Origin: Spirochaetota bacterium
GTDB taxonomy: Bacteria; Spirochaetota; Brevinematia; Brevinematales; Brevinemataceae
Reading direction: 5' to 3'
Length of the DNA: 64,000 nt
NCBI GenBank assembly: GCA_030154445.1
Contig: JAGUQW010000011.1
Coordinates: 62,001-126,000, forward strand
Part shown: piece after piece, positions 1 through 64,000 of the stretch
How positions within the stretch are numbered: the first letter of the stretch is position 1
How the letters are laid out: each line of letters starts with the position of its first letter
The notes under the pieces: generated by a model
Seen by the model: only the letters and a program-made list of their open reading frames with translations
The model's database searches: none
What the model was told of the DNA's origin: nothing
Translations under genes and position numbers: made by a program

Positions 1-1781
1 ACTTCTATATTTTTGATACTTAGATCCAAGAGTTGTTGAGGATCTACACTAGAAGGTGCATCCATTAACATACAAGTAGCTTTTTGTGTTTTAGGAAAAG
101 CAATGACATCTCTGATAGAATCCAATTGCTGAAAAATCATGACCATTCTGTCTAATCCTAAGGCAATACCGCCATGAGGTGGTGCGCCATTAGCGAGAGC
201 TTCCAAGAGAAATCCAAATTTTTCATTAGCTTCTTCTGTAGAAATATTAAGTAGTTCAAATATTTTACTTTGCATATCACTAGTTGCAATACGAATAGAT
301 CCACCACCAAGCTCTGTTCCATTACAAATAACATCATAAGCATTTGCGCGAACAGATTTGGTATCTGTCATTAATTTGTCTATATCATCGGCATGAGGAG
401 AGGTGAATGGGTGGTGTACAGAAGACCATCTATTGTTTTCCACATCTTTTTCAAATAGTGGAAAGTCAACAACCCATAAGAAGGAGAATTGATCTTTTGG
501 TCTAAGATTAAAACGATCACCAACTTCTAAACGAAGATTTCCAATAGAATCATATACAACACTATCATTATTATCTGCAATAAATAACAAAGCATACCCA
601 TTGTGAGCTTCTGTTTTTTTGATAAGTTCTGCTTGAATTTCTGGAGAGAAGTATTTTACAATATTAGATTCTAAGACATCTTCTTTGACACGCATCCAAG
701 CCATACCTTTAGCACCATAATTACCCACAAATGTAATTAATTCATCGAGATCTTTACGAGAAAGTTTTTCACCATTAGGTACAGGAAGACATTTTACCAT
801 TCCGCCTTTAGCTGTTACATTAGTAAAAACAGAAAATTCAGAGTTTTTGACAATATCACTAACATCCACAACTTCCATACCAAAACGCATATCAGGTCTA
901 TCGACGCCGTATTTGTTCATAGCATCTTTATAAGTCATTCTTAAAAAAGGAGTTTTGATTTCTTGGTGATAAACTGTTTTCATCATTTTACTAAGCATAT
1001 TTTCAATCAGTGTTTGAATATCTTCAGCTGTCATAAAAGATGTCTCGATATCTAATTGAGTGAATTCCGGCTGTCTATCAGCACGAAGATCTTCATCACG
1101 GAAACAACGAGCGATTTGGTAATAACGCTCAATTCCACCTATCATTAATAATTGTTTAAAAATTTGTGGTGATTGAGGTAGTGCAAAATAAGATCCTTTG
1201 TGTACACGAGATGGTACTAAAAAATCTCTAGCTCCTTCTGGAGTAGATTTGGTAAGGATAGGGGTTTCAACTTCAAGAAATCCATTTTCTTGCATACTAG
1301 AACGAATACTATTAGTAATTTCAGATCTTTTGAGAAGATTATCATACATAAATGGAGAACGAATATCTATATAACGATATTTGAGGCGCGCTTCTTCATT
1401 GATTTTCTCACCAGTAGTAACATCAAAAGGAGGAGTTTTGGATCTATTAAAGATAAATAACTCTGTACAACATAATTCATATTTGCCTGTAGGAATACGA
1501 GGGTTTTCTAATCCTTCAGCTCTTTTACGAAGAACACCTTTAGCACCAATGACATCTTCACGACGCAGTGTTTTGGAAAGTTCATGAGCTTTTGCAGCAT
1601 CAGTAGGGTCAAAAACGAGTTGGATAATACCACTTCTATCGCGTAAATCTATAAAAACAAGATCTCCATGATCACGGTAATTATTGACCCATCCATTGAC
1701 GACGATAACTTGGTCAAGATATTTATCTTCTGTGATTTCTCCACAGAATTGAGTTCTTTTTTTATCTGGTGATAAAAGCAT
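1..1781 (-). CDS. aspS: Aspartyl-tRNA synthetase (3' end cut by window edge)
   Basis: Class II aminoacyl-tRNA synthetase that charges tRNA-Asp in the cytoplasm. The minus-strand frame is open from the ATG at 1781 to the window edge (593 codons), so only the last few residues are missing. Visible parts are an N-terminal OB anticodon-binding domain, the class II motif 2 stretch around YYQIARCFRDED, the bacterial GAD insertion, and the C-terminal motif 3 region with GGIALGLDRMVM. The ribosome site AGGAG lies just upstream of the start. A good promoter precedes it at 1818-1846. It is transcribed away from the restriction-modification genes. Whether it is tRNA-Asp specific or non-discriminating cannot be told here. 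Confidence 0.97.
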   Translation of the reverse strand, partial: MLLSPDKKRTQFCGEITEDKYLDQVIVVNGWVNNYRDHGDLVFIDLRDRSGIIQLVFDPTDAAKAHELSKTLRREDVIGAKGVLRKRAEGLENPRIPTGKYELCCTELFIFNRSKTPPFDVTTGEKINEEARLKYRYIDIRSPFMYDNLLKRSEITNSIRSSMQENGFLEVETPILTKSTPEGARDFLVPSRVHKGSYFALPQSPQIFKQLLMIGGIERYYQIARCFRDEDLRADRQPEFTQLDIETSFMTAEDIQTLIENMLSKMMKTVYHQEIKTPFLRMTYKDAMNKYGVDRPDMRFGMEVVDVSDIVKNSEFSVFTNVTAKGGMVKCLPVPNGEKLSRKDLDELITFVGNYGAKGMAWMRVKEDVLESNIVKYFSPEIQAELIKKTEAHNGYALLFIADNNDSVVYDSIGNLRLEVGDRFNLRPKDQFSFLWVVDFPLFEKDVENNRWSSVHHPFTSPHADDIDKLMTDTKSVRANAYDVICNGTELGGGSIRIATSDMQSKIFELLNISTEEANEKFGFLLEALANGAPPHGGIALGLDRMVMIFQQLDSIRDVIAFPKTQKATCMLMDAPSSVDPQQLLDLSIKNIE

Positions 1782-1817
1782 GGGGCTCTCCTAAAAAACT
1801 GATGATTTACAAATAAT

Positions 1818-1846
1818 ATTATAAATTATTTTCATTTTTTTTGCAA
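1818..1846 (-). promoter_or_regulatory. Sigma-70 promoter for aspS
   Basis: On the minus strand, TTGCAA is followed after 17 bases by TATAAT. It lies about 37 bases before the aspS start codon. The box match and spacing are seen in the sequence; activity is inferred. Confidence 0.7.
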
Positions 1847-1866
1847 TTAAGAATATAAGCTAAATC

Positions 1867-1893
1867 AAAAAAATCCCCCAAATTAATGGAGGA
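1867..1893 (-). terminator. Rho-independent terminator after HNH nuclease gene
   Basis: Reading the minus strand, TCCTCCA pairs with TGGGGGA (one U-G pair) around a TTAATT loop, followed by a run of T. It sits just downstream of the HNH nuclease stop and before the aspS promoter. Confidence 0.65.
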
Positions 1894-1926
1894 GAATATA
1901 GATTAATTACTTAGAGAATCGCTTAA

Positions 1927-2898
1927 TTACCCTTTGAAAATATTTAGATGATGATAAATAAAATATTGTTCACGTAAATCAAAATGATTAATATTAGGAG
2001 TAAATTCTCGTAATTTTAATAATTCTATTGTTTGTTCGCTTAAATGGGAAGAAAACAATATTTGAGTTGGATTAGTGAATGTTATCAATCCTTGATCAAA
2101 TAATTTATCAAAGGTAGGAGTTAATAATAATCCATTATAATGGTCTAACCTTTCTTCATTATTAGATTCTGCCCATGGTTTTATATGACTAGCAAGTAAT
2201 AATCGTGAATCATTTACATTTGTTAGAGGACAACATACCATTTCTTCAATTAAATTTGCTCGAAATCTACCTTGTCCTCTCCTAGATAGAATTAATTGTT
2301 CGTTCTCTGTAGGTTCTATAGATTTTGATTCAGTGATTGTATCCTCAAGATTTTTGAGCCTGGTTAATTGTTGATAATGATTATATTGTATTTCTAATTT
2401 TGGTATATAATAAAACTCTATTCTATCATTATCAAAGTTAATTTTGACAATATCAATTTTAGTCAAATTTGGGAAAAGAATTTCTCTCAGGAATGTGTAT
2501 ATAGAATTGTTAGAAGTGTCTAATGCTCGAATATAACATCTATTTTGATCTTGTGCTGTATCAGGGGCAAATTCAAAATCAAAATAGATGATATTTGGTA
2601 AGTCATATAGTTTTTGTTTGTATGTAATAAAATTTTCATATAAAGACTCTCGGTTTCTATAATCGTTTGAAGGGTTTTGATATTCAAATTCAGCATCATT
2701 TAAATACTGTGCTAAATCTTTTTTTAAAACAAAAGCAGTAAATATTGATTGATTGGTAGATGTAAAAAAAACATGTTTTTCACTATTTTGCCCTACATAT
2801 AATCTAGCTTCACCACTACCTTCACCAACTTTATTATATTTTACCCAAGAATCAGTGATATTTATATTTTCAATTCTTCCTAATTCACTATATGACAT
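1927..2898 (-). CDS. HNH-type restriction endonuclease
   Basis: Probable cleaving partner of the adjacent C5 methyltransferase in a type II restriction-modification system (323 residues). The last ~115 residues form an HNH module: GQGRFRANLIEE, then CPLTNVNDSRLLLASHIKPW, then HYNGLLL followed by FDKLFDQGLITF. This is the layout of HNH nucleases often paired with cytosine methyltransferases. The first ~190 residues match nothing I recognise and probably carry DNA recognition. The ATG overlaps the end of the methyltransferase gene by 11 bases, so the two are translationally coupled with the methyltransferase first. The recognition site is unknown. The HNH assignment is firm; restriction activity is inferred from context. 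Confidence 0.85.
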   Translation of the reverse strand: MSYSELGRIENINITDSWVKYNKVGEGSGEARLYVGQNSEKHVFFTSTNQSIFTAFVLKKDLAQYLNDAEFEYQNPSNDYRNRESLYENFITYKQKLYDLPNIIYFDFEFAPDTAQDQNRCYIRALDTSNNSIYTFLREILFPNLTKIDIVKINFDNDRIEFYYIPKLEIQYNHYQQLTRLKNLEDTITESKSIEPTENEQLILSRRGQGRFRANLIEEMVCCPLTNVNDSRLLLASHIKPWAESNNEERLDHYNGLLLTPTFDKLFDQGLITFTNPTQILFSSHLSEQTIELLKLREFTPNINHFDLREQYFIYHHLNIFKG

Positions 2899-4024
2899 TA
2901 AATATACCTGTATTTATTATTTTGTCTATGATATGGACTAAAACATCTGATACTATTGAATTTCCTGATTGTCTATACATTTGCGTATCACTTACAACTA
3001 TTTTAAAATGATCAGAAAACCCCATCAATCTTAAACATTCTCTAGGGGTTAATTTTCTTAATCTAGTATCTCTTGTAATATAGTTGTCTACACCAGCTCT
3101 GTGCATTTTTGCCATTGTCGATAATAGTGGTCGAGCTATTTCTAGATCTGTTTTTGTACTAGTCTTGAAATTTTTTGTTCCACTAGTTAATACATATTTT
3201 TTAACTTTATCTGATAGGTAATACTTTTCAATATATTGAACAAAATCACCATGCCAGTTAAATTGTTGATTTGCCTTTTGACATAAAGCAATTTTTCCAT
3301 TAATTTGGGTGTATTTTTTTTTCAAGTTTTTTTCTTGTGTTACAAATGCTATCCCTTTTTCAGGTAAAAAATATTTGTTTTCACAAGTATCTTCTAAAAA
3401 ATCTTGCATTGTATATTCCAAAGGAATGGTAGAAGGAAAATTAAAATTAATAAAAGGATTTTTGAACCCCACCACAAAAACCCTTTCTCTATTTTGAGGA
3501 ACTCCAAAATTTTTTGCATTTAAAATTTGAGAAAAAATAGTATACCCTAAATCTTTGAATTCTTTTTCTATTAACTTCCATGTGTTTCCACTATTATGAG
3601 ATAATAACCCTTTAACATTTTCAAAAATAAATATGCTAGGTGAACTTTGTTGTAGCACTCTGATAAATTCAAAAACTAGGAGTCCTCTAGTATCTTCTAA
3701 ACCTTTTCTTTTTCCTACCATAGAAAAAGATTGACAAGGGCTACCTCCGACTAAAATATCAAGATTTTTGTATGAAGTACCATCTATATCTGAGATATCA
3801 TTATACCATCGCTCTTCTGATATGTTATAATTTGCAAAATAACTTTGTTTAACAAATTTATCTATGTCACAAGCGAAAACGATATCATGTTCTATATTCA
3901 TTCTTTGTAGCGCTTGTTCAAAAGATCCTATCCCACTAAATACAGTTGCGATATTTAACGATTTAATATTGTATTTATTAATATTAGTAGATTGAGAAGG
4001 TTTAATTAAAGTTTTTGTACTCAT
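2888..4024 (-). CDS. DNA (cytosine-5) methyltransferase of a type II RM system
   Basis: Methylates cytosine at C5 using S-adenosylmethionine and should protect host DNA from the neighbouring nuclease. The 378-residue protein shows the ordered C5 motifs: I (VFSGIGSFEQAL, residues ~28-39), IV with the catalytic Pro-Cys (GGSPCQSFS), VI (FENVKG), VIII (QNRERVFVVGF), IX (RKLTPRECLRLMGF) and X (YRQSGNSIVSDVL). The variable target-recognition region lies between VIII and IX and is short, so the recognised sequence cannot be read off. The start at 4024 has AGGA nine bases upstream and a near-perfect promoter at 4055-4083. Base composition resembles the neighbours. Confidence 0.95.
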   Translation of the reverse strand: MSTKTLIKPSQSTNINKYNIKSLNIATVFSGIGSFEQALQRMNIEHDIVFACDIDKFVKQSYFANYNISEERWYNDISDIDGTSYKNLDILVGGSPCQSFSMVGKRKGLEDTRGLLVFEFIRVLQQSSPSIFIFENVKGLLSHNSGNTWKLIEKEFKDLGYTIFSQILNAKNFGVPQNRERVFVVGFKNPFINFNFPSTIPLEYTMQDFLEDTCENKYFLPEKGIAFVTQEKNLKKKYTQINGKIALCQKANQQFNWHGDFVQYIEKYYLSDKVKKYVLTSGTKNFKTSTKTDLEIARPLLSTMAKMHRAGVDNYITRDTRLRKLTPRECLRLMGFSDHFKIVVSDTQMYRQSGNSIVSDVLVHIIDKIINTGIFNVI

Positions 4025-4054
4025 TAATAAATTCCTGTAAATAATTATGTAATA

Positions 4055-4083
4055 ATTATACTATATTTGAGTAGATTTATCAA
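4055..4083 (-). promoter_or_regulatory. Sigma-70 promoter for the restriction-modification operon
   Basis: On the minus strand, TTGATA is followed by 17 bases and TATAAT, about 30 bases upstream of the methyltransferase start. It is back-to-back with the der promoter. No control-protein (C) gene is seen. Confidence 0.75.
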
Positions 4084-4152
4084 TGTTTTAGATATACTGA
4101 GATAAAAAATAATAATAATATAATTATTTCTCTATTATACTATGCTTACAGC

Positions 4153-4181
4153 TTGAAAAAAAAACGATTTTAAAGTATACT
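4153..4181 (+). promoter_or_regulatory. Sigma-70 promoter for der operon
   Basis: TTGAAA, 17 bases, then TATACT, 26 bases before the der start codon. The match to consensus is direct; use in vivo is inferred. Confidence 0.75.
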
Positions 4182-4207
4182 ATATAGAGTAAATTTTAGG
4201 ATGGAAC

Positions 4208-5617
4208 ATGGATAAATTAATGCCTATTGTGGCTATAGTTGGACGACCAAATACTGGCAAATCATCACTATTTAATTATTTAGTAGGGAAAAGAAAATCT
4301 ATTGTTGACGCAACGGAAGGGGTTACGAGAGATATCGTTTCTGGAACTTCTTCACATCCACAGTATCCTCGATTTATGGTATGGGATTCAGCTGGTTATT
4401 TGGAAACAGAAGATACTATTGATTCACTTGCTCAAATCAAAATAAATTATGCCATCAGCCATGCTGATATTGTATTATTTGTGGTAGATGCTCAAAATGT
4501 ACACCCTCTTGATGATGAACTAGCACTGATGATCAAAAAAACTAACTGCCCGACTATCGTTGTAGCAAACAAAGCTGATAATAGAACATATGGAATATCT
4601 TCCGCAGAGTTTTATTCATTGGGATTTGACAAAGTTGTTCCTGTATCGGTAATCCAAAAAGTAGGACTTACGACATTATTAGAAGAAATAGAAGCTAAAT
4701 TATATAATCTTGATGGTGTTTTTGCTGGTAATGATGATGAAGCCGAACTAACTGAAGAAACGCGTATTGCTATTGTGGGTAGACCTAATGCTGGTAAATC
4801 GATGTTGCTGAATACTTTACTTGGTTATGAGAGAATGATCGTTAGTGATATTGCTGGAACTACTAGAGATGCTACCGATGAAATTATTTATCATAATGGT
4901 ACAAAGATTCGTATTACAGATACAGCTGGTATCAAAAGAAATGCCAAAATAAAAGATGATATTGAATATTATGCAACTGTCCGTTCTGCTCAAGCTATAG
5001 AGCATGCTGAAGTAGCTATTCTATTAATTGATGCTCATGCGTCTATTGATGAGATTGCACGACATGATAAAGTTCTTGCTAATATGATTCAAGAAAAAAA
5101 ACGAGCTATGGTTTTTGCTCTTAACAAATGGGATCTTTTGGATACAGAAGGGAACAGTGGGAAACAAAATCAAGATTTGATGAAAGAAATGGAAGATAAA
5201 ATTCGAAAAGCTCTGCCTGAGTTTAATTATGCTCCTGTATGCTTTATTTCTGGAAAAGATAATTATAAAACAGACAAGTTATTAGAAACAGCAATTAAAG
5301 TAAGACATGATTTCCATCATAGAGTTGTAACAGGTACTTTTAATAATTGGCTAGCTAAAAACTTTATAGAATATGATGGTGAAAAATCTGCTGCTCGCTT
5401 AAAAATTTATTACAGTTCTCAAGTATATACAGCACCACCAAGATTTGTTTTCTTTATTAATAAAAAAGACAATCTTAGAAAAGATTTTCCAAGATTTCTT
5501 GAAAATAGAATGCGTACCGCTTTTGAATTTTCTGGAGTACCTATTACGCTTACTTTTAGAGAAAGAGATGAAGAAAGACCTGTAAAAAAACATCCAAATA
5601 AAAAAAATAAAAAATAG
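4208..5617 (+). CDS. der: Ribosome biogenesis GTPase Der (EngA)
   Basis: Tandem GTPase needed for maturation of the 50S ribosomal subunit. The 469-residue protein has two G domains. The first has GRPNTGKS, a G3 site read as DSAGY instead of the common DTAG/DTGG, and NKAD. The second has GRPNAGKS, DTAGI and NKWD. A KH-like C-terminal domain follows (VTGTFNNWLAK to GVPITLTFRERD), ending in a lysine-rich tail. It heads a compact operon: bcp starts 10 bases after its stop. The double GTPase arrangement leaves little doubt. Confidence 0.97.
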   Translation: MDKLMPIVAIVGRPNTGKSSLFNYLVGKRKSIVDATEGVTRDIVSGTSSHPQYPRFMVWDSAGYLETEDTIDSLAQIKINYAISHADIVLFVVDAQNVHPLDDELALMIKKTNCPTIVVANKADNRTYGISSAEFYSLGFDKVVPVSVIQKVGLTTLLEEIEAKLYNLDGVFAGNDDEAELTEETRIAIVGRPNAGKSMLLNTLLGYERMIVSDIAGTTRDATDEIIYHNGTKIRITDTAGIKRNAKIKDDIEYYATVRSAQAIEHAEVAILLIDAHASIDEIARHDKVLANMIQEKKRAMVFALNKWDLLDTEGNSGKQNQDLMKEMEDKIRKALPEFNYAPVCFISGKDNYKTDKLLETAIKVRHDFHHRVVTGTFNNWLAKNFIEYDGEKSAARLKIYYSSQVYTAPPRFVFFINKKDNLRKDFPRFLENRMRTAFEFSGVPITLTFRERDEERPVKKHPNKKNKK

Positions 5618-5626
5618 AGGTATCTC

Positions 5627-6100
5627 ATGTTGAAAAAAGGAGATAGTGCACCTCAATTTTCTTTAGATTCGTTATCTGGTAATAAAATTTCACTTAGTGA
5701 TTATGTTGGCAAGTGGGTAATAGTTTATTTTTATCCCAAAGATAGCACTCCTGGGTGTATTTTACAAGCTATAAATTTTTCTTGTTTGTATCCAGAATTT
5801 CAAGCTTTAGGGGTTGATATCATTGGAATTAATGGAGATAGTATAGAAAGTCACCAAAAATTTACTACAAAAAACAAACTAGAAGTTATATTACTTTCAG
5901 ATACAGAAAAATCTACTCTTAGTGCTTATAAAGTATGGGGCGAAAAGATATTTATGGGTACTGTGTATGCAGGATTAACAAGAAGTACTTTTATTATTAA
6001 CCCAGAAGGTATTATTGAAGAAGCTATGTATAATGTCAAAGCTAAGGATCATGGTACTCGTGTATTAAGAATATTAAAACAATTACTCGGAGCAAAGTAA
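5627..6100 (+). CDS. bcp: Bcp/PrxQ-type thioredoxin-dependent peroxiredoxin
   Basis: Reduces hydrogen peroxide and organic hydroperoxides. The 157-residue protein has the AhpC/TSA thioredoxin fold and the peroxidatic motif PKDSTPGC, with Cys44 as the attacking cysteine. The usual Bcp resolving cysteine five residues later is Ile49 here; the nearest other cysteine is Cys53. It may therefore resolve through Cys53 or act as a 1-Cys enzyme. It is preceded by AGAGG and sits in an operon between der and the nucleotidyltransferase, whose start follows its stop by one base. Confidence 0.9.
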   Translation: MLKKGDSAPQFSLDSLSGNKISLSDYVGKWVIVYFYPKDSTPGCILQAINFSCLYPEFQALGVDIIGINGDSIESHQKFTTKNKLEVILLSDTEKSTLSAYKVWGEKIFMGTVYAGLTRSTFIINPEGIIEEAMYNVKAKDHGTRVLRILKQLLGAK

Positions 6101-6101
6101 T

Positions 6102-7070
6102 ATGAAAATTGTATTGCCATTAGCAGGTAAAGGCACACGTTTATTGCCACATACTACAATTGTTCCAAAACCATTAATGTTTGTTGCAGGTCAAAGTATT
6201 CTAGATCATTTAATGGAAGAACTAATAGCATTAAATCCCACAGAATTTGTTTTTGTGACAGGGTACATGAAAGAAGAATTAGAAACTCATCTTAAAAATA
6301 AATACCCAAATATTGCTATGAAATTTTTAGAACAAAAAGATCCTCAGGGACTTGGTCACGCTATATATCAGGCTAGGGATGCTTTTGCCAAAGATGAAGA
6401 TATGCTTGTAGTATTAGGTGATCAAACATTTACGATAGATTGGACAAAAATGTTGCAAAGTTCTCATAATAGAATTTCTGTAGTTACTGTAGAAGATCCT
6501 AGCCAATTTGGAATAGTAAGTCTGGACGATAGAGGTTTTGTTACTGATATGGAAGAAAAACCAGTAAACCCCAAAAGCAATCTTGCGATTTCTGGAACTT
6601 ATTATTTTCCTTCTGCTCAGAGTGTTTTTTCTGCTATTGCTTACCAAATAGCTCAAGATATTCGTACAAAAGGTGAAATTCAAATCACTGATTCTATGCG
6701 TATTATGATGGACTTGGGAGAACAGTTTGAAGGATTGTTGATTAAAGATTGGAATGATTGTGGCAATCACAAAGACTTGCTAGCAGCTAATAAAACACTG
6801 CTTCAAAAAAATAATACTACTTCCACCACCTTTGATAAAAGTGTCATTATTTATGAACCTGTATGGATACACCCTAGTGTGAAAATTACTAATGCCACTA
6901 TAGGCCCTAATGTATCTTTGGCTGAAAATGTAATTATTGATGATTCAACATTAGTGAATACCATAGTAGATATTAATACAAGGATCAAAAATTCTCGTAT
7001 TATCGATTCCTATCTTGGTAGAAATATGAATATAGAGAAATTTTCTTCTTCTGATGAATATTTAATATAA
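6102..7070 (+). CDS. Sugar-phosphate nucleotidyltransferase with left-handed beta-helix tail
   Basis: Transfers a nucleotide to a sugar 1-phosphate, supplying activated sugar for envelope or glycan synthesis. Residues 1-235 are an RmlA/GlmU-type nucleotidyltransferase domain: PLAGKGTRLLPHT at the N-terminus, VPKPL for phosphate contact, GLGHAIYQAR, then VLGDQTF as the metal-binding Asp site, and the EEKP motif. Residues ~245-315 contain hexapeptide-like repeats (VWIHPSVKI, ATIGPNVSL, VIIDDSTLV). There is no acetyltransferase extension of GlmU length, so it is more like a glucose-1-phosphate thymidylyl/uridylyltransferase; the exact substrate is unknown. It ends one base from the stop of the convergent TPR gene. 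Confidence 0.85.
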   Translation: MKIVLPLAGKGTRLLPHTTIVPKPLMFVAGQSILDHLMEELIALNPTEFVFVTGYMKEELETHLKNKYPNIAMKFLEQKDPQGLGHAIYQARDAFAKDEDMLVVLGDQTFTIDWTKMLQSSHNRISVVTVEDPSQFGIVSLDDRGFVTDMEEKPVNPKSNLAISGTYYFPSAQSVFSAIAYQIAQDIRTKGEIQITDSMRIMMDLGEQFEGLLIKDWNDCGNHKDLLAANKTLLQKNNTTSTTFDKSVIIYEPVWIHPSVKITNATIGPNVSLAENVIIDDSTLVNTIVDINTRIKNSRIIDSYLGRNMNIEKFSSSDEYLI

Positions 7071-7071
7071 A

Positions 7072-7737
7072 TTACCAAATTATAGCTTTTTCAATTATCC
7101 TCGCTTTCCCTTGTGGAAGACGAGGATTTTCTTTTATCAGATTCATATAATAATTATACAATTCTTTGTCTCTGTTTTTATAATAGATTAAGGCATTATT
7201 TAAGACTCTAGAATATCCTGCTAAAATATAATCTTTTTCTCCAAATTTATGATTTAAAGATTTTTGATATAATTCTATAGCAAGTAAAAAATTACCATTA
7301 TATTCTTCAAAGCGAGCATAATAAAAATAATAATATTGATTGTTTCTTGTAATAGCTTTATGTAGATAATAGTGAGCCTGATTGATATTTTTTAGAGCAA
7401 TATAATTTTTGGCAATAGTAAAATAGTTTTTACCTTTATTGAAATAAGATAACGGCTTTAGTAATAAATAATGACCAAAAGCTAAACTTTCTTGATAGCG
7501 TCCTATTTTATATAAGGCTTCACTAAAAATCAGCGTTGTTCTTGGATTATTCATCCATAAATGTGGATTGTATTGTAAATATTGAACTCTGAAATCTGGT
7601 CTTTCCTCAGTAGCTTTTAGTAGTATTTTAATATCTGTAAATTTTGGTATTATTACTACATTTGTATCTATAGTAAAATTATCAGCAGTAAGTACCGTTA
7701 ATATATAAAATACAAAAATTATATAAAATTTACTCAT
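7072..7737 (-). CDS. Exported TPR-like protein
   Basis: Not a named family. The preferred start at 7737 gives a clear signal peptide (MSKFYIIFVFYILTVLTADN) and 221 residues; longer starts inside smc would destroy it. Residues ~70-200 contain helical pairs resembling tetratricopeptide repeats (LIFSEALYKIGRYQESLAFG, YFTIAKNYIALKNINQAHYY, AIELYQKSLNH). It probably acts in the periplasm as a scaffold. The start codon is one base beyond the smc stop, so the gene is probably translated by coupling to smc; no separate promoter or strong ribosome site is visible. Its stop abuts the convergent nucleotidyltransferase stop without a terminator. Confidence 0.75.
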   Translation of the reverse strand: MSKFYIIFVFYILTVLTADNFTIDTNVVIIPKFTDIKILLKATEERPDFRVQYLQYNPHLWMNNPRTTLIFSEALYKIGRYQESLAFGHYLLLKPLSYFNKGKNYFTIAKNYIALKNINQAHYYLHKAITRNNQYYYFYYARFEEYNGNFLLAIELYQKSLNHKFGEKDYILAGYSRVLNNALIYYKNRDKELYNYYMNLIKENPRLPQGKARIIEKAIIW

Positions 7738-7738
7738 T

Positions 7739-10700
7739 TTATTCAGCAAATAGTAAATCTTCAGATTCATCAAAGGCAACACTGACTACTTTGGAACAAC
7801 CGAGCTCTTCCATAGTAACACCAAATAACACATCACATACTTCAAGAGTAGATTTGGAGTGAGATACAACAACAAATTGACTTGTTCCTTTGAATCGTAC
7901 CAAAAGTCTTTTGAAACGATCAATATTTTCATCGTCAAGAGGTGCATCCATTTCGTCTAAGATAACAAAAGGAGTTGGCTTTAGTTCTAAAATAGAAAAA
8001 ATAACGGCGATTGCAACCATAGCACGCTGTCCTCCAGAAAGAAGACTAACATTTTGAAATTTTTGTCCCGGAGGTTCTGCCATAATATCAATTCCAGAGC
8101 GTAAAGGATCTTCTTTATCTTTAAGAATAAGATCAGCTTTTCCACCATTAAAGAGTTCTGAAAATAAGGTACGGAATGATTTTCTGATTTGTTCAAAAGC
8201 AACTACAAATTTTTCTGCAGATTCTTTATTTGTATCATTGATGAGCATTTCGGTATCATTAGTAGCTTTTTCTATATCTTCTTTCTGATAAATTAAAGTA
8301 GCATATTGTTCTTTAGTAGTTTGAAATTGTTCAATAGCAAGAAGGTTCACATTACCCATTTGGTGAAGTTTATCGCGATACTGCCTAATACGATTATTCA
8401 AAAGATCTGTGGTTTCCTCTTTGTCTAAAGTAATATCAGTATCACTAATGTTGAACTGTTCTTTTAGTGCATGTACCATAGTAAGCATAGTAGCTTTTCT
8501 TTCAGAAAGAGAGCCCTCGATTTCACTTTCTCTCATACGCAATTTATTAAATTGTTCTACATTTTCTTTATGCATATGTTCTAGTACTTTTTTAGTTTGT
8601 CTGAGATCCGCAATATCTGTAAAATGTTGCTTCATATCCTCTTGGATTCTAGTCAATTCTGGATTAAGTTCATCTTGTTCTATTAATAGGTCTTCTATTT
8701 CTTCTTGTAACTCAGTATTTCTTTTAGTAATTTGATACGCATCATGTTCAAAATTTGTAATTTGTCTACGATAGTCTGTGATACGCTCCTCAAGAGTTTT
8801 CATATCATTTTGCAATGCTTTGCTTTGTGTTTCTGTACTATTATAATTGATACGAGCATTGGTGAGTTCTTCTTGAAATTGGTAATTTTTATTTCTGATA
8901 TCTGTTAATTTTTTATCATAATCACTCACGATAGTTTCAATTTTTTCAAGCTTACTACTGTTAGTAATCATTTGAGATTTTTCAAGTTCAAATATTCCTT
9001 GAGCTTGGGTTTTTTGATAAGATAATTGAGCAATATTTTTTTCAGTTTTAATATATTCTTTTTGTGATGATTTGTGTAGTATATCAATTTCTGCAACTTG
9101 TTGAAAGATGACATTTTCTTTTTGTGATACTTTATCAAGATTTTGTCTTACTATAGTAAGATTAGCTCTTGCATTTTCTAAAGATAGAGCAATTTGCTCC
9201 ATCTTTTCAGAAAGAATAATCTTCTCAGAAAAAGTTCCACCCTCACCAAAAATATCACTTAGCAAAAGAGTATAAGCATCTTCATGAGCGTTAATAGTAT
9301 TACGCAGTTCATTGAACATATCCTTAGTAATAGGAGATCCTTTTTGAACGATTTCTTGAGATTTGTCTAGTAATGCAATTAATGAGGATTTTCGTATAGA
9401 ATAATCTGTTTGAAAATCTTTTAGTTTGACAATTTGTTGATCCATGTTAGTAAGAATTATTTTGTCACACTCCTTAGATTGTTCAATAATTTTTTTGTAG
9501 TCTTTTTCTAATAATAGTATTTCTTGTTCTATAGCATGGATTTGTGATACAATAGTATTTTTTTCTGTAGAAACTAGTTCTTTTTCTTGTTGTACAATTT
9601 CTAATTTTTTTTGTAATTGTTGAAACTCTTGTTCTTCTTCTTGAAGATATTGTGTTTTTAATTTAATTTCATCTTCCAAAGAAATAATTGTTGATTCTTG
9701 TACATAAAGTTGCCCTTGAAGTTCAGCAATTTTTTTGCGTATATTATTGATGTCATCATGGCTTAATACTTTTTTGAATCCATGTTCTTTAGATAATTCT
9801 AATAAATTTTCTTCTAATTGTAAGGATTTATTTTTTAGTTCTTGTTGAGATGCTTCTGCAGTATCAAGTATTTTTTTAGCTAGTTGCTGTTTTTTTTCTG
9901 CATCAGTAATTGCATCTTGCTTTTCTAATAAGATGTCTTCCCATTCTTCAATACGCTCGAGATCTTGTTTGGATCTGATTGTTATTTCATGCAAGCGAAC
10001 ATTACTATCTGCAATATTTTTTTTTGCTGATTCATAACGAATCTTGGATGCAGACAGTTCTTTTTCTAGTTTAATATTTTGTTCATTCATATGACCAAAT
10101 TGGGATTCTTTTTCTCCCAAAGAAGCATCAGAAAGTTTTATTTGTTCTTCAATTTCATTTAATTTGATAGTCATAGGAGCAAGAGCTTCTTTTAATTTGA
10201 TAATTTCATTTTCACGACGAGTTATTTCTCTTTTCATGTTATTAACACGAGCAACTTCAAATTTTACTTCCATTTCACGAAGTTCATTATTAATTGTATT
10301 ATAATTTTCGGCATCTACTGCTTGAATTTCTAAAATATTGATTTCTTTTTCCAAACGATCAATAGTTTCTTGTAATCGTTCTAAGTTTTCACGAGCTTGT
10401 GCTAATTTTTTTTCAGCTTCTTCTTTTCTAAATTTGAATTTGGAAATACCTGCAAAATCTTCAAACAAAATCCGTCTATCTTCTGCAGATTCTGATAAAA
10501 GTCTATCGATTTTACCTTGTTCAAAGATAGCATAGGAATCTTTCCCCACACCAGTATCAAGAAATAGTTCTGTAGTATCTTTTAGACGAGAACGAACCCC
10601 ATTAACAAAATATTGTCCTTCTCCAGAACGAAAAACACGCCTACCTATAGAAACTTCTGGAAAGTCAAGAGGGAGCCATTTAAGTTCGTTGTTAAAAGTT

Positions 10701-10951
10701 AACGCAACATCTGCCATTCCTGAGGCAGTACGGTGTTTTGTTCCAGCAAAAATAATATCTTGCATTTTTTCACCGCGAAGAGAACGGGCACTTTGTTCAC
10801 CTAGTACCCATTTCATTGATTCTACAACATTAGATTTACCACAACCGTTAGGTCCTACAATTCCAGTAATTCCTTCAGAAAATTCTATATATGTTCTTGT
10901 ACCAAACGATTTGAAGCCAGATATTTCTAAAGATTTTAAATAAATACTCAT
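7739..10951 (-). CDS. smc: Chromosome segregation ATPase SMC, with atypically short hinge region
   Basis: ATPase that organises and segregates the chromosome. The N-terminal head has Walker A (GPNGCGKSN) and the C-terminal head has the signature LLSGGQRAMVAIAV and Walker B FVILDEMDAP. Between them are two long coiled coils rich in Lys, Glu and Gln. At 1070 residues it is about 100 shorter than typical bacterial SMC. In mid-protein I see only ~60 non-coiled residues (around ALLDKSQEIVQKGSPITK and LLLSDIFGEGGTFSEK) instead of the usual ~150-residue hinge with its glycine motifs. The start at 10951 (MSIYLKSLEI) is chosen because AAGGG lies five bases upstream. No scpA or scpB is in the window. 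Confidence 0.95.
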   Translation of the reverse strand: MSIYLKSLEISGFKSFGTRTYIEFSEGITGIVGPNGCGKSNVVESMKWVLGEQSARSLRGEKMQDIIFAGTKHRTASGMADVALTFNNELKWLPLDFPEVSIGRRVFRSGEGQYFVNGVRSRLKDTTELFLDTGVGKDSYAIFEQGKIDRLLSESAEDRRILFEDFAGISKFKFRKEEAEKKLAQARENLERLQETIDRLEKEINILEIQAVDAENYNTINNELREMEVKFEVARVNNMKREITRRENEIIKLKEALAPMTIKLNEIEEQIKLSDASLGEKESQFGHMNEQNIKLEKELSASKIRYESAKKNIADSNVRLHEITIRSKQDLERIEEWEDILLEKQDAITDAEKKQQLAKKILDTAEASQQELKNKSLQLEENLLELSKEHGFKKVLSHDDINNIRKKIAELQGQLYVQESTIISLEDEIKLKTQYLQEEEQEFQQLQKKLEIVQQEKELVSTEKNTIVSQIHAIEQEILLLEKDYKKIIEQSKECDKIILTNMDQQIVKLKDFQTDYSIRKSSLIALLDKSQEIVQKGSPITKDMFNELRNTINAHEDAYTLLLSDIFGEGGTFSEKIILSEKMEQIALSLENARANLTIVRQNLDKVSQKENVIFQQVAEIDILHKSSQKEYIKTEKNIAQLSYQKTQAQGIFELEKSQMITNSSKLEKIETIVSDYDKKLTDIRNKNYQFQEELTNARINYNSTETQSKALQNDMKTLEERITDYRRQITNFEHDAYQITKRNTELQEEIEDLLIEQDELNPELTRIQEDMKQHFTDIADLRQTKKVLEHMHKENVEQFNKLRMRESEIEGSLSERKATMLTMVHALKEQFNISDTDITLDKEETTDLLNNRIRQYRDKLHQMGNVNLLAIEQFQTTKEQYATLIYQKEDIEKATNDTEMLINDTNKESAEKFVVAFEQIRKSFRTLFSELFNGGKADLILKDKEDPLRSGIDIMAEPPGQKFQNVSLLSGGQRAMVAIAVIFSILELKPTPFVILDEMDAPLDDENIDRFKRLLVRFKGTSQFVVVSHSKSTLEVCDVLFGVTMEELGCSKVVSVAFDESEDLLFAE

Positions 10952-10977
10952 ACATGCCCTTATCATTTATTATTTGT

Positions 10978-11007
10978 ATTATACACCTAAAAATGATTGC
11001 TTGTAAA
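10978..11007 (-). promoter_or_regulatory. Sigma-70 promoter for smc
   Basis: On the minus strand, TTTACA, 18 bases, TATAAT, about 27 bases before the smc start. Confidence 0.6.
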
Positions 11008-11044
11008 GTAGTAATTTAAATTGTTATTTTTTTGGTTTAATATA

Positions 11045-11073
11045 TTGAATAGAAATTGTATTTGTGTTATAAT
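11045..11073 (+). promoter_or_regulatory. Sigma-70 promoter for the small exported protein gene
   Basis: TTGAAT, 17 bases, TATAAT. It lies 46 bases before the start at 11120, which itself has AAGGA at a normal distance. Confidence 0.7.
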
Positions 11074-11119
11074 TTGATTGAAATAGGGTATATTTTAATC
11101 AAAAAGGAAAGATATACAA

Positions 11120-11497
11120 ATGAAGATATTCACATTATTAGTAACATGTTTAATACTTTCTCTACTTCAAGTACACAAATTCACTGTAAATAAATCTAAT
11201 TTATTTTCTAATAGAGTGTCAAATCAAAATTTTAACTATAAATATAACTACCTACATTTTAGTAATAATGGTAGACGATTACAGATATATAATGATCATA
11301 CAGATTCGTCTCTGGTATTAATATTAGATTCTGTATATACATCTTCTAAAGCTGTATATAAAACATTAGATGGTAACTTTTTGGGAATAGTACTAATAGA
11401 TTCTTCTATATATGTAACGAAAATAGTAAATACTATGATAAATATAAATTTTGAAAATATTTATTTTATTGGTATTCAAGAAAAGTTTTTTTTGTAA
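11120..11497 (+). CDS. Small exported protein of unknown function
   Basis: I do not recognise this 125-residue protein. It starts with a hydrophobic signal-like segment (MKIFTLLVTCLILSLLQV), followed by a polar region rich in Asn, Ser and Tyr with alternating hydrophobic residues suggesting beta strands. There is no lipobox cysteine at the right place (Cys10 lies inside the hydrophobic stretch) and no second membrane segment. It has its own consensus promoter, a ribosome site and a terminator at 11598-11628, so it is a complete single-gene transcription unit. That supports it being real although nothing indicates its job. Confidence 0.65.
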   Translation: MKIFTLLVTCLILSLLQVHKFTVNKSNLFSNRVSNQNFNYKYNYLHFSNNGRRLQIYNDHTDSSLVLILDSVYTSSKAVYKTLDGNFLGIVLIDSSIYVTKIVNTMININFENIYFIGIQEKFFL

Positions 11498-11597
11498 TTT
11501 TACACTATATAGATAGTATATTATGAAATTTATTCACTTTATTTTTATGATATTTAAAAAAATATAATATTTTCAGTATAGGTTTTAAAATTTAATT

Positions 11598-11628
11598 TCT
11601 CTTATAATTATTTATAAGAGATTTTTTT
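11598..11628 (+). terminator. AT-rich terminator after the small exported protein gene
   Basis: A perfect 10-bp inverted repeat (TCTCTTATAA and TTATAAGAGA, loop TTAT) is followed by seven T. The rest of 11500-11760 is AT-rich spacer with no further gene that I can see. Confidence 0.6.
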
Positions 11629-11761
11629 ATTTTAAAATTATTTTATATGTTATGTAAAGATTTTTTTTATGTTACCGAATTATTTTAATAGATTAAAAAT
11701 AGATACATCATGAAAGTGTGTCTTATTAAAATAAAATACTATTAACATACTGGAGGACTCC

Positions 11762-13321
11762 ATGTTGAATGTTGTAAAAAAGGCAACAAAAGTTGTACCT
11801 GTATTACTAGTTGTTTTGATAATATCAAGTATATCACCTGTATTTACTCAACAAGCAGCTCGTATTACAAAAGATAATGCAACCAAATATCTATACGGTA
11901 TTACTTCATGGTATGGTAATGATTTTAACGATCAAACTACTGCCAGTGGTGCGAAATATGCTCCAGATACTTTAACAGGGGCACATAGATCTTTACCTTT
12001 TGGTACGAGAATAGAGGTCGAAAATCTCAGTAATGGTAAAAAAGTTGAAGTTATTATTAATGATAGAGGGCCTTTTGAACAAAACAGAGTGTTGAATTTA
12101 TCAAAACAAGCTGCTACTATACTTGAATTTATTGCAGAAGGAACAACTTTTGTTAAAATTACTATCTTAGAATTAGGTACTTCTTTACCTTCTCCTATAG
12201 GTTTGCCTACCCCTCCAATAGGAAAAGATATTCCTTATAATCTTGCTAATACTCCTACTAACAATGTTACACCGGAAAAAGAAGAGGATACATTTCCTGT
12301 TGATACTGAAGAAGAATATACAGAAGCTGAAGATTATGAAGAACTTGCTAGTGATGATTTATTTAATAGTAATGATGAGCTATTTGCTAATATTGATGAT
12401 GAATTAGATTTTATGGATGATGATTTTCAATCAGAATTAGTAAATAAAGATTCAGAATTAAAAGCACAAGTGATTTCAAACTCTCCTTCAAGTTTTGCTA
12501 ATAATAATCCTGCTGTAGAGGCTACTGGTTTTATTAGTGATACAAATGATATTCTTATAGATGATCCTTTGTCAAATATTACTATTGGTCCAGATGATGA
12601 GTATGTAGCAGTATCCCATGCTACACCAGAAGCTTTAAATAGTATCCCTAATAAAATAACATCGTCAGAAAAGCAATTGTTAGAAGATAATATTGATGAT
12701 GATCCTTTTTCAGATCTATTTAATGAAAGTTCAGATCCTTATAGTTTTCAAGATGAAATTGCTAATAGTTTAGTATCACCTACAGCACCAACGAATGCTC
12801 AAGATACTGCTTATAATTTAGATGCAAGCCCTACTAATGATCGTAGAGATACTCTATTACCTTTATCTGAAGAAGATGACTATGGGTATGATATTTCTGA
12901 GTATCCTCAGTCAGAACCACCAGTAAGTCCACCAACACCTAAAGAAAAAGTACCAGAACCACCAGTAAGTCCACTAACATCTGAAGAAAAAGTACCAGAA
13001 CCACCAGTAAGTCCACTAACATCTGAAGAAAAAAATACAGAACCTTTTACACCACAAAAAATAGGTAATCATTATATTATTCAATTGGGTGCTTTTAGTA
13101 AACAAAAAAATGCCTTGGAACTTTATAATTCATTGCGAGAGGCTGGTTTTAATGCTTATATTACAGATATAAAAATTAAAAATAAAAATCTAATGCGTGT
13201 TCGTGTAGGTTATTTTACAAATATTGATGAAGCATTAAAAAGTTCTCAAGAATTAGAAAAAATCCATCAAATTGAAAATAGAATTATTAAAGTTGATTAT
13301 GAAAAAGAGAATAACATTTAA
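11762..13321 (+). CDS. rlpA: RlpA-type double-psi beta-barrel protein with SPOR domain
   Basis: Exported septal/cell-wall protein; characterised RlpA proteins are lytic transglycosylases acting on peptidoglycan lacking stem peptides. The 519 residues comprise a signal or anchor segment (residues ~12-30), a DPBB domain at ~40-140 (GITSWYGNDF, TASGAKY, LPFGTRIEVENL, VIINDRGPF), a ~270-residue acidic low-complexity linker full of Asp and Glu, three 14-residue Pro-rich repeats, and a C-terminal SPOR domain (~440-515, YIIQLGAFSKQKNALELY) that binds denuded glycans at the division site. The mature N-terminus has no lipobox cysteine, unlike classical RlpA. GGAGG precedes the ATG; a strong terminator follows. 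Confidence 0.9.
   Translation: MLNVVKKATKVVPVLLVVLIISSISPVFTQQAARITKDNATKYLYGITSWYGNDFNDQTTASGAKYAPDTLTGAHRSLPFGTRIEVENLSNGKKVEVIINDRGPFEQNRVLNLSKQAATILEFIAEGTTFVKITILELGTSLPSPIGLPTPPIGKDIPYNLANTPTNNVTPEKEEDTFPVDTEEEYTEAEDYEELASDDLFNSNDELFANIDDELDFMDDDFQSELVNKDSELKAQVISNSPSSFANNNPAVEATGFISDTNDILIDDPLSNITIGPDDEYVAVSHATPEALNSIPNKITSSEKQLLEDNIDDDPFSDLFNESSDPYSFQDEIANSLVSPTAPTNAQDTAYNLDASPTNDRRDTLLPLSEEDDYGYDISEYPQSEPPVSPPTPKEKVPEPPVSPLTSEEKVPEPPVSPLTSEEKNTEPFTPQKIGNHYIIQLGAFSKQKNALELYNSLREAGFNAYITDIKIKNKNLMRVRVGYFTNIDEALKSSQELEKIHQIENRIIKVDYEKENNI
12914..13039 (+). repeat. Three tandem 42-bp repeats inside rlpA
   Basis: Three consecutive 42-bp units begin at 12914, 12956 and 12998; the last is imperfect. 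Each encodes a 14-residue unit of the form EPPVSPLTSEEKVP just before the SPOR domain. In-frame units like this can change number by slippage without breaking the gene. Confidence 0.9.
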
Positions 13322-13331
13322 TATGTATGTT

Positions 13332-13365
13332 AAAAACACTCCCTTATAGAGGGAGTGTTTTTTTT
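13332..13365. terminator. Bidirectional terminator between rlpA and the hydrolase gene
   Basis: AAAAACACTCCC pairs with GGGAGTGTTTTT around a short loop. T-runs lie on both strands, so it can serve both convergent genes. Confidence 0.9.
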
Positions 13366-13379
13366 AACATAATTTTTAT

Positions 13380-14303
13380 TTATAATGTTTTCAAGAAATC
13401 AACTATTTCTTGAGCAACTTGATTTTTTGTATGAATATAAGTAAATAGCTTATGTCTTTTAGAGTAAGGGTCTATGGAAAGGGGTGTATCAAGAAGTACT
13501 TCTTTAATAGAAGAAGAATTTATACGTTTTTTAACATATAGTAAATCTTCAAAGATAGCTGTTTTATCTCCCTTTTCATGGATTAGTAAACAAGGTATTG
13601 TAATGTGATGGAGATTTTGCCTTGTTTTTTTTAAGCCTAAATTCATAGAATGTAGTGTTAATCCAAAATGAAATTCTCGAGGAGATCCATAATTTTCTAC
13701 GAGTTTTCTTTCTTTATAATATTTATTATTTGTAGACAAGCCTTTTTTGGGGATTAAAAACACCAAGAGCCCTGATAACATTATTCCAATATTTCTAATA
13801 ACACTGTTTTTCTTATGAATTAGATTTATAGGTGTTGCTACAGAAATCAATCCGTTTAAAAAAGATAAAGATGGTGCTATTGTTAATGCCAAAGCTCCTC
13901 CTTGAGAATGACCTGCAAGGACGATTTTTGTATACCCTTGATTGTGGATCAAAGATCTTTGAAATGCTACCTTCAAACTATCTTCCCATAAGTATACTTG
14001 TTGGCTAGTAAGATCTTCATAAGAATTAGAAGCATTAGGAAGAATAGGGGCATAAACATCCCACTCATCTTGTAATACTTTTTGAGCTGTATCATGAAAG
14101 ATACTGGGGTGAGAATACATTCCATGGAGCATTATTAAGAGAGATTTGTTTCCTTCTTTTTTGGACCAAAAATCGTGATGAGTAGAAAATTCTTTCGTTA
14201 ATATTTCTTTATCTGGTCTTTGATGTAAGTATAATGTTTGAGTAGACACAATCGCAAAAACAACAGCTATCGTTGATATTATTATCAATGTTATTATCAT
14301 CAT
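13380..14303 (-). CDS. Membrane-anchored alpha/beta hydrolase (esterase/lipase-like)
   Basis: Probable carboxylester hydrolase. It has an N-terminal hydrophobic segment (residues 2-20) that anchors or exports it. An oxyanion-type LIMLHGMYSH follows at ~56-65, then the nucleophile elbow GHSQGG with Ser133. The last third carries an Asp-containing stretch (IHEKGDKTA) and a late histidine (RHKLF) that could complete the triad. The length of 307 residues is normal for monoacylglycerol lipase-like enzymes; the substrate is unknown. It follows dprA by four bases and its ribosome site lies at the dprA end, so it is the last gene of the TPR-dprA-hydrolase operon. Confidence 0.8.
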   Translation of the reverse strand: MMIITLIIISTIAVVFAIVSTQTLYLHQRPDKEILTKEFSTHHDFWSKKEGNKSLLIMLHGMYSHPSIFHDTAQKVLQDEWDVYAPILPNASNSYEDLTSQQVYLWEDSLKVAFQRSLIHNQGYTKIVLAGHSQGGALALTIAPSLSFLNGLISVATPINLIHKKNSVIRNIGIMLSGLLVFLIPKKGLSTNNKYYKERKLVENYGSPREFHFGLTLHSMNLGLKKTRQNLHHITIPCLLIHEKGDKTAIFEDLLYVKKRINSSSIKEVLLDTPLSIDPYSKRHKLFTYIHTKNQVAQEIVDFLKTL

Positions 14304-14306
14304 AAC

Positions 14307-15452
14307 CTAACCCTTTTTAATATAAATTTGTCCTGGTTTTTGGATGATAAGACCTCTGATCTCCATCATAGTGAGTAGTCCATTTAATGTAGAAATATTC
14401 ATTTCTAGAGTTCTTGAAATCTCATCAATGTGAATATGTTCGTAAGCTAATTCCAATATTTTTACTTCTTCTGTAGATAAAGAATATTGGTTTTCTTCTA
14501 CAATTTCTTCTACAAGATCTTCTTTTTTTATTATTTGAGAACTATCTTGAGCTAAAAATTGAATTGTTTCCAAATTTGGATTTGATTTTAATACATCTTG
14601 AATAATATCTATAGGATTTAAAGCTAATTTGGTACCTTTTTGGATTAAAATATTTGTACCACTATTTTGATTGATCATAGGATTTCCTGGTACAGCATAA
14701 ACATCTTTCCCTTGTTCTGAAGCTATATTTACAGTGATCATAGTTCCTGATTTTTCTGGTGCTTGTATGACACAAACAGCTTGAGATAATCCACTAACAA
14801 TACGATTTCTTCGTGGAAATCTCCATTTAGTTGATGTCATTCCTGGTGGATATTCAGATATTAAAACACCTTTCTCTCTTATTTTTTGAAAAAGATAAGA
14901 GGAGCTGGAAGGATATACTGTATCGATTGCAGTACCGAGAACACCAATGGTATACCCTTCATGCTTTAATACTGTATCAGAAGCAATAGCATCGTGACCT
15001 TTTGCCAGTCCGCTTACTACGCCCAAACCATATTGTGCAAAAGTTTTGCAAAACCATTTGTTAATCTCTTCTGCTTCAGGAGTAGAATTTCTTGTTCCTA
15101 TTACCGCAATAAGAGGGATTGTTGGATTCATGATTCCTTGAGAATAAAGCAAATAAGGAGGGTCTATAATATCTTTTAGTAAGGGAGGATAGAGAGAACT
15201 ATTATGAGGAATAAAATTTATCTTTTTTTGTTCACATTGTTCTATAATAATATCAGCTTGTTTTTTCATATTAAGAAGTATTTTTTTAGCTAGTTCTGTT
15301 TTGAGACCTAATAGATTCATTTGATAGTTAAGATCACATTCTAAAAATTCACTGATATCGTTAAATTTTTTTTTGATGCTTATAAAACGATTATAACCAA
15401 TAATATCTGTAGCAGAAAAGGCAATAAGAGTGTACAAATATTTGTCTATCAT
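14307..15452 (-). CDS. dprA: DNA processing protein DprA (Smf)
   Basis: Binds incoming single-stranded DNA during natural transformation and loads RecA. The 381-residue protein has an N-terminal helical region, then the Rossmann-like DprA domain with the diagnostic stretches AVIGTRNST, VSGLAKGHDAIA, GVLGTAIDTVYP and FPRRNRIVSGLS, and the QAPEKSGTMITVNIA region. A winged-helix-like C-terminus follows (residues ~320-380, LELAYEHIHIDEISRTLEMN). Its ATG directly follows the stop of the upstream TPR gene, so translation is coupled. A short comEC near 61.9-63.1 kb fits a partial DNA-uptake system. Confidence 0.95.
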   Translation of the reverse strand: MIDKYLYTLIAFSATDIIGYNRFISIKKKFNDISEFLECDLNYQMNLLGLKTELAKKILLNMKKQADIIIEQCEQKKINFIPHNSSLYPPLLKDIIDPPYLLYSQGIMNPTIPLIAVIGTRNSTPEAEEINKWFCKTFAQYGLGVVSGLAKGHDAIASDTVLKHEGYTIGVLGTAIDTVYPSSSSYLFQKIREKGVLISEYPPGMTSTKWRFPRRNRIVSGLSQAVCVIQAPEKSGTMITVNIASEQGKDVYAVPGNPMINQNSGTNILIQKGTKLALNPIDIIQDVLKSNPNLETIQFLAQDSSQIIKKEDLVEEIVEENQYSLSTEEVKILELAYEHIHIDEISRTLEMNISTLNGLLTMMEIRGLIIQKPGQIYIKKG

Positions 15453-16373
15453 CTAATTGATACCTAGTTTTTGAGTGCTGTATAATATTTCCAAATTATT
15501 TCTAATAACTTTTAATTTATAATCCAAAACTCCAATATTTAATTCTTTTCTGGTAAAATATTTTTTATTCTTGAGTTCTAAGATAAGAGCTTCTGTTTGT
15601 TCATAGATGCGTCGAGCTTTGTTACGCTCTCCCTGATCATAATAGATACGAGCGACTCCTAATAAAGAATCAATATGTTCTGGATCTTTGTCTATAATCT
15701 GTAAAAATAGAGGAAGTGCTTGTTGGTAGAGACCTTGATCTGTATATATTAAGGCAAGGCCATACATAGTATTAATACTATTGGGTTTGGTTAACAGTGT
15801 TAATTTGAGAAATCTTATCGCTGATTCTCCTGCTTGTGATTTCTCAGAGCCTGCAGGGAGCGTTTGATAAAGGGCAAGGTAAGATGAAGATAGTAATTGT
15901 GTGGTTGAGGAATCATTTGGATTGATACTATAAGAGCGTTGGAGATTTGTAAGAGCTTGAAAAATCATCCCATTTTGTAATTGAACGCGTCCCAAAGAAT
16001 ATAAATACTTTTGCAGACTACTATCGATAAATACTTCTTGAGTAGCAAGCTTGATAAATTCTTTTGTTTCATCTAATAATTCAATAGCTTTTTCTTTTTT
16101 GGCTAGATCATTATTGATTCTATTGACATATTCATTACTAAAAGTAATATCTGTGTTAATTTTTTCTTGTAAGGATGTTTTTTTGGTAAAAATACCAAAA
16201 ATATTCATAGCCCCTCCTTCTCGGAGAGAAGAAATGTTTGCTAAATTTGCTCTATTTATTTTTTGAGCTTTACGAATAGCACGGTCTACTGGATCCATAG
16301 ATACTCCAAGCATGTAACCGATAACACCACCTAGGAGAATTAATAAAAAATAAGAACCACCTTTGAATTTCAT
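15453..16373 (-). CDS. Membrane-anchored TPR protein
   Basis: Unnamed 306-residue protein with one N-terminal transmembrane segment (YFLLILLGGVIGYMLGV, residues ~8-24) and a charged coiled stretch. Tetratricopeptide repeats follow from ~110 to ~270 (YSLGRVQLQNGMIFQALTNL, ALIYTDQGLYQQALPLFLQI, ARIYYDQGERNKARRIYEQ). The TPR face suggests a role in assembling an envelope complex. It is first in an operon with dprA and the hydrolase, driven by the promoter at 16401-16430, with AAGGA before the ATG. No specific function is known to me. Confidence 0.8.
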   Translation of the reverse strand: MKFKGGSYFLLILLGGVIGYMLGVSMDPVDRAIRKAQKINRANLANISSLREGGAMNIFGIFTKKTSLQEKINTDITFSNEYVNRINNDLAKKEKAIELLDETKEFIKLATQEVFIDSSLQKYLYSLGRVQLQNGMIFQALTNLQRSYSINPNDSSTTQLLSSSYLALYQTLPAGSEKSQAGESAIRFLKLTLLTKPNSINTMYGLALIYTDQGLYQQALPLFLQIIDKDPEHIDSLLGVARIYYDQGERNKARRIYEQTEALILELKNKKYFTRKELNIGVLDYKLKVIRNNLEILYSTQKLGIN

Positions 16374-16400
16374 TGATATTCCTTAATATTATTTATATAT

Positions 16401-16430
16401 ATTATATGTATAATTGTCCAAAAGTGTCAA
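16401..16430 (-). promoter_or_regulatory. Sigma-70 promoter for the TPR-dprA-hydrolase operon
   Basis: On the minus strand, a consensus TTGACA, 18 bases, then a consensus TATAAT. Confidence 0.75.
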
Positions 16431-16456
16431 TAATCTCTATATATAATAAAACATAT

Positions 16457-16485
16457 TTGATAAAAATAACTTAATATAGTATTTT
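16457..16485 (+). promoter_or_regulatory. Possible promoter for the beta-barrel protein gene
   Basis: TTGATA, 17 bases, TATTTT, 27 bases before the start at 16513. The -10 box is imperfect, so this is only moderately supported. Confidence 0.4.
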
Positions 16486-16512
16486 TGATTGAATACAATT
16501 AGGAGAGAATAA

Positions 16513-17175
16513 ATGAATCGTAAATTATTAGTATTAGGGTTATTGGTAGGAATTTTACAATCGGGACTAATTTTTGCTAAATACACAGCAGGTAGTATAG
16601 GTACATCAACAAGATTTATGGGAGTACATAATATAAAAGCACCGAAAGATTCTGATCACAAAGATTTTGGATACAGTATGAGCTTGCTGGAATTCTTTCC
16701 TCAAGAAAGAAAAGGGCTTTTAGGCTATAGTTCTTATATTCAAATTAGATTTGCAACACCTTTTGCGAAGTGTCAACGGATAGATACTTTTATGAATGAA
16801 TTTCGTTGGGGTTTTTTATTTGGTGGATCTAGTCGTTTGATTAATACGATCAAAGAAGATACAGGGAAAGGATGGGGTCTTTTCTTAAATGGAGGGATGA
16901 CTGTAGATTTGGCATCTATAGAGCGTTATGTAGATATGAATATTGAAGATATTAACACACCTGTAAATCTGGGTGCAGAATTATCACTAAGAGCTGTATA
17001 TAATTTTACAAAATATTCTGCAATTACCTTTGGTATAGATATTGGTTATATCATGAGTTTTTCTTATTTCAATAAGCTAGAATCAATAACATCTGGATTT
17101 GAATTTCCTGACATAAATGATGTGCGTTTTGATCATGCCTTAGTTTATGGATTGACTGTAGGATTTTTGTTTTAA
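16513..17175 (+). CDS. Predicted outer-membrane beta-barrel protein
   Basis: Unrecognised 220-residue exported protein. Residues 1-22 are a signal peptide (MNRKLLVLGLLVGILQSGLIFA). The rest alternates hydrophobic and polar residues in strand-like stretches (YIQIRFATPF, WGFLFGGSS, GLFLNGGMTVDL, SAITFGIDIGYIMSF). The protein ends in GLTVGFLF, and a terminal aromatic residue is typical of proteins inserted by BamA. That supports an outer-membrane barrel, but no named family is evident. Its last four bases overlap the end of convergent maf. Confidence 0.7.
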   Translation: MNRKLLVLGLLVGILQSGLIFAKYTAGSIGTSTRFMGVHNIKAPKDSDHKDFGYSMSLLEFFPQERKGLLGYSSYIQIRFATPFAKCQRIDTFMNEFRWGFLFGGSSRLINTIKEDTGKGWGLFLNGGMTVDLASIERYVDMNIEDINTPVNLGAELSLRAVYNFTKYSAITFGIDIGYIMSFSYFNKLESITSGFEFPDINDVRFDHALVYGLTVGFLF

Positions 17176-17732
17176 TAGTGTTGATGAACCTTTAGAAAAT
17201 CTAAAACGATATGCATAGGAGCTCCAATAATAGTATCTATAAAACCAGATTTAACAATAATATTTGTATCTTGTTTTTGGATAGCATAGGCACCAGCAAA
17301 TTTAGTAACTGGATAAGTGTTGATATAGGTATGAATTTCTTCCTCTGTAATAGAAAGAATTAATTCAGCACACTCTGTTCCACTAGTTTGAATATCTTTG
17401 TATTGTATAGAATAGCCAGTCCAAACAGTTTGTATTTTCTGGTTAAGAAATTGAAGCATAAGATAAGCTTCTTCTATATTTTGAGGCTTACCTAGATTTT
17501 TATTTTTACAAGATATTGTAGTATCAAAAGCAAAGACAAAATCATCTGGAAAATTAAGAGCGACAGTAGCTGATTTGTGTTGAGCTAATTGGTGAACCAT
17601 TTCTTGTGGAGGAAGATGAAAATAATCTTTTTCTATAAAGTTAGACGGATAAGTTTCAAATTGTGTGCCAAAATACTGAGTAAACAACTCTTTTCTACCT
17701 TCGGATTCTGAAGCTAAAATTATTTTATTCAT
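17172..17732 (-). CDS. maf: Maf-like nucleotide pyrophosphatase
   Basis: Maf proteins hydrolyse non-canonical or modified nucleoside triphosphates (dTTP/UTP or m7GTP type) to monophosphates. The 186 residues show the N-terminal ASESEGRKELF (usually ASxSPRR), the acidic FAFDTTISC region, LGKPQNIEEAYLML (G-K-P element) and the late KFAGAYAIQ and GAPM segments. Two usual residues vary: the first motif lacks the SPRR form, and DTTI replaces the common ADTVV. Activity is therefore likely but subclass uncertain. Ribosome site AAGGA; the start lies 11 bases downstream of rsmG, so the two form an operon. Confidence 0.85.
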   Translation of the reverse strand: MNKIILASESEGRKELFTQYFGTQFETYPSNFIEKDYFHLPPQEMVHQLAQHKSATVALNFPDDFVFAFDTTISCKNKNLGKPQNIEEAYLMLQFLNQKIQTVWTGYSIQYKDIQTSGTECAELILSITEEEIHTYINTYPVTKFAGAYAIQKQDTNIIVKSGFIDTIIGAPMHIVLDFLKVHQHY

Positions 17733-17743
17733 AAGCTGTTTCC

Positions 17744-18295
17744 TTATTTACAAGCAGGTAAATGGGTAAATTGGACAATATAGCCTCTAGGATTCTTGAT
17801 GAGTTTATATTCTAATATTTGTGCTTCTTTCAACTCTTCTTCTACGGTATTTCCTTTGAGAATTAAAAAATCTTTAGCGAGTGGTGCGTGTTTGTCTCTC
17901 CAAATCAAAATATTTGTGAGAGAAGAAAAAGCACGGCTAATAATGAGACACTCTTGCTCAAAAATAAATTTTTTTGTTAAATTTTCTACTTTAATATCTA
18001 ATTCAAATTTTCTACTGCATAATGTCAAAAAAGATAATTTTTTTTCTTTGATATCTGTAGCAATTAATGTAATAGGCAATTTTTCCTCTTTAATCCAAAA
18101 ACCTAAAGGGATAATGGGGAATCCACCACCAGATCCTATATCTATAATAGTATGATGTTTTGTTTCTTTAATCAGCTCACAGAGAGAAAATGAATCGTCT
18201 ACATGTTCTTCTAAATTGTTGATTTCATTTTTGGAAACGAGATTGTGAGTAGTATTCCATAAAATTAATTCTGTTAGATAATTAGATATATCCAT
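17744..18295 (-). CDS. rsmG: 16S rRNA m7G527 methyltransferase RsmG
   Basis: Methylates N7 of G527 in 16S rRNA. The 183-residue protein begins with the family helix containing WNTTHNLVS. The SAM-binding loop IDIGSGGGFPIIPLG follows, then TLIATDIKEKKLSFL (acidic ribose contact) and the catalytic-face region IISRAFSSL. It is slightly shorter than the usual ~205-240 residues, mainly at the N-terminus. It is the upstream partner of maf. AAGGA lies at a normal distance from the ATG. Confidence 0.92.
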   Translation of the reverse strand: MDISNYLTELILWNTTHNLVSKNEINNLEEHVDDSFSLCELIKETKHHTIIDIGSGGGFPIIPLGFWIKEEKLPITLIATDIKEKKLSFLTLCSRKFELDIKVENLTKKFIFEQECLIISRAFSSLTNILIWRDKHAPLAKDFLILKGNTVEEELKEAQILEYKLIKNPRGYIVQFTHLPACK

Positions 18296-18333
18296 TTTTT
18301 CATCCTTTTTTGATAGTATGTTGTTGATAATAG

Positions 18334-18362
18334 TTGAAATATATGATTAATTATAGTATAGT
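18334..18362 (+). promoter_or_regulatory. Sigma-70 promoter for lipoprotein gene at 18445
   Basis: TTGAAA, 17 bases, TATAGT. The -10 box lies inside a tandem TATAG repeat (18352-18370), so alternative -10 positions are possible. Confidence 0.6.
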
Positions 18363-18370
18363 ATAGTATA
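18352..18370 (+). repeat. Short tandem TATAG repeat at a promoter
   Basis: Almost four copies of TATAG in tandem overlap the -10 box of the downstream lipoprotein gene. A change in copy number would move or duplicate the -10 element. Confidence 0.7.
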
Positions 18371-18444
18371 TCCTTAAATGATATATTTTTTTTGTAAGAA
18401 AATATAAATCGTTTTAGATAAATAAAATTATTATGGAGAATATC

Positions 18445-19071
18445 ATGAAAAATATATTAATATTAATATTATTTAGTGTTGCTAGTTGTAATACATCAGA
18501 TAAAAACCAAATAGGTAAAATGGTTACAGAAAATATTCCTAGTGAGGATTTCAAAATCAAAGAAGGTAGATCATTACAATCTACAAAAACTATTAGTGCA
18601 GACACCAGAATTGGCGATTTTGATTTAATTCAACGCTTATATAATACTGTCTGGTATCAAACAGAAAAAGACTACGATGATGGCAAATTAGAAGTAGAAA
18701 CTGAATTTGTGATTTTTGATAACAAATCATGGGTTGTTGAAAGAGAAATGGAAAATGGTAGAATGGAAAGAGTTGACTCCGATGACTATGCAAAATTAGT
18801 GTGGTTGACAGATGTTGCTCTTTCAGGAGAAACTGTTGATCCAGCTACTAAAAAAACAGCAAGTCGCAATGCTGCTATCGTAAAAAATTGGTCTAGAGAT
18901 GAAGTTGAATATGAAGGATATTGGTTAAAAGACGAATTCAACTTGTATATTGTTGAAGCTGATACTCAAAATGAGGCGAAAGCTGCTTTAGCACTTATCA
19001 TAGCTAATCCAAATTTATCTGACTTCTTAGATACAGAAAAATATCTCTTATCTACTAACATACAAAAATAA
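18445..19071 (+). CDS. Lipoprotein of the window's LxxTxW family
   Basis: A 208-residue predicted lipoprotein. The start at 18445 is chosen because GGAGA precedes it and it gives a short signal peptide ending in SVASC, with Cys15 or so as the lipidated residue. The mature part contains RLYNTVWYQTEKDY followed by alternating strand-like segments (TEFVIFDNKSWVVE). The same L-x-x-T-x-W start of a beta-rich region occurs in the lipoproteins at 24528 and 34573, suggesting paralogues with a lipocalin-like fold. The similarity is weak and the function unknown. The transcription unit is complete, with a promoter at 18334 and a terminator at 19088. Confidence 0.75.
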   Translation: MKNILILILFSVASCNTSDKNQIGKMVTENIPSEDFKIKEGRSLQSTKTISADTRIGDFDLIQRLYNTVWYQTEKDYDDGKLEVETEFVIFDNKSWVVEREMENGRMERVDSDDYAKLVWLTDVALSGETVDPATKKTASRNAAIVKNWSRDEVEYEGYWLKDEFNLYIVEADTQNEAKAALALIIANPNLSDFLDTEKYLLSTNIQK

Positions 19072-19087
19072 TCATATAACACTACTA

Positions 19088-19117
19088 AAAAAGCCCCTTT
19101 TATAAAGGGGCTTTTTA
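19088..19117. terminator. Bidirectional terminator between lipoprotein and ankyrin genes
   Basis: AAAAAGCCCCTTT and AAGGGGCTTTTT form a strong hairpin with a TATA loop. It is flanked by A and T runs and serves both convergent genes. Confidence 0.9.
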
Positions 19118-19140
19118 TTGTTAATATTTTGTTGATGAGC

Positions 19141-20193
19141 TTATTGGATTATTGGTATTAATATTTGTTGATTGGAGTTTGTAGATTTAAATAATTCAAA
19201 TAATTTCTCATTCCTTTCTTTAATAGCAAAATCTAAAGCAGATTGTACTTGATTATTTTTGATAGTAGGATCAGCTCCATAAGATATTAATAATTTGGCT
19301 AATTCTTCATATTCATAAAAGGTAGCAATATGTAAACTTGTCCATCCCTCATTATTCTGTCTATTGACATCAGAGCCAGCTTTAATAAGAATATCACTAG
19401 CTTGCGTTTCATTTTTGTAGGCAGCAAGTAAGAGAGCATCGTTTTTATTATGATCTGTGATAGTTAAAGCTATATTTTGTTTAAGAAAATATATTATGTT
19501 TTCTATGCTGCCATTTTGACTAGCTAACATAAGAAGTGATAAACCATCTTTGTTGATAATATGAGGGTCAGCACCAGCTTTGATGAGCATTTGAATAATT
19601 TTAGGGTGATTATTTATAGTAGCAAGACTTAATGCTGAATATCCTTGCTTGTCGAAGAAAGAAAGATTTGCATTATTTTTGAGGAGTAGCTGAACTGCTT
19701 TTTGATGTCCATTACAAGATGCTTGCATAAGAGGAGTGTATAAATCTATATTAATGTTATTAATATTAGCTCCAGCTCTTAACAAGCTATTAATAATAGG
19801 TACAAAACCATACTTAGCTGCATAGTTTAATGCTGATCCTTGATCATTGGTAAAATCAATATTAGCACTATTTTTAATGAGTAGATCTACAACTTTAGCA
19901 TGACCGTATTGAGCAGCAAAAATTAAGGCTGTATGTTGATCTTCAGAAATAAAATTGATTTTTGCCTTATTGTTGATGAGCGTGATAGCTGCTGGGGTGT
20001 TACCTTCTATAAGAGTGATTAGTAAAGGAGAGTATCCTGTATGAAAATCTATTTGATTAGGATATGCTCCCTTATCTATATACTGTTGTATAATTTTTGG
20101 CGAACCAGTAGGTAAGGCATCAAGAAATTCTTGATTAGATGTTGAAAATCCTAAAACAGGTATTGATAACAGTACTATAATAAAAATATTCAT
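19141..20193 (-). CDS. Exported ankyrin-repeat protein
   Basis: 350 residues with a signal peptide (MNIFIIVLLSIPVLGFS) and about nine ankyrin repeats filling residues ~30-335. Clear repeat cores are TALIFAAQYGHAKVVDLLI, SALNYAAKYGFVPIINSLL, TPLMQASCNGHQKAVQLLL and TSLHIATFYEYEELAKLLI. Ankyrin repeats bind partner proteins; export suggests a periplasmic or surface partner. It is last in the minus-strand cluster rluD - hypothetical - SpoU - ankyrin, 26 bases after the methyltransferase, with AAGGA before the ATG and a shared terminator. Confidence 0.9.
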   Translation of the reverse strand: MNIFIIVLLSIPVLGFSTSNQEFLDALPTGSPKIIQQYIDKGAYPNQIDFHTGYSPLLITLIEGNTPAAITLINNKAKINFISEDQHTALIFAAQYGHAKVVDLLIKNSANIDFTNDQGSALNYAAKYGFVPIINSLLRAGANINNINIDLYTPLMQASCNGHQKAVQLLLKNNANLSFFDKQGYSALSLATINNHPKIIQMLIKAGADPHIINKDGLSLLMLASQNGSIENIIYFLKQNIALTITDHNKNDALLLAAYKNETQASDILIKAGSDVNRQNNEGWTSLHIATFYEYEELAKLLISYGADPTIKNNQVQSALDFAIKERNEKLFELFKSTNSNQQILIPIIQ

Positions 20194-20219
20194 ATCAATT
20201 CCTTAATATAATTATAGTA

Positions 20220-21029
20220 TTAATGATATATATTTTCAGCAATATAGTGTGATACAATACTAAAAACATTACCTACATTAATTGAATTTTTTTTACCGAC
20301 TAAAGGTAAACGAACAACATTATCACATAATTCTAAGATAGAACTTGTAATACCAAACTCTTCATTACCAAAAATAAAAGCACAGTTTTCAAAGCAAGTG
20401 ATTTCTGATAAATTCTTTGAAGGTTCTACCACTTCAAGAGCAATGATTTTGTATGATTTTTGTTTGGCTACTTGAATAGCTTCTTCTGTGGTAGAAAAAT
20501 ATTGAAAAGGTACAAAATTTTCAGCACCAAGTGCTGTTCTTTCTAATTTGGGATGGGGAGGGCAAGGAGTAATTCCTGTTAGATATAATTCTCCTGTTCC
20601 AAATCCATCAGCAGAACGAAAGATAGTCCCCACATTCATAGGAGAACGAAGATTATCCAAAATACCAATCCAAGGATAGCGAATAGCTTCTTTGTTGAGA
20701 TCATCAAATTGAATAAATGAAAACTTTTTATCTTCGTCTATTTTTTGTTCTAAAATGTCTAAAAGATCATGATAAGCAAAATTTAGAGTTTTAATTTGTT
20801 CGGACACTTCTTTGATTGTATGTACATTTCTTATCATTTCTACTATTTCAATAGTTTTAAGGATTTTTCGCCCTTCTTGATTTTTTATTGCATCTGTATA
20901 AGCAAGCGTTTCGTTAATATCAATAGTTTCTCCATTTTTGAGAGCTATTTCACAATTTCTAATAGTAGAAGCAATTTTATAGATTTTTTGCTTGGTGCCT
21001 AATAATGCAAATTTTCTAGGATTAATCAC
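20220..21029 (-). CDS. SpoU/TrmH-family RNA 2'-O-methyltransferase
   Basis: SPOUT methyltransferase acting on a ribose 2'-OH of rRNA or tRNA. The three signature motifs are present in the last ~155 residues: NVGTIFRSADGFG, FGNEEFGI and LPLVGKKNSINVGN, which form the trefoil knot that binds SAM. The first ~110 residues are helical and unlike the usual L30e-like substrate domain, so the target RNA is uncertain. Translation appears to start at GTG (21029) with GGAG upstream. It lies seven bases after the small unknown gene in the same operon. Confidence 0.88.
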   Translation of the reverse strand: MINPRKFALLGTKQKIYKIASTIRNCEIALKNGETIDINETLAYTDAIKNQEGRKILKTIEIVEMIRNVHTIKEVSEQIKTLNFAYHDLLDILEQKIDEDKKFSFIQFDDLNKEAIRYPWIGILDNLRSPMNVGTIFRSADGFGTGELYLTGITPCPPHPKLERTALGAENFVPFQYFSTTEEAIQVAKQKSYKIIALEVVEPSKNLSEITCFENCAFIFGNEEFGITSSILELCDNVVRLPLVGKKNSINVGNVFSIVSHYIAENIYH

Positions 21030-21035
21030 AGATTT

Positions 21036-21380
21036 TTACTCCGATATTTGATGGACTATCATAGTATACTGGCTATCAATAAAAGATTTTTTGTCTTTTG
21101 TATAGTATGTTTGATGAAATACCCATTGATGCTCTGTTAGATTTATGCTTGCTAAGGGATTGAGGAGGATGATAGAAGAATATTTCATAAACAAATATTC
21201 TTCTATCATTTCTAAAAAAGTTATATAGTATTCTTCCTTTATATGTATCATTGTAATAGTGTTTTCTTGAAAAGATACAAGTCCTAAAACACCACTATGA
21301 TTTTCTAATACAAAACACTGTTCCAAAACAAGATCTTTTTCTAAGTACAAATCTTTGACTTGAGCTGGTCTAAAATACAT
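21036..21380 (-). CDS. Small protein of unknown function
   Basis: A 114-residue cytoplasmic protein without signal peptide or membrane segment. The sequence (MYFRPAQVKDL, then GVLGLVSFQENTITMIHI and FLEMIEEYLFMKYSSIILL) has the strand-helix pattern of a shortened GNAT acetyltransferase, but I see no acetyl-CoA loop, so I leave it unnamed. It is embedded in an operon between rluD (16 bases upstream) and the SpoU methyltransferase, which supports it being a real gene, perhaps linked to RNA modification. Ribosome site AGGG. Confidence 0.6.
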   Translation of the reverse strand: MYFRPAQVKDLYLEKDLVLEQCFVLENHSGVLGLVSFQENTITMIHIKEEYYITFLEMIEEYLFMKYSSIILLNPLASINLTEHQWVFHQTYYTKDKKSFIDSQYTMIVHQISE

Positions 21381-21396
21381 AGGACTACCCTATTGA

Positions 21397-22341
21397 TTAT
21401 TTGTCTAAACTTTCTATTAATTGTGTAAAAGCCGGAGGATCAGGAAGAGTGAAAGACATCTCTTTGCCAGTTCTTGGATGCTTGAAACTTAAATGACAAG
21501 CAATTAATCCCATTCCAGGTAAATGAACGCGTTGACGAGAATAAAGTTCATCATTAACGATAGGGTAGGTAGCTTGAGATAAATGCACACGAATTTGGTG
21601 TGTTCTTCCTGTAAAGAGTTTGCATGCTAATAGAGTATGTTCTTTGAGATATTTTAATACTTTGTAATCGGTACGAGCATCACGCCCACCACGCTTGAGT
21701 ACAGCCATTCTTTTTCTGTCATTAGTAGAACGACCAATATTACCTTCAAGAATTCCATGTTCAGGAGTGAGTCCTTTAACAAGAGCTTTGTACACTTTAG
21801 TGATTTCTCTATTTTTAAATGCTTCGCTTAAGGCACGAGATGAATGTTCGTTAAGAGCTATAATCATCAATCCGCGGGTATCTTTGTCCAAACGGTGTAC
21901 AATACCAACACGACCCTCTTCTCCAAAATTATAATCAATATTTTCTGTTTGTAAATAGTGTAAAATACCATTGGCAAGCGTACCAGATTCATGTCCTTTG
22001 GCAGGATGAACGACTAATCCCCATGGTTTGTCTACAATCATAAGATCATCATCTCTATAAATAATAGTCAATGGGATTGGTTCTGGCTCAAAAGAAATTT
22101 CTACATGTTGAGACCAATAAAATTCAACTTCTTCTCCAAGTAATAATTTGTGAGAGAGTTTTGGTTCTATACCGTTTATAAGAATAGAATAGTCCAGTAT
22201 TTTGAGAGAACTTCGAGACACAGAAGGTTCTTGTTGAGTAATAGCTGCATCTATACGAATACCTACTAATGATTCATCAATAACAAACTTCAATTCGTTA
22301 AAATCTTCATATTTTTCAAAAAAATCCGATATTGGTAACAT
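21397..22341 (-). CDS. rluD: RluA/RluD-family 23S rRNA pseudouridine synthase
   Basis: Isomerises specific uridines in rRNA to pseudouridine. The 314-residue form starts at 22341. There AAGGA lies nine bases upstream, and the N-terminal S4 domain follows directly (LVGIRIDAAITQQEPSVSRSSL). The catalytic domain contains IVHRLDKDTRGLMI with the essential Asp, and the late GRTHQIRVHL motif. A longer open frame upstream is antisense to another gene and is not believed. The start codon shares the palindrome CATG with the divergent gene at 22340, so promoter and ribosome site lie inside that neighbour's coding sequence. The exact RluA/C/D subgroup is not certain. Confidence 0.9.
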   Translation of the reverse strand: MLPISDFFEKYEDFNELKFVIDESLVGIRIDAAITQQEPSVSRSSLKILDYSILINGIEPKLSHKLLLGEEVEFYWSQHVEISFEPEPIPLTIIYRDDDLMIVDKPWGLVVHPAKGHESGTLANGILHYLQTENIDYNFGEEGRVGIVHRLDKDTRGLMIIALNEHSSRALSEAFKNREITKVYKALVKGLTPEHGILEGNIGRSTNDRKRMAVLKRGGRDARTDYKVLKYLKEHTLLACKLFTGRTHQIRVHLSQATYPIVNDELYSRQRVHLPGMGLIACHLSFKHPRTGKEMSFTLPDPPAFTQLIESLDK

Positions 22342-22987
22342 GAATAAAGTCCTTTTATATTTTCTTATTTTAACTTGCAATATGGTATACGCAAATGTTT
22401 CAGATTTTATGGTGCAAGCAGTGCCTAAAAGATTAAGCACGAAAGAGGATCTACTGAAGATGGATTCTCGTACTCTCAATCAAAATGAAAGACAGGATGC
22501 TATTGCGCGTAATATTTATTTTTTGGAGTTAGCATTAGCAATGCCCTTTGATCATCCTATCAAGGCTCTGATCAAAGTTACTAACGAACAACAATATCAA
22601 AAATATCAATATGCTGTTAATGCTCATTTAAATCAGCGTCTGGCTGATGAGTATGTCCAATATGGACGATTATTCTACAAAGAGAATATTTATTTTTATA
22701 ATAATGATTTTTATAAAGAATATCTGGATGGTTATGAAATTGCAGAATTTTATTTTAATTCAGCATTAATTTATCGTAGAAAAGCTGTTGAAGAAGCTCA
22801 AAAAGCGAGAGACATAGTCGGCGAATTGAACTCTAATAGAGATCAGACCTTAATTGATTTTGATCAAAAAATTTACACGATCACGAATGATCCTTATGAT
22901 TTTGAAGAAATATATAGTCAAATCTTAGACGAGCTTCAACAAAATAGAGAAAAAATTTTAGCCTTACAAGTAAGTACCGCTAAGTAA
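22340..22987 (+). CDS. Exported helical protein of unknown function
   Basis: 215 residues with a good signal peptide (MNKVLLYFLILTCNMVYA) and a long, charged, helical mature part rich in Tyr, Gln and Glu. Examples are LADEYVQYGRLFYKEN and the AEFYFNSALIYRRKAVEEAQ stretch, which resembles a single TPR-like helix pair. No family is recognised. The start is chosen for the signal peptide; upstream there is only a weak GG ribosome site, and the ATG overlaps the rluD start codon on the other strand. Its promoter must lie within the rluD coding sequence. Confidence 0.7.
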   Translation: MNKVLLYFLILTCNMVYANVSDFMVQAVPKRLSTKEDLLKMDSRTLNQNERQDAIARNIYFLELALAMPFDHPIKALIKVTNEQQYQKYQYAVNAHLNQRLADEYVQYGRLFYKENIYFYNNDFYKEYLDGYEIAEFYFNSALIYRRKAVEEAQKARDIVGELNSNRDQTLIDFDQKIYTITNDPYDFEEIYSQILDELQQNREKILALQVSTAK

Positions 22988-22998
22988 ATTTATTAATT

Positions 22999-23201
22999 TT
23001 ATAAAATTCTTTTACCATTAATATCAGTAAAATTTCCTGTTATTATTAGAAAAAAATCAATTATCAAACCAATACCACATAATTGAGCTATAAATAAATC
23101 AAAGCTGAAACATTCTTTCCTACATAAAATCTATGAGCCGATATCCATCCAAAGAAGAAAAATAAAATCAAAGTGGTTAATAGAGATCTATCACTTTTCA
23201 T
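22999..23201 (-). pseudogene. Frameshifted TM2-domain membrane protein
   Basis: Reading the minus strand from the ATG at 23201, the first frame gives a TM2-type start: TLILFFFFGWISAHRFYVGK then NVSALIYL, ending at TAG (23088-23090). The other frame continues the family pattern without a gap: LFIAQLCGIGLIIDFFLI then ITGNFTDINGKRIL and a stop at 22999. The two halves join if one base is restored near 23090-23098. TM2 proteins are small two-helix membrane proteins with just this FFFGWxGAHRFYxG pattern. It fills the rluD-neighbour/prfA gap, which otherwise would look empty. Confidence 0.8.
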
Positions 23202-23251
23202 ATAATGTATAATCCTTATTTTATACTAATTTATTATCATACTTAAATTAT

Positions 23252-24310
23252 TTAAGATAAATGTTCTAAGAATAATAATTCTTGACTGCTTTTTAGATGA
23301 TTGAGTAATTCTGTAAGATCACCGGTTAGAATAGTGTCTAGCTTGTGTAAAGTAAGTTTGATCCTGTGATCTGTAACACGATTTTCTTGAAAGTTATAGG
23401 TACGAATTTTTTCTGATCTATCACCAGAGCCAATTTGAGCTTTACGCTTTTCAGATTCTTCCCCTTGCCGTTTTTGTAATTCCATATCGTATAGGCGAGA
23501 TTGAAGAACCATCATTGCTGAAGCCCTGTTTTGGATTTGAGAACGCCCATCTTGACAAGTAACGACTAATCCTGATGGAAGGTGAGTAATACGAACGGCA
23601 GATTCTGTTTTGTTAACATGTTGTCCGCCAGCACCGCTTGCTCGATAAACATCTATTTTGAGATCTTTTTCATCAATAGTTACATCTGTTTCGCTAGTTT
23701 CTGAAAGTACAGCTACAGATGCAGTAGAAGTGTGAATACGCCCACTAGATTCAGTTGTTGGGACGCGTTGAACTCTATGAACACCACTTTCTAATTTGAG
23801 AGCCCCAAAAACACCTTTACCACTAACCGTAAAAATAATTTCTTTGTAACCACCGACTCCAGCTTCACTAGAAGAAATAACTTCTATTTTCCAACGTTGT
23901 GTTTCGGCATAACGAGAGTACATACGGAAAAGATCACCAGCAAATAATGCTGCTTCATCACCACCAGCACCACCTCTAATTTCTACCAGAGCATTCTTAT
24001 CTTTCATAGGATCTTGAGGGATGAGTAATAATAGAACATCTTGGTATGCTTTTTCTAATTGTTCTTTTAAAAGAGGCATCTCTTCTTTTGCAAGAGATCT
24101 TAGTTCGTTATCAGGAGAATTTAACCACTCTGAATATTCAGTGATAGTATTTTCTATTTGGTTATATTCATTATTTTTAGTAATAAAGTCATCGTAAGAA
24201 GCACGCTCTTTTGCTACTTTACCATACTCCCTATCAGAAGGGCTAAGAGAATTTAATTGGTTATCTAATTCTTTAATAAGAAGCAGTTTATCTCCAGATT
24301 TTGGGTGCAT
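23252..24310 (-). CDS. prfA: Peptide chain release factor 1
   Basis: Terminates translation at UAA and UAG. The 352-residue protein contains the helical N-terminal domain, the anticodon-like region [17 protein letters not shown] and the catalytic GGQ in [18 protein letters not shown]. The stop-recognition tripeptide reads PTT where most RF1 proteins have PAT; an RF2-type SPF is absent, so RF1 is the better assignment. Length is standard. It has its own promoter at 24359-24387 and AAGGA before the ATG. The methylase prmC, often downstream of prfA, is not adjacent here; the TM2 remnant is. Confidence 0.95.
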
Positions 24311-24358
24311 AAAAATTCCTTAAATAAATTTCGAGTGTGGATTGAGTTAATTTTTTTT

Positions 24359-24387
24359 AGTATAGCATAATGTAATGAAATTATCAA
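24359..24387 (-). promoter_or_regulatory. Sigma-70 promoter for prfA
   Basis: On the minus strand, TTGATA, 17 bases, TATACT, about 48 bases before the prfA start. Confidence 0.7.
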
Positions 24388-24452
24388 GGTTATATTAAAT
24401 AGATAATTAATGTTCAAATTATTATTAATATATACTTTTTAAAGTATAATAC

Positions 24453-24481
24453 TTGATAATTTTACTATAATAATATATGAT
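24453..24481 (+). promoter_or_regulatory. Possible promoter for lipoprotein gene at 24528
   Basis: TTGATA, 17 bases, TATGAT, 46 bases before the start codon. Confidence 0.5.
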
Positions 24482-24527
24482 TTGTGTAGTTAGTATTATA
24501 AAATGTTTACTTAAGGTGGTGGATACC

Positions 24528-25022
24528 ATGAAAAAAAATATTTTTTTATTAGCATTGATGATTACCTCTTGTTCTTTTATTATTGATACAAATTATAATA
24601 ATCTAGGACCAAGAAGCACACATATTCCTAATATTGATACAGGGAAAAAAATATTCTCAGAATTACGAGGTACTATGTGGAGATCAGAAGAGAATTCTAA
24701 AGACAAGGATACCTACCTATATATAGATATCAATGAAAATAAATATGCTATCAAAACTGAAAAAAAAAATATGGTGCCTAATAAGTATCCAGCAAATCAT
24801 TCATATACATTGTTAGGTAAAGAAGAAGCGTTAGCATCAGCATCTTCTCTTAAATTTTATGATACAGTTATTTTTCAAGAACAAGATAACCGTAATCAAT
24901 ATATTGGCTTTCATTTGCAAAACAGTTGTACACTATATACTGCTGAATCTACAGGAAGTTCAACAGAATTGATCAATAATTTGGAGCAAAAAAAAGGTCG
25001 TAAATGGCGACTTTATAGATAA
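24528..25022 (+). CDS. Lipoprotein of the window's LxxTxW family
   Basis: A 164-residue predicted lipoprotein. The start at 24528 is preferred because AAGGTGG precedes it and it yields the signal peptide MKKNIFLLALMITSC, with Cys15 as the lipidation site. Mature residues contain ELRGTMWRSEEN followed by strand-like DTYLYIDINENKYAIKTEKK. This matches the L-x-x-T-x-W start of the beta-rich region in the lipoproteins at 18445 and 34573. A run of ten A (24760-24769) inside the gene could slip. Function unknown; a surface or periplasmic binding role is a guess. Confidence 0.75.
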   Translation: MKKNIFLLALMITSCSFIIDTNYNNLGPRSTHIPNIDTGKKIFSELRGTMWRSEENSKDKDTYLYIDINENKYAIKTEKKNMVPNKYPANHSYTLLGKEEALASASSLKFYDTVIFQEQDNRNQYIGFHLQNSCTLYTAESTGSSTELINNLEQKKGRKWRLYR

Positions 25023-25045
25023 TCGATAAAAATAAATCTTGTAAT

Positions 25046-25073
25046 TTGTATAATTTCAAATATGTGTTATACT
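25046..25073 (+). promoter_or_regulatory. Promoter for gap
   Basis: TTGTAT, 16 bases, TATACT, ending 48 bases before the gap start at 25122. Confidence 0.6.
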
Positions 25074-25121
25074 TTATATAGTGATATAAAAAATGAATTT
25101 TATCCTATCAGGAGGCCTCAA

Positions 25122-26141
25122 ATGGCAAAAATAGCTATCAATGGTTTTGGGCGTATTGGACGCTGTACTTTGCGTGCTTATTTAGCGAATTATTCTAAAG
25201 CATACGAAATTGTTGCAATTAATGATCTAACAGATCCTGCAGTACTTGTTCACCTTTTCAAATATGATTCAACTTATGGACCATTTCAAGGTGATGTAAA
25301 ATTAGAAGATGGATTTCTTGTAGTTGCTGGTAAAAAAATCAAGCTTCTTGCTGAAAGAGATGCAACAAAACTTCCTTGGAAAGAATTAGGGGTTGATATT
25401 GTTATTGAATCAACAGGTATTTTTACAACTCGTGAAGGTATGACTGCTCATATCACAGCTGGTGCAAAAAAAGTTCTTCTTTCTGCTCCTTCAAAAAGTG
25501 CTGATGATGTTGATTTGACAACTGTTATTGGTGTTAATCACAACTTAATCACAAAAGAAATGAAATTTATTTCTAATGCTTCTTGTACTACAAACTCTAT
25601 GGCTGGTGTTGTAAAAGCTGTAAATGATGCTTTTGGTATTGTTTCTGGTTTCATGACTACTATTCATTCGTACACAATGGATCAAAAATTATTAGATAGT
25701 CCACATAGTGACTTAAGAAGAGCTCGTTCTGCCGCTGAAAATATTGTTCCTTCTTCTACTGGTGCTGCTAAAGCTATTGGTTTAGTAATTCCTGAATTAA
25801 AAGGAAAATTAGACGGTTGTTCATTACGCGTTCCAACACCAGTTGGATCTATTACAGATATGACTTTTGAAGTTTCTAAATCTACTTCTGTTGAAGAAGT
25901 AAACAAAGCTCTTCAAGCAGCTGCTACAGGATACCTAAAGGGAACTGTTGAATATTCAACTGATCCTTTGGTTCTTAAAGATATCGTAGGAAACCCACAC
26001 TCAGGTATTGTTGACTCTAAGTTAACAGCTGTTGGTGGTGTTGATAAGAAAACAGTTAAAGTATTTTCATGGTATGATAACGAATGGGGATTCTCAAATC
26101 GTCTTGCTCACCTTTGTAAAATTGTTTCTGATTTTGTATAA
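25122..26141 (+). CDS. gap: Glyceraldehyde-3-phosphate dehydrogenase, type I
   Basis: Oxidises and phosphorylates glyceraldehyde-3-phosphate to 1,3-bisphosphoglycerate with NAD in glycolysis. The start at 25122 (MAKIAINGFGRIGR) is chosen over an upstream ATG because GGAGG lies just before it and the NAD-binding loop GFGRIGR then sits at the N-terminus. The active-site SNASCTTNS carries the catalytic Cys, HSYTMDQ the nearby His, and WYDNEWGFSNR the C-terminal signature. The 339 residues are standard. It has its own promoter and terminator, so it is transcribed apart from pgk and tpiA, which lie 2.3 and 7.6 kb downstream on the same strand. The codons look highly biased, as expected for strong expression. 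Confidence 0.98.
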   Translation: MAKIAINGFGRIGRCTLRAYLANYSKAYEIVAINDLTDPAVLVHLFKYDSTYGPFQGDVKLEDGFLVVAGKKIKLLAERDATKLPWKELGVDIVIESTGIFTTREGMTAHITAGAKKVLLSAPSKSADDVDLTTVIGVNHNLITKEMKFISNASCTTNSMAGVVKAVNDAFGIVSGFMTTIHSYTMDQKLLDSPHSDLRRARSAAENIVPSSTGAAKAIGLVIPELKGKLDGCSLRVPTPVGSITDMTFEVSKSTSVEEVNKALQAAATGYLKGTVEYSTDPLVLKDIVGNPHSGIVDSKLTAVGGVDKKTVKVFSWYDNEWGFSNRLAHLCKIVSDFV

Positions 26142-26153
26142 AATTTTTCAATT

Positions 26154-26188
26154 AAACGACCTTCTTTATAGAGGGTCGTTTTTTTATA
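26154..26188 (+). terminator. Terminator after gap
   Basis: AAACGACCTTC pairs with GAGGGTCGTTT (one T-G pair) around TTTATA, followed by a T-run. Confidence 0.9.
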
Positions 26189-26244
26189 TAGATTATTTTA
26201 AATAACTATGCTATAATTAACTATAAAATTATAAGAGGTTTAAC

Positions 26245-26712
26245 ATGATTCAAAGCATACAAAAAAATGAGGTTAAAGAGGTTCTTCCATTATTAGAATT
26301 GATGTATAATATTCATCAAGTCGAAATCCCTTATTTTATGAATCCATTGGAGTCACTAGATATTTTAGAAGATCGCCTTATGAAAATGATAGATTTGGAT
26401 GGGTTTTATCAATTTGTGTATAAATTAGAAGATAAAATAATTGCTTATATGGATATTTCTAAATACGAAGCACATATAGATTTATTATTCCCTACAAAAC
26501 CTTCCATCATTTTAGATACTTTAATTGTTCATCCTGATTATAGAGGTCAACATTTTGCTGAAGAAATGATAGAATTTGCGCGTCAGCACGCAAAAAGTTT
26601 AGGTTTTGCAACAATGGAACTTCATGCATTAACAGCTTTTAAAAATTTAAATAAATATTATCAAAAACATGGATTTAAAAATATATCCAATTATATGACA
26701 TGTAAACTATAA
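26245..26712 (+). CDS. GNAT-family acetyltransferase
   Basis: Predicted N-acetyltransferase of 155 residues, target unknown. The acetyl-CoA-binding motif A is ILDTLIVHPDYRGQHFAEEMIEFARQ, in which the usual RGxGxG/A loop reads RGQHFA. It is followed by a GNAT C-terminal motif (LNKYYQKHGFKN). It ends in MTCKL, very like the MSCKL end of the GNAT at 31045, so the two are probably paralogues. It is a single-gene unit between the gap terminator and its own terminator, with AGAGG before the ATG. Confidence 0.85.
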   Translation: MIQSIQKNEVKEVLPLLELMYNIHQVEIPYFMNPLESLDILEDRLMKMIDLDGFYQFVYKLEDKIIAYMDISKYEAHIDLLFPTKPSIILDTLIVHPDYRGQHFAEEMIEFARQHAKSLGFATMELHALTAFKNLNKYYQKHGFKNISNYMTCKL

Positions 26713-26717
26713 TAATT

Positions 26718-26740
26718 ACTCTCTTTTGAGAGTTTTTTCT
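26718..26740 (+). terminator. Terminator after the GNAT gene
   Basis: ACTCTC, loop TTTT, GAGAGT, followed by T-rich sequence. Confidence 0.75.
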
Positions 26741-26745
26741 TTTTG

Positions 26746-26774
26746 TAGATACTTTTATATAAATATAGTATAAT
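26746..26774 (+). promoter_or_regulatory. Promoter for the gene at 26804
   Basis: TAGATA, 17 bases, consensus TATAAT, 29 bases before the start codon. Confidence 0.55.
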
Positions 26775-26803
26775 TTATACAATAAAAGATAGGGGTATTA
26801 TAA

Positions 26804-27214
26804 ATGATACGAAATACAAATCAACGCATGGTAGAATACCTCAAAGGTTTACTAATTCAACAAAATTTCAATGTATTTTCTGCGTCAACTAGTGATCAAT
26901 CATGTAATGTGATTATAAGGAATATAAAAGAAAATAATATTCCGCAATATATGGAAATCCAAATGTTATCTCGTACAGAAGAATATAATAATGAATTAGT
27001 GATACCTGTGGATACAGATATCTCAAAAGGTTATTTTTGTTATTTCATTTTGTATTCTCTTGGTATGGGCAAAATGTGGTTACTCCGATCTGATGAGCTT
27101 ATTAAACTCCGTAGTGAAGGTTTGGATGTAAGAGACACTAGTCCATATTTGGTGAAAAACTTTGATCGTTTGAAATTTCCAGAACTAACACTTGCTGAAT
27201 ATAAAAATAAATAA
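26804..27214 (+). CDS. Hypothetical protein, possibly PD-(D/E)XK-like
   Basis: A 136-residue cytoplasmic protein I cannot assign. It opens with a helix (RMVEYLKGLLIQQNFNVF) and continues with strands (CNVIIRNI, QYMEIQMLSRTEE, LVIPVDTDI, YFCYFILYS) and a final WLLRSDELIKL. This order, with E-x-Q at the end of a strand and a late W-x-x-x-x-D-E-L, recalls small endonuclease-fold proteins, but the catalytic Asp is not clear. The nuclease reading is only a suggestion. It has its own promoter and AGGGG ribosome site, and lies just upstream of the HsdR-N gene. Confidence 0.55.
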   Translation: MIRNTNQRMVEYLKGLLIQQNFNVFSASTSDQSCNVIIRNIKENNIPQYMEIQMLSRTEEYNNELVIPVDTDISKGYFCYFILYSLGMGKMWLLRSDELIKLRSEGLDVRDTSPYLVKNFDRLKFPELTLAEYKNK

Positions 27215-27265
27215 CAATAATTTATACACAAAATAGCTATTTTGGCTAATTTGATATTATATATC

Positions 27266-27294
27266 TTGAGAAGAATTTAAAATCGAGTTATAAT
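27266..27294 (+). promoter_or_regulatory. Sigma-70 promoter for the HsdR-N gene
   Basis: TTGAGA, 17 bases, TATAAT, 47 bases before the start at 27342. Confidence 0.7.
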
Positions 27295-27341
27295 ATTATC
27301 AGTATATTTACAAAAAATTAACTAATAATTAGGAGTTTAAA

Positions 27342-28394
27342 ATGAAAGAATTAGAATTATCTTTAAAAACAATAGCACGAGATTTGGAAGCGAAAAAACA
27401 GTATATTACTTCTGAGGCTGTTACTATATCTGCATTGATAGATCCTTTGATTAAAGCATTAGATTATGATACAACAGACCCTCGTCAAATTCATAGAGAG
27501 TACGATGCTGATGCTCGTATGAAAAAAGGTGAAAAGGTTGATATTGCTATTTTGAAAGATGGTAAACCTATTATTTTTATTGAATGTAAAAAATTAGGAG
27601 AATCCCTAAACAATCATGTTGGGCAGTTGAACTCTTATTTTGTAGCTGTTCCAGAATTGAATTATGCTATTTTAACAAATGGATCTGAGTATCGTTTTTA
27701 TAAGGCGTCTAAAGAGAAAACAAATATTATGGAGTTAAACCCATTTTTAGTAATTGATATTACTAAGTCTCTTTCTACTTCTCAATTGCAAACCTTATTT
27801 ACTTTTAATAGTACACAATTTGATCCAGACAAACTTAATAATACTATTGATTTATTAGCAACAGAAACAGCTATAAAAAAATTCATGAATAGTCTTTTAG
27901 AAAACTCTTTGACTTCAGATGATGAATTTACAAATTTAATAATTAAAGAGACTCCTTTTAAACATAAAAGAGGTGAATCAAGAAATAAATTTTCTGTATT
28001 AGCTAGTAAATATATTAAACAATGGCTTGATGAAATAGTAAGAGATCGTATTAACGAGATGGCCAAAAAACAAATTGAAGAAGAATCTAAAGAAAATATA
28101 ATTCAAGAATCTAATATTGTTACAACGGAAGAAGAAATGGAAGCTTACTATATTATAAAAAGTATTTGTACAGAAAAAGTTGTATCAAGTAAAATTAACT
28201 ATCAAGATTATCAAGGTTTTTTTAGTGTTTATTATGATGGTAAAAAAACAAAACATATTTGCAAATTATATCTAAATGATAGAAAAAAAGAAATTGAAAT
28301 TATAGAGAATAAGCCTATATCCATTACAAGCTTAGATGATTTATATACTTTAAAAGATCAATTATTTACAAAACTAGAATCTTTACAATCATAA
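27342..28394 (+). CDS. Orphan HsdR N-terminal-type nuclease domain protein
   Basis: A 350-residue protein whose first ~150 residues match the N-terminal nuclease domain of type I restriction R subunits. Asp67 (KVDIAIL), then the strand PIIFIECKKL with Glu81 and Lys83, form the PD-(D/E)XK core. VGQLNSYF and YAILTNGSEYRFY complete the usual pattern. There is no helicase part and no hsdM or hsdS nearby, so it is not a type I enzyme. The C-terminal ~90 residues (EEMEAYYIIKSICTEKV, YQDYQGFFSVYYDGKKTKHI) form a further domain seen in stand-alone members. Role probably DNA cleavage in defence, unproven. Own promoter; GGAG before the ATG. Confidence 0.85.
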   Translation: MKELELSLKTIARDLEAKKQYITSEAVTISALIDPLIKALDYDTTDPRQIHREYDADARMKKGEKVDIAILKDGKPIIFIECKKLGESLNNHVGQLNSYFVAVPELNYAILTNGSEYRFYKASKEKTNIMELNPFLVIDITKSLSTSQLQTLFTFNSTQFDPDKLNNTIDLLATETAIKKFMNSLLENSLTSDDEFTNLIIKETPFKHKRGESRNKFSVLASKYIKQWLDEIVRDRINEMAKKQIEEESKENIIQESNIVTTEEEMEAYYIIKSICTEKVVSSKINYQDYQGFFSVYYDGKKTKHICKLYLNDRKKEIEIIENKPISITSLDDLYTLKDQLFTKLESLQS

Positions 28395-28435
28395 TTATAA
28401 TAAAATAAGTATCAAAGATACAGAGGAGTATTTTC

Positions 28436-29731
28436 ATGGCTATTACAAAAAAAACCATCAAAGATATGGATTTAAAAGGTAAATCTGTAATTATGCGTGT
28501 AGATTTTAATGTCCCTATGACTGGAGACGCGCAGTCTAGAACTATCACTGACGATACTCGTGTTAAAGGTGCTTTACCAACAATCAAATATGCGCTTGAA
28601 AATGGAGCTAAAAAATTAGTATTGATGAGTCATCTCGGAGATCCAAAAAAAGAAGAAAAAAAAGCATCTGAAAAAGAAGGCTTTAATGCATCAACATTTG
28701 CTACAGAAATAGCTAAAAAATTATCTCTAAAACCTGTTGCTGAACACTTATCAACATTACTTGGTAAAACTGTAAAAATGGCACCAGCTACTTTTGGTGC
28801 TGATGTTGAAAAAATGATTGCTGAATTAAAAGATGGTGAAATTCTTATGCTTGAAAACACTCGTTTTAACAAAGAAGAAACTTCCAAAGATGCTACTGAA
28901 AGAGCTAAAATGGGTGAATCTTTGGCTAAAGGAATGGATGTTTTTATCAACGATGCTTTTGGTACAGCTCACAGAGCTCATGCTTCTACAGAGGCTATTG
29001 CCAAATTCTTACCTGCGGCTGCTGGATTATTAATGGAAAAAGAATTAAATTTCTTAGAAGATAAAGTCCTTAAAAATCCTGAACATCCCTTTGTTGCTAT
29101 TGTTGGAGGCGCAAAAGTTTCTTCAAAAATCGGTGTTATTGAAAATTTGCTTGACAAAACTGATGCTATTATTATTGGTGGTGGGATGGCTTATACATTC
29201 TTCAAGGCAATGGGGTATAGTGTAGGTACTTCTTTAGTAGAAGATGATCAAATCGATACAGCAAAAAAAATTATGGCTGCTGCAAAAGCAAAAAATGTTA
29301 AATTTTTATTACCTACAGATGTAGTAGTAGCGGACAAATTTGCACCTGATGCAGCCTCACAAATTGTCAACGCTGATGCAATCCCTGAAGGCTGGATGGG
29401 ATTAGATGCGGGTCCTAAATCTATTGAAGAAGTTATTGCTGTTCTTAAAACTGCAAAAACTATTTTTTGGAATGGACCTTTGGGTGTTTTTGAATTTGAT
29501 AAATTTGCTAATGGTACCGATGCCGTTTCAAAAACTCTTGCTGAATTACCAAATGCATTAACTATTATTGGTGGTGGAGATTCTGTCGCAGCTGTTAATA
29601 AAGCTGGTTTAGCCGACAAAATGTCACATATTTCTACTGGTGGTGGGGCTTCTATGGAGCTTATTGAAGGTAAGGAAATGCCTGGTGTTGCAGCTCTTAA
29701 TGATCTATCTTGCTCTTGTAACAAACATTAA
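28436..29731 (+). CDS. pgk: Phosphoglycerate kinase with insertion and Cys-containing tail
   Basis: Makes ATP from 1,3-bisphosphoglycerate in glycolysis. Clear motifs are VIMRVDFNVP, MLENTRFNKEE, NDAFGTAHRAHAST, FVAIVGGAKVSSKIGV and the late GGGDSVAAV and STGGGASMELIEG. At 431 residues it is longer than the usual ~390-400. After SHLG there is D-P-K-K and a lysine/glutamate-rich insertion where most enzymes have SHLGRP. The C-terminus is extended as LNDLSCSCNKH, a Cys-Ser-Cys tail also found on TpiA. GAGGAG precedes the ATG. The gene follows the HsdR-N gene by 41 bases and has its own terminator. Confidence 0.97.
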   Translation: MAITKKTIKDMDLKGKSVIMRVDFNVPMTGDAQSRTITDDTRVKGALPTIKYALENGAKKLVLMSHLGDPKKEEKKASEKEGFNASTFATEIAKKLSLKPVAEHLSTLLGKTVKMAPATFGADVEKMIAELKDGEILMLENTRFNKEETSKDATERAKMGESLAKGMDVFINDAFGTAHRAHASTEAIAKFLPAAAGLLMEKELNFLEDKVLKNPEHPFVAIVGGAKVSSKIGVIENLLDKTDAIIIGGGMAYTFFKAMGYSVGTSLVEDDQIDTAKKIMAAAKAKNVKFLLPTDVVVADKFAPDAASQIVNADAIPEGWMGLDAGPKSIEEVIAVLKTAKTIFWNGPLGVFEFDKFANGTDAVSKTLAELPNALTIIGGGDSVAAVNKAGLADKMSHISTGGGASMELIEGKEMPGVAALNDLSCSCNKH

Positions 29732-29748
29732 GTAATTGATAATAATAT

Positions 29749-29783
29749 CCCATTTACTATCTTAGTGAATGGGTATTTTTTTT
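29749..29783 (+). terminator. Terminator after pgk
   Basis: CCCATTTAC pairs with GTGAATGGG (one T-G pair) around TATCTTA, followed by a run of eight T after TA. Confidence 0.85.
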
Positions 29784-29829
29784 GGAATAAGTTTAGACAA
29801 ACACAAGGTTGATTAAAGATTTATATATA

Positions 29830-29857
29830 TTGATTTTAAATGAAAATATATTATAAT
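29830..29857 (+). promoter_or_regulatory. Promoter of the GIY-YIG pseudogene
   Basis: TTGATT, 16 bases, TATAAT. The first ATG lies only seven bases after the -10 box, so any transcript would be nearly leaderless. Confidence 0.5.
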
Positions 29858-29864
29858 GTATTAT

Positions 29865-30368
29865 ATGCAGGACTATTTGTATGTATTTAAGAGTGCTATT
29901 TATATTCTTACTAACAAAGATTTTAAAAATCGTGTTAAAATAGGAATGACAAAGCGTTCTATAGAAGATTGTATCAAAAAATTAAATTCTACTAGAGTAT
30001 CTCAACCTTTTTAAGTATATTTTACTAAAAAAGTTGAAAATTATAAAAATGTTGAAAAAAATCTTTATAATAAATTTATCAAATATCGTGTCAATCCAAA
30101 ACGAGAATTTTTTAATATAGAACCTCAAGAAGCTTATGATGCCTTAAATAAATATGATGGTTTAATTGTTGTAGAAAGAGGGCGTCGTTCTAATTTTACT
30201 TTTACAGAATTAGATATCACCGTAGGAGAAGAATTAACATTCGAGGACGGGACAAAAGCTAAAGTAATAGAGGACAATTGAATAATATATAAAGAGGATA
30301 TATATTCTTTGACAGGTTTGATAGCTGTTTTACAAAAAAATCAAATAGTAGTGGTATTCAAGTATTAA
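29865..30368 (+). pseudogene. GIY-YIG (T5orf172-type) nuclease gene with in-frame stops
   Basis: One frame runs from ATG 29865 to TAA 30368 with two internal stops: TAA at 30012 and TGA at 30279. The translation before the first stop (AIYILTNKDFKNRVKIGMT, then KLNSTRVSQPF) and after it (VYFTKKVENYKNVEKNLY, VNPKREFFNIEPQEAY) is continuous and typical of T5orf172-like GIY-YIG nucleases. TAA replaces what is normally a Glu codon. The later TVGEELTFEDGTKAKV and, beyond the second stop, YSLTGLIAVLQKN match the C-terminal region common in this family. The catalytic Arg position after the KIG motif reads Cys. A decayed restriction or homing-type nuclease is the best reading. Confidence 0.8.
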
Positions 30369-30504
30369 AATTTTAGTTTTATAAAGAGAAATTATTATCA
30401 GAAAGAAGAGAGAAAGATTAGTAAAATAATAATATTGTAGAATTTTTATTAATTTTCAATAATTATAGATTAAATAGTAAAATAAATAGAAATAGGAATT
30501 TATC

Positions 30505-30987
30505 ATGAGAAATAAATCGAATATATTTGAGAGTTCATCTAAGGGTAACTTGGAAAGTGTGCAAGAATATATTGAAAAGGGCATTGATGTTAATACAAAA
30601 GATGATAAAGGTTTCACCCCTTTGATGAAAGCTGCAAGAAATGGACATTTGGAAGTAGTACAATATTTAATTGAAAAAGGTGCTGAGATTAATACTTTGG
30701 ATAAAGATGGTAGAACAGCTTGGATGACAGCATCCAGATATGGGCAAATAGATGTCGTAGAATTTCTTACAAAAGATGGAGTTGATTTTAATACTCAGGA
30801 TGATTTTTTCAAAAGCACAGCATTGATGTTTGCTTCTTATAATGGACATATGGAAGTTATTAAATATTTGATAGCAAATGGTGCTGATATTCATATTGAA
30901 AATGAAGATGGTGAAACAGCAGTAAAAATAGCTAGAAAAAATAGACATGTAGAAGTCACAAGATATTTAGTAGAGCAGGGAGCATAG
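30505..30987 (+). CDS. Cytoplasmic ankyrin-repeat protein
   Basis: 160 residues composed almost entirely of ankyrin repeats (about four and a half): TPLMKAARNGHLEVVQYLI, TAWMTASRYGQIDVVEFL, TALMFASYNGHMEVIKYLI and a final TAVKIARKNRHVEVTRYL. It has no signal peptide or membrane segment, unlike the ankyrin protein at 19141. It presumably binds another protein; no partner is evident. AGGAA lies before the ATG. It opens a plus-strand run (ankyrin, three GNATs, HARE nuclease, tpiA) in which I see no terminator until after tpiA. Confidence 0.9.
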   Translation: MRNKSNIFESSSKGNLESVQEYIEKGIDVNTKDDKGFTPLMKAARNGHLEVVQYLIEKGAEINTLDKDGRTAWMTASRYGQIDVVEFLTKDGVDFNTQDDFFKSTALMFASYNGHMEVIKYLIANGADIHIENEDGETAVKIARKNRHVEVTRYLVEQGA

Positions 30988-31044
30988 ATTATTACTCATA
31001 AACGAATTACTAAGCTATGAAAGTGACAAGAAAAAGAGGGAATT

Positions 31045-31572
31045 ATGTCAGCTGTAACAATCCGTGTCGCAGATATACAAAATGATTTTCAATATATTAT
31101 GCCATTACTCTATGATCTTCAAAAACAACATACACAGGCTCTTCCCAAGTTATTTCGAAATGTTAAAAGTTATGAAGAATTTATCACTCTTATAGAAGAG
31201 TTTGATGATCAAGAAGATAAGATAAGATTAGCTAAAGAATTAGATTTTTTTTTATTATTTGAAAAAGATAATATAGTAATAGCCTGTGCTTATGTTCAAG
31301 ATAAAATACGAGTTACTGATATTGCTTTTTTAGGATCACATTATCTTTTTGTAGCTTGTTTTATCGTGGATTCTCTTTATAGAGGTCAAGGGTTGGGACA
31401 AATGTGTTTTACAAATCTCAAAAAATGGGCTATCAATAGAGGTTATACTCAAATAGAATTATCAGTTCTTCATAATAACAAATCAGCTATATCTTTATAT
31501 GAAACTGCAGGATTAACAAAAGAATTGTTAACAATGAGTTGCAAATTAACAAGATCTATAGAAGAAAAATAA
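31045..31572 (+). CDS. GNAT-family acetyltransferase
   Basis: 175-residue predicted N-acetyltransferase. Motif A is FIVDSLYRGQGLGQMCFTNL (acetyl-CoA loop RGQGLG), followed by IELSVLHNNKSAISLYETAG, the usual GNAT B motif. It ends MSCKLTRS, resembling the MTCKL end of the GNAT at 26245. The substrate is unknown. A nine-T run at 31245-31253 in the first half of the gene encodes part of DFFLLF and could slip. Ribosome site GAGGG. Confidence 0.88.
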   Translation: MSAVTIRVADIQNDFQYIMPLLYDLQKQHTQALPKLFRNVKSYEEFITLIEEFDDQEDKIRLAKELDFFLLFEKDNIVIACAYVQDKIRVTDIAFLGSHYLFVACFIVDSLYRGQGLGQMCFTNLKKWAINRGYTQIELSVLHNNKSAISLYETAGLTKELLTMSCKLTRSIEEK

Positions 31573-31609
31573 TAAAATACTGTGTTGGTATAAGTTTGAG
31601 GATAATATT

Positions 31610-32143
31610 ATGTCTCTATATATTTTTGAAACAGAAAGACTTGGTTTTCGTTTGTGGCAAAAAAAAGACACAACTCCTTTTATTAATTTGGGACAGGATG
31701 TAGCTGGAATGATTTTTTTCTCTCGTCTTTATACGCCTGCAGAATCTTATGCTAAAATGTGTGAATATATTGTTTTTTTAGAAGATCATGGTTATGGTTT
31801 TTGGGCAGTAGATTACAAAGAAAATGGTGAATTTATTGGAACGATAGGATTTAATCACCCTAGTATTGAAGCTTTTTTTACTCCTTGTGTCCAAATCGGC
31901 TGGTGTTTAAAAAAAGAATATTGGGGACAAGGTCTGGCTACAGAAGGGGCAAAAGCTGCCTTAGAGTATATTGAGAAGCATAGTGATCTTTCTGAAATAT
32001 ATGCGTATACTATCAAACAAAATCAACCCTCAATTAATGTAATGCAAAAGATACACATGGAATTTCTAGAAGAATTTGTACCGAAGTACGGTGATGAAAC
32101 AGTTAAATATGTAGCTTTTCATAAACTGTTAAATAAAAAATAA
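31610..32143 (+). CDS. RimJ/RimL-type GNAT acetyltransferase (tandem copy 1)
   Basis: 177 residues. FETERLGFRLWQKKD is the RimJ/RimL start, followed by FIGTIGF, QIGWCLKKEYWGQGLATEGA (acetyl-CoA loop) and a C-terminal QPSINVMQKI. It is closely similar along its whole length to the next gene (shared FETERLGFR, GFGFWAV/GYGFWAV, EAFFTP, IGW, YWxQG), so the pair arose by tandem duplication. Substrate unknown: ribosomal protein N-termini or small amines are possible for this family. Ribosome site GAGGA. Confidence 0.88.
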   Translation: MSLYIFETERLGFRLWQKKDTTPFINLGQDVAGMIFFSRLYTPAESYAKMCEYIVFLEDHGYGFWAVDYKENGEFIGTIGFNHPSIEAFFTPCVQIGWCLKKEYWGQGLATEGAKAALEYIEKHSDLSEIYAYTIKQNQPSINVMQKIHMEFLEEFVPKYGDETVKYVAFHKLLNKK

Positions 32144-32158
32144 ATAAAGGCTTATCTT

Positions 32159-32704
32159 ATGTTAGAAAACCACCAAGTTTATCTTTTTGAGACAGAGCGA
32201 TTGGGATTTCGATATTGGGAAATAGAAGATAGTTCGTTTTATATTTCTTTGTGTCAAAATAGTGATGTGATGAAATTTTTTCCTAAAGTATTATCTGATC
32301 AAGACGCTGTAGGGGAAATGTTTTATTTAGATGATCAGCTAAGAGATAATGGTTTTGGTTTTTGGGCTGTAGAAGAAAAATTGACAAAAACATTGATAGG
32401 TACTATAGGAATACAAAAAGTTCCTTTTGAAGCTTTTTTTACACCAGCGATGGAGATAGGATGGCGAATAGCCACAAAATATTGGAAGCAAGGAATTGCT
32501 ATAGAAGCAGCTACTCGTGTATTAAAATATGCCCAAGAAAAAAATATTACGAACAAGATAGTATCTTTTACTGCAAAAAATAATATTTCGTCTCAAGCAG
32601 TAATGAAAAAATTAAAAATGTCTTATGTAAGTGAATTTAATCACCCTAAATTAGACAAAGATCACCCTTTGTCGGTACATATATTATATGAGAAATATTT
32701 ATAA
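32159..32704 (+). CDS. RimJ/RimL-type GNAT acetyltransferase (tandem copy 2)
   Basis: 181 residues, paralogue of the gene 16 bases upstream. It has YLFETERLGFRYW at the start, then LIGTIGI, EAFFTPAMEIGWRIATKYW and an acetyl-CoA loop reading KQGIAIEAA, more diverged than the GQGLATEG of copy 1. The relaxed loop and divergent C-terminus suggest it took on another substrate. AAAGG lies before the ATG. Confidence 0.87.
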   Translation: MLENHQVYLFETERLGFRYWEIEDSSFYISLCQNSDVMKFFPKVLSDQDAVGEMFYLDDQLRDNGFGFWAVEEKLTKTLIGTIGIQKVPFEAFFTPAMEIGWRIATKYWKQGIAIEAATRVLKYAQEKNITNKIVSFTAKNNISSQAVMKKLKMSYVSEFNHPKLDKDHPLSVHILYEKYL

Positions 32705-32775
32705 TAGAATTATTAAAAATAAGAGATATTTTTTATGGAAGGAATGATTTATATATTTAATAATAAGGAGTATAG

Positions 32776-33690
32776 ATGACTTTTTTAGAATTAATTGAAC
32801 GCGTATTACAAGAAAGTGATATACCATTACATTATAAACAGATTTGGACTAATGCGGTTGATAAAGGCTATGATAAACAATTACCCATTCCGAATCAGGG
32901 AAGCCGTCTAACACCATGGGATACTATAGGAGCACGCTTATCTGTTGATAGAAAAAAACAAGATTCTATTTTTATAAAAACAGATAAAGGTTTTTTTTGG
33001 CTCAAATCTAAAATAACACCTGATAAAGACTTAGAGCAATTAGAAAAAAAGAGTGAACATGATTATGAAAAATCTATAGGTATTGAAAAAATAAAAGAAA
33101 AAGATCTTCATGTTATTCTTACTCAATATCTTTATAATCAATCAATCTATACCAAAACAATCAATGCTAGTACTAGCTCTTCCAAATTAGGAGAAATGAA
33201 ATGGGGTACTCCTGATATGGTTGGAGTGATATTTTCAGAATTTCTTCCAATACTCAAGAAAATATGTACACAATTAAATATCAATACGATAGAATTTTTT
33301 GCTTATGAATTAAAAGTAAAATTAAATTCTTCTAATTTAACAGAGTACTTTTTTCAAGCAGTGTCAAATTCATCATGGGCAAATGAAGCTTGGTTAGTAG
33401 CTTTAGATATTCAAGAAGATATTTCTGCTGAATTAGAAAGATTAAATCAATCTTTTGGTGTTGGAATATTGAAATTAGATCTTAATAATCCAGATAGTTC
33501 TAAAGTTCTTTATCCTGCGAAAAAAAGAAACTCTTTAGATCTGAATACAATGAATAAATTAATAAATAATAAGGATTTTGATAGTTTTTTACAGAATATA
33601 AGTAGTGTTATTACTGCCGATGATAAAGAAAAACGATTAGAAGAGTTGATTATATTAAAACAATTAGATACTTTTAGTACAAAAGAATAA
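32776..33690 (+). CDS. HARE-HTH protein with PD-(D/E)XK-like C-terminal domain
   Basis: 304 residues. Residues 1-78 are a HARE-type winged helix (TFLELIERVLQESDIPLHYK, then TPWDTIGARLSVD and FWLK), a domain found on restriction-like nucleases and chromatin proteins. The rest resembles the uncharacterised HrgA/COG2958 group: HVILTQYLYNQSIYTKTI, then KWGTPDMVGV with Asp147, FFAYELKVKL with Glu178 and Lys180, and NSSWANEAWLVA. The Asp...Glu-x-Lys arrangement points to an endonuclease fold. No methyltransferase is nearby. AAGGAG before the ATG. The gene sits directly upstream of tpiA. DNA cleavage is inferred. Confidence 0.8.
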   Translation: MTFLELIERVLQESDIPLHYKQIWTNAVDKGYDKQLPIPNQGSRLTPWDTIGARLSVDRKKQDSIFIKTDKGFFWLKSKITPDKDLEQLEKKSEHDYEKSIGIEKIKEKDLHVILTQYLYNQSIYTKTINASTSSSKLGEMKWGTPDMVGVIFSEFLPILKKICTQLNINTIEFFAYELKVKLNSSNLTEYFFQAVSNSSWANEAWLVALDIQEDISAELERLNQSFGVGILKLDLNNPDSSKVLYPAKKRNSLDLNTMNKLINNKDFDSFLQNISSVITADDKEKRLEELIILKQLDTFSTKE

Positions 33691-33738
33691 AAATTATTAA
33701 TATTATATAAAATGTGTCAATAGCACAAAGGAGAAAAT

Positions 33739-34518
33739 ATGAAATCATTAATGGCTGGAAATTGGAAAATGCATAAAACTATCGCTGAAGGGGTAGCATT
33801 TGTCAATGAATTAAAAAAACAACTGCAGGACAGACCTGAGCGTGGGGTACTTATATGTGTGCCAGCTACAATGTTGCATGCTGTTGCAGAAGCAGCTAAA
33901 GGATCTGCTATCATGGTAGGATCTGAAGATATGTATTTTGAAGACAAAGGTGCTTTTACTGGTGAAATTTCACCTTTAATGGTAAAAGATGCTGGAGCAA
34001 CAGTAACATTAGTAGGTCATTCTGAAAGACGCGTTATTTTTGGAGAAACAGATCTTGTAGTAAACAAAAAAATCAAAGCTGCACTAGCTCATGGTATTTT
34101 ACCTGTATTATGTGTTGGTGAAAGTTTGGAAGAGCGTGAAGCTGGAAAATTAGAACTTGTACTATCTACACAAATTAAAGGGGCTTTTGAAGGTATTTCT
34201 GCTGCCGATGCAAGTAAAATCGTTATTGCTTATGAACCTGTGTGGGCTATAGGAACTGGTAAAACAGCATCGCCTCAAGATGCTGATGATGCTCATGGAA
34301 TGGCTCGCATGATTGTTTCTAGTATTTATGGAAGTGATCTTGCTGACAATATGGCTATTCTTTATGGTGGATCTGTAAAAGCTGATAATGTTGATGAATT
34401 AATGGCTATGGAAAATATTAATGGTGCATTAGTTGGTGGTGCTTCTCTCGAAGTAGAAAGTTTTGCTCGTATTGCTAATTTTACTTGTGGTGGTAATTGT
34501 TCTTGCGCTAATAAATAA
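33739..34518 (+). CDS. tpiA: Triosephosphate isomerase with Cys-containing tail
   Basis: Interconverts dihydroxyacetone phosphate and glyceraldehyde-3-phosphate. Catalytic residues are visible: Asn and Lys in AGNWKMHKT, His in VGHSERR, Glu in AYEPVWAIGTG. The phosphate-binding ILYGGSVKADN and GALVGGASL follow. Length is 259 residues. It ends FTCGGNCSCANK rather than the usual few residues after the last helix. The CSC element recurs on Pgk. AAAGGAG precedes the ATG. It lies 48 bases after the HARE nuclease gene and has a strong terminator. Confidence 0.97.
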   Translation: MKSLMAGNWKMHKTIAEGVAFVNELKKQLQDRPERGVLICVPATMLHAVAEAAKGSAIMVGSEDMYFEDKGAFTGEISPLMVKDAGATVTLVGHSERRVIFGETDLVVNKKIKAALAHGILPVLCVGESLEEREAGKLELVLSTQIKGAFEGISAADASKIVIAYEPVWAIGTGKTASPQDADDAHGMARMIVSSIYGSDLADNMAILYGGSVKADNVDELMAMENINGALVGGASLEVESFARIANFTCGGNCSCANK

Positions 34519-34534
34519 TACATTATATAATAAA

Positions 34535-34570
34535 AAAAGACCCTAGTTTTATAATAAGCTAGGGTCTTTT
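34535..34570. terminator. Bidirectional terminator between tpiA and lipoprotein gene
   Basis: AAAAGACCCTAG and CTAGGGTCTTTT form a 12-bp stem usable on both strands. Confidence 0.9.
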
Positions 34571-34572
34571 AT

Positions 34573-35226
34573 TTATTTATATTTATACAAATAATTTTTT
34601 AAATTTCTTGGAAAATTATAAGATACAGTATACTGTTCTTTATCTATAATATTTTGATGAATCCATTTAGTTTTATCAAAACCACTACTACCAGAAGTAT
34701 CTTCAGTAGTTGCCAATAATACTGTCATCTCATCTTGTACAGTTTTAATTTTAGTATTATATGCGGTAGCAGAGCTATGATGTTTTGCAGCAACTAAGTT
34801 ATAGTAAATTTTGTTATTAGCGACTAATCCATATATAATAAAAAAATTATCATCTTGTATTTGTAATTCTGTAGGAGTATCTTTGATTATTTTATAATAG
34901 TATAAAGTACCTGATGGTATAAATTCATAAGATTGATCATATCTAGTATTTTGAAGAAATCTATTATCTTTATCTAGAAGAAAAACACTAAAAGAGTAAT
35001 TCTTACCATTTAGTGTTTTCCAAACAGTTTTATTTAATTTTTCAGATAAATTTTTTGTAGCAGATTTGAGAACAGGCAAGCCTACATGATTTTTGTTAAA
35101 GTGCTTTGTAACTGAATTTTTTTGTGAAGTACTTGGATCTTGGGGTGAAGTACTTGGATCTTTGGAATTTGAAGATGACATACTACAAGCACTTGTAAAC
35201 AATATAAATATTAATATATTTCTCAT
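34573..35226 (-). CDS. Lipoprotein of the window's LxxTxW family
   Basis: 217-residue predicted lipoprotein: signal peptide MRNILIFILFTSAC with Cys14 lipidated. A Ser/Pro/Asp linker with a duplicated DPSTSPQ/DPSTSQK unit follows. The beta-rich part starts KLNKTVWKTLNGKNYSF, sharing L-x-x-T-x-W with the lipoproteins at 18445 and 24528. A second such site may occur near FDKTKWIHQN. Function unknown. It has a promoter at 35250-35278, GAGGA before the ATG, and terminates at the hairpin shared with tpiA. Confidence 0.75.
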   Translation of the reverse strand: MRNILIFILFTSACSMSSSNSKDPSTSPQDPSTSQKNSVTKHFNKNHVGLPVLKSATKNLSEKLNKTVWKTLNGKNYSFSVFLLDKDNRFLQNTRYDQSYEFIPSGTLYYYKIIKDTPTELQIQDDNFFIIYGLVANNKIYYNLVAAKHHSSATAYNTKIKTVQDEMTVLLATTEDTSGSSGFDKTKWIHQNIIDKEQYTVSYNFPRNLKNYLYKYK

Positions 35227-35249
35227 ATCTTATCCTCACTTTTTTATTT

Positions 35250-35278
35250 ATTATAATGTATAATTGTTGTTAATTCAA
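35250..35278 (-). promoter_or_regulatory. Sigma-70 promoter for lipoprotein gene at 35226
   Basis: On the minus strand, TTGAAT, 17 bases, TATAAT, 23 bases before the start codon. Confidence 0.7.
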
Positions 35279-35301
35279 TACCATAGATTTATTTTTCACT
35301 A

Positions 35302-35338
35302 AAAAAACACCCTATACAATACGAACAGGGTGTTTTTT
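35302..35338. terminator. Terminator after pnp
   Basis: AAAAAACACCCT and AGGGTGTTTTTT form a 12-bp stem around a 13-base loop. It lies just after the pnp stop, with the lipoprotein promoter downstream of it. Confidence 0.88.
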
Positions 35339-35353
35339 CTATTAAATTTATAA

Positions 35354-37597
35354 TTAAAATCCAGAATCTGGAGTATGACCTTTTGAAGAATCATCACGAT
35401 CGTTTTTGTAGCTACGATCTCCTTTGTATCCACCACGATCTCCACCGCCATTGTATCCACCACGATCTCCACCACGGTCTCCAAAATTACGACGCTCACG
35501 ACGAGGTTCTTCAACATCTTTGTTTATTTGATAAACATTAATACGTTTTTTCTCATCTACATTTTTGAAGAATACAGTAATATTATCTCCAATTTCTAAA
35601 GAATGAAGATCTGCTTCCATTTTTGATATATGAAGAAGAGCTTGAGTTCCTGGTAATATTTCTAAAAATACACCAAATGCTTCTTTACGAGTAATAGGAC
35701 CTGTGATAGCTTCGTCTGGATTAAAACCTTTTGTTAAGCGTTCAATAACTTTCATATTAGCTTCAATTTGATCTAGATCGTTTCCAGAAATTGTAACAGT
35801 ACCATTATCATCGATATTGATTTCTGTATCAAACTCTACCATCATTTTTTTGATTACACGACCACCAGAACCGATAACATTTCCGATTTGATCTGTCTCA
35901 ATAGACATTTTTTGTACTTTAGGTGCTGAATTAGACACAGTTGACCTTCCTTCTATAATTGTTTTTTCCATAATTTTTAATATATGCATTCTTCCTTCTT
36001 TGGCTTGAGAAAGAGCTTTTTTCATAATTTCTTCTGGTATTCCAGCTGTTTTAAGATCCATTTGAATTGCTGTAATTCCGTGTACAGAACCAGCTACTTT
36101 GAAATCCATATCTCCATGATGGTCTTCTAACCCTTGAATATCAGAAAGAACAGTGTAATCATTAGTGCTTTTATCCCATACGAGACCCATAGCGATACCA
36201 GCTACAGGAGCTTTTAGAGGAACGCCAGCAGCCATCATAGACAAAGATCCTGAACAGACAGATGCCATAGATGATGATCCATTAGATTCTGTAATTTCTG
36301 ATACAAAACGAATAGTGTAAGGAAACACATTAGAGTCTGGAAGAACAGCTACAAGAGCTCTTTCTGCAAGATATCCATGTCCGATCTCACGGCGTGATAA
36401 TCCACCAAGACGCTTCACTTCACCTACAGAATATGGTGGAAAGTTATAATGAAGGAAAAAACGCTTGGAATATACTGCTTTGTTTTCTACAGAATCAATA
36501 AGCAATTCATCTTTTGGCATACCGAGAGTAACCACACCTAAACTTTGTGTTTGACCACGCGTAAATAATGCAGAGCCGTGGAGTCCTTTGAAAAGATCCA
36601 ACTCTATGTTAATAGGACGAATTTCTGTAAGCTTACGACCATCAGTACGAACTTTTTCAATAAGAATTTGATGCCGAATAATTTCGACTTCCCAATTTTC
36701 AAGCATATGTTTTAATTCTCTATGAGCTTCATGGTCTTTGTCAATTTGAAAATGAGCAAAAGTATTTGTAAATACATTCTTAAGATTAGAAGATCGACGA
36801 TGTTTGTCATTTTCATTAGAGATTTCTTTAATTTTATTATAAGCAAATTCTTTAAATGCTTTTTTCTGCTCTTCTGTGAATTTAGATTCTGGAACTATTA
36901 CTTCTAATTTGGTAGGATTTACTAGTTTTGCAAATTCTTCTATCATAATAATTTGTTCAAGGATTGATTTTTGAGCGATGTTTAATGCTTCAAGAATAAT
37001 TTCTTCTGAAACTTCATCACCGCCACCCTCAACCATACAAACACCAGCTCTAGTTCCACCAACAAGCATATCTAGTTTGGAAGCTTTAATATTTTCTAAA
37101 CTAGGATTGATTTTGAATCCCCAATCTGGATGCCAAGCAATTTTTACACCACTAGTTAGTTCTTGTAAAGGTATTGGTGAGATCGCAAGAGCTGCTGCTG
37201 CTCCTAAAATACCCATTCCCTCTGTAGTATAAGTAAGATCAGAATCAATAAGTGTTACAATTATTTGAACTTCATTTCTAAAACCTGCAGGGAATAAAGG
37301 TCGGATAGGCCTGTCTATTTGTCTAGCCATTAGAGTAGAATTATCAGAAGGTTTTGCTTCACGACGGAAGAATCCACCAGGAATACGCCCTACAGAGTAA
37401 AATTTCTCTTGAAAATGTACAGTTAATGGAAAGAAATCACCATCTGTTGGATCTGAAGAAGAGCATACGGTAACTAACATAGCATTACCTGCATATCTTA
37501 CAATTACTCCACCACCAGCTTGACGAGCAATTTTTCCTGTTTCGAGAGAGATTTCATGTTCTCCGATTTTACGGGAAATAGTTTTGATATTAAACAA
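35354..37597 (-). CDS. pnp: Polyribonucleotide nucleotidyltransferase with Gly/Arg-rich tail
   Basis: Phosphorolytic 3'-5' exoribonuclease of mRNA decay. The 747 residues run: first RNase PH domain (GKIARQAGGGVIVRY, FFRREAKPSDN), helical linker, second RNase PH domain (RTDGRKLTEIRPI, LFTRGQTQSL, and the active-site DMDFKVAGSVHGITA), KH domain (IGNVIGSGGRVIKKM) and S1 domain (TRKEAFGVFLEI). The last ~45 residues are a Gly/Arg/Asp-rich tail (DRGGDRGGYNGG) like an RGG box. Translation appears to start at TTG (37597) with AGGAG seven bases upstream. A 19-bp palindrome sits in the 5' leader. It is separated from rpsO, its usual neighbour. Confidence 0.97.
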   Translation of the reverse strand: MFNIKTISRKIGEHEISLETGKIARQAGGGVIVRYAGNAMLVTVCSSSDPTDGDFFPLTVHFQEKFYSVGRIPGGFFRREAKPSDNSTLMARQIDRPIRPLFPAGFRNEVQIIVTLIDSDLTYTTEGMGILGAAAALAISPIPLQELTSGVKIAWHPDWGFKINPSLENIKASKLDMLVGGTRAGVCMVEGGGDEVSEEIILEALNIAQKSILEQIIMIEEFAKLVNPTKLEVIVPESKFTEEQKKAFKEFAYNKIKEISNENDKHRRSSNLKNVFTNTFAHFQIDKDHEAHRELKHMLENWEVEIIRHQILIEKVRTDGRKLTEIRPINIELDLFKGLHGSALFTRGQTQSLGVVTLGMPKDELLIDSVENKAVYSKRFFLHYNFPPYSVGEVKRLGGLSRREIGHGYLAERALVAVLPDSNVFPYTIRFVSEITESNGSSSMASVCSGSLSMMAAGVPLKAPVAGIAMGLVWDKSTNDYTVLSDIQGLEDHHGDMDFKVAGSVHGITAIQMDLKTAGIPEEIMKKALSQAKEGRMHILKIMEKTIIEGRSTVSNSAPKVQKMSIETDQIGNVIGSGGRVIKKMMVEFDTEINIDDNGTVTISGNDLDQIEANMKVIERLTKGFNPDEAITGPITRKEAFGVFLEILPGTQALLHISKMEADLHSLEIGDNITVFFKNVDEKKRINVYQINKDVEEPRRERRNFGDRGGDRGGYNGGGDRGGYKGDRSYKNDRDDSSKGHTPDSGF
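35424..35473 (-). repeat. Direct repeats encoding the PNPase Gly/Arg tail
   Basis: Two identical 23-bp copies (35424-35446 and 35451-35473) encode the repeated GGDRGGY segments near the pnp 3' end. The copies are 27 bp apart start to start, in frame. Confidence 0.85.
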
Positions 37598-37622
37598 TCA
37601 AATACTCCTGTAAATAGTTTTA

Positions 37623-37641
37623 TTGTTATTTGAAATAACAA
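37623..37641. promoter_or_regulatory. 19-bp perfect palindrome in pnp leader
   Basis: TTGTTATTT, a central G, then AAATAACAA, about 26 bases upstream of the pnp TTG start. It could be an operator or an RNA hairpin. Pnp leaders are known sites of autoregulation in other bacteria, but nothing here proves this. Confidence 0.5.
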
Positions 37642-37718
37642 ATAATATCTGATTTAAATAACTGTTTTATAAAAGATTTATTAAATTAGATTTTTTTGTA
37701 ATATTCGTAATATATATT

Positions 37719-37752
37719 AATATATTAAAATGATTTATTATTTTAATATATT
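37719..37752. repeat. AT-only inverted repeat in pnp/DUF969 spacer
   Basis: Two 13-bp arms (AATATATTAAAAT and its complement) around an 8-base loop. The 37598-37890 spacer otherwise holds the pnp leader palindrome and the DUF969 promoter; no gene is seen in it. The hairpin may be an AT-rich terminator or simply composition. Confidence 0.4.
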
Positions 37753-37834
37753 TTTAATATTTTTGCAATATATTTACAAGTTATTAATCGTAATATTAAT
37801 AACTGATATTATTACTGCCTATTATTTGCCATAA

Positions 37835-37863
37835 TTGACATAAATTTACGCATCTGTTATACT
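37835..37863 (+). promoter_or_regulatory. Near-perfect sigma-70 promoter for DUF969-DUF979-pcp operon
   Basis: Consensus TTGACA, 17 bases, TATACT, 27 bases before the ATG. Best promoter match in the window. Confidence 0.8.
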
Positions 37864-37890
37864 GATAATTATACAAAAGGAGTTAATTTC

Positions 37891-38547
37891 ATGATAAAAC
37901 TTATTGGTGTATTAATAATCTTAATCGGATCTATTCTTAAATTAGATATAATAGCTGTTGTTATTTTAGCTGGTGTTATTACAGGTTTAGTCTCAGGATT
38001 AAATATTACAGAATTACTTACGATTTTGGGAGAATCATTTTTTAATACAAGATATATGTCTATTTTTCTTTTCACGCTTCCTGTTTTAGGAGTTTTAGAA
38101 AAAAATGGATTAAAAAATACAGCTACTCGATTAATTACAAAGATTAAAACGGCAACAACAGATAATATCCTTAATTTTTATACTTTTGCTCGTATTACAA
38201 TGACTATGTTTGGTATTCGATTGGGAGGGCATATTCAATTTGTTAGACCTATTTTGTACCCTATGTTAGAAAGTGTTGCTAATAAACAGCATGATTTATC
38301 ACAAGATAAAGAAGATACACTAAAAGCAATGGCTTGTGCTGTTGATAACTATGCTAATTTTTTTGGTCAAAATGTTTTTATTGCTAATGCTGGGGTGTTG
38401 TTAATTGTTGGTACTTTACAAGAAATGGGTATACCTGTTCTTAATGTCGATGTAGCTAAAGTATCATTTTATATAGCGTTTTCAGTTATTTTGTTAACTC
38501 CTCTTCAAACGATGATGGTCAAAAAATATTTACAAAGGAAAGACTAA
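37891..38547 (+). CDS. DUF969 family membrane protein
   Basis: 218-residue integral membrane protein with about five to six hydrophobic helices (LIGVLIILIGSILKL, IIAVVILAGVITGLVSG, MSIFLFTLPVLGVLEKNG, VLLIVGTLQEMG). Polar conserved-looking loops are RITMTMFGIRLGGHIQFVRP and CAVDNYANFFGQNVF, characteristic of DUF969. It overlaps DUF979 by one base (TAATG), so the two are co-translated and probably form one transporter. The pair commonly neighbours pyrrolidone-carboxylate peptidase or 5-oxoprolinase genes, and I recall it being proposed as a 5-oxoproline transporter; that role is inference here. AAAGGAG precedes the ATG. Confidence 0.88.
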   Translation: MIKLIGVLIILIGSILKLDIIAVVILAGVITGLVSGLNITELLTILGESFFNTRYMSIFLFTLPVLGVLEKNGLKNTATRLITKIKTATTDNILNFYTFARITMTMFGIRLGGHIQFVRPILYPMLESVANKQHDLSQDKEDTLKAMACAVDNYANFFGQNVFIANAGVLLIVGTLQEMGIPVLNVDVAKVSFYIAFSVILLTPLQTMMVKKYLQRKD

Positions 38548-39464
38548 TGCAATCAATAATTTTAGAAATAATGTATATTTTTGGTGGTGGTGTAGCTCTT
38601 AGTACTGGATTTTATGCCTTGAAAGACAAAGATAATACAGCTCGTGTTGGAACAACAATCTTTTGGTTATTATTTGGTACTATATTTGTAGTAGGTAAAT
38701 ATATCCCCTCTTTAGTTATTGGTATTTTTGTGTTAATTATGGGATTTCTAACAGCTACAAAACAAGTTAAAATGTCTGTAATGTCAGATTCTTCAGCAGA
38801 ATATAAACAATTAAAAAGCTTAGAAGTAGGTAATAATATTTGGATTCCTACTTTATGTATAGGTGTGGGAGCTATAATACTAGCTTCGTTCGAAAATATA
38901 GGTGGTTTAGCTGGTTTAGGGATAAGCTCTCTTGTAGCATTTTTAATAGCTATATATCTTACTAAAGATTCTATAAAAACAGGTTATTTTCATGATGCTC
39001 CAAGACTCCTTCATGGAATGGGAGCAGCTGTTATTTTACCACAATTATTAGGATCTTTGGGTGCTATTTTTTCAAAGGTAGGTGTTGGTGATGTAGTAGC
39101 AAATCTTATGTCTGGTCTTGTTCCTATTGGTAATCACTTACTTGGAGTTGTTTTGTATTGTGTTTCTATGGTACTGTTTACTATAATTATGGGTAATGGA
39201 TTTGCAGCCTTTGCAGTGATTACTGCAGGTATAGGAATACCATTTGTAATCAATCAAGGTGGTGACCCAGCAGTTGTAGGGGCTTTAGGATTGACTGCAG
39301 GTTATTGTGGTACTTTGATGACACCTATGGCAGCTAATTTTAATGTGGTTCCAATTTCTATTCTGGAAATAAAAGATAAATATAAAATTATTAAAATTCA
39401 ATTTCCATTCGCATTAATATTACTATGTTTGCATATTGTATTGATGTATTTTTTAGCATTTTAA
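38547..39464 (+). CDS. DUF979 family membrane protein
   Basis: 305-residue integral membrane protein with roughly nine to ten transmembrane helices, for example IWIPTLCIGVGAIILASF, LAGLGISSLVAFLIAIYL and IKIQFPFALILLCLHIVLMY. A glycine-rich core reads GNGFAAFAVITAGIG followed by GYCGTLMTPMAANFN, typical of the family. It is the second gene of the promoter-37835 operon and probable partner of DUF969. Context with pcp suggests movement of 5-oxoproline or pyroglutamyl peptides across the inner membrane. Confidence 0.88.
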   Translation: MQSIILEIMYIFGGGVALSTGFYALKDKDNTARVGTTIFWLLFGTIFVVGKYIPSLVIGIFVLIMGFLTATKQVKMSVMSDSSAEYKQLKSLEVGNNIWIPTLCIGVGAIILASFENIGGLAGLGISSLVAFLIAIYLTKDSIKTGYFHDAPRLLHGMGAAVILPQLLGSLGAIFSKVGVGDVVANLMSGLVPIGNHLLGVVLYCVSMVLFTIIMGNGFAAFAVITAGIGIPFVINQGGDPAVVGALGLTAGYCGTLMTPMAANFNVVPISILEIKDKYKIIKIQFPFALILLCLHIVLMYFLAF

Positions 39465-39474
39465 GAGGTATTTA

Positions 39475-40116
39475 ATGAAAGTTTTAGTTACGGGTTTTGA
39501 CCCTTTTGGAAAAGATATTATTAATCCAGCTTGGGAAGCTGTAAAAGTACTTCCTAAAAAAATTGGTATAATTGATATAGTTACAGCTCAAATACCAACA
39601 ATTTTTAAAGAGTCTATTGATTGTTTATTAGAGTTGGCAAAAAATGAAAAACCAGATGTAATTCTTTGTGTAGGGCAAGCTGGTGGTCGTTCTGATCTAA
39701 CTATAGAAAGAATAGGGATTAATATTGATGATGCTCGTATTCCTGATAATAAAAACAATCAACCCATTGATATGCCTATTTATAAAGATGGATCAAATGC
39801 TTATTTTGTAAAATTACCTATTAAAAGTATGATGCAAAAAACAAGAGATGCTGAAATTCCTTGTTCTATTTCTAATACTGCAGGTACTTTTGTTTGTAAT
39901 CATATTTTATATGCTTTATTATATCATATTGAAAAATCAAATATTGCTAAAGCTGGTGGATTTGTACATGTTCCTTATTTTCCATCTCAAGTTATTCTCA
40001 AACCAGGACAAGCATCAATGAGTACAGAGACTATTATCAATGGTTTGATAGCAATGATTAGTGCTATTGATTTAACAGAAAAAGATAGTGCCATCAATGC
40101 TGGTACAGAGCATTAA
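39475..40116 (+). CDS. pcp: Pyrrolidone-carboxylate peptidase
   Basis: Removes N-terminal pyroglutamate (5-oxoproline) from peptides. The 213-residue cysteine peptidase shows the catalytic triad in family motifs: Glu79 in TIERIGIN, Cys141 in GTFVCNHILY and His165 in GGFVHVPY, plus the N-terminal VTGFDPFG. It is the last gene of the DUF969-DUF979-pcp operon, 10 bases after DUF979. Together they form a small pyroglutamate-handling module. No 5-oxoprolinase (pxpABC) gene lies in the window. A strong terminator follows. Confidence 0.96.
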   Translation: MKVLVTGFDPFGKDIINPAWEAVKVLPKKIGIIDIVTAQIPTIFKESIDCLLELAKNEKPDVILCVGQAGGRSDLTIERIGINIDDARIPDNKNNQPIDMPIYKDGSNAYFVKLPIKSMMQKTRDAEIPCSISNTAGTFVCNHILYALLYHIEKSNIAKAGGFVHVPYFPSQVILKPGQASMSTETIINGLIAMISAIDLTEKDSAINAGTEH

Positions 40117-40142
40117 ATAATATACTATATACAACAAAAATA

Positions 40143-40184
40143 ACCCTCGCTCTTGAATTAAAGAGCGGGGGTGTTTTTATAGAT
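40143..40184 (+). terminator. Terminator after pcp
   Basis: CCCTCGCTCTT pairs with AAGAGCGGGGG (one T-G pair), followed by GTGTTTTTA. The stem is unusually GC-rich for this DNA. Confidence 0.85.
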
Positions 40185-40233
40185 TTATAACTATGCCATT
40201 AGTATGGTGTGATTAATGATAAAAGGAATTAAC

Positions 40234-41373
40234 ATGAATAATGATTTAGATATTAAAACATTTACAGAATGTTTAGAAATGAACGAAGAAGAAAAATTGG
40301 AACAACATCTATTATTAGGAAATGGTTTTAGTATTAGTTTTGATCCCAACTTTAGTTATTTGGCTTTGAATAATTCTACAGAAAACCCATTAAGAGATTT
40401 AATATCTAAATATAATAATCCTGAGATAGCAATGAGTCATTGTCATACTTATGAGAATAAAGAAAAAATCAAAATAACACAAGACGATATTAAGAAATCT
40501 ATTGTAGAGAAAATTTTAGAATGTCATCCTAGATCTGTTTTTGATATAGATCCTAGATATACTAATCATTGTTATGAGAAATTTTTAAAGAATTTTGATA
40601 AAATATTTACTACTAATTTTGATTTATTGTTGTACAATACTATACTTCATAGAACTTATTGTGCCCATAAAAAAAATAATTTCATTGATGGATTTTATAA
40701 GAAAAGAGATGGTAATGCTCCAAAATATATTTTTCGTGATAGTCGTAAAAATAGTAAGAAAGCCTCTGTTCTTTATTTACATGGTGCGTTACACATATTT
40801 TCTGATATGATAGATTTGAAATACAAAGAATCTCTGTTTATTAATCATGCTGATAGTGATCAAAAAACCATGAAAATAGAAGATCCTACTACTGTTTTTA
40901 GACATAGATCTGGAGATATTAAAGGTAATATTAAAGAACAATTATTAGAAATATTTGAGAATCGATTGCCAATAATAGTAATGGCAGAAAATCATACTAA
41001 AAAATCATTAGAAATACGTTCAAATTCATATTTATCTACAGCTTTTGCATCATTTCAAAAGACAAATACAGGTCGAAAAAGAAGTTTATTCATCTTTGGG
41101 CATTCATTAGCTGATCAATTGGATACTCATATTTCTCATGAAATACAAGTATCTGGAAATATTAAATATATTTTTTATGGAATACATGTATCATCATTTG
41201 AATCACCAGAACAATTAGAAGCAGAAAAGAATAGAATTTATCAATTATTAATTCAAAACTCTCTTTCAAAAGATCCTCAATACCATAGAACATTATTTTT
41301 TTTTGATAGCTCAATAATGGATATTTGGGGTAAAAAAATCACTCAACAAGAAATAAATATTCCTATATCTTAA
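40234..41373 (+). CDS. DUF4917 / SIR2-like protein, candidate NADase-type defence gene
   Basis: 379 residues starting at 40234, where AAAAGGA lies seven bases upstream. The order of motifs fits the DUF4917 branch of SIR2-like folds: LLLGNGFSISFD near the N-terminus (nucleotide-binding loop), FTTNFDLLLYN at ~130-140, VLYLHGALHIFSD at ~180, and LFIFGHSLADQLDTHI near ~290. Such proteins are predicted to bind or hydrolyse NAD, and SIR2-domain NADases occur in several phage-defence systems. Activity here is inferred. It is alone: no paired effector or sensor gene is adjacent. A nine-T tract (41296-41304) lies near the 3' end. Confidence 0.78.
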   Translation: MNNDLDIKTFTECLEMNEEEKLEQHLLLGNGFSISFDPNFSYLALNNSTENPLRDLISKYNNPEIAMSHCHTYENKEKIKITQDDIKKSIVEKILECHPRSVFDIDPRYTNHCYEKFLKNFDKIFTTNFDLLLYNTILHRTYCAHKKNNFIDGFYKKRDGNAPKYIFRDSRKNSKKASVLYLHGALHIFSDMIDLKYKESLFINHADSDQKTMKIEDPTTVFRHRSGDIKGNIKEQLLEIFENRLPIIVMAENHTKKSLEIRSNSYLSTAFASFQKTNTGRKRSLFIFGHSLADQLDTHISHEIQVSGNIKYIFYGIHVSSFESPEQLEAEKNRIYQLLIQNSLSKDPQYHRTLFFFDSSIMDIWGKKITQQEINIPIS

Positions 41374-41414
41374 TAGATAGAAATAGCTAAACAATCAGTG
41401 TTTGGTGGATAATC

Positions 41415-41451
41415 AAAAAAAACAAGCCAATTATACTGACTTGTTTTTTTT
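41415..41451. terminator. Bidirectional terminator between DUF4917 and lipoprotein genes
   Basis: A8-CAAG and CTTG-T8 arms form a 12-bp stem around a 13-base loop, in symmetrical position between convergent genes. Confidence 0.8.
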
Positions 41452-41455
41452 ATAT

Positions 41456-41812
41456 TTATTCTAAAGAATAAGATTTACTATTATAAGTAATAGTTGAAGT
41501 TGTTATTTTTTTATTCTCTCTGGAATAAAGTGTTAATATTCCATGCTTTTCTTGTTTATCTGTAGGATTTATTATAGTAAAAGAGTATGTTTGTTCATAT
41601 TTGTTGAATGATACAAAAGCAAAATTTTTGATTGTATAGTCAATACCAGATCCTTCTGTAATGGTAAATTTATCTCCAGTAACAATAATTGTTTCCTTTA
41701 AAGGACTTTGGTAAGTACCATTTGGTAATGTTGTTATTTTTTCAGAATCTGCTAGAATTGAAGAACATGATACCATAAATAATAATAATAATATAATTAT
41801 ATTTTTTCTCAT
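41456..41812 (-). CDS. Small lipoprotein
   Basis: 118-residue predicted lipoprotein: MRKNIIILLLLFMVSC signal peptide with Cys16 lipidated. The mature beta-rich region (GTYQSPLKETIIVTGDKFTI, QTYSFTIINP, HGILTLYS) resembles short lipocalin-like lipoproteins. The N-terminus is like the lipoproteins at 18445, 24528 and 34573, but the L-x-x-T-x-W motif is replaced by LPNGTYQSP, so kinship is uncertain. It follows rpsO after a hairpin, with AGGAA before the ATG. Confidence 0.7.
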   Translation of the reverse strand: MRKNIIILLLLFMVSCSSILADSEKITTLPNGTYQSPLKETIIVTGDKFTITEGSGIDYTIKNFAFVSFNKYEQTYSFTIINPTDKQEKHGILTLYSRENKKITTSTITYNSKSYSLE

Positions 41813-41835
41813 ATATTTTTCCTAAAAATTTATTT

Positions 41836-41875
41836 ATAAAAGAATATGAGCCAACATATTATATTGACTCATATT
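41836..41875 (-). terminator. Probable terminator after rpsO
   Basis: On the minus strand, AATATGAGTCAA pairs with TTGGCTCATATT (one T-G pair) and is followed by CTTTTATA. The T-run is short, so it may be a partial terminator or RNA-end stabiliser before the lipoprotein gene. Confidence 0.5.
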
Positions 41876-41884
41876 TATTTTTGA

Positions 41885-42157
41885 TTAGAAAGAAGCACGA
41901 ATTTTGAGACTTGCTACAATATTGTGAAAACGAGTCAAATCACATCTATGTAAGTAACGCAATAAACTTTTACGTTGTCCTACCAATTTTAAAAGACGAC
42001 GCTTGGTTTTGTGATCTTTTTTAAATTGCTGTAAATGTTTAGACAAGTTAGTAATATACAAAGTTGTAAGAGCAATTTGAACTTCTGTTGAAGCTGTATC
42101 TGTTGGGTGCATTCGATATTTTTCGATAATAGCCTTTTTATCTTCAGCTGTAATCAT
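41885..42157 (-). CDS. rpsO: 30S ribosomal protein S15
   Basis: Primary 16S rRNA-binding protein of the small subunit. The 90-residue sequence matches S15 throughout: DTASTEVQIALTTLYITNLS, then HLQQFKKDHKTKRRLLKLVG and QRKSLLRYLHRCDLTRF. GGAGG lies before the ATG. It is 30 bases after ribF, the usual order, but pnp, normally the next gene, is 4.3 kb away beyond oppositely oriented genes. Confidence 0.98.
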   Translation of the reverse strand: MITAEDKKAIIEKYRMHPTDTASTEVQIALTTLYITNLSKHLQQFKKDHKTKRRLLKLVGQRKSLLRYLHRCDLTRFHNIVASLKIRASF

Positions 42158-42187
42158 GATGTTCCTCCGCGGACAATCGGTCAGTGA

Positions 42188-43117
42188 CTAAGAAAGCCGA
42201 TTCAATTTATTTTTATATCTCTCAGTCGCGAGACCCAAGGATATTTCCTTATAAGTATACAACATTTCTTTTAATTCTTCAAGTGATTTGAAAGTTTTTT
42301 CATCAAAAATTCGTTGAATAAAAATAACTTCTGCTGGTGTATTAGGTGGAATATCTCCGTGAGGAAAGTCTTCAATAACATGACTTTCTATACGAAGCTC
42401 TGTTCCATCTACTGTAGGTCTGTTACCTACATAGATAATAACAGGGTGTGTATGCTTATATATTTTTATTTCTCCAAAATACACTCCTGATTTTGGGATA
42501 ATTTGTTTCGTAGGCAAAATATTTATAGTTGGAAAATTAATAGACCGACCAATTTTATTGCCTGATATAGTGTGAGAATAGATTGAATATTCTTTATTCA
42601 ACATTGTGTTAGCAAGCGTCATATCTCCCTCTAAAATTAATTCTCTAATTGTAGAAGAGCGACATACTTGTTGATTAATGAATATGTCATCCAAAATAAC
42701 ATATTCGACCTGAGATCCTGAATATAGCTCTTGATTTTTAGATCCAATACGAAAATCTTTGCCTGAATAAATAATTAATTGATCTGATTTGCTTAACAAA
42801 ATATCAATAAATTGTTTTTCTGTATAATTTTTTATAGATTCAAAATCAACAATAATAGTATGATCAGCATTGAGCTGTTCTAATATTTTCTTTTTTTGTT
42901 CTATAGGTAACAAAGTTCCCTTGAATTCGTTTTTAAGAAAAAATTCTTTAGGTATAGGATCAAAACTAAAAATCAGAGATTTTTCATTATTTTTTTTTGC
43001 TATATTAATAGCTTTAGTTATTAGTTGCTGATGTGCAAAATGTATACCATCAAAAGATCCTATAATTATATGCAACTTTGGTGAATATTGAAATTCATCA
43101 AGATGTTTATGAATCAT
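42188..43117 (-). CDS. ribF: Bifunctional riboflavin kinase / FAD synthetase
   Basis: Phosphorylates riboflavin to FMN and adenylylates FMN to FAD. The N-terminal adenylyltransferase half has GSFDGIHFAHQQL with the HxxH element, and CRSSTIRELI (ISSTxIR-type). The C-terminal kinase half has KIGRSINFPTINI (usual GFPTAN reads NFPTIN), GVYFGEI and VGNRPTVDG. Length 309 is standard. GGAGAAG precedes the ATG. It lies 13 bases after murJ and upstream of rpsO in one operon. Confidence 0.95.
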   Translation of the reverse strand: MIHKHLDEFQYSPKLHIIIGSFDGIHFAHQQLITKAINIAKKNNEKSLIFSFDPIPKEFFLKNEFKGTLLPIEQKKKILEQLNADHTIIVDFESIKNYTEKQFIDILLSKSDQLIIYSGKDFRIGSKNQELYSGSQVEYVILDDIFINQQVCRSSTIRELILEGDMTLANTMLNKEYSIYSHTISGNKIGRSINFPTINILPTKQIIPKSGVYFGEIKIYKHTHPVIIYVGNRPTVDGTELRIESHVIEDFPHGDIPPNTPAEVIFIQRIFDEKTFKSLEELKEMLYTYKEISLGLATERYKNKLNRLS

Positions 43118-43130
43118 AACTTCTCCAATT

Positions 43131-44690
43131 TTATAAAGTAATATTTTTTCTATGAGTCATAGGATTTATTTTTAATAAATGTGTTGATATCCCAAATAAA
43201 ATAATTCCTAGAGTAAAAATAAATCCCCCTAGCAATAAAGCAAATAGCGGTGATTCAATTGTCAGATACCAATTATATAATGGGTTACATAAAATCCACA
43301 ATGTAGTAGATAAGACACTGAAAATAATAGTGTTTTTCAAAAATACAAAATTGTATTTTTTTGTTTGAGGTAAGTAAAAGCTAATAATAATAAAACTGGT
43401 GATAAGAGTCAACCAACCTGCAATGAGATCAGCGTATACTAGTCCAATTCCACCCCAACCAAAAACGCGAGAAAAATGATAACCTAATATATTAAGAATA
43501 AAATTTACTACAATTAAAAAAAGAGGAAACATTGGCTTTTCTAGAGAGTAAAATAACTTGCCTATCATTATATTAAGAGACCAAGGGATAAGGATAGTGC
43601 TTAATATTTTTACAGCAGTAATAGTAGCATCAAGTAATTCTACAGTAAATAACCCTGTAGAACCAGAGAAAAATCGAGAAATATCTCTAAAAATAATATT
43701 TACAATAATATCAGGATAAATAAGAAAGAAGATCGCTATAGGAATAGAAGCAAACATAAAAAAAATCAATCCTTGAGTCCATGCTTCAGCAAGCTCTTCT
43801 TTGTTATCTTTTACTTTAGCAAACACGGGGAATATAGCCCCTGAAATAGCAACTCCAATAAACCCCACAGGAGCAATCATGATAGTATTTGCATTTCTAA
43901 GATAAGTCATAGAGCCTCTCGGTAAGTAGGAAGCAAAATATCCTAAGCCTATAGAAATACCAGATTGAGCAAGATAATTCAACGCAGTTGGAAAAAACAA
44001 CTTCCAAAATGCTTTAATGTTATCAGATTTAAAATTCAAATAAAACTGATAACGAAAACCTATTATGTATAATTCGATACCTTCAGCAATACACTGAACA
44101 AATGAACCAATTACAATCGCCCAAGCTAAAGACATAACTCCTAGCTGCTTGTAAGTAAGGATAGGAAAAACAATAAAAACAATATTTGATAAGATAGGAG
44201 CGCTTGAAGATGAAATAAATTTCTCGTGTGCATTAAGAAGTCCCATAATGATAGAAAATAGTGAGAAAAAAATAGTAGAAAATAACATAATAGAGGTAAG
44301 TTTTACTATTTCATTGAATGCTTGAGCATCATTATTAAATCCAGGTAAAAAAGTTTTTGTCCACCAAGGAGTGACTGCAATACCTATAATAATAACTATA
44401 ATAGAAATAATAAATAATTGATTTATTACATTAGAAGCAAATCGATCAGCTTCTATACTATTTTTATTTTTTTCTTTACTAAAGATTGGTAAAAAAGAAT
44501 TAATTAGCGGTCCTTCTCCTAGAACTTTTCTTAATGATAAAATATTAGCATTTGCACTATAAAAAGTATCAGCACCAGCACCAAAAAGATAATTTACAAT
44601 ATTAAATTTGATGATTCCTGTAATCCGAGATAAAAAAGTTCCAAAAGCATTAATTAAGGTATTCTTCAGAGGAATGTAAGATTTTTTCAT
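43131..44690 (-). CDS. murJ: Lipid II flippase MurJ
   Basis: Flips lipid II across the inner membrane for peptidoglycan synthesis. The 519-residue polytopic protein (about 14 helices) has the MurJ/MviN family start (LINAFGTFLSRITGIIKFNI, FGAGADTFYSAN), the loop LRKVLGEGPLINSFLPIF and the later FPTALNYLAQSG. The start at 44690 (MKKSYIPLKN) is preferred because the longer reading would run through the terminator hairpin at 44718-44750. It is first in a unit with ribF and rpsO. Confidence 0.95.
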   Translation of the reverse strand: MKKSYIPLKNTLINAFGTFLSRITGIIKFNIVNYLFGAGADTFYSANANILSLRKVLGEGPLINSFLPIFSKEKNKNSIEADRFASNVINQLFIISIIVIIIGIAVTPWWTKTFLPGFNNDAQAFNEIVKLTSIMLFSTIFFSLFSIIMGLLNAHEKFISSSSAPILSNIVFIVFPILTYKQLGVMSLAWAIVIGSFVQCIAEGIELYIIGFRYQFYLNFKSDNIKAFWKLFFPTALNYLAQSGISIGLGYFASYLPRGSMTYLRNANTIMIAPVGFIGVAISGAIFPVFAKVKDNKEELAEAWTQGLIFFMFASIPIAIFFLIYPDIIVNIIFRDISRFFSGSTGLFTVELLDATITAVKILSTILIPWSLNIMIGKLFYSLEKPMFPLFLIVVNFILNILGYHFSRVFGWGGIGLVYADLIAGWLTLITSFIIISFYLPQTKKYNFVFLKNTIIFSVLSTTLWILCNPLYNWYLTIESPLFALLLGGFIFTLGIILFGISTHLLKINPMTHRKNITL

Positions 44691-44710
44691 AAAAATTTCT
44701 AACCTTGTAA

Positions 44711-44750
44711 ATATAAAAATTATTCCATACAGAAAATGCATGGAATAATT
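44711..44750 (-). terminator. Terminator between pta and murJ
   Basis: On the minus strand, AATTATTCCAT and ATGGAATAATT form a perfect 11-bp stem with an 11-base loop, followed by TTTATATTT. Confidence 0.7.
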
Positions 44751-44781
44751 GTAGATCTATTTTGTATTTGTAATCAATTTG

Positions 44782-45786
44782 TTATTTTTTTGCTATTGCT
44801 TGATTTAAAGTGATAGCTGAGGTAATAACAATATCTTCAGCAAAACAACCACGAGACAGATCATTAATAGGAAGAGTCAACCCTTGTAATAAAGGTCCGA
44901 AAGCTTGAGCTTTATCAGAGAAACGCTGAACTAGTTTGTAGCCAATATTAGCAGCTCCAAGATTCGGAAATATCAAGACATTAGCTTTACCAGCAACAAG
45001 ACTGTTAGGAGCTTTTAAAGAAGCTGTTTCTGGATCAATAGCAGCATCTAACTGTATTTCTCCTTCAAAGTCAAAATCGACACCTCTACTATGAAGAATA
45101 TCACACGCTTCGACAACAATTTCTGTCTCAGAGCTTTTTGCAGAACCTAAAGTAGAGAAACTTAACATTGCTACTTTTGGCTCTATTTTTAATAATTCTC
45201 TAGCACATTGAGCAGAACCTATAGCAATATCAGCTAATTGTTCTGCAGTTGGTTTTGGTACAACAGCACAATCTCCAAAAACAAGACAACCATTAGTACC
45301 TAAAGATTTGTTAGAAACTTCCATTACCATAGTTCCAGATATTGTTTTTGATATTGGTTTTGCAAAGAAAATAGCAGCTCTTAATGTTTTTGATGTTGGT
45401 GAGAAACTCCCCGATACCATAGCATCACTGAAATTTTTGGAAAGCATTTTAGCCCCGAAGAAAACATCATCCGTCATTTCTTTTAGGGCTTGTTCTTCTG
45501 TCATTCCTTTGTGTTTTCGTTGCTCATAATACTCATGAGCGAATTCTTCTAATTTAGGATCTGATTGGAAATCAATGATATTGATATTTTTTAAATCTAT
45601 ATTATTAGCTTTAGCGATTTTTTGTAGTTGATCTGGATTTCCCAATACACTAACTTCTGAAGCGATTTTTAGATGCATAATTTCTTGTGCAGCAATGAGT
45701 ACACGAGGATCATTACCTTCTGGAAGAAGAAGGCGTAAAGGAGTTTGCTGAGCACTATTAATAACTCTTTGAGCGAATGTTTCCAT
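44782..45786 (-). CDS. pta: Phosphate acetyltransferase
   Basis: Converts acetyl-CoA and phosphate to acetyl phosphate, the first step to acetate and substrate-level ATP with acetate kinase. The 334-residue short form has LLLPEGNDPRVL, AMVSGSFSPTSKTLRAA, VFGDCAVVPKPTAEQLADIA and VLIFPNLGAANIGYKLVQR, all typical. There is no N-terminal regulatory domain. No ackA lies in the window. It ends in a hairpin terminator and follows the zinc protease by 44 bases. Confidence 0.97.
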   Translation of the reverse strand: METFAQRVINSAQQTPLRLLLPEGNDPRVLIAAQEIMHLKIASEVSVLGNPDQLQKIAKANNIDLKNINIIDFQSDPKLEEFAHEYYEQRKHKGMTEEQALKEMTDDVFFGAKMLSKNFSDAMVSGSFSPTSKTLRAAIFFAKPISKTISGTMVMEVSNKSLGTNGCLVFGDCAVVPKPTAEQLADIAIGSAQCARELLKIEPKVAMLSFSTLGSAKSSETEIVVEACDILHSRGVDFDFEGEIQLDAAIDPETASLKAPNSLVAGKANVLIFPNLGAANIGYKLVQRFSDKAQAFGPLLQGLTLPINDLSRGCFAEDIVITSAITLNQAIAKK

Positions 45787-45830
45787 AATAAATATACCTA
45801 CTTAAATGATTGTTTTATTAATTTGTGATA

Positions 45831-46559
45831 TTATTCATCTCTTCCATTGAGAATATATAATAATCTTACTAATTGTAATAGTGTCATGACAGCACCAGCG
45901 ACATAAGTCATTGCAGCTGCATTGAGCACTTTACGTGCTCCCATTAATTCTTGAGAATCTAAAGAACCATCATACTCTAATGCTTTTAATGCTCTACTAC
46001 TTGCATCAAACTCAACAGGAAGAGTAACAACGGCGAAGACAAAGAATACACCATAACAAATAACACCAATTTCTAACAGATAAGGTAATCTAAGGAAGAA
46101 ACCTGCAAAAATTAATACACTCCAAATAGTAGATGCAAATTGAGCAACAGGTGCAAAATTATTTCTAGCTATAAGCGGTGTATAAAGTTTGTGATGTTGA
46201 ATAGCATGTCCAACTTCATGAGCAGCAACAGCAACAGCGGCTACGGAATTACTATTATAAGTGGCATCTGACAAACGCAAAATTTTGGATCTAGGATCGT
46301 AGTGGTCAGTAAGATCTCCTGCAACATGCTCTATAGAGACATCATCAATACCATTTTCATCTAAAATAAGTTTAGCCATTGCTACACCAGTAAGAGAGGT
46401 TGAGACCTTTTTCCAATGATTGAATGTCCATTGAATATTTAACTGAGCCCATAGAACCATGATAAATCCAGGGATGATAAAATATAGGGTATAATCTTTG
46501 AAAACAAAGATACCTACAGCTAAAAAAACTAAGTTTAGCATCATAAGAAACATAAACAT
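45831..46559 (-). CDS. Membrane zinc metallopeptidase (YugP/Zn_peptidase_2 family)
   Basis: 242-residue inner-membrane protein with two N-terminal hydrophobic helices, then AAHEVGHAIQHH, whose His114, Glu115 and His118 form the HExxH zinc site. Further helices follow at ~130-190, and a TLPVEFDASSRALKAL stretch with a likely third ligand. This is the layout of the YugP family of neutral zinc metallopeptidases. Substrate unknown; a role in membrane protein turnover is inferred. AAGGAG before the ATG; a second ATG six bases later is also possible. Confidence 0.9.
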   Translation of the reverse strand: MFMFLMMLNLVFLAVGIFVFKDYTLYFIIPGFIMVLWAQLNIQWTFNHWKKVSTSLTGVAMAKLILDENGIDDVSIEHVAGDLTDHYDPRSKILRLSDATYNSNSVAAVAVAAHEVGHAIQHHKLYTPLIARNNFAPVAQFASTIWSVLIFAGFFLRLPYLLEIGVICYGVFFVFAVVTLPVEFDASSRALKALEYDGSLDSQELMGARKVLNAAAMTYVAGAVMTLLQLVRLLYILNGRDE

Positions 46560-46605
46560 AAACAGACTCCTTTTTATTATATATATATTATTAGATCTTT
46601 TTTTT

Positions 46606-47097
46606 CTAATTAAGATTCGTTATTTGAAATTTTTCTTGCAAAGCTCTACAAACATTTGCAGGAGCTTTGTTAGAAATATCTCCGCCTAAAGAGGCAATTT
46701 CTTTTACAATCGTTGAACTAACGAATAGTTGTCGTCCTTTAGCTGTAAAAAATATAGTATCAATCTGAGGATCAAGAGATCTATTAGTCTCTGCTATTTG
46801 AAGCTCATATTCAAAATCAGAAATAGCTCTCAATCCACGCACAATAATTTCAGCTTTGTTTTTTTTGGCAAATTCTACAATCAATCCTGTAAAAGATATT
46901 ATTGTGATCTTGGGATTATTTGGAAATATTTCTTGCCATAATTGAACTCGTTCTTGTGCTGAAAAGAGAGTTTTTTTTGAGAAGTTATCACCAACAGCAA
47001 TAATAAGCTCATCAAATATTTCTAATGCTCGGCGTGCAATATCTTCATGCCCTTTTGTTGGGGGATCAAAAGTACCAGGATAAATAGCTTTTTTCAT
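46606..47097 (-). CDS. coaD: Phosphopantetheine adenylyltransferase
   Basis: Penultimate step of coenzyme A synthesis: joins 4'-phosphopantetheine and ATP to dephospho-CoA. The 163 residues contain the T/HxGH site as YPGTFDPPTKGHEDIARRA, the GLRAISDFEYELQIAETNR stretch and the late FVSSTIVKEIASLGGDI motif. Length is standard. AGGAA lies before the ATG. It follows the membrane protein gene by 10 bases, and precedes the zinc protease by 46. Confidence 0.97.
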   Translation of the reverse strand: MKKAIYPGTFDPPTKGHEDIARRALEIFDELIIAVGDNFSKKTLFSAQERVQLWQEIFPNNPKITIISFTGLIVEFAKKNKAEIIVRGLRAISDFEYELQIAETNRSLDPQIDTIFFTAKGRQLFVSSTIVKEIASLGGDISNKAPANVCRALQEKFQITNLN

Positions 47098-47106
47098 ATT
47101 TTGTTC

Positions 47107-47625
47107 CTAAGAAGTTGTAGTGATAGTTATGTCGTTTATCTTATTGATTTTTTCTGTTAAAGGGATAAAAACAGAATGAAAATCATCCTGTGCTAAGGAA
47201 TAATTGATAATAATTTCTTTTTGATCAGGGAGATTTGAAATATCAAGTTTCAAAGTATTGATATTCCAAATTTGATTACCTGTATTTCTAAAAACAATAG
47301 AAATACCATAACGATATTTCTGATCAATAATAGTAGCGGTTATTTTTTTTGTGAAAGAAATTCGTACAGTTTTTGAACTTTCTTTAGCGAAAGATTCTGT
47401 ATTATTCTGTCTTTTTTGTATTTGTAGAGCAATAATACCAATCGCTAAAATCGCTAAATAAAAATAATACAAATGTTTTGATTTTTGTTTGGCGATAGTG
47501 ATATGATCTGGTTGACAATCGGTACAGATCTTACGCCTTCTTAAAGAAACCCTCTCATTTCGAGAAATACGATTTTTAATAGAAGGTATATCTTGGTATA
47601 ATAAATCTTTTTCATCAGTATTCAT
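47107..47625 (-). CDS. Single-pass membrane protein of unknown function
   Basis: 172 residues: a basic, Cys-containing cytoplasmic segment (ISRNERVSLRRRKICTDCQP), one transmembrane helix (YYFYLAILAIGIIALQI, ~53-69) and an extracytoplasmic part of alternating strands (VRISFTKKITATII, YGISIVFRNTGNQIW, KEIIINYSLAQDD). That part looks like an immunoglobulin-like beta sandwich. C-x-x-C at ~34-37 could bind metal. The start codon overlaps the end of the preceding gene by 11 bases, so the two are coupled and probably work together. No family is recognised. Confidence 0.65.
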   Translation of the reverse strand: MNTDEKDLLYQDIPSIKNRISRNERVSLRRRKICTDCQPDHITIAKQKSKHLYYFYLAILAIGIIALQIQKRQNNTESFAKESSKTVRISFTKKITATIIDQKYRYGISIVFRNTGNQIWNINTLKLDISNLPDQKEIIINYSLAQDDFHSVFIPLTEKINKINDITITTTS

Positions 47626-48418
47626 TATCGTTATCCAATTTATTTTTTAATTTTTTATCAATACTAGTATTAATACTCATTCCATTATCTAGTATTGTTA
47701 ATTGGTCATTTTGTGTATTATGAGATTCATTAGCAGTGATTTCTTCATTATTAAAATAATCATTTTTATCATCATTTGTTGATTCATTTTCTATATTTGT
47801 AACAATTTGCTCTTGAATATTTTGTAATATTTCGTTGTCTAATTTTTTTGTTTGTTGGTATATGTTGATGTTATCTTGTTTAGAAATTAGAAAAATTGAT
47901 GATACTAAGTTATATGATGTTTGATTCATAGCTTGATAAAAACCAGGAAAACGACTAATTTTATCTTGATAATAACCCATAGAATTTTGTGCTATTTCTA
48001 TTTTACTAGATGTTAGTAAATCGGTATTTTCTTCAAGAGCAAGAAATTCTAAATTTTCAAGATAAGGAATAGATCCTTTATAATCCAAAGACCAAGATTT
48101 TGCTTCAAAACGCCACACACTAGGTGATAATATAATATTATCATTAGAAAAATTAATTTTAGCTTTACGGATGATTTTTATAGTATGTACTTCATTTTTT
48201 GGAAATCCAATATCAGGTATTTGATTCCAATCTATATTGGCAGGCATTCCTCTATTTGGAGTTGTTTTAAGGCCTATATTTATATAATTAGTACCATTTA
48301 ATATGATAATAGAATGTGAAAATTCAGGATCAGATAATGGTAATATATCGTCATTTGTTTGTGTGATAATAATATTAGGAGAAAAAAATAAAAATAAAAA
48401 ATAAAAAACAATGTTCAT
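47615..48418 (-). CDS. Exported protein of unknown function
   Basis: 267 residues beginning with a signal peptide (MNIVFYFLFLFFSPNIIITQ). A beta-rich domain follows to ~170 (HSIIILNGTNYINIGLKTTP, NEVHTIKIIRKAKINF, SWSLDYKGSIPYLENLEFLA), then an Asn/Asp/Glu-rich low-complexity tail. It is coupled by an 11-base overlap to the membrane protein gene at 47625 and heads the coaD-containing minus-strand run. I do not recognise a family; an envelope function shared with its partner is a guess. Confidence 0.65.
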   Translation of the reverse strand: MNIVFYFLFLFFSPNIIITQTNDDILPLSDPEFSHSIIILNGTNYINIGLKTTPNRGMPANIDWNQIPDIGFPKNEVHTIKIIRKAKINFSNDNIILSPSVWRFEAKSWSLDYKGSIPYLENLEFLALEENTDLLTSSKIEIAQNSMGYYQDKISRFPGFYQAMNQTSYNLVSSIFLISKQDNINIYQQTKKLDNEILQNIQEQIVTNIENESTNDDKNDYFNNEEITANESHNTQNDQLTILDNGMSINTSIDKKLKNKLDNDNEY

Positions 48419-48568
48419 TCTGGCCCCAAAATTTTGTATATTTTAAATATATTTGAAATAAAATTATTATATCTATACAATCATAACATATAATTATAAA
48501 TTAATATAGTATTAGACATAAATTTCTATTTATTATAGTTTGTATTTTGTGGATAATACCTTATAGTA

Positions 48569-48597
48569 TTGTGTTTAAAAATATTCTATTGTATAAT
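48569..48597 (+). promoter_or_regulatory. Possible promoter for holA
   Basis: TTGTGT, 17 bases, TATAAT, 41 bases before the start. The -10 box is perfect, the -35 box weak. The 48419-48637 spacer holds nothing else that I can support. Confidence 0.45.
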
Positions 48598-48637
48598 TAT
48601 AAATAAATTTATTTATAATATTTAAGGAACAATAGTG

Positions 48638-49561
48638 ATGATAGATGTTTTTGTTTTAGGTGGTGAAAACCCTGTTTTTCTCAAAGAAGAACTTGATAAA
48701 ATTATTTCAACTTTTTCTGAAAAAGACAGAGTTGTGTATTATGGAGATGAATTAATTTTAGAAGATTTCTTTGTAGACTTATTAACAGGATCTTTGTTTT
48801 CCGCTCGTCGTATGTTAATTGTTAGAAATGCTGATAAAACTAAAAGTGAATTTGAAAAACAATTATTAAATTATTTAAAAGATCCTTCTAGCGCTATTTG
48901 TTTGGTATTAGAATATCAAAAAATACCTACTAAAATATTAAATAGTGTTACTGAATTAGGTAACAAAAGAGCTGTCATCCATAATTTCAAAAAAGCATGG
49001 TCTCAGGATCAAAAGCGTTATGCACAAAGACGCTTAGGGGACAAAGGTATTTCTTCTTCTTCTTCTGTAATAGATTTACTTGTTACTTTTGCTGGAGAAG
49101 ATATAGAAGAATTATCAGGAATGTTAGACAAATTGATTGCTTATATAGGTACAGACAAAAAATCAATTGATGAAAATGATATACAACATGTATTAGAAAG
49201 AGCTCAAAATTCTTCTATTTTTGATCTAATAGACGCTATTTTCAATCATGATATAGAAAGATCTCTCCAATCTTTGCACGATCTTCTTTATGTTGGGGAA
49301 TCTTTTCCTGCCATAATAGCAATGTTTTATAGAGCAACCAAAATTATGTGGGCAGTAAAAACTGCTAAAAATGGACAAATACCAGCAGGATTTGCTGTTT
49401 CTCCTTATGAGTGGAGAAAGTACCAAACATTAGTGTCCAAAAACAATCTGCGTTTTTTATCTTCTTGTTTTGAATGCATTAGTGTTTTGGAGATAGAATC
49501 CAAAACCAAATCAACTCTGTTTACCCAAACTACTTTTGAAAAATTTTTGTGTGGTTTGTAG
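48638..49561 (+). CDS. holA: DNA polymerase III delta subunit
   Basis: Clamp-loader subunit that opens the beta clamp. The 307-residue protein has the HolA domain order: an N-terminal degenerate AAA+ fold (VFVLGGENPVFLKEELDKII, LLTGSLFSARRMLIVRNADK, SSAICLVLEYQKIP), a middle lid (FAGEDIEELSGMLDKLIAYI), the IFDLIDAIFNHDIERSLQSL segment and the C-terminal collar. The start is ATG 48638, nine bases after AAGGA; a GTG at 48635 is possible. The next gene begins one base after its stop. Confidence 0.9.
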   Translation: MIDVFVLGGENPVFLKEELDKIISTFSEKDRVVYYGDELILEDFFVDLLTGSLFSARRMLIVRNADKTKSEFEKQLLNYLKDPSSAICLVLEYQKIPTKILNSVTELGNKRAVIHNFKKAWSQDQKRYAQRRLGDKGISSSSSVIDLLVTFAGEDIEELSGMLDKLIAYIGTDKKSIDENDIQHVLERAQNSSIFDLIDAIFNHDIERSLQSLHDLLYVGESFPAIIAMFYRATKIMWAVKTAKNGQIPAGFAVSPYEWRKYQTLVSKNNLRFLSSCFECISVLEIESKTKSTLFTQTTFEKFLCGL

Positions 49562-49562
49562 T

Positions 49563-51107
49563 ATGTCCTATGTATTTATAATATTAATTTTCTTATTTAG
49601 TGCTAATGATTTTGTCAAACCTTTTAATGTGCCTATAGGGTTAACGATCAATCCTTATGGAAAAACTCCTTTATCAGGAATTTTCAAATTAGCACAAGAA
49701 AATAATTTACCGCTAACCATTACCGTGTTGGGCAAACAAAAAAGCATGTCGCTTTCTCATACTTTTGCTTCTCAGTATGGACATGAATTTCCTATACAAG
49801 GATTGTATCACAATAGAACAAATCAAATCTTGGTTTTTTTGGGAGATCAACAAATTCTAAATACTAATATTTTTATTAGTGATGTTTATATTAATCAGAG
49901 AGAAAAATACCCAAAAGTCAGATCCTCATATGTAAAAGTCCACTATGACAAATTAAAAAAATCAGATCCTTTTAATCAGGATTTTTATTTCCTTTATGAC
50001 AATTACACTAATATTGTTGCTTATGATAGATTAGGTGATCTTCGTTATATCTATCAAAAAGATAATAATATCAATGCAATGGCTAGGATGGAATATAAGA
50101 ATAATGAATTTTATTTTTATTTTGTAGATAAAAAAATGATAAAAATAAACTTACTAGGTCAAGAAATTTTTTCCTCTACAGAACAAATAAAAGTACACCA
50201 TGATTTTTCTTATAAAGGCGCGGACAAAATGGTTTTAGCTCTTTCAGATAGAGGTGGGATGGAAGATAGACTTATACAAATAAATCCCAAAGGAAAAGTT
50301 ATCAGAGATTTAATTTTTGGAGATTTATTTAGGAATACACTAGATCCATCTGATTGGGAAGAGCTCAATAAAACTATTTATGATACAAATAATATGAGTA
50401 CGAATCGTATTACTAAAAAAGAAGAAAATATTGATTGGGCTCATGCGAATGCTATGGTCTATGATGAAAATACTGATATTATTTATTTATCCTTGAGACA
50501 TCTAGGTGTTATTGCTGCCAAATACAAAGAATGGAAGATTTTATGGTGGTTAGCAGATAATAGGATGAATACACAACAAGGTAAGAACTATGGATTTGTA
50601 CCCAGTTCTTTTGTCTATTTGGATCAGATCAAAGCTTTAGAACCCTATCGCTTGATTTCTTCTACTTATCCGAGAAATCAACATAGTTTGTTGTTGAGAA
50701 GTAATGGTAATTTATTAATGTTTGATAATCAAGGTGATAATGATATTAGTTTTATAGGGTCTCGTGTTTTGGAATATCAAATTACTCCAAATTCTAATGA
50801 ACAAGGTGGACAAGCAACACTAATAAAAAATATCAAACATCCAAAAAGAGTTTATTCTCGTTTGCTTTCTGATGTTGATTTGATAGGCGATAATCACGAA
50901 AATTTACTAGTATTGTGGGGTTTTGATACGCTCTTAAATATTTTTCAAACCACAAGAATTGCTGAGTTTGATCGTGATGGCACACTTATTTTTGATATGA
51001 GTTTGCGAACAGAATGGGTATATAGAGTAGAAAAAAAACCTCTCTATCCTTATCAAGATACTAATAAGAAATATTCTATAGATGTATTAGAAAGGAAATT
51101 ATTATAA
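49563..51107 (+). CDS. Arylsulfotransferase (ASST)-like exported protein
   Basis: 514 residues. The start at 49563, one base after the holA stop, gives a signal peptide (MSYVFIILIFLFSAND). Residues ~18-110 are the ASST N-terminal domain (LTINPYGKTPLSGIFKLA, ITVLGKQKSMS). The rest is a beta-propeller-like domain with IDWAHANAMVYDE, IIYLSLRHLGVIA, NQHSLLLRSNGNLLMFDNQG and VLWGFD, regions that carry the catalytic His and Arg residues in characterised periplasmic ASST. These enzymes move sulfate between phenolic compounds. No dedicated DsbA/B-type partner is adjacent. Family assignment is good; substrate unknown. Confidence 0.8.
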   Translation: MSYVFIILIFLFSANDFVKPFNVPIGLTINPYGKTPLSGIFKLAQENNLPLTITVLGKQKSMSLSHTFASQYGHEFPIQGLYHNRTNQILVFLGDQQILNTNIFISDVYINQREKYPKVRSSYVKVHYDKLKKSDPFNQDFYFLYDNYTNIVAYDRLGDLRYIYQKDNNINAMARMEYKNNEFYFYFVDKKMIKINLLGQEIFSSTEQIKVHHDFSYKGADKMVLALSDRGGMEDRLIQINPKGKVIRDLIFGDLFRNTLDPSDWEELNKTIYDTNNMSTNRITKKEENIDWAHANAMVYDENTDIIYLSLRHLGVIAAKYKEWKILWWLADNRMNTQQGKNYGFVPSSFVYLDQIKALEPYRLISSTYPRNQHSLLLRSNGNLLMFDNQGDNDISFIGSRVLEYQITPNSNEQGGQATLIKNIKHPKRVYSRLLSDVDLIGDNHENLLVLWGFDTLLNIFQTTRIAEFDRDGTLIFDMSLRTEWVYRVEKKPLYPYQDTNKKYSIDVLERKLL

Positions 51108-51146
51108 CTGAGAAAAAATATTAAAAAATAAATTGAGGAAGTTACT

Positions 51147-52232
51147 ATGAAAATATCTATTGTTGTACCTGTATATAATGGAGAAAAGTTTTTAAAAGAA
51201 TGTTTGGATTCATTAATCAATCAAACTCATAAAAATATAGAAATAGTAATTGTTAATGATGCTTCTACAGACAATACAAAGCAAATTATTCAAGAATATA
51301 TGAGCAAAGATTCTCGTATTATCTATATTGAAAACAAAGAAAACATGAAGCTGTATGAAACACTGTGCATAGCTTATGAAAATGTCACAGGAGATTATAT
51401 AACTGTTTGTGATGCGGATGATCTATTACATATTGAGGCTTGTACAATATTGTTAGCCAAAGCTATAGAAAGTAATGCAGATATTGTAACTTCTATTATA
51501 TGGGGTCAGAAACTTGATAATAATATATATCCTCAATCTCAAGAAATAGATGCTGTATGGACTAATACTTCAAATAACCCTCAAGCTGTTTTGGAATCTT
51601 ACTTTATTAATATAAAATATAAAAGGAATAAAACAGGTGGATTGATTAAGAGAGAAATTGTAAAAAAGTTTTTATTATATACTTTTAGAAATATAAAAGT
51701 CAATAAATTTGAAGATTGGATTTCTAGTCCTATTTTGTATGCTTGTTCTAATAAAAGAATTCATATCGATTCTCAGATATATGAATATCGTTTCAATCCA
51801 GACTCTGAAACACGAAGACAAAATGCTAAAGAACTAGTACATTACTTTAGAGAGTTTTCTATATGTTATGAATGTAATAAAAGTTTTTTCAAAACTATAA
51901 AAGTATGGGATATGATTAAAGATAGATTTATTAGAGATATGGAATTACATTTAAAAGGGTTCGTAAGAATAAGCTCATCTAGTGTAGAAGAATTGCCGTT
52001 AGAAGTGGTATCGATCATTAATGAATTTTCTGATACACTTAGAAGTATATTCATCAAAGTATATCTTGAGTTTTCATTGGAAAATTTTTGTGATGATGAT
52101 TGTGTTAGTGAATCAGTAATCATGAGAAACAAATGGTATGATTTTGGTATGATGACGCGTAATCACAAAATTAAGCACCTTATAAAGTATATACTGAGAA
52201 AATTAGGTTTAAAATTTATCTACGAAAAATAG
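51147..52232 (+). CDS. Family 2 glycosyltransferase
   Basis: Transfers a sugar from a nucleotide sugar to an envelope or glycan acceptor. The 361-residue protein opens with the GT-A fold: ISIVVPVYNGEKFLKECLDS, IVIVNDASTDNTKQII, and the metal-binding DXD as VCDADDLLHIEA. A C-terminal ~150 residues of unassigned helices with Cys and Tyr follow. There is no membrane segment. GAGGAA before the ATG, 39 bases after the sulfotransferase-like gene, so the two may share a transcript. Confidence 0.9.
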   Translation: MKISIVVPVYNGEKFLKECLDSLINQTHKNIEIVIVNDASTDNTKQIIQEYMSKDSRIIYIENKENMKLYETLCIAYENVTGDYITVCDADDLLHIEACTILLAKAIESNADIVTSIIWGQKLDNNIYPQSQEIDAVWTNTSNNPQAVLESYFINIKYKRNKTGGLIKREIVKKFLLYTFRNIKVNKFEDWISSPILYACSNKRIHIDSQIYEYRFNPDSETRRQNAKELVHYFREFSICYECNKSFFKTIKVWDMIKDRFIRDMELHLKGFVRISSSSVEELPLEVVSIINEFSDTLRSIFIKVYLEFSLENFCDDDCVSESVIMRNKWYDFGMMTRNHKIKHLIKYILRKLGLKFIYEK

Positions 52233-52303
52233 AATAATTTTATTAAGAAAACTAAAAAAATACAAAAACTGCCCTGTTGTTTAGGGAGTTTAAGGAGTAG
52301 ACA

Positions 52304-54250
52304 ATGAGTCTTTTAAAATTTCCACAAGGTGAATTAAGCGTAGATACTCAGCAAACATTTGCTGAGGTCTTAAAAACATTACGAGAAGATAGAGATCTCG
52401 CTAAAAAATTAGGTGTTAATGAACTACTCGATGCCACTATTGCTGTATTGGCAGATGGTATAGAAACTGATCTTAGTACAGCAATTAACAATACAAAATC
52501 AGTAGAATTTCTTACGCCTCAAGATTCTCAAGGGCTGGCTATTTATAGACATTCTATGGCTCATTTGATGGGACAAGCATTAATTCGTCTTCGACCTGGT
52601 ACTAAAGCTGCAATCGGACCTATTATTAAAGATGGATTTTATTATGATTTTGATATTGTGGGTGAATTTGGAGAAAGTGATTTACCAGTTCTTCATAAAG
52701 AAATGATAAAAATAACCAAGGAATCGCTACCTATTACTAGAGAAGTATGGTTAAAATCTGATGCTATCAAATATTTTACAGAGCAAAATGATATTTATAA
52801 AGTAGAAATTCTAAACGATATTATCAAAGGTGGTGAGCCTGTTACTATTTATAAACAAGGTGAATTTTTAGATCTTTGTCGTGGGGTACATGTTCCCAAT
52901 ACAAGAGCTTTGAAATTTTTCAAATTACAAACGCTTGCTGGAGCGTATTGGAGAGGATCTGAAAACAATAAAATGCTTACTCGTATTTATGGTACTGCAT
53001 GGGCTAGTAAAGAAGACTTAGATTCCTATCTTGAAAATATAGAAGAAGCTAAAAAAAGAGATCATCGTAAATTAGGAAAAGAGTTAAAATTATTTGGTTT
53101 TCATGAAGAGGGATTGGGCTTGCCTTTTTGGTATCCTAATGGGATGGTACTTAAAAATGAAATGCTAAAATTTATGAGAGAAGAATTAGATCAACGAGAC
53201 TATATAGAAATTGAAACACCAACAATGCTCAAAACTTCTTTATGGGAAACTTCTGGACACATGGAAAACTACAAAGAAAATATGTTCTTTTCTTCAACCA
53301 AAGAGAATGAAACCCTTGCTCTAAAACCAATGAATTGCCCTGGTGGAATTATATGGTATAATAGTGAACCACATTCTTATAAAGAATTACCCTTAAGAGT
53401 GGCAGAGTTTGGTAAAGTACATCGATATGAAAGATCAGGACAACTCAATGGACTTATTCGTGTGCGTGGATTTACTCAAGATGACGCTCATGTATTTATG
53501 ACACCGGAACAAATAGAAGATGAAATAGTTAATGCAATGGAACTTGTAGATCAAACTTACGCTACTTATGGTTTTGATTATAATATAGAGTTTTCTACTC
53601 GTCCTGACAAATCTATAGGCTCTGATGAAATGTGGGCTTTAGCAGAAAAATCATTAAAATCAGCCTTGGATCGTTTTGGTAAAAAATATACGCTCAACGA
53701 AGGGGATGGGGCATTCTATGGGCCTAAAATTGATTATCATCTAAAAGATGCTCTTGGGCGTACTCATCAATGTGGAACGATTCAACTAGATATGAATTTA
53801 CCAGAGCGTTTTGGTATGACTTATACAGGATCAGATGGAGCAGCACATATTTTGGTGATGATACATAGAGCTATTTATGGAAGTTTGGAACGATTTGCTG
53901 GAATCTTGATAGAGCATTTTGGGGGTAAATTTCCAGTATGGCTTGCTCCTATACAAGTCCGAATTTTGTCTGTTTCTGAAAAGTTTAACGAATATGGGAT
54001 TGAAATAAGAAATATTCTCAAAAAATCTGGAATTAGAACAGAGATTGACAAATCTAATGAAAAATTAGGGTACAAAATCAGACAAGCAACAATGTCGAAA
54101 GTTCCTTATATAATTGTATTGGGTGAAAAAGAAATGACAGAACATACCGTTTCGCCGAGACATTATACTAGAGGTGAGGAGACTGCTATATCTGTAGACT
54201 CTTTTATTCAACAAGTAAAAAAAGAGATACATACAAGAACAAATATTTAG
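52304..54250 (+). CDS. thrS: Threonyl-tRNA synthetase
   Basis: Charges tRNA-Thr and edits mischarged serine. The 648 residues comprise an N-terminal TGS domain (to ~65), the editing domain with HSMAHLMGQA and FLDLCRGVHVPNT (usual CRGPH reads CRGVH), the class II catalytic core with MNCPGGIIW (zinc-binding Cys), VHRYERSGQLNGLIRVRGFTQ motif 2 and HILVMIHRAIYGSLERF motif 3, and the anticodon-binding domain (FPVWLAPIQVRIL). AAGGAG precedes the ATG. Terminator follows. Confidence 0.98.
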   Translation: MSLLKFPQGELSVDTQQTFAEVLKTLREDRDLAKKLGVNELLDATIAVLADGIETDLSTAINNTKSVEFLTPQDSQGLAIYRHSMAHLMGQALIRLRPGTKAAIGPIIKDGFYYDFDIVGEFGESDLPVLHKEMIKITKESLPITREVWLKSDAIKYFTEQNDIYKVEILNDIIKGGEPVTIYKQGEFLDLCRGVHVPNTRALKFFKLQTLAGAYWRGSENNKMLTRIYGTAWASKEDLDSYLENIEEAKKRDHRKLGKELKLFGFHEEGLGLPFWYPNGMVLKNEMLKFMREELDQRDYIEIETPTMLKTSLWETSGHMENYKENMFFSSTKENETLALKPMNCPGGIIWYNSEPHSYKELPLRVAEFGKVHRYERSGQLNGLIRVRGFTQDDAHVFMTPEQIEDEIVNAMELVDQTYATYGFDYNIEFSTRPDKSIGSDEMWALAEKSLKSALDRFGKKYTLNEGDGAFYGPKIDYHLKDALGRTHQCGTIQLDMNLPERFGMTYTGSDGAAHILVMIHRAIYGSLERFAGILIEHFGGKFPVWLAPIQVRILSVSEKFNEYGIEIRNILKKSGIRTEIDKSNEKLGYKIRQATMSKVPYIIVLGEKEMTEHTVSPRHYTRGEETAISVDSFIQQVKKEIHTRTNI

Positions 54251-54261
54251 TAATATCAATA

Positions 54262-54300
54262 AAAAACCACTTTCTTTAATTACAGAAGGTGGTTTTTATT
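54262..54300 (+). terminator. Terminator after thrS
   Basis: A 14-bp stem, AAAAACCACTTTCT with AGAAGGTGGTTTTT (one T-G pair), followed by ATTTTGG. Confidence 0.85.
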
Positions 54301-54421
54301 TTGGTATTTTATAGGTGGGTGGAAACCTTGATATATTAAATATTAGTAAATTATTAAATAATAGTATTCTATTTAATAAAAATAATGTATAATAACAGAA
54401 TAGAATTATTGAGGAATAACA

Positions 54422-56197
54422 ATGCACAATCTAAGAACTAAACTACAGCGTTTTAACAAATGTAAATATACTCTCTATTATGGATTATTAGGAGAATATA
54501 ACTTCGAAAAATTCATTCTTAGTATAGATCAGGTACAAGCTGATCCTTTTGCTCAACCATCCAAAATGACGATTAAAGTTCCTTTTCAGAATACAGAATT
54601 TGATCCTAGCTTGATTGCAAATCCTGTTCGTTTGTATTCTTTTTGTGATGCTATAGGAAGGATATTTGCACAAAATGTGCGTATTATGACAAAAGATGAC
54701 AAAGGTTCTGGTAATGGTGGTTTTTGTGGTATTCGTTATGGTGCTCAAAAAGTTATAGAAGGCAACTCAGTTATTATCAAAGATGATTGTATAGAGCTTA
54801 AAATATTGATAGGATTACCAGCTTTTGGACGGACAATAGCAGGGAATGAAGCCCAAGAATTGTTGTTAGAAGAGTTACCTAATGTTATTCAAAAAACATT
54901 ATTAGAAGCAAAACAAGAAAATGATTATTTGTTAAAATTTGTCCAAATAACAGAAAGACAACATTGGCTTAGAGAAGAGTGTCGAAACAAAAATATTGTT
55001 ACCTTTATTGCTAATGATTCTGTTTTGGCGAGAGCTTCAGCTATCAACGACAAGCCGATGTCTCATCAAAAAGCTAGAGCATTCCTATCACCAAAAGAAT
55101 TAGAACAAACAATTACTTTACAAGATGGATTTCAAATTACAGGGATGGCTATTCCAAAAGGTATTACCTTAATTGCTGGTGGTGGTTTTCATGGTAAATC
55201 CACATTACTTACTGCTATTTCTAATGCTATTTATAATCACATACTAGGTGATGGTAGAGAATACTGTGTCACTGATGATAGTGCGGTTTTCTTAAGAGCT
55301 GAAGATGGTCGTTTTATTGAAGGAATAGATATATCACCTTTTATTCATAATTTACCAGAATACAAATCTTCTACATTTTTCCAAACAGATAATGCCAGTG
55401 GATCTTCATCTCAGGCAGCTAATTTGATTGAATCTTTAGAAATGGGTTCTAAATTGATTTTAATAGATGAAGATATCTCAGCAACTAATTTTCTCATCAG
55501 AGATTCCAGAATGAGAAATCTAGTGCCTGATTATAAAGAAACAATTACACCATTGATTGCTCATATGAATAATCTCAAAAAACAGGGTGTTTCACTAATT
55601 ATGGTTACGGGTGCTTTGGGTGATTTTATGAATATTGCTGATAGAGTAATTGTCGCTGATAACTATGACTATACGGATCAAACACAAAAGGCAAAAGAGA
55701 TTATGAAACAAAATCCTATGGAAAAAATCAACGCTCCTGTTTTTGAAACTAGAAATAATAGAGTTATCATGGGTAATAGTGTTAGTTTTGTGGGTAAAAA
55801 AGGAATGGCATTAATAGATGGTGAAAAGGGGCATGTAAAGTTTGGTAGAGAATCTATAGATCTTAGTGCCTGGCATCATATTTATGATTTTTCACAATAT
55901 GGTACTTTGGCAGCAGTACTGGCTTATGCCAAAGAAAAAGAATATCTAAATCAAAGTCCTAAAGAAGTTTGGGATCGAGTATCAAAAGATATAGAGAAAT
56001 ACGGTTGGGAAATTTTTTCAAGAGTTGGTTTTGATCATTTATCTCCAAGGCAAATAGATAGAAAATCAAAACAAAGTAGTGACAAATTAGAAAAAACTAG
56101 AGCTTGGCGTTATATTGTTAAGACAAGACCTTTGGATTGGCATGCAGCATTATGTAGATTAAGAGCTTTGCAATGTAAAGAACAAAGTACTAAATAA
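54422..56197 (+). CDS. Predicted ATPase of the ABC class (COG3044 type)
   Basis: 591-residue P-loop ATPase of an uncharacterised family. The N-terminal ~230 residues include LRTKLQRFNKCKYTLYYGLL and GNGGFCGIRYG. The nucleotide-binding domain has Walker A GGGFHGKSTLL at ~252-262, SGSSSQAANLIESLEMGSKL (signature-like) and Walker B LILIDEDISATNFLIRD, then SLIMVTGALGDF. The C-terminus is helical with RIG-like and Arg/Lys-rich segments. There are no membrane helices, so it is not a transporter. Members are widespread, with a suspected nucleic-acid role. GAGGAA before the ATG. Confidence 0.88.
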   Translation: MHNLRTKLQRFNKCKYTLYYGLLGEYNFEKFILSIDQVQADPFAQPSKMTIKVPFQNTEFDPSLIANPVRLYSFCDAIGRIFAQNVRIMTKDDKGSGNGGFCGIRYGAQKVIEGNSVIIKDDCIELKILIGLPAFGRTIAGNEAQELLLEELPNVIQKTLLEAKQENDYLLKFVQITERQHWLREECRNKNIVTFIANDSVLARASAINDKPMSHQKARAFLSPKELEQTITLQDGFQITGMAIPKGITLIAGGGFHGKSTLLTAISNAIYNHILGDGREYCVTDDSAVFLRAEDGRFIEGIDISPFIHNLPEYKSSTFFQTDNASGSSSQAANLIESLEMGSKLILIDEDISATNFLIRDSRMRNLVPDYKETITPLIAHMNNLKKQGVSLIMVTGALGDFMNIADRVIVADNYDYTDQTQKAKEIMKQNPMEKINAPVFETRNNRVIMGNSVSFVGKKGMALIDGEKGHVKFGRESIDLSAWHHIYDFSQYGTLAAVLAYAKEKEYLNQSPKEVWDRVSKDIEKYGWEIFSRVGFDHLSPRQIDRKSKQSSDKLEKTRAWRYIVKTRPLDWHAALCRLRALQCKEQSTK

Positions 56198-56257
56198 TAA
56201 AATAATTAATACGATATATAAAATATTATAAATTATGATAGTAAAGAGGTAATATAT

Positions 56258-56776
56258 ATGAAGTACTCTTCATTATTTCGTCAAATTAAAAATTATCCTA
56301 CAGAAGGAATTTTATTTGAAGATGTGACTACTTATTGGAAAGATGCGGATGCTTTTGCTTATAGTATTACTCAAATTATTGAGCATTTTAAAAACAAAGG
56401 TATTACTAAAATTGTTGGTTTAGAAGCTAGAGGATTTGTGATAGCTGCTCCAGTTGCTGTTGGCTTGCATACAGGTTTTGTACCTATACGAAAACCTGGA
56501 AAATTACCAGCAGAACTTATTTCACGATCTTATTCTTTAGAATATGGAGAAAATAGTTTAGAGATCCATAAAGATGCAATTAATGTTGGTGATAAAGTGT
56601 TAATTTGTGATGATATTTTAGCTACAGGTGGTACTTTAGAAGCTGCAGAACAAATGGTTCTTGAGTTGGGTGGTGAACTTGTAGGAATTGGATTGTTATC
56701 AGAATTAACATTTCTTAAAGGAAGAGACAAACTATGCACTAAAGATATATATTCTCTTTATCAAGTACAAAATTAA
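56258..56776 (+). CDS. apt: Adenine phosphoribosyltransferase
   Basis: Salvages adenine to AMP with PRPP. The 172 residues contain the family segments NYPTEGILFEDVTTYW, VGLEARGFVIAAPVAVGL, RKPGKLPAE, the flexible-loop YSLEYGENSLEIH and the PRPP motif LICDDILATGGTLEAA. Length is standard. AGAGG before the ATG; bidirectional terminator after it. Confidence 0.97.
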   Translation: MKYSSLFRQIKNYPTEGILFEDVTTYWKDADAFAYSITQIIEHFKNKGITKIVGLEARGFVIAAPVAVGLHTGFVPIRKPGKLPAELISRSYSLEYGENSLEIHKDAINVGDKVLICDDILATGGTLEAAEQMVLELGGELVGIGLLSELTFLKGRDKLCTKDIYSLYQVQN

Positions 56777-56779
56777 TCT

Positions 56780-56814
56780 AAAAACACCCTAGTATAAACA
56801 TAGGGTGTTTTTTA
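56780..56814. terminator. Bidirectional terminator between apt and flavodoxin gene
   Basis: AAAAACACCCTA and TAGGGTGTTTTT form a 12-bp stem with A and T runs on both sides. The arms closely resemble those of the pnp terminator. Confidence 0.9.
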
Positions 56815-56827
56815 TATATGATATATA

Positions 56828-57262
56828 TTAAGCTAATTTGGATTGAATAGCTGCTAACCATATTGGAAAAGAATCACTATAATCATCATCGGCCATTTCA
56901 AGATCAACTAGTCTTTTTGATCCAGCTTTTTCTAAAAATGCATCAAAATCAATTCCAGCTTGACAAAATTGAGGAAAAGAAGTAGAGCCGATAGCAAATA
57001 CAGCAAAAGAAGTGTTTGATAAATCTTCTTGAGTATTTGATAAAGTTTCATAAATGTTACTTGCATTACTAGGTGCTTCTCCATCACCCCAAGTACTAGT
57101 AATTATAAGGATGTTTTCTAATGTTTTCAAATCATTTACTGATACATCGCCTAAATCTTTTATAGAAGCTGTGTGTCCATTAGTATTTAAAAATTCACTA
57201 GCTTGTGATGCTAATGCTTGAGCATTTCCAGTCTCGGAACCGAATAATACAGATATATTCAT
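56828..57262 (-). CDS. Flavodoxin-like FMN protein
   Basis: Small electron carrier of 144 residues. The start at 57262 has GGGAG six bases upstream and places the FMN phosphate loop at the N-terminus (VLFGSETGNAQALA). STWGDGEAPSNA is the second FMN loop, and FAVFAIGSTSFPQFCQAG the third. The TxGxG-type loops resemble the flavodoxin domain of sulfite or cytochrome P450 reductases and MioC more than classical flavodoxin. The redox partner is unknown. Own promoter at 57296-57325. Confidence 0.9.
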   Translation of the reverse strand: MNISVLFGSETGNAQALASQASEFLNTNGHTASIKDLGDVSVNDLKTLENILIITSTWGDGEAPSNASNIYETLSNTQEDLSNTSFAVFAIGSTSFPQFCQAGIDFDAFLEKAGSKRLVDLEMADDDYSDSFPIWLAAIQSKLA

Positions 57263-57295
57263 TATGAACTCCCTCATTTTGTGATTATTTATTTA

Positions 57296-57325
57296 ATTAT
57301 AAAACTAAAGTGATAGTAATGTCAA
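57296..57325 (-). promoter_or_regulatory. Sigma-70 promoter for the flavodoxin gene
   Basis: On the minus strand, consensus TTGACA, 18 bases, consensus TATAAT. Confidence 0.7.
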
Positions 57326-57356
57326 TTTTTTATTCATTGAATGTTTTTATATAGTT

Positions 57357-58418
57357 TCAAAGAGATGCTGCTAAAATTTTCATTATCCAAGACATTTCTG
57401 ATGATGTAGTGTTACCAAGATGTCCAATACGAATAATTTTGTCGGCTAGCTCACCTTGACCACCAGTAATAATAATATTTTGATTATCCATTTTTTTTAT
57501 AATTTCTTTAGGATTTGGTACAAAAAATCCACTAACACTCAAACTATTGTCAAAGTGATTTTGAACAACAGATGTTAATCCTAGTTCTTTTCCTGATTGT
57601 AGAGTAAATTGAGATAACTGTTGATAACGATCATAAATATTAGGAATTCCTTCTTGAATCATATGTTGAAGACTGGCCTGTAATCCTAATATTTGCATAA
57701 TATTAGGTGTCCAAGATACTAATCCATCTTTCTGGATGAGCATTTCTTTCTGAAGATTAAAATAAAATTTAGGCAATGTCGAAGTTTTTATAGCTGGTAA
57801 TAATTTTTCTCCACAATAAGAGAGAAAGGCTAAGCCTGAATCAATCATGAATCCTTTATGACCAGCTCCAAGACAAATATCGATTTTGTTTAATTCTTGG
57901 TCTATAGGACAGGTACTAACAGAACTAATAGCGTCTACTACAAAAAGTGTATCTGTAGGGGCAATAATTTTAGCATATTCTTTGATAGGTGCAAGTACAC
58001 AGGTACTTGTTTCTGAATGACAAGTGGTAACTACTTTGGCATCAGGATGAATGTTGAGCGTTTGTTCTAATTGATCGGGTGATGGATAAGTACCACAAGG
58101 ACTCTTGATACTAACTACATTACATTCAAAAGCTTGAGCTATATGACGAAAACGTTCACTAAATTTACCAAATTCTAAACAAATAACTTTGTCATTTGGT
58201 GATAAGATATTGATAAGAGCCATTTCCATTATTCCAGTTCCAGATGATGGCATAATAATACTAGGTATAGAGTTATTAAAAAAATGACTAAGAAGAGTGC
58301 TGCATTCTTTTTGAATATTAAAAAATTCTGATGATCGGTGATAATATACATTCTGCATTGCTTGATGAACAAAATCAGGTATATTTACAGGACCAGGGGT
58401 AGCAAGAAATTTTTTCAT
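57357..58418 (-). CDS. Class V PLP-dependent aminotransferase
   Basis: 353-residue enzyme of the serine-pyruvate / alanine-glyoxylate aminotransferase group. It shows ATPGPVNIPDFV at the N-terminus, MPSSGTGIMEMA, THSETST-like TTCHSETSTCVLAPI, VVDAISS with Asp162 for the PLP ring nitrogen, and GAGHKGFM with Lys188 as the PLP-binding lysine. It could equally act on phosphonate (PhnW-like) or be a cysteine-desulfurase relative; substrate unproven. GGTGG before the ATG; it follows the CBM48 gene by 39 bases on the same strand, so the two may be co-transcribed. Confidence 0.88.
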   Translation of the reverse strand: MKKFLATPGPVNIPDFVHQAMQNVYYHRSSEFFNIQKECSTLLSHFFNNSIPSIIMPSSGTGIMEMALINILSPNDKVICLEFGKFSERFRHIAQAFECNVVSIKSPCGTYPSPDQLEQTLNIHPDAKVVTTCHSETSTCVLAPIKEYAKIIAPTDTLFVVDAISSVSTCPIDQELNKIDICLGAGHKGFMIDSGLAFLSYCGEKLLPAIKTSTLPKFYFNLQKEMLIQKDGLVSWTPNIMQILGLQASLQHMIQEGIPNIYDRYQQLSQFTLQSGKELGLTSVVQNHFDNSLSVSGFFVPNPKEIIKKMDNQNIIITGGQGELADKIIRIGHLGNTTSSEMSWIMKILAASL

Positions 58419-58457
58419 ATGACAGCCACCTTTCTTAAATATATATGAATAGTTGTT

Positions 58458-59183
58458 TTAAGGAATAGAATTAGTTTGATCTGCATAGAAACCACTAACT
58501 GGTCTATTTTGTGCATTTCTATATTGTTTTGAATTATTTGGATCATAAATCCAAATGCCGTCTTTAACAAAAGAATACAAATATATTTCTTCAGAGTCTA
58601 ATTCTAATTCGATTTCAAATATTCCTGCTCCTTTATGAGTAAGTTGATGAGAAAAAGGATTCCAATTATTAAAATCTCCAGCAATAGTAATAATATTAGC
58701 ATTTGTATTTTGATATTGAAAAATATAAGTATTATTTGAGATCCAAAAAGGAAATTTTTTATTAGGAATAAAATCATTAGTTAGATTAAGAATAGATAAT
58801 TTTTGTCGTCCCATATCAAATTCATGATTAGGATTAAGAGGATCGGTAATCCAAAATCCATCAACTTTAAAACGATATTTATATTTTCCAGCAGGGATAC
58901 GATTTTTCAAAGAGAGTACCCAAATATTAGAACGAGATTCTTCCATTTGCAAATTTTTTTGCCAATTATTAAAATCACCGGCAATTTGTACAGATTTGGC
59001 AGGACCTTTGTAGAAAAAAAGAATAGAATTACTGAGAATCAAAGGAGATTGAAAATTGATATCAGAGATATCTTTTGTGAGAAAATCATTTATTTGACGA
59101 GCATCTGGTAGTATCATACGAGATTGTGAACTTATGATAGCAGGAAAGAGAAAAAATAAGAAATATATTTTAATTGGTTTCAT
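58458..59183 (-). CDS. Exported protein with two tandem CBM48 glycogen-binding-like modules
   Basis: 241 residues: signal peptide (MKPIKIYFLFFLFPAIISSQ), then two copies of the early-set/CBM48 module. The first (~50-125) has VQIAGDFNNWQ and AGKYKYRFKVDGFWITDPLN; the second (~150-225) has ITIAGDFNNWNPF, LYSFVKDGIWIYDPNNS. These match AMPK-type glycogen-binding modules, which bind alpha-glucan. No catalytic domain is attached. An exported alpha-glucan- or other glycan-binding role is inferred. The -10 box lies only six bases before the ATG and no ribosome site is present. Confidence 0.85.
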   Translation of the reverse strand: MKPIKIYFLFFLFPAIISSQSRMILPDARQINDFLTKDISDINFQSPLILSNSILFFYKGPAKSVQIAGDFNNWQKNLQMEESRSNIWVLSLKNRIPAGKYKYRFKVDGFWITDPLNPNHEFDMGRQKLSILNLTNDFIPNKKFPFWISNNTYIFQYQNTNANIITIAGDFNNWNPFSHQLTHKGAGIFEIELELDSEEIYLYSFVKDGIWIYDPNNSKQYRNAQNRPVSGFYADQTNSIP

Positions 59184-59189
59184 AATGAT

Positions 59190-59218
59190 ATTATAATACT
59201 AAACAGTAAAAATATCAA
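59190..59218 (-). promoter_or_regulatory. Promoter giving a probably leaderless CBM48 transcript
   Basis: On the minus strand, TTGATA, 17 bases, TATAAT, then six bases and the ATG. Expected transcription start coincides with the start codon. Confidence 0.65.
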
Positions 59219-59235
59219 AAATAATATGGTAAAAA

Positions 59236-59264
59236 TTGCAGAGAAATGTTAAGTAAGCTACAAT
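59236..59264 (+). promoter_or_regulatory. Promoter for the spiro-SPASM gene
   Basis: TTGCAG, 17 bases, TACAAT, 18 bases before the ATG at 59283, which has AGGAG. Confidence 0.6.
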
Positions 59265-59282
59265 AATAAATAGGAGATAATA

Positions 59283-60677
59283 ATGAATAATATCTTATTT
59301 GTACTAATAGATTCTATAGATAAAAATTTTTACTTGCGTTATCAAGATAAGCTTAGTAATATTCACCAAAAATTAGTAAGCAAATTAAATAATATAGATA
59401 TACTAGTTGTTGGTCATCAAGATAGTTTAATCACTGATTTGAAGTTTTCTGATTCAAAATCTCTCTATCAATATATTGCTAAAAATGCACAACAAAGAGA
59501 TGTTGTTATTTGTGATGCTTTTGCAGGATTACTTTCTTTAGTAGATACAGAAGATGTAGTTAATTATATGAGAAATAATCAATATGATGTTTGTCTAACA
59601 GAAAATATCCCTGATGGGCTAGTTCCTATGATTATTTCTCATGAATTTCTGGATGATTTTTGGAATTTTATTGAGAAAGATCAAGTTATACAATCTTCTT
59701 TAAAAGAACTGATTGACTGGGAATATAAAGGTATCGATGTAGGTGTATATTTGTCAGCTTCTTTGTTAATTATGGAAAGAATAGATTTTCTTCCCGTTAA
59801 TAAAGGTGCTATAGAATATATTAGTAATTTGATGGATAATCCAAAATTATCTATTCATACGATAGATAATTTATTAATAGAAAAATCAGTGATGTTACGC
59901 CATAATCCTCAATATATAGCTATAGAAATTTCTTCACAATCAGATGGTTTTCATAGTAAATCTTTTTCAAATAAAGAGATGGGTATAGATCTTTTTAGAA
60001 AGATTATAACAGAAATTGATGAGTTATGTCCTGAAACATTGATATCTATAGGAGTATGGGGTGATCCTTTTTTGCACAGTGCTTTCATAGAATTATTTAT
60101 GCTATTGAATACTATTTCAAATAAAGTGCTGATAGAATGCAGATCGCTCTGTTTAAATCAAGAATTTACAGATTTAGTTCTTGCTCGACCAAATACAGAA
60201 TTAATTTTCGATGTTAGTTTTACCGTAGAATCACTTTTCAAACAGTACAAAAAAAATGCTCATAGCTTGGAACAAATTACTAATTTTATTAAATCATTAC
60301 CTAATAAAGATCATGTTTGGGTACGCTTGACAAGATGTTTGGAAACTGAAGAAAGTATCAAATATTTTTTGACAGAATGGAAATATTTAAAAGTTTTAAT
60401 TACAAAAGCTGATTCTTTTGGTATGGATAATAAAGTTGTTGATTTAGCTCCTATTAAGAGACATCCTTGTTTTGCTTTGAGAAGAGAGTTGACTATTTTA
60501 AATGATGGACGAGTATTGTTATGTCGTCAAGCAGATACCATTATTGGTTCTTTATTAGAAGAATCACTAATAAGCATTTGGGCAAAAAATCAGGTATCTT
60601 TTGATAAACATAAAAAACAAGAATACAAAATTTGCGATACTTGTAATAATTGTGATGATTGGTGGATTTGGAATTAA
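59283..60677 (+). CDS. Spiro-SPASM protein (radical SAM-like, lacking the CxxxCxxC cluster motif)
   Basis: 464 residues. The first ~170 look like a GT-A/nucleotidyltransferase fold (VVICDAFAGLLSL, VCLTENIPDGLVP). A radical SAM-like barrel follows, but where CxxxCxxC should stand (YIAIEISSQSDGFHS, ~211-225) there is no cysteine. The C-terminus keeps a SPASM-type Cys set: Cys396 (HPCFALR), Cys414 (GRVLLCRQ) and C-x-x-C-x-x-C at 451-457. This is the layout of the spirochaete-specific spiro-SPASM family. It probably binds an auxiliary Fe-S cluster without radical chemistry. Function unknown. Good promoter and AGGAG. Confidence 0.82.
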   Translation: MNNILFVLIDSIDKNFYLRYQDKLSNIHQKLVSKLNNIDILVVGHQDSLITDLKFSDSKSLYQYIAKNAQQRDVVICDAFAGLLSLVDTEDVVNYMRNNQYDVCLTENIPDGLVPMIISHEFLDDFWNFIEKDQVIQSSLKELIDWEYKGIDVGVYLSASLLIMERIDFLPVNKGAIEYISNLMDNPKLSIHTIDNLLIEKSVMLRHNPQYIAIEISSQSDGFHSKSFSNKEMGIDLFRKIITEIDELCPETLISIGVWGDPFLHSAFIELFMLLNTISNKVLIECRSLCLNQEFTDLVLARPNTELIFDVSFTVESLFKQYKKNAHSLEQITNFIKSLPNKDHVWVRLTRCLETEESIKYFLTEWKYLKVLITKADSFGMDNKVVDLAPIKRHPCFALRRELTILNDGRVLLCRQADTIIGSLLEESLISIWAKNQVSFDKHKKQEYKICDTCNNCDDWWIWN

Positions 60678-60745
60678 AAAATAAATGTTAATAAAATAAT
60701 ATTACTTCCGATAGATTATATAAGTAAATCTATAGAGGTATTTGT

Positions 60746-61933
60746 ATGCTTGATTTCAATTATTTTCATATTCCTACACGCATTATTCAAGGCTATGAAT
60801 GTTATACCAATTTAAGTGAATTATCAGAATTATTAAAAAAAAGAGTAATTATGGTAACAGATCAAAATCTTATGAATCTTGGTGCAACACAAAATCTTCG
60901 TCGTTTTATAGAAAATGTTTCTTATGGATTAATATTCCATCCAGTTTCTAATGAGTGTAGTGAAGGTGTTCAGGATGAGGCTATTTTATTAGCCAAAGAA
61001 AGTTGTGTACAAACAGTGGTAGGATTTGGAGACACTCATGTGTTATCTATTGCTCGAGCAATAGTACAATTTGCAAGTACAGATAACAATAAGATATCTT
61101 ATATTGAAATTCCTTCGATTCCTTGTATTTATACAGGATTGTTAGAAACATACTATATTGCTTCAAATTATGAAACATTAAAAAAACCATATAAAGATCT
61201 AGAGTCAAGAGCTGATTGGTTAGTTTTAGATTCTTCTTATACTGAATTTAGTAGAGTAGATAATATTTTGAAATCTGCTATTCATAGCTTGTCTTATGCC
61301 TTGGATGCTTTATTTTCTCGTAATGTTACGATGCTTTCAGAGTCTTATGCATTAAAAGCAATAGAATTAATTGTTTCTGCTGGTAATAGATTACCAAATG
61401 AGCCAACTAATGTAAAACTCAAAAATGAATTAATGATGGGATCTTTGTTAGCAAGCTTTGCTATACAAAGTTCTAGTTTGGGTATTTGTGCAGGATTAGC
61501 GATGTCTTTGTCTAATTCTTTAGTTTGTTCCGAAATAGAAGGATCTGGGGCTGTCTTGATGAGTTCTCTCGAGTATTCGTTAGTATCTAATTTAGATAAA
61601 TTTCAAAAAATTGCTCGTATTTTAGAAATTGAGGAAAGAGATCCTTTAGAAAGTAGTTTACAAGTATTAGGTGTTATTCATAATTTATTACAACAAATGG
61701 AAATACAACCTTTATCCTCTTATACCTTTACTTCTTCTATGTTAGATATTGTTGCCAAACAAGCATCACAATATCACTTTATGCTTGATTTATCTCGCCC
61801 AGCTGGTTTTTATGAATTAACTGATATACTAAATAATGCTGTGAAAAATGGTATTAATATGAATAGTGATCTTCAATCAGATGAGGTATCTTTAGATAAT
61901 AGATCTAAGGAAAAAAATACTATTACTATATAA
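60746..61933 (+). CDS. Iron-containing alcohol dehydrogenase-like protein with lost metal ligands
   Basis: 395 residues with the overall Fe-ADH/dehydroquinate-synthase-like fold: the N-terminal Rossmann part (KRVIMVTDQNLMNLG), then the helical domain. Key sites are altered. The GGGS nucleotide loop reads GFGDTH (93-98), the TAGTGSE region reads PCIYTGLLE, and the D-x-x-x-H segment aligns with HSLSYALDALFS. The later two metal histidines fall on Cys or Ser and Glu (GICAGLAMSLS, SEIEGSG). It is therefore probably not a metal-dependent dehydrogenase. It follows the spiro-SPASM gene by 68 bases; comEC starts directly after its stop. Confidence 0.7.
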   Translation: MLDFNYFHIPTRIIQGYECYTNLSELSELLKKRVIMVTDQNLMNLGATQNLRRFIENVSYGLIFHPVSNECSEGVQDEAILLAKESCVQTVVGFGDTHVLSIARAIVQFASTDNNKISYIEIPSIPCIYTGLLETYYIASNYETLKKPYKDLESRADWLVLDSSYTEFSRVDNILKSAIHSLSYALDALFSRNVTMLSESYALKAIELIVSAGNRLPNEPTNVKLKNELMMGSLLASFAIQSSSLGICAGLAMSLSNSLVCSEIEGSGAVLMSSLEYSLVSNLDKFQKIARILEIEERDPLESSLQVLGVIHNLLQQMEIQPLSSYTFTSSMLDIVAKQASQYHFMLDLSRPAGFYELTDILNNAVKNGINMNSDLQSDEVSLDNRSKEKNTITI

Positions 61934-63130
61934 ATGTTACAAAAATATTTCATTTTTTTCTATCTGTTTATTATAATTACTAATAATTTTTCATCTGAAA
62001 TTTCTATTTTTTCTTATCAAGAATATCAAATCACTTCTTTTCCGAATATAGAGATTAACAATAAAAAAGAACGCTATGTTATTTCTTCTTATCAACAATA
62101 TTTATATTTTGATTTTCCTGTAGAATTGTCTCCTTTTAGTAAAATAGCTGTATATGGAACTAAACAATATAATTCTAGTTATATTAATGTCCCGCAAAAT
62201 ATTGTTTGGTATCATTCGTTATTTCCGATATTGAATAAATTTTCTGTGTTTCGTATTGATATCACTAGAGAAATCATTAATTTATATCCTAAATCAGGAG
62301 CTTTAATTACAGCATTAATTTTAGGAAATAAAAGTTTTCTTGATGATGAGTTTATGGAATACATAAGATTTTCTGGATTAGCACATTTATTAGCTCTATC
62401 TGGATTACATTTGATTATTTTTATAATGTTTTTCATCTGGTTGTTTTCTTTGTTAGGTATGTCGAATAGATTTTTAGGAGTCAGCACATTACCATTTTCT
62501 CTTTTTTATTTATTTTTAGGTGGTTTAGGGATTTCTTTACAAAGAGCTGTTTTATTTCATTTCTTAAGTTCTTTTTTTTCTTATATAAGAATTCCTGTAT
62601 TAAACACAAAAATATTTTTTATTGCTTTATTTGTTAATATGATTATTTCTCCCAACAATATATATTCCTTATCTTTTTGGTTAAGTTATATTTCCGTGGC
62701 AGGTATTGTTTTTTCCTATAAATTTTGGTATGATGTACTATCAAAATATATTATACCAGTAATAAACTCATATTTAGCTGTTTCTTTAGCAGCATTTATG
62801 TCAGTATCACCAATCTTGATTTTAGTATTTGGAGTACTCAACATATATTCAGTGTTTTCAAGTACAATTATTGTACCATTTATGCCTATACTGTTAATAT
62901 TTTGTTTTTCAGCAGTATTTTTCAGTTACTATGGAATCTCATTTGAGATGCTAGATCAAATAATATTTTTATTTTATCGTTTTATTTATTTAATTGCAAA
63001 AATATTTTCTGAAATACCCATGGGTGTAATGTTTTTTCAAAATAAAATGATAGCTTCTGTAGTATTTATTTTGATCATGATAATAATGGTAACGATATTA
63101 AATAAAAAAAGGATTTGTGATGTGGGATGA
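61934..63130 (+). CDS. comEC: ComEC/Rec2 competence-domain membrane channel (no nuclease domain)
   Basis: Inner-membrane channel for single-stranded DNA uptake. The 398 residues begin with a membrane segment and a ~90-residue periplasmic OB-like part. The polytopic competence domain follows, with the hallmark SGLAHLLALSGLHLIIF and GISLQRAVLFHFLSS. The metallo-beta-lactamase nuclease domain found at the C-terminus of many ComEC proteins is absent. The ATG immediately follows the stop of the upstream gene, and the end overlaps nth. With dprA it hints at transformation; comEA and pilus genes are not in the window. Confidence 0.88.
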   Translation: MLQKYFIFFYLFIIITNNFSSEISIFSYQEYQITSFPNIEINNKKERYVISSYQQYLYFDFPVELSPFSKIAVYGTKQYNSSYINVPQNIVWYHSLFPILNKFSVFRIDITREIINLYPKSGALITALILGNKSFLDDEFMEYIRFSGLAHLLALSGLHLIIFIMFFIWLFSLLGMSNRFLGVSTLPFSLFYLFLGGLGISLQRAVLFHFLSSFFSYIRIPVLNTKIFFIALFVNMIISPNNIYSLSFWLSYISVAGIVFSYKFWYDVLSKYIIPVINSYLAVSLAAFMSVSPILILVFGVLNIYSVFSSTIIVPFMPILLIFCFSAVFFSYYGISFEMLDQIIFLFYRFIYLIAKIFSEIPMGVMFFQNKMIASVVFILIMIIMVTILNKKRICDVG

Positions 63131-63791
63131 TACTAAATTAATCAATATGTTTGATATACTAAAAAATAGTCCTCAATTATCAGAAGCACCTGTTGTTTTT
63201 TTTATGAGTACCGTTGGAGATGGTCCTTTGAGAGTATTAGTGTCGACAATCCTTAGTTTAAGAACAAAAGATGAGGTTACCGGACCAGCCACTGTGCGAT
63301 TATTCGATGTTGTGACAACACCAAAAGATATCAGTGATATATCGATAGAACAAATAGAAAAATTAATATATCCTGTCGGATTTTATAAAACTAAAGCAAG
63401 ACAAATACATAAGATCGCTCATATATTGCAAGATACCTATGACTCTACAGTTCCTGCAGATTTGGATTTGTTATTAGAATTACCAGGAGTAGGCAGAAAA
63501 ACAGCTAATTTAGTCATGGCAGTAGCTTTTGAAAAACCAGCTATTTGTGTTGATATCCATGTACATAGGATTTCTAATAGATTAGGGATCTGTAAAACCA
63601 AAAATCCAGAAGAAACAGAATTTTATTTGCGTGATACTGTTTCTCAAAATATTTGGAATGAATTTAATAGACCTTTAGTTGCCTTAGGTCAAGTAATTTG
63701 TCGTCCTATTTCTCCAAAATGTTCATTGTGCCCTATAGAAAATATGTGTGATAAGAAAATTATAAAAAATATAAAAGCCAATAAGAGGTAA
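63120..63791 (+). CDS. nth: Endonuclease III (Nth)
   Basis: DNA glycosylase/AP lyase that removes oxidised pyrimidines. The 223 residues contain the helix-hairpin-helix LPGVGRKTANLVMA with the catalytic Lys, VDIHVHRISNRLG with the catalytic Asp, and the C-terminal Fe-S ligands in CRPISPKCSLCPIENMC. The N-terminal ILSLRTKDE replaces the usual ILSAQTTD. The start is ATG 63120, seven bases after AAAGG; GTG 63117 is possible. It overlaps comEC by 11 bases. Confidence 0.95.
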   Translation: MWDDTKLINMFDILKNSPQLSEAPVVFFMSTVGDGPLRVLVSTILSLRTKDEVTGPATVRLFDVVTTPKDISDISIEQIEKLIYPVGFYKTKARQIHKIAHILQDTYDSTVPADLDLLLELPGVGRKTANLVMAVAFEKPAICVDIHVHRISNRLGICKTKNPEETEFYLRDTVSQNIWNEFNRPLVALGQVICRPISPKCSLCPIENMCDKKIIKNIKANKR

Positions 63792-63794
63792 GCA

Positions 63795-64000
63795 ATGAAT
63801 CTGTTTGTAGCTACTGAAAATAATAATTATATTGAAAAAATAAAAAAGTCGCTTAGTAAACACTATAAATTAACATTTATGGCAACTTTTGATGATTTTT
63901 TAAAAATATTTTCTGATAGTGATGAATTAGAATCTAATAAATATATTTTAGTATTGATAGATTATAAGTTATATCAAAAGTATGATATCACTTCATTTTT
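63795..64000 (+). CDS. Start of an unidentified gene (cut by window edge)
   Basis: An open frame begins three bases after the nth stop with AGAGG upstream and continues to the edge (68 codons seen). The start MNLFVATENNNYIEKIKKSL then ILVLIDYKLYQ looks like the first half of a receiver-like (Rossmann-type) domain, but the usual acidic pair at the start is missing. Too little is visible to name it. Confidence 0.55.
   Translation, partial: MNLFVATENNNYIEKIKKSLSKHYKLTFMATFDDFLKIFSDSDELESNKYILVLIDYKLYQKYDITSF

Follow-up and report, generated by a model that had tools for sequence, protein, structure and literature searches.

A Spirochaetota family of alcohol dehydrogenase-fold proteins that lack the iron site, encoded behind flgM in most families sampled, and its local pairing with a spiro-SPASM gene

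Two adjacent genes in a 64,000-nucleotide stretch of a Spirochaetota contig (the window) encode proteins with enzyme folds that seem to have lost their cofactor ligands. Do they represent two inactivated enzymes kept together for a common task, or did they become neighbours for unrelated reasons? A first-pass annotation had favoured the former, proposing a spirochaete-specific complex in which both would serve as binding or regulatory proteins. Both open reading frames were found as annotated, and are listed here with the genes on either side.

58458-59183, minus strand: protein of 241 aa whose start resembles a signal peptide, with two domains of the AMPK1_CBM/CBM48 glycogen-binding type
59283..60677, plus strand: gene 1, spiro-SPASM relative, 464 aa (TIGR04321, E=9.2e-58; PF13186, E=2.3e-9)
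60746..61933, plus strand: gene 2, an Fe-ADH-fold protein without a metal site, 395 aa, referred to below as the ADH-like protein (ADHL)
61934..63130, plus strand: comEC, N-terminal-type competence protein, directly 3′ of ADHL (PF03772, E=8.9e-38)
63117..63791, plus strand: nth, endonuclease III (TIGR01083, E=7.9e-52; 176 bits, under the cut-off of 212)

Genes 1 and 2 are on the same strand with a spacing of 68 bp. They run into comEC and nth, as had been described: the ADHL stop codon abuts the ATG of comEC, and comEC and nth overlap by 14 bp.

Two Pfam models recognise the gene 2 product, PF00465 (Fe-ADH, E=1.6e-13) and PF25137 (ADH_Fe_C, E=2.2e-12), each above its curated cut-off. The Fe-ADH fold extends over the full length, and both Pfam models are matched by all 37 ADHL proteins tested. 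The homology to iron-containing alcohol dehydrogenases such as lactaldehyde reductase FucO and 1,3-propanediol dehydrogenase covers both domains, and the best PDB profile matches of ADHL are methanol and propanediol dehydrogenases (E=2e-43 to 1e-41). The window comes from a Brevinema-like spirochaete; the nearest named record is that of an uncultured Brevinema MAG, with 81% identity in the ADH-like protein. An AlphaFold model of the protein, built from only two sequences, reached a pLDDT of 38.

ADHL differs from these enzymes in that the four metal ligands, the GGGS loop and the TTxGTGSE motif are lost or eroded. Alignment to real Fe-ADHs placed the corresponding residues of the window protein as follows.

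61022..61039, plus strand: GFGDTH, residues 93-98 (G93 to H98), at the position of the GGGS dinucleotide loop
61112..61138, plus strand: PSIPCIYTG, residues 123-131, at the position of the Fe-ADH (P)TTxGTGSE motif
61283..61297, plus strand: His180 and Tyr184, at the Asp and first His metal-ligand positions
61502..61534, plus strand: Met253 and Glu263, at the second and third His metal-ligand positions

Neither cofactor motif is therefore present in its usual form, and the Asp/His/His/His set of ligands is replaced by His, Tyr, Met and Glu. The reading of the GGGS loop as GFGDTH agrees with the alignment. The metal positions had been given as His, Tyr, Cys/Ser and Glu, which is correct for His180, Tyr184 and Glu263, while the third is Met253 and not Cys or Ser. 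Of 50 ADHL proteins, which represent more than 25 families, not one has an intact metal site; all four ligands are gone in 32, one remains in 15 and two remain in three. The full set is intact in 29 of 32 other Fe-ADHs from Spirochaetota. Shifted metal ligands were considered and rejected, there being no alternative conserved set of Asp, His, Cys or Glu residues in the ADHL alignment. Even within the window's own family, position 180 reads His, Gln, Gln or Phe. Three other residues are retained across all 50 proteins, namely G95 (invariant), K104 (K or R) and D162, so that ADHL may still bind a nucleotide or catalyse a metal-free reaction. Pseudogene decay was rejected for both genes of the pair. 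Their dN/dS is about 0.2 (ADHL 0.16-0.21, gene 1 0.18-0.30), which shows purifying selection on each, and neither loss can be put down to decay.

Every one of the 18 genomes in the window's class has the same ADH-like gene, and a profile made from these sequences finds ADHL across Spirochaetota, the phylum whose genomes were searched. In a maximum-likelihood tree a branch with support of 100/99 sets all the phylum's other Fe-ADHs apart, and the window's class groups beside the ADHL proteins encoded next to flgM (support 97/96), so the window protein belongs with these metal-siteless proteins by both tree and profile score. The possibility that the class genes are paralogues of the flgM-linked ones is rejected by the tree and by the single strong match in each class genome. 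The top NCBIfam match of the window protein, and a family matched by all 37 members tested, is ErcA (NF041833), an alcohol dehydrogenase-like regulatory protein. ErcA is encoded beside sensor kinases, in contrast to the linkage of ADHL to flgM, and the window protein reaches 78 bits, far under the equivalog cut-off of 550. No dedicated NCBIfam model for ADHL appeared among the matches of the 37 members, which were to families named as dehydrogenases and ErcA, and current models would presumably name these proteins iron-containing alcohol dehydrogenases. It is thus close to certain that ADHL is an unrecognised Spirochaetota family of Fe-ADH-fold proteins without the iron site, with a characteristic synteny to flgM. 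Two further Fe-ADH-like genes with degenerate ligands, S/S/L/F in G156 and S/R/I/Y in G223 (loci L255 and L253), are distinct from the flgM-linked gene.

Outside the window's class, the same-strand gene directly 5′ of ADHL is flgM (PF04316, anti-sigma-28), usually preceded by rsmI; the products of these neighbours were identified as FlgM and RsmI. Among the matches listed, in which weak FlgM or ADHL matches are under-represented, flgM lies directly upstream of ADHL in all 77 non-class genomes that have both (65 + 12), and the 65 cover 17 families. Between the FlgM domain and the ADHL match lie 19-497 bp. Two exceptions were seen among genomes outside these lists: a Treponema-like genome in which rsmI-flgM has no ADHL behind it (L195), and a locus in which ADHL has no flgM beside it (L175). 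The place behind flgM, in the order rsmI-flgM-ADHL, appears to be the ancestral one. The first-pass annotation had suggested a search of spirochaete genomes for co-occurrence and adjacency of its pair; the conserved partner that such a comparison reveals outside the class is flgM (77 of 77 listed), and not the spiro-SPASM gene.

Several genes vary on the 3′ side. A SpoU-type methylase directly follows ADHL in treponeme-like families (L198, L199, L203-L206, L210 and others). In one locus of f44 (L206) flgM adjoins the SpoU-type methylase and ADHL is gone from between them, and the same is probably true of a locus in f11 (L200). A gene with a LarB-like AIR-carboxylase domain comes after ADHL in L167, L171 and L211 (and L157); in two loci a LarC-like gene comes next.

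The distribution of ADHL was compared with that of FlgM in 296 genomes, taking as ADHL-positive those with a best match at or below 1e-78 to a 37-sequence profile. Counted per genome, ignoring kinship and with several genomes incomplete, 217 have both ADHL and FlgM, six ADHL only, 20 FlgM only and 53 neither (26 discordant), and most of the last group comes from two families, f36 and f49, without which the counts are 217, 6, 20 and 10. The first of these, apparently Borrelia-like (f36, 31 genomes), has the flagellar protein FlhA in 31 of 31 genomes and FlgM, ADHL and spiro-SPASM in none. The second, apparently Sphaerochaeta-like (f49, 12 genomes), lacks all four. Nine Fe-ADH loci from two f49 genomes fall above the 1e-78 line; five have the complete D/H/H/H set, three have two or three ligands and one is degenerate. 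Because f36 has FlhA and neither FlgM nor ADHL, ADHL tracks FlgM and not flagella as such, a pattern resting largely on that one flagellated family. The 20 FlgM-positive genomes scored without ADHL indicate that it is not indispensable.

The lost metal site and the place directly behind flgM together suggest that ADHL is probably a regulatory or binding protein. Judging from sequence and gene order, the chances are evenly balanced that it is a non-catalytic protein of this kind working with FlgM and sigma-28 in the control of late flagellar genes. ADHL could be a partner of FlgM/FliA, or it could tune both by sensing a ligand. A narrower version, in which a dedicated pseudo-dehydrogenase forms a third component of the FlgM/sigma-28 switch and binds FlgM or FliA, perhaps together with a dinucleotide or metabolite, is a tentative suggestion and leans towards the doubtful. 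If true, it would tie late flagellin expression to metabolic state, and ADHL would disappear together with FlgM, also from lineages that keep their flagella.

Spirochaete flagella are built inside the periplasm. The FlgM/FliA system of spirochaetes has ADHL encoded directly behind flgM in most of the families sampled, and an Fe-ADH-like component of that system was not found in the literature searched. A review describes FlgM of T. denticola as stabilising FliA and interacting with CsrA (PMC12655853), and in its account deletion of flgM lowers flagellin expression, so that spirochaete FlgM is unlike the enteric model (PMC12655853). This unusual behaviour leaves room for a role of ADHL. As a protein conserved and linked to flgM in most of the phylum, it is an immediate candidate for a component still missing from this regulation.

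Other functions have to be weighed against this one. ADHL could still be an enzyme, with a metal-independent NAD(P)-using activity or a lyase or isomerase activity on the Fe-ADH fold. Some members of the superfamily do work without the usual metal site, and the residues kept in all 50 proteins, like the purifying selection, would fit an active protein. This is nonetheless unlikely: both GGGS and TTxGTGSE have eroded, and even members of one family differ in what replaces the ligands, which is uncommon where proteins share an active site.

A function alongside rRNA methylation, within a translation or housekeeping cluster of RsmI on the 5′ side and a SpoU-type methylase on the 3′ side, is a still weaker candidate. 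It would account for the presence of rsmI 5′ of flgM in most loci and of the methylase directly behind ADHL in treponeme-like families. Against it, the immediate neighbour is FlgM, the genes 3′ of ADHL vary outside the treponeme-like families, and ADHL is absent from the FlgM-less families, one of them flagellated.

The role with FlgM and sigma-28 also has evidence against it in the window's own class. ADHL and flgM are adjacent in none of its 18 genomes. In the window's genome rsmI-flgM is on contig C4 (L213), followed by a fliM-like gene in the opposite orientation and no ADHL, and ADHL precedes comEC and nth on contig C11. Other families of the order (L073-L078) share the arrangement DUF4921 - AEC permease - ADHL - GAF-GAF-SpoIIE phosphatase - laccase-domain protein, with some members missing, and these neighbours could point to another pathway. 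By analogy with ErcA, ADHL of this order might act as sensor in a partner-switching pathway that runs through a GAF-SpoIIE phosphatase; ErcA is the top NCBIfam match of the window protein, and the permease and DUF4921 before ADHL and the phosphatase after it recur in those families. The linkage is confined to one order, no close phosphatase orthologue scores in the window's own family, and the genes are unlinked in f5, making a sensor of this kind about as improbable as the link to rRNA methylation. In the window's lineage ADHL lies away from the flgM locus, and comparison with the sister genus shows that a block rearrangement brought it beside the spiro-SPASM gene.

The neighbourhoods within the class show how the window arrangement arose. 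Among the class genomes compared, spiro-SPASM and ADHL are adjacent only in the window's genus (three genomes). The sister genus (G073) has the gene order DUF4921-ADHL-comEC-nth. Its spiro-SPASM gene lies at a distance of 7 kb, preceded, as in the window, by the CBM48-type, aminotransferase and apt genes. Comparison of the two indicates that the ADHL-comEC-nth block was placed behind spiro-SPASM. In a one-contig genome of the window's order (G026) the two genes are 1.24 Mb apart, and no spiro-SPASM gene was seen in any of 20 non-class ADHL neighbourhoods. The pairing in the window is a local accident, resulting from the moved block. The window's genome, too, has DUF4921 no more than 5 kb from ADHL, past the end of the window (L214:8464-9777).

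The spirochaete-specific complex of two inactivated enzymes, which had been proposed from the adjacency, is accordingly very improbable: the pair is on one strand and 68 bp apart here, is adjacent in two other genomes of the genus, and belongs to two families that are widespread in Spirochaetota and both missing from f36 and f49, but the adjacency goes no further than one genus and came about through a rearrangement, 7 kb separate the genes in the sister genus, no class genome compared outside the window's genus has them side by side, none of the 20 non-class ADHL neighbourhoods has spiro-SPASM, FlgM explains the shared absence in f36 and f49 equally well, and 34 genomes are discordant.

Gene 1 thus needs to be considered by itself. 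It matches TIGR04321 (spiro-SPASM) with 196 bits, under the 250-bit cut-off, and the alignment is near full-length (67-509 of 510). It groups with the spiro-SPASM relatives of its class in a tree and keeps the SPASM cysteines. The radical-SAM motif CxxxCxxC is nowhere in the protein, as had been noted, and gene 1 differs in this from the 19 of 64 relatives that keep it. The relevant positions are as follows.

59934..59957, plus strand: residues ~218-225, SSQSDGFH, aligned with the site of CPQxCxxC in relatives
60468..60653, plus strand: SPASM cysteines C396, C414, C454 and C457, invariant in 64 of 64 members; C451 is not invariant

Five C-terminal cysteines (396, 414, 451, 454 and 457) are indeed present, in line with the five SPASM cysteines first described; four of them are invariant, C451 being the exception. 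C396, C414, C454 and C457 are consistent with a role as ligands of one 4Fe-4S cluster, and on the missing motif the gene 1 protein probably no longer carries out radical-SAM chemistry. Together with the altered metal site of ADHL, this bears out the observation that both proteins lack cofactor-site residues, the Fe-ADH-like one as a member of a metal-siteless family found across Spirochaetota.

The statement that the radical-SAM motif is missing from spiro-SPASM proteins at large proved wrong. CxxxCxxC is kept by 19 of the 64 spirochaete members sampled, from at least 10 families (f9, f11, f12, f23, f33, f42, f48, f50, f52, f53 and a few of f22), and absent from 45. It is missing in the window protein and in 13 of 13 other class members, and present in 19 of 50 outside the class. 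Its state changes at least four times in the (unrooted) spiro-SPASM tree, and the four SPASM cysteines remain constant. The natural reading is that the ancestor of the family would have been a radical-SAM protein. By these comparisons gene 1 encodes a protein separate from ADHL, whose lack of the motif is shared with several other lineages of its family. It offers a second useful case, in which a cluster motif changes repeatedly while the SPASM cysteines are invariant.

Pfam searches of 21 spiro-SPASM members found Radical_SAM in 13 and the MobA-like NTP_transf_3 in six, and a profile of the family matched BtrN best among PDB structures, with a cytidylyltransferase structure at E=6.5e-6. These matches indicate a family in which an NTP-transferase-like domain is followed by a radical-SAM and then a SPASM domain; in gene 1 the order is an NTP-transferase-like N-terminus, a radical-SAM-like middle without CxxxCxxC and a C-terminal SPASM domain. 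The GT-A-like N-terminal part that had been suggested for gene 1 is therefore supported at the level of the family, by NTP_transf_3 and the cytidylyltransferase match. The CBM48-type gene at 58458-59183 on the minus strand is kept beside spiro-SPASM in the window's family.
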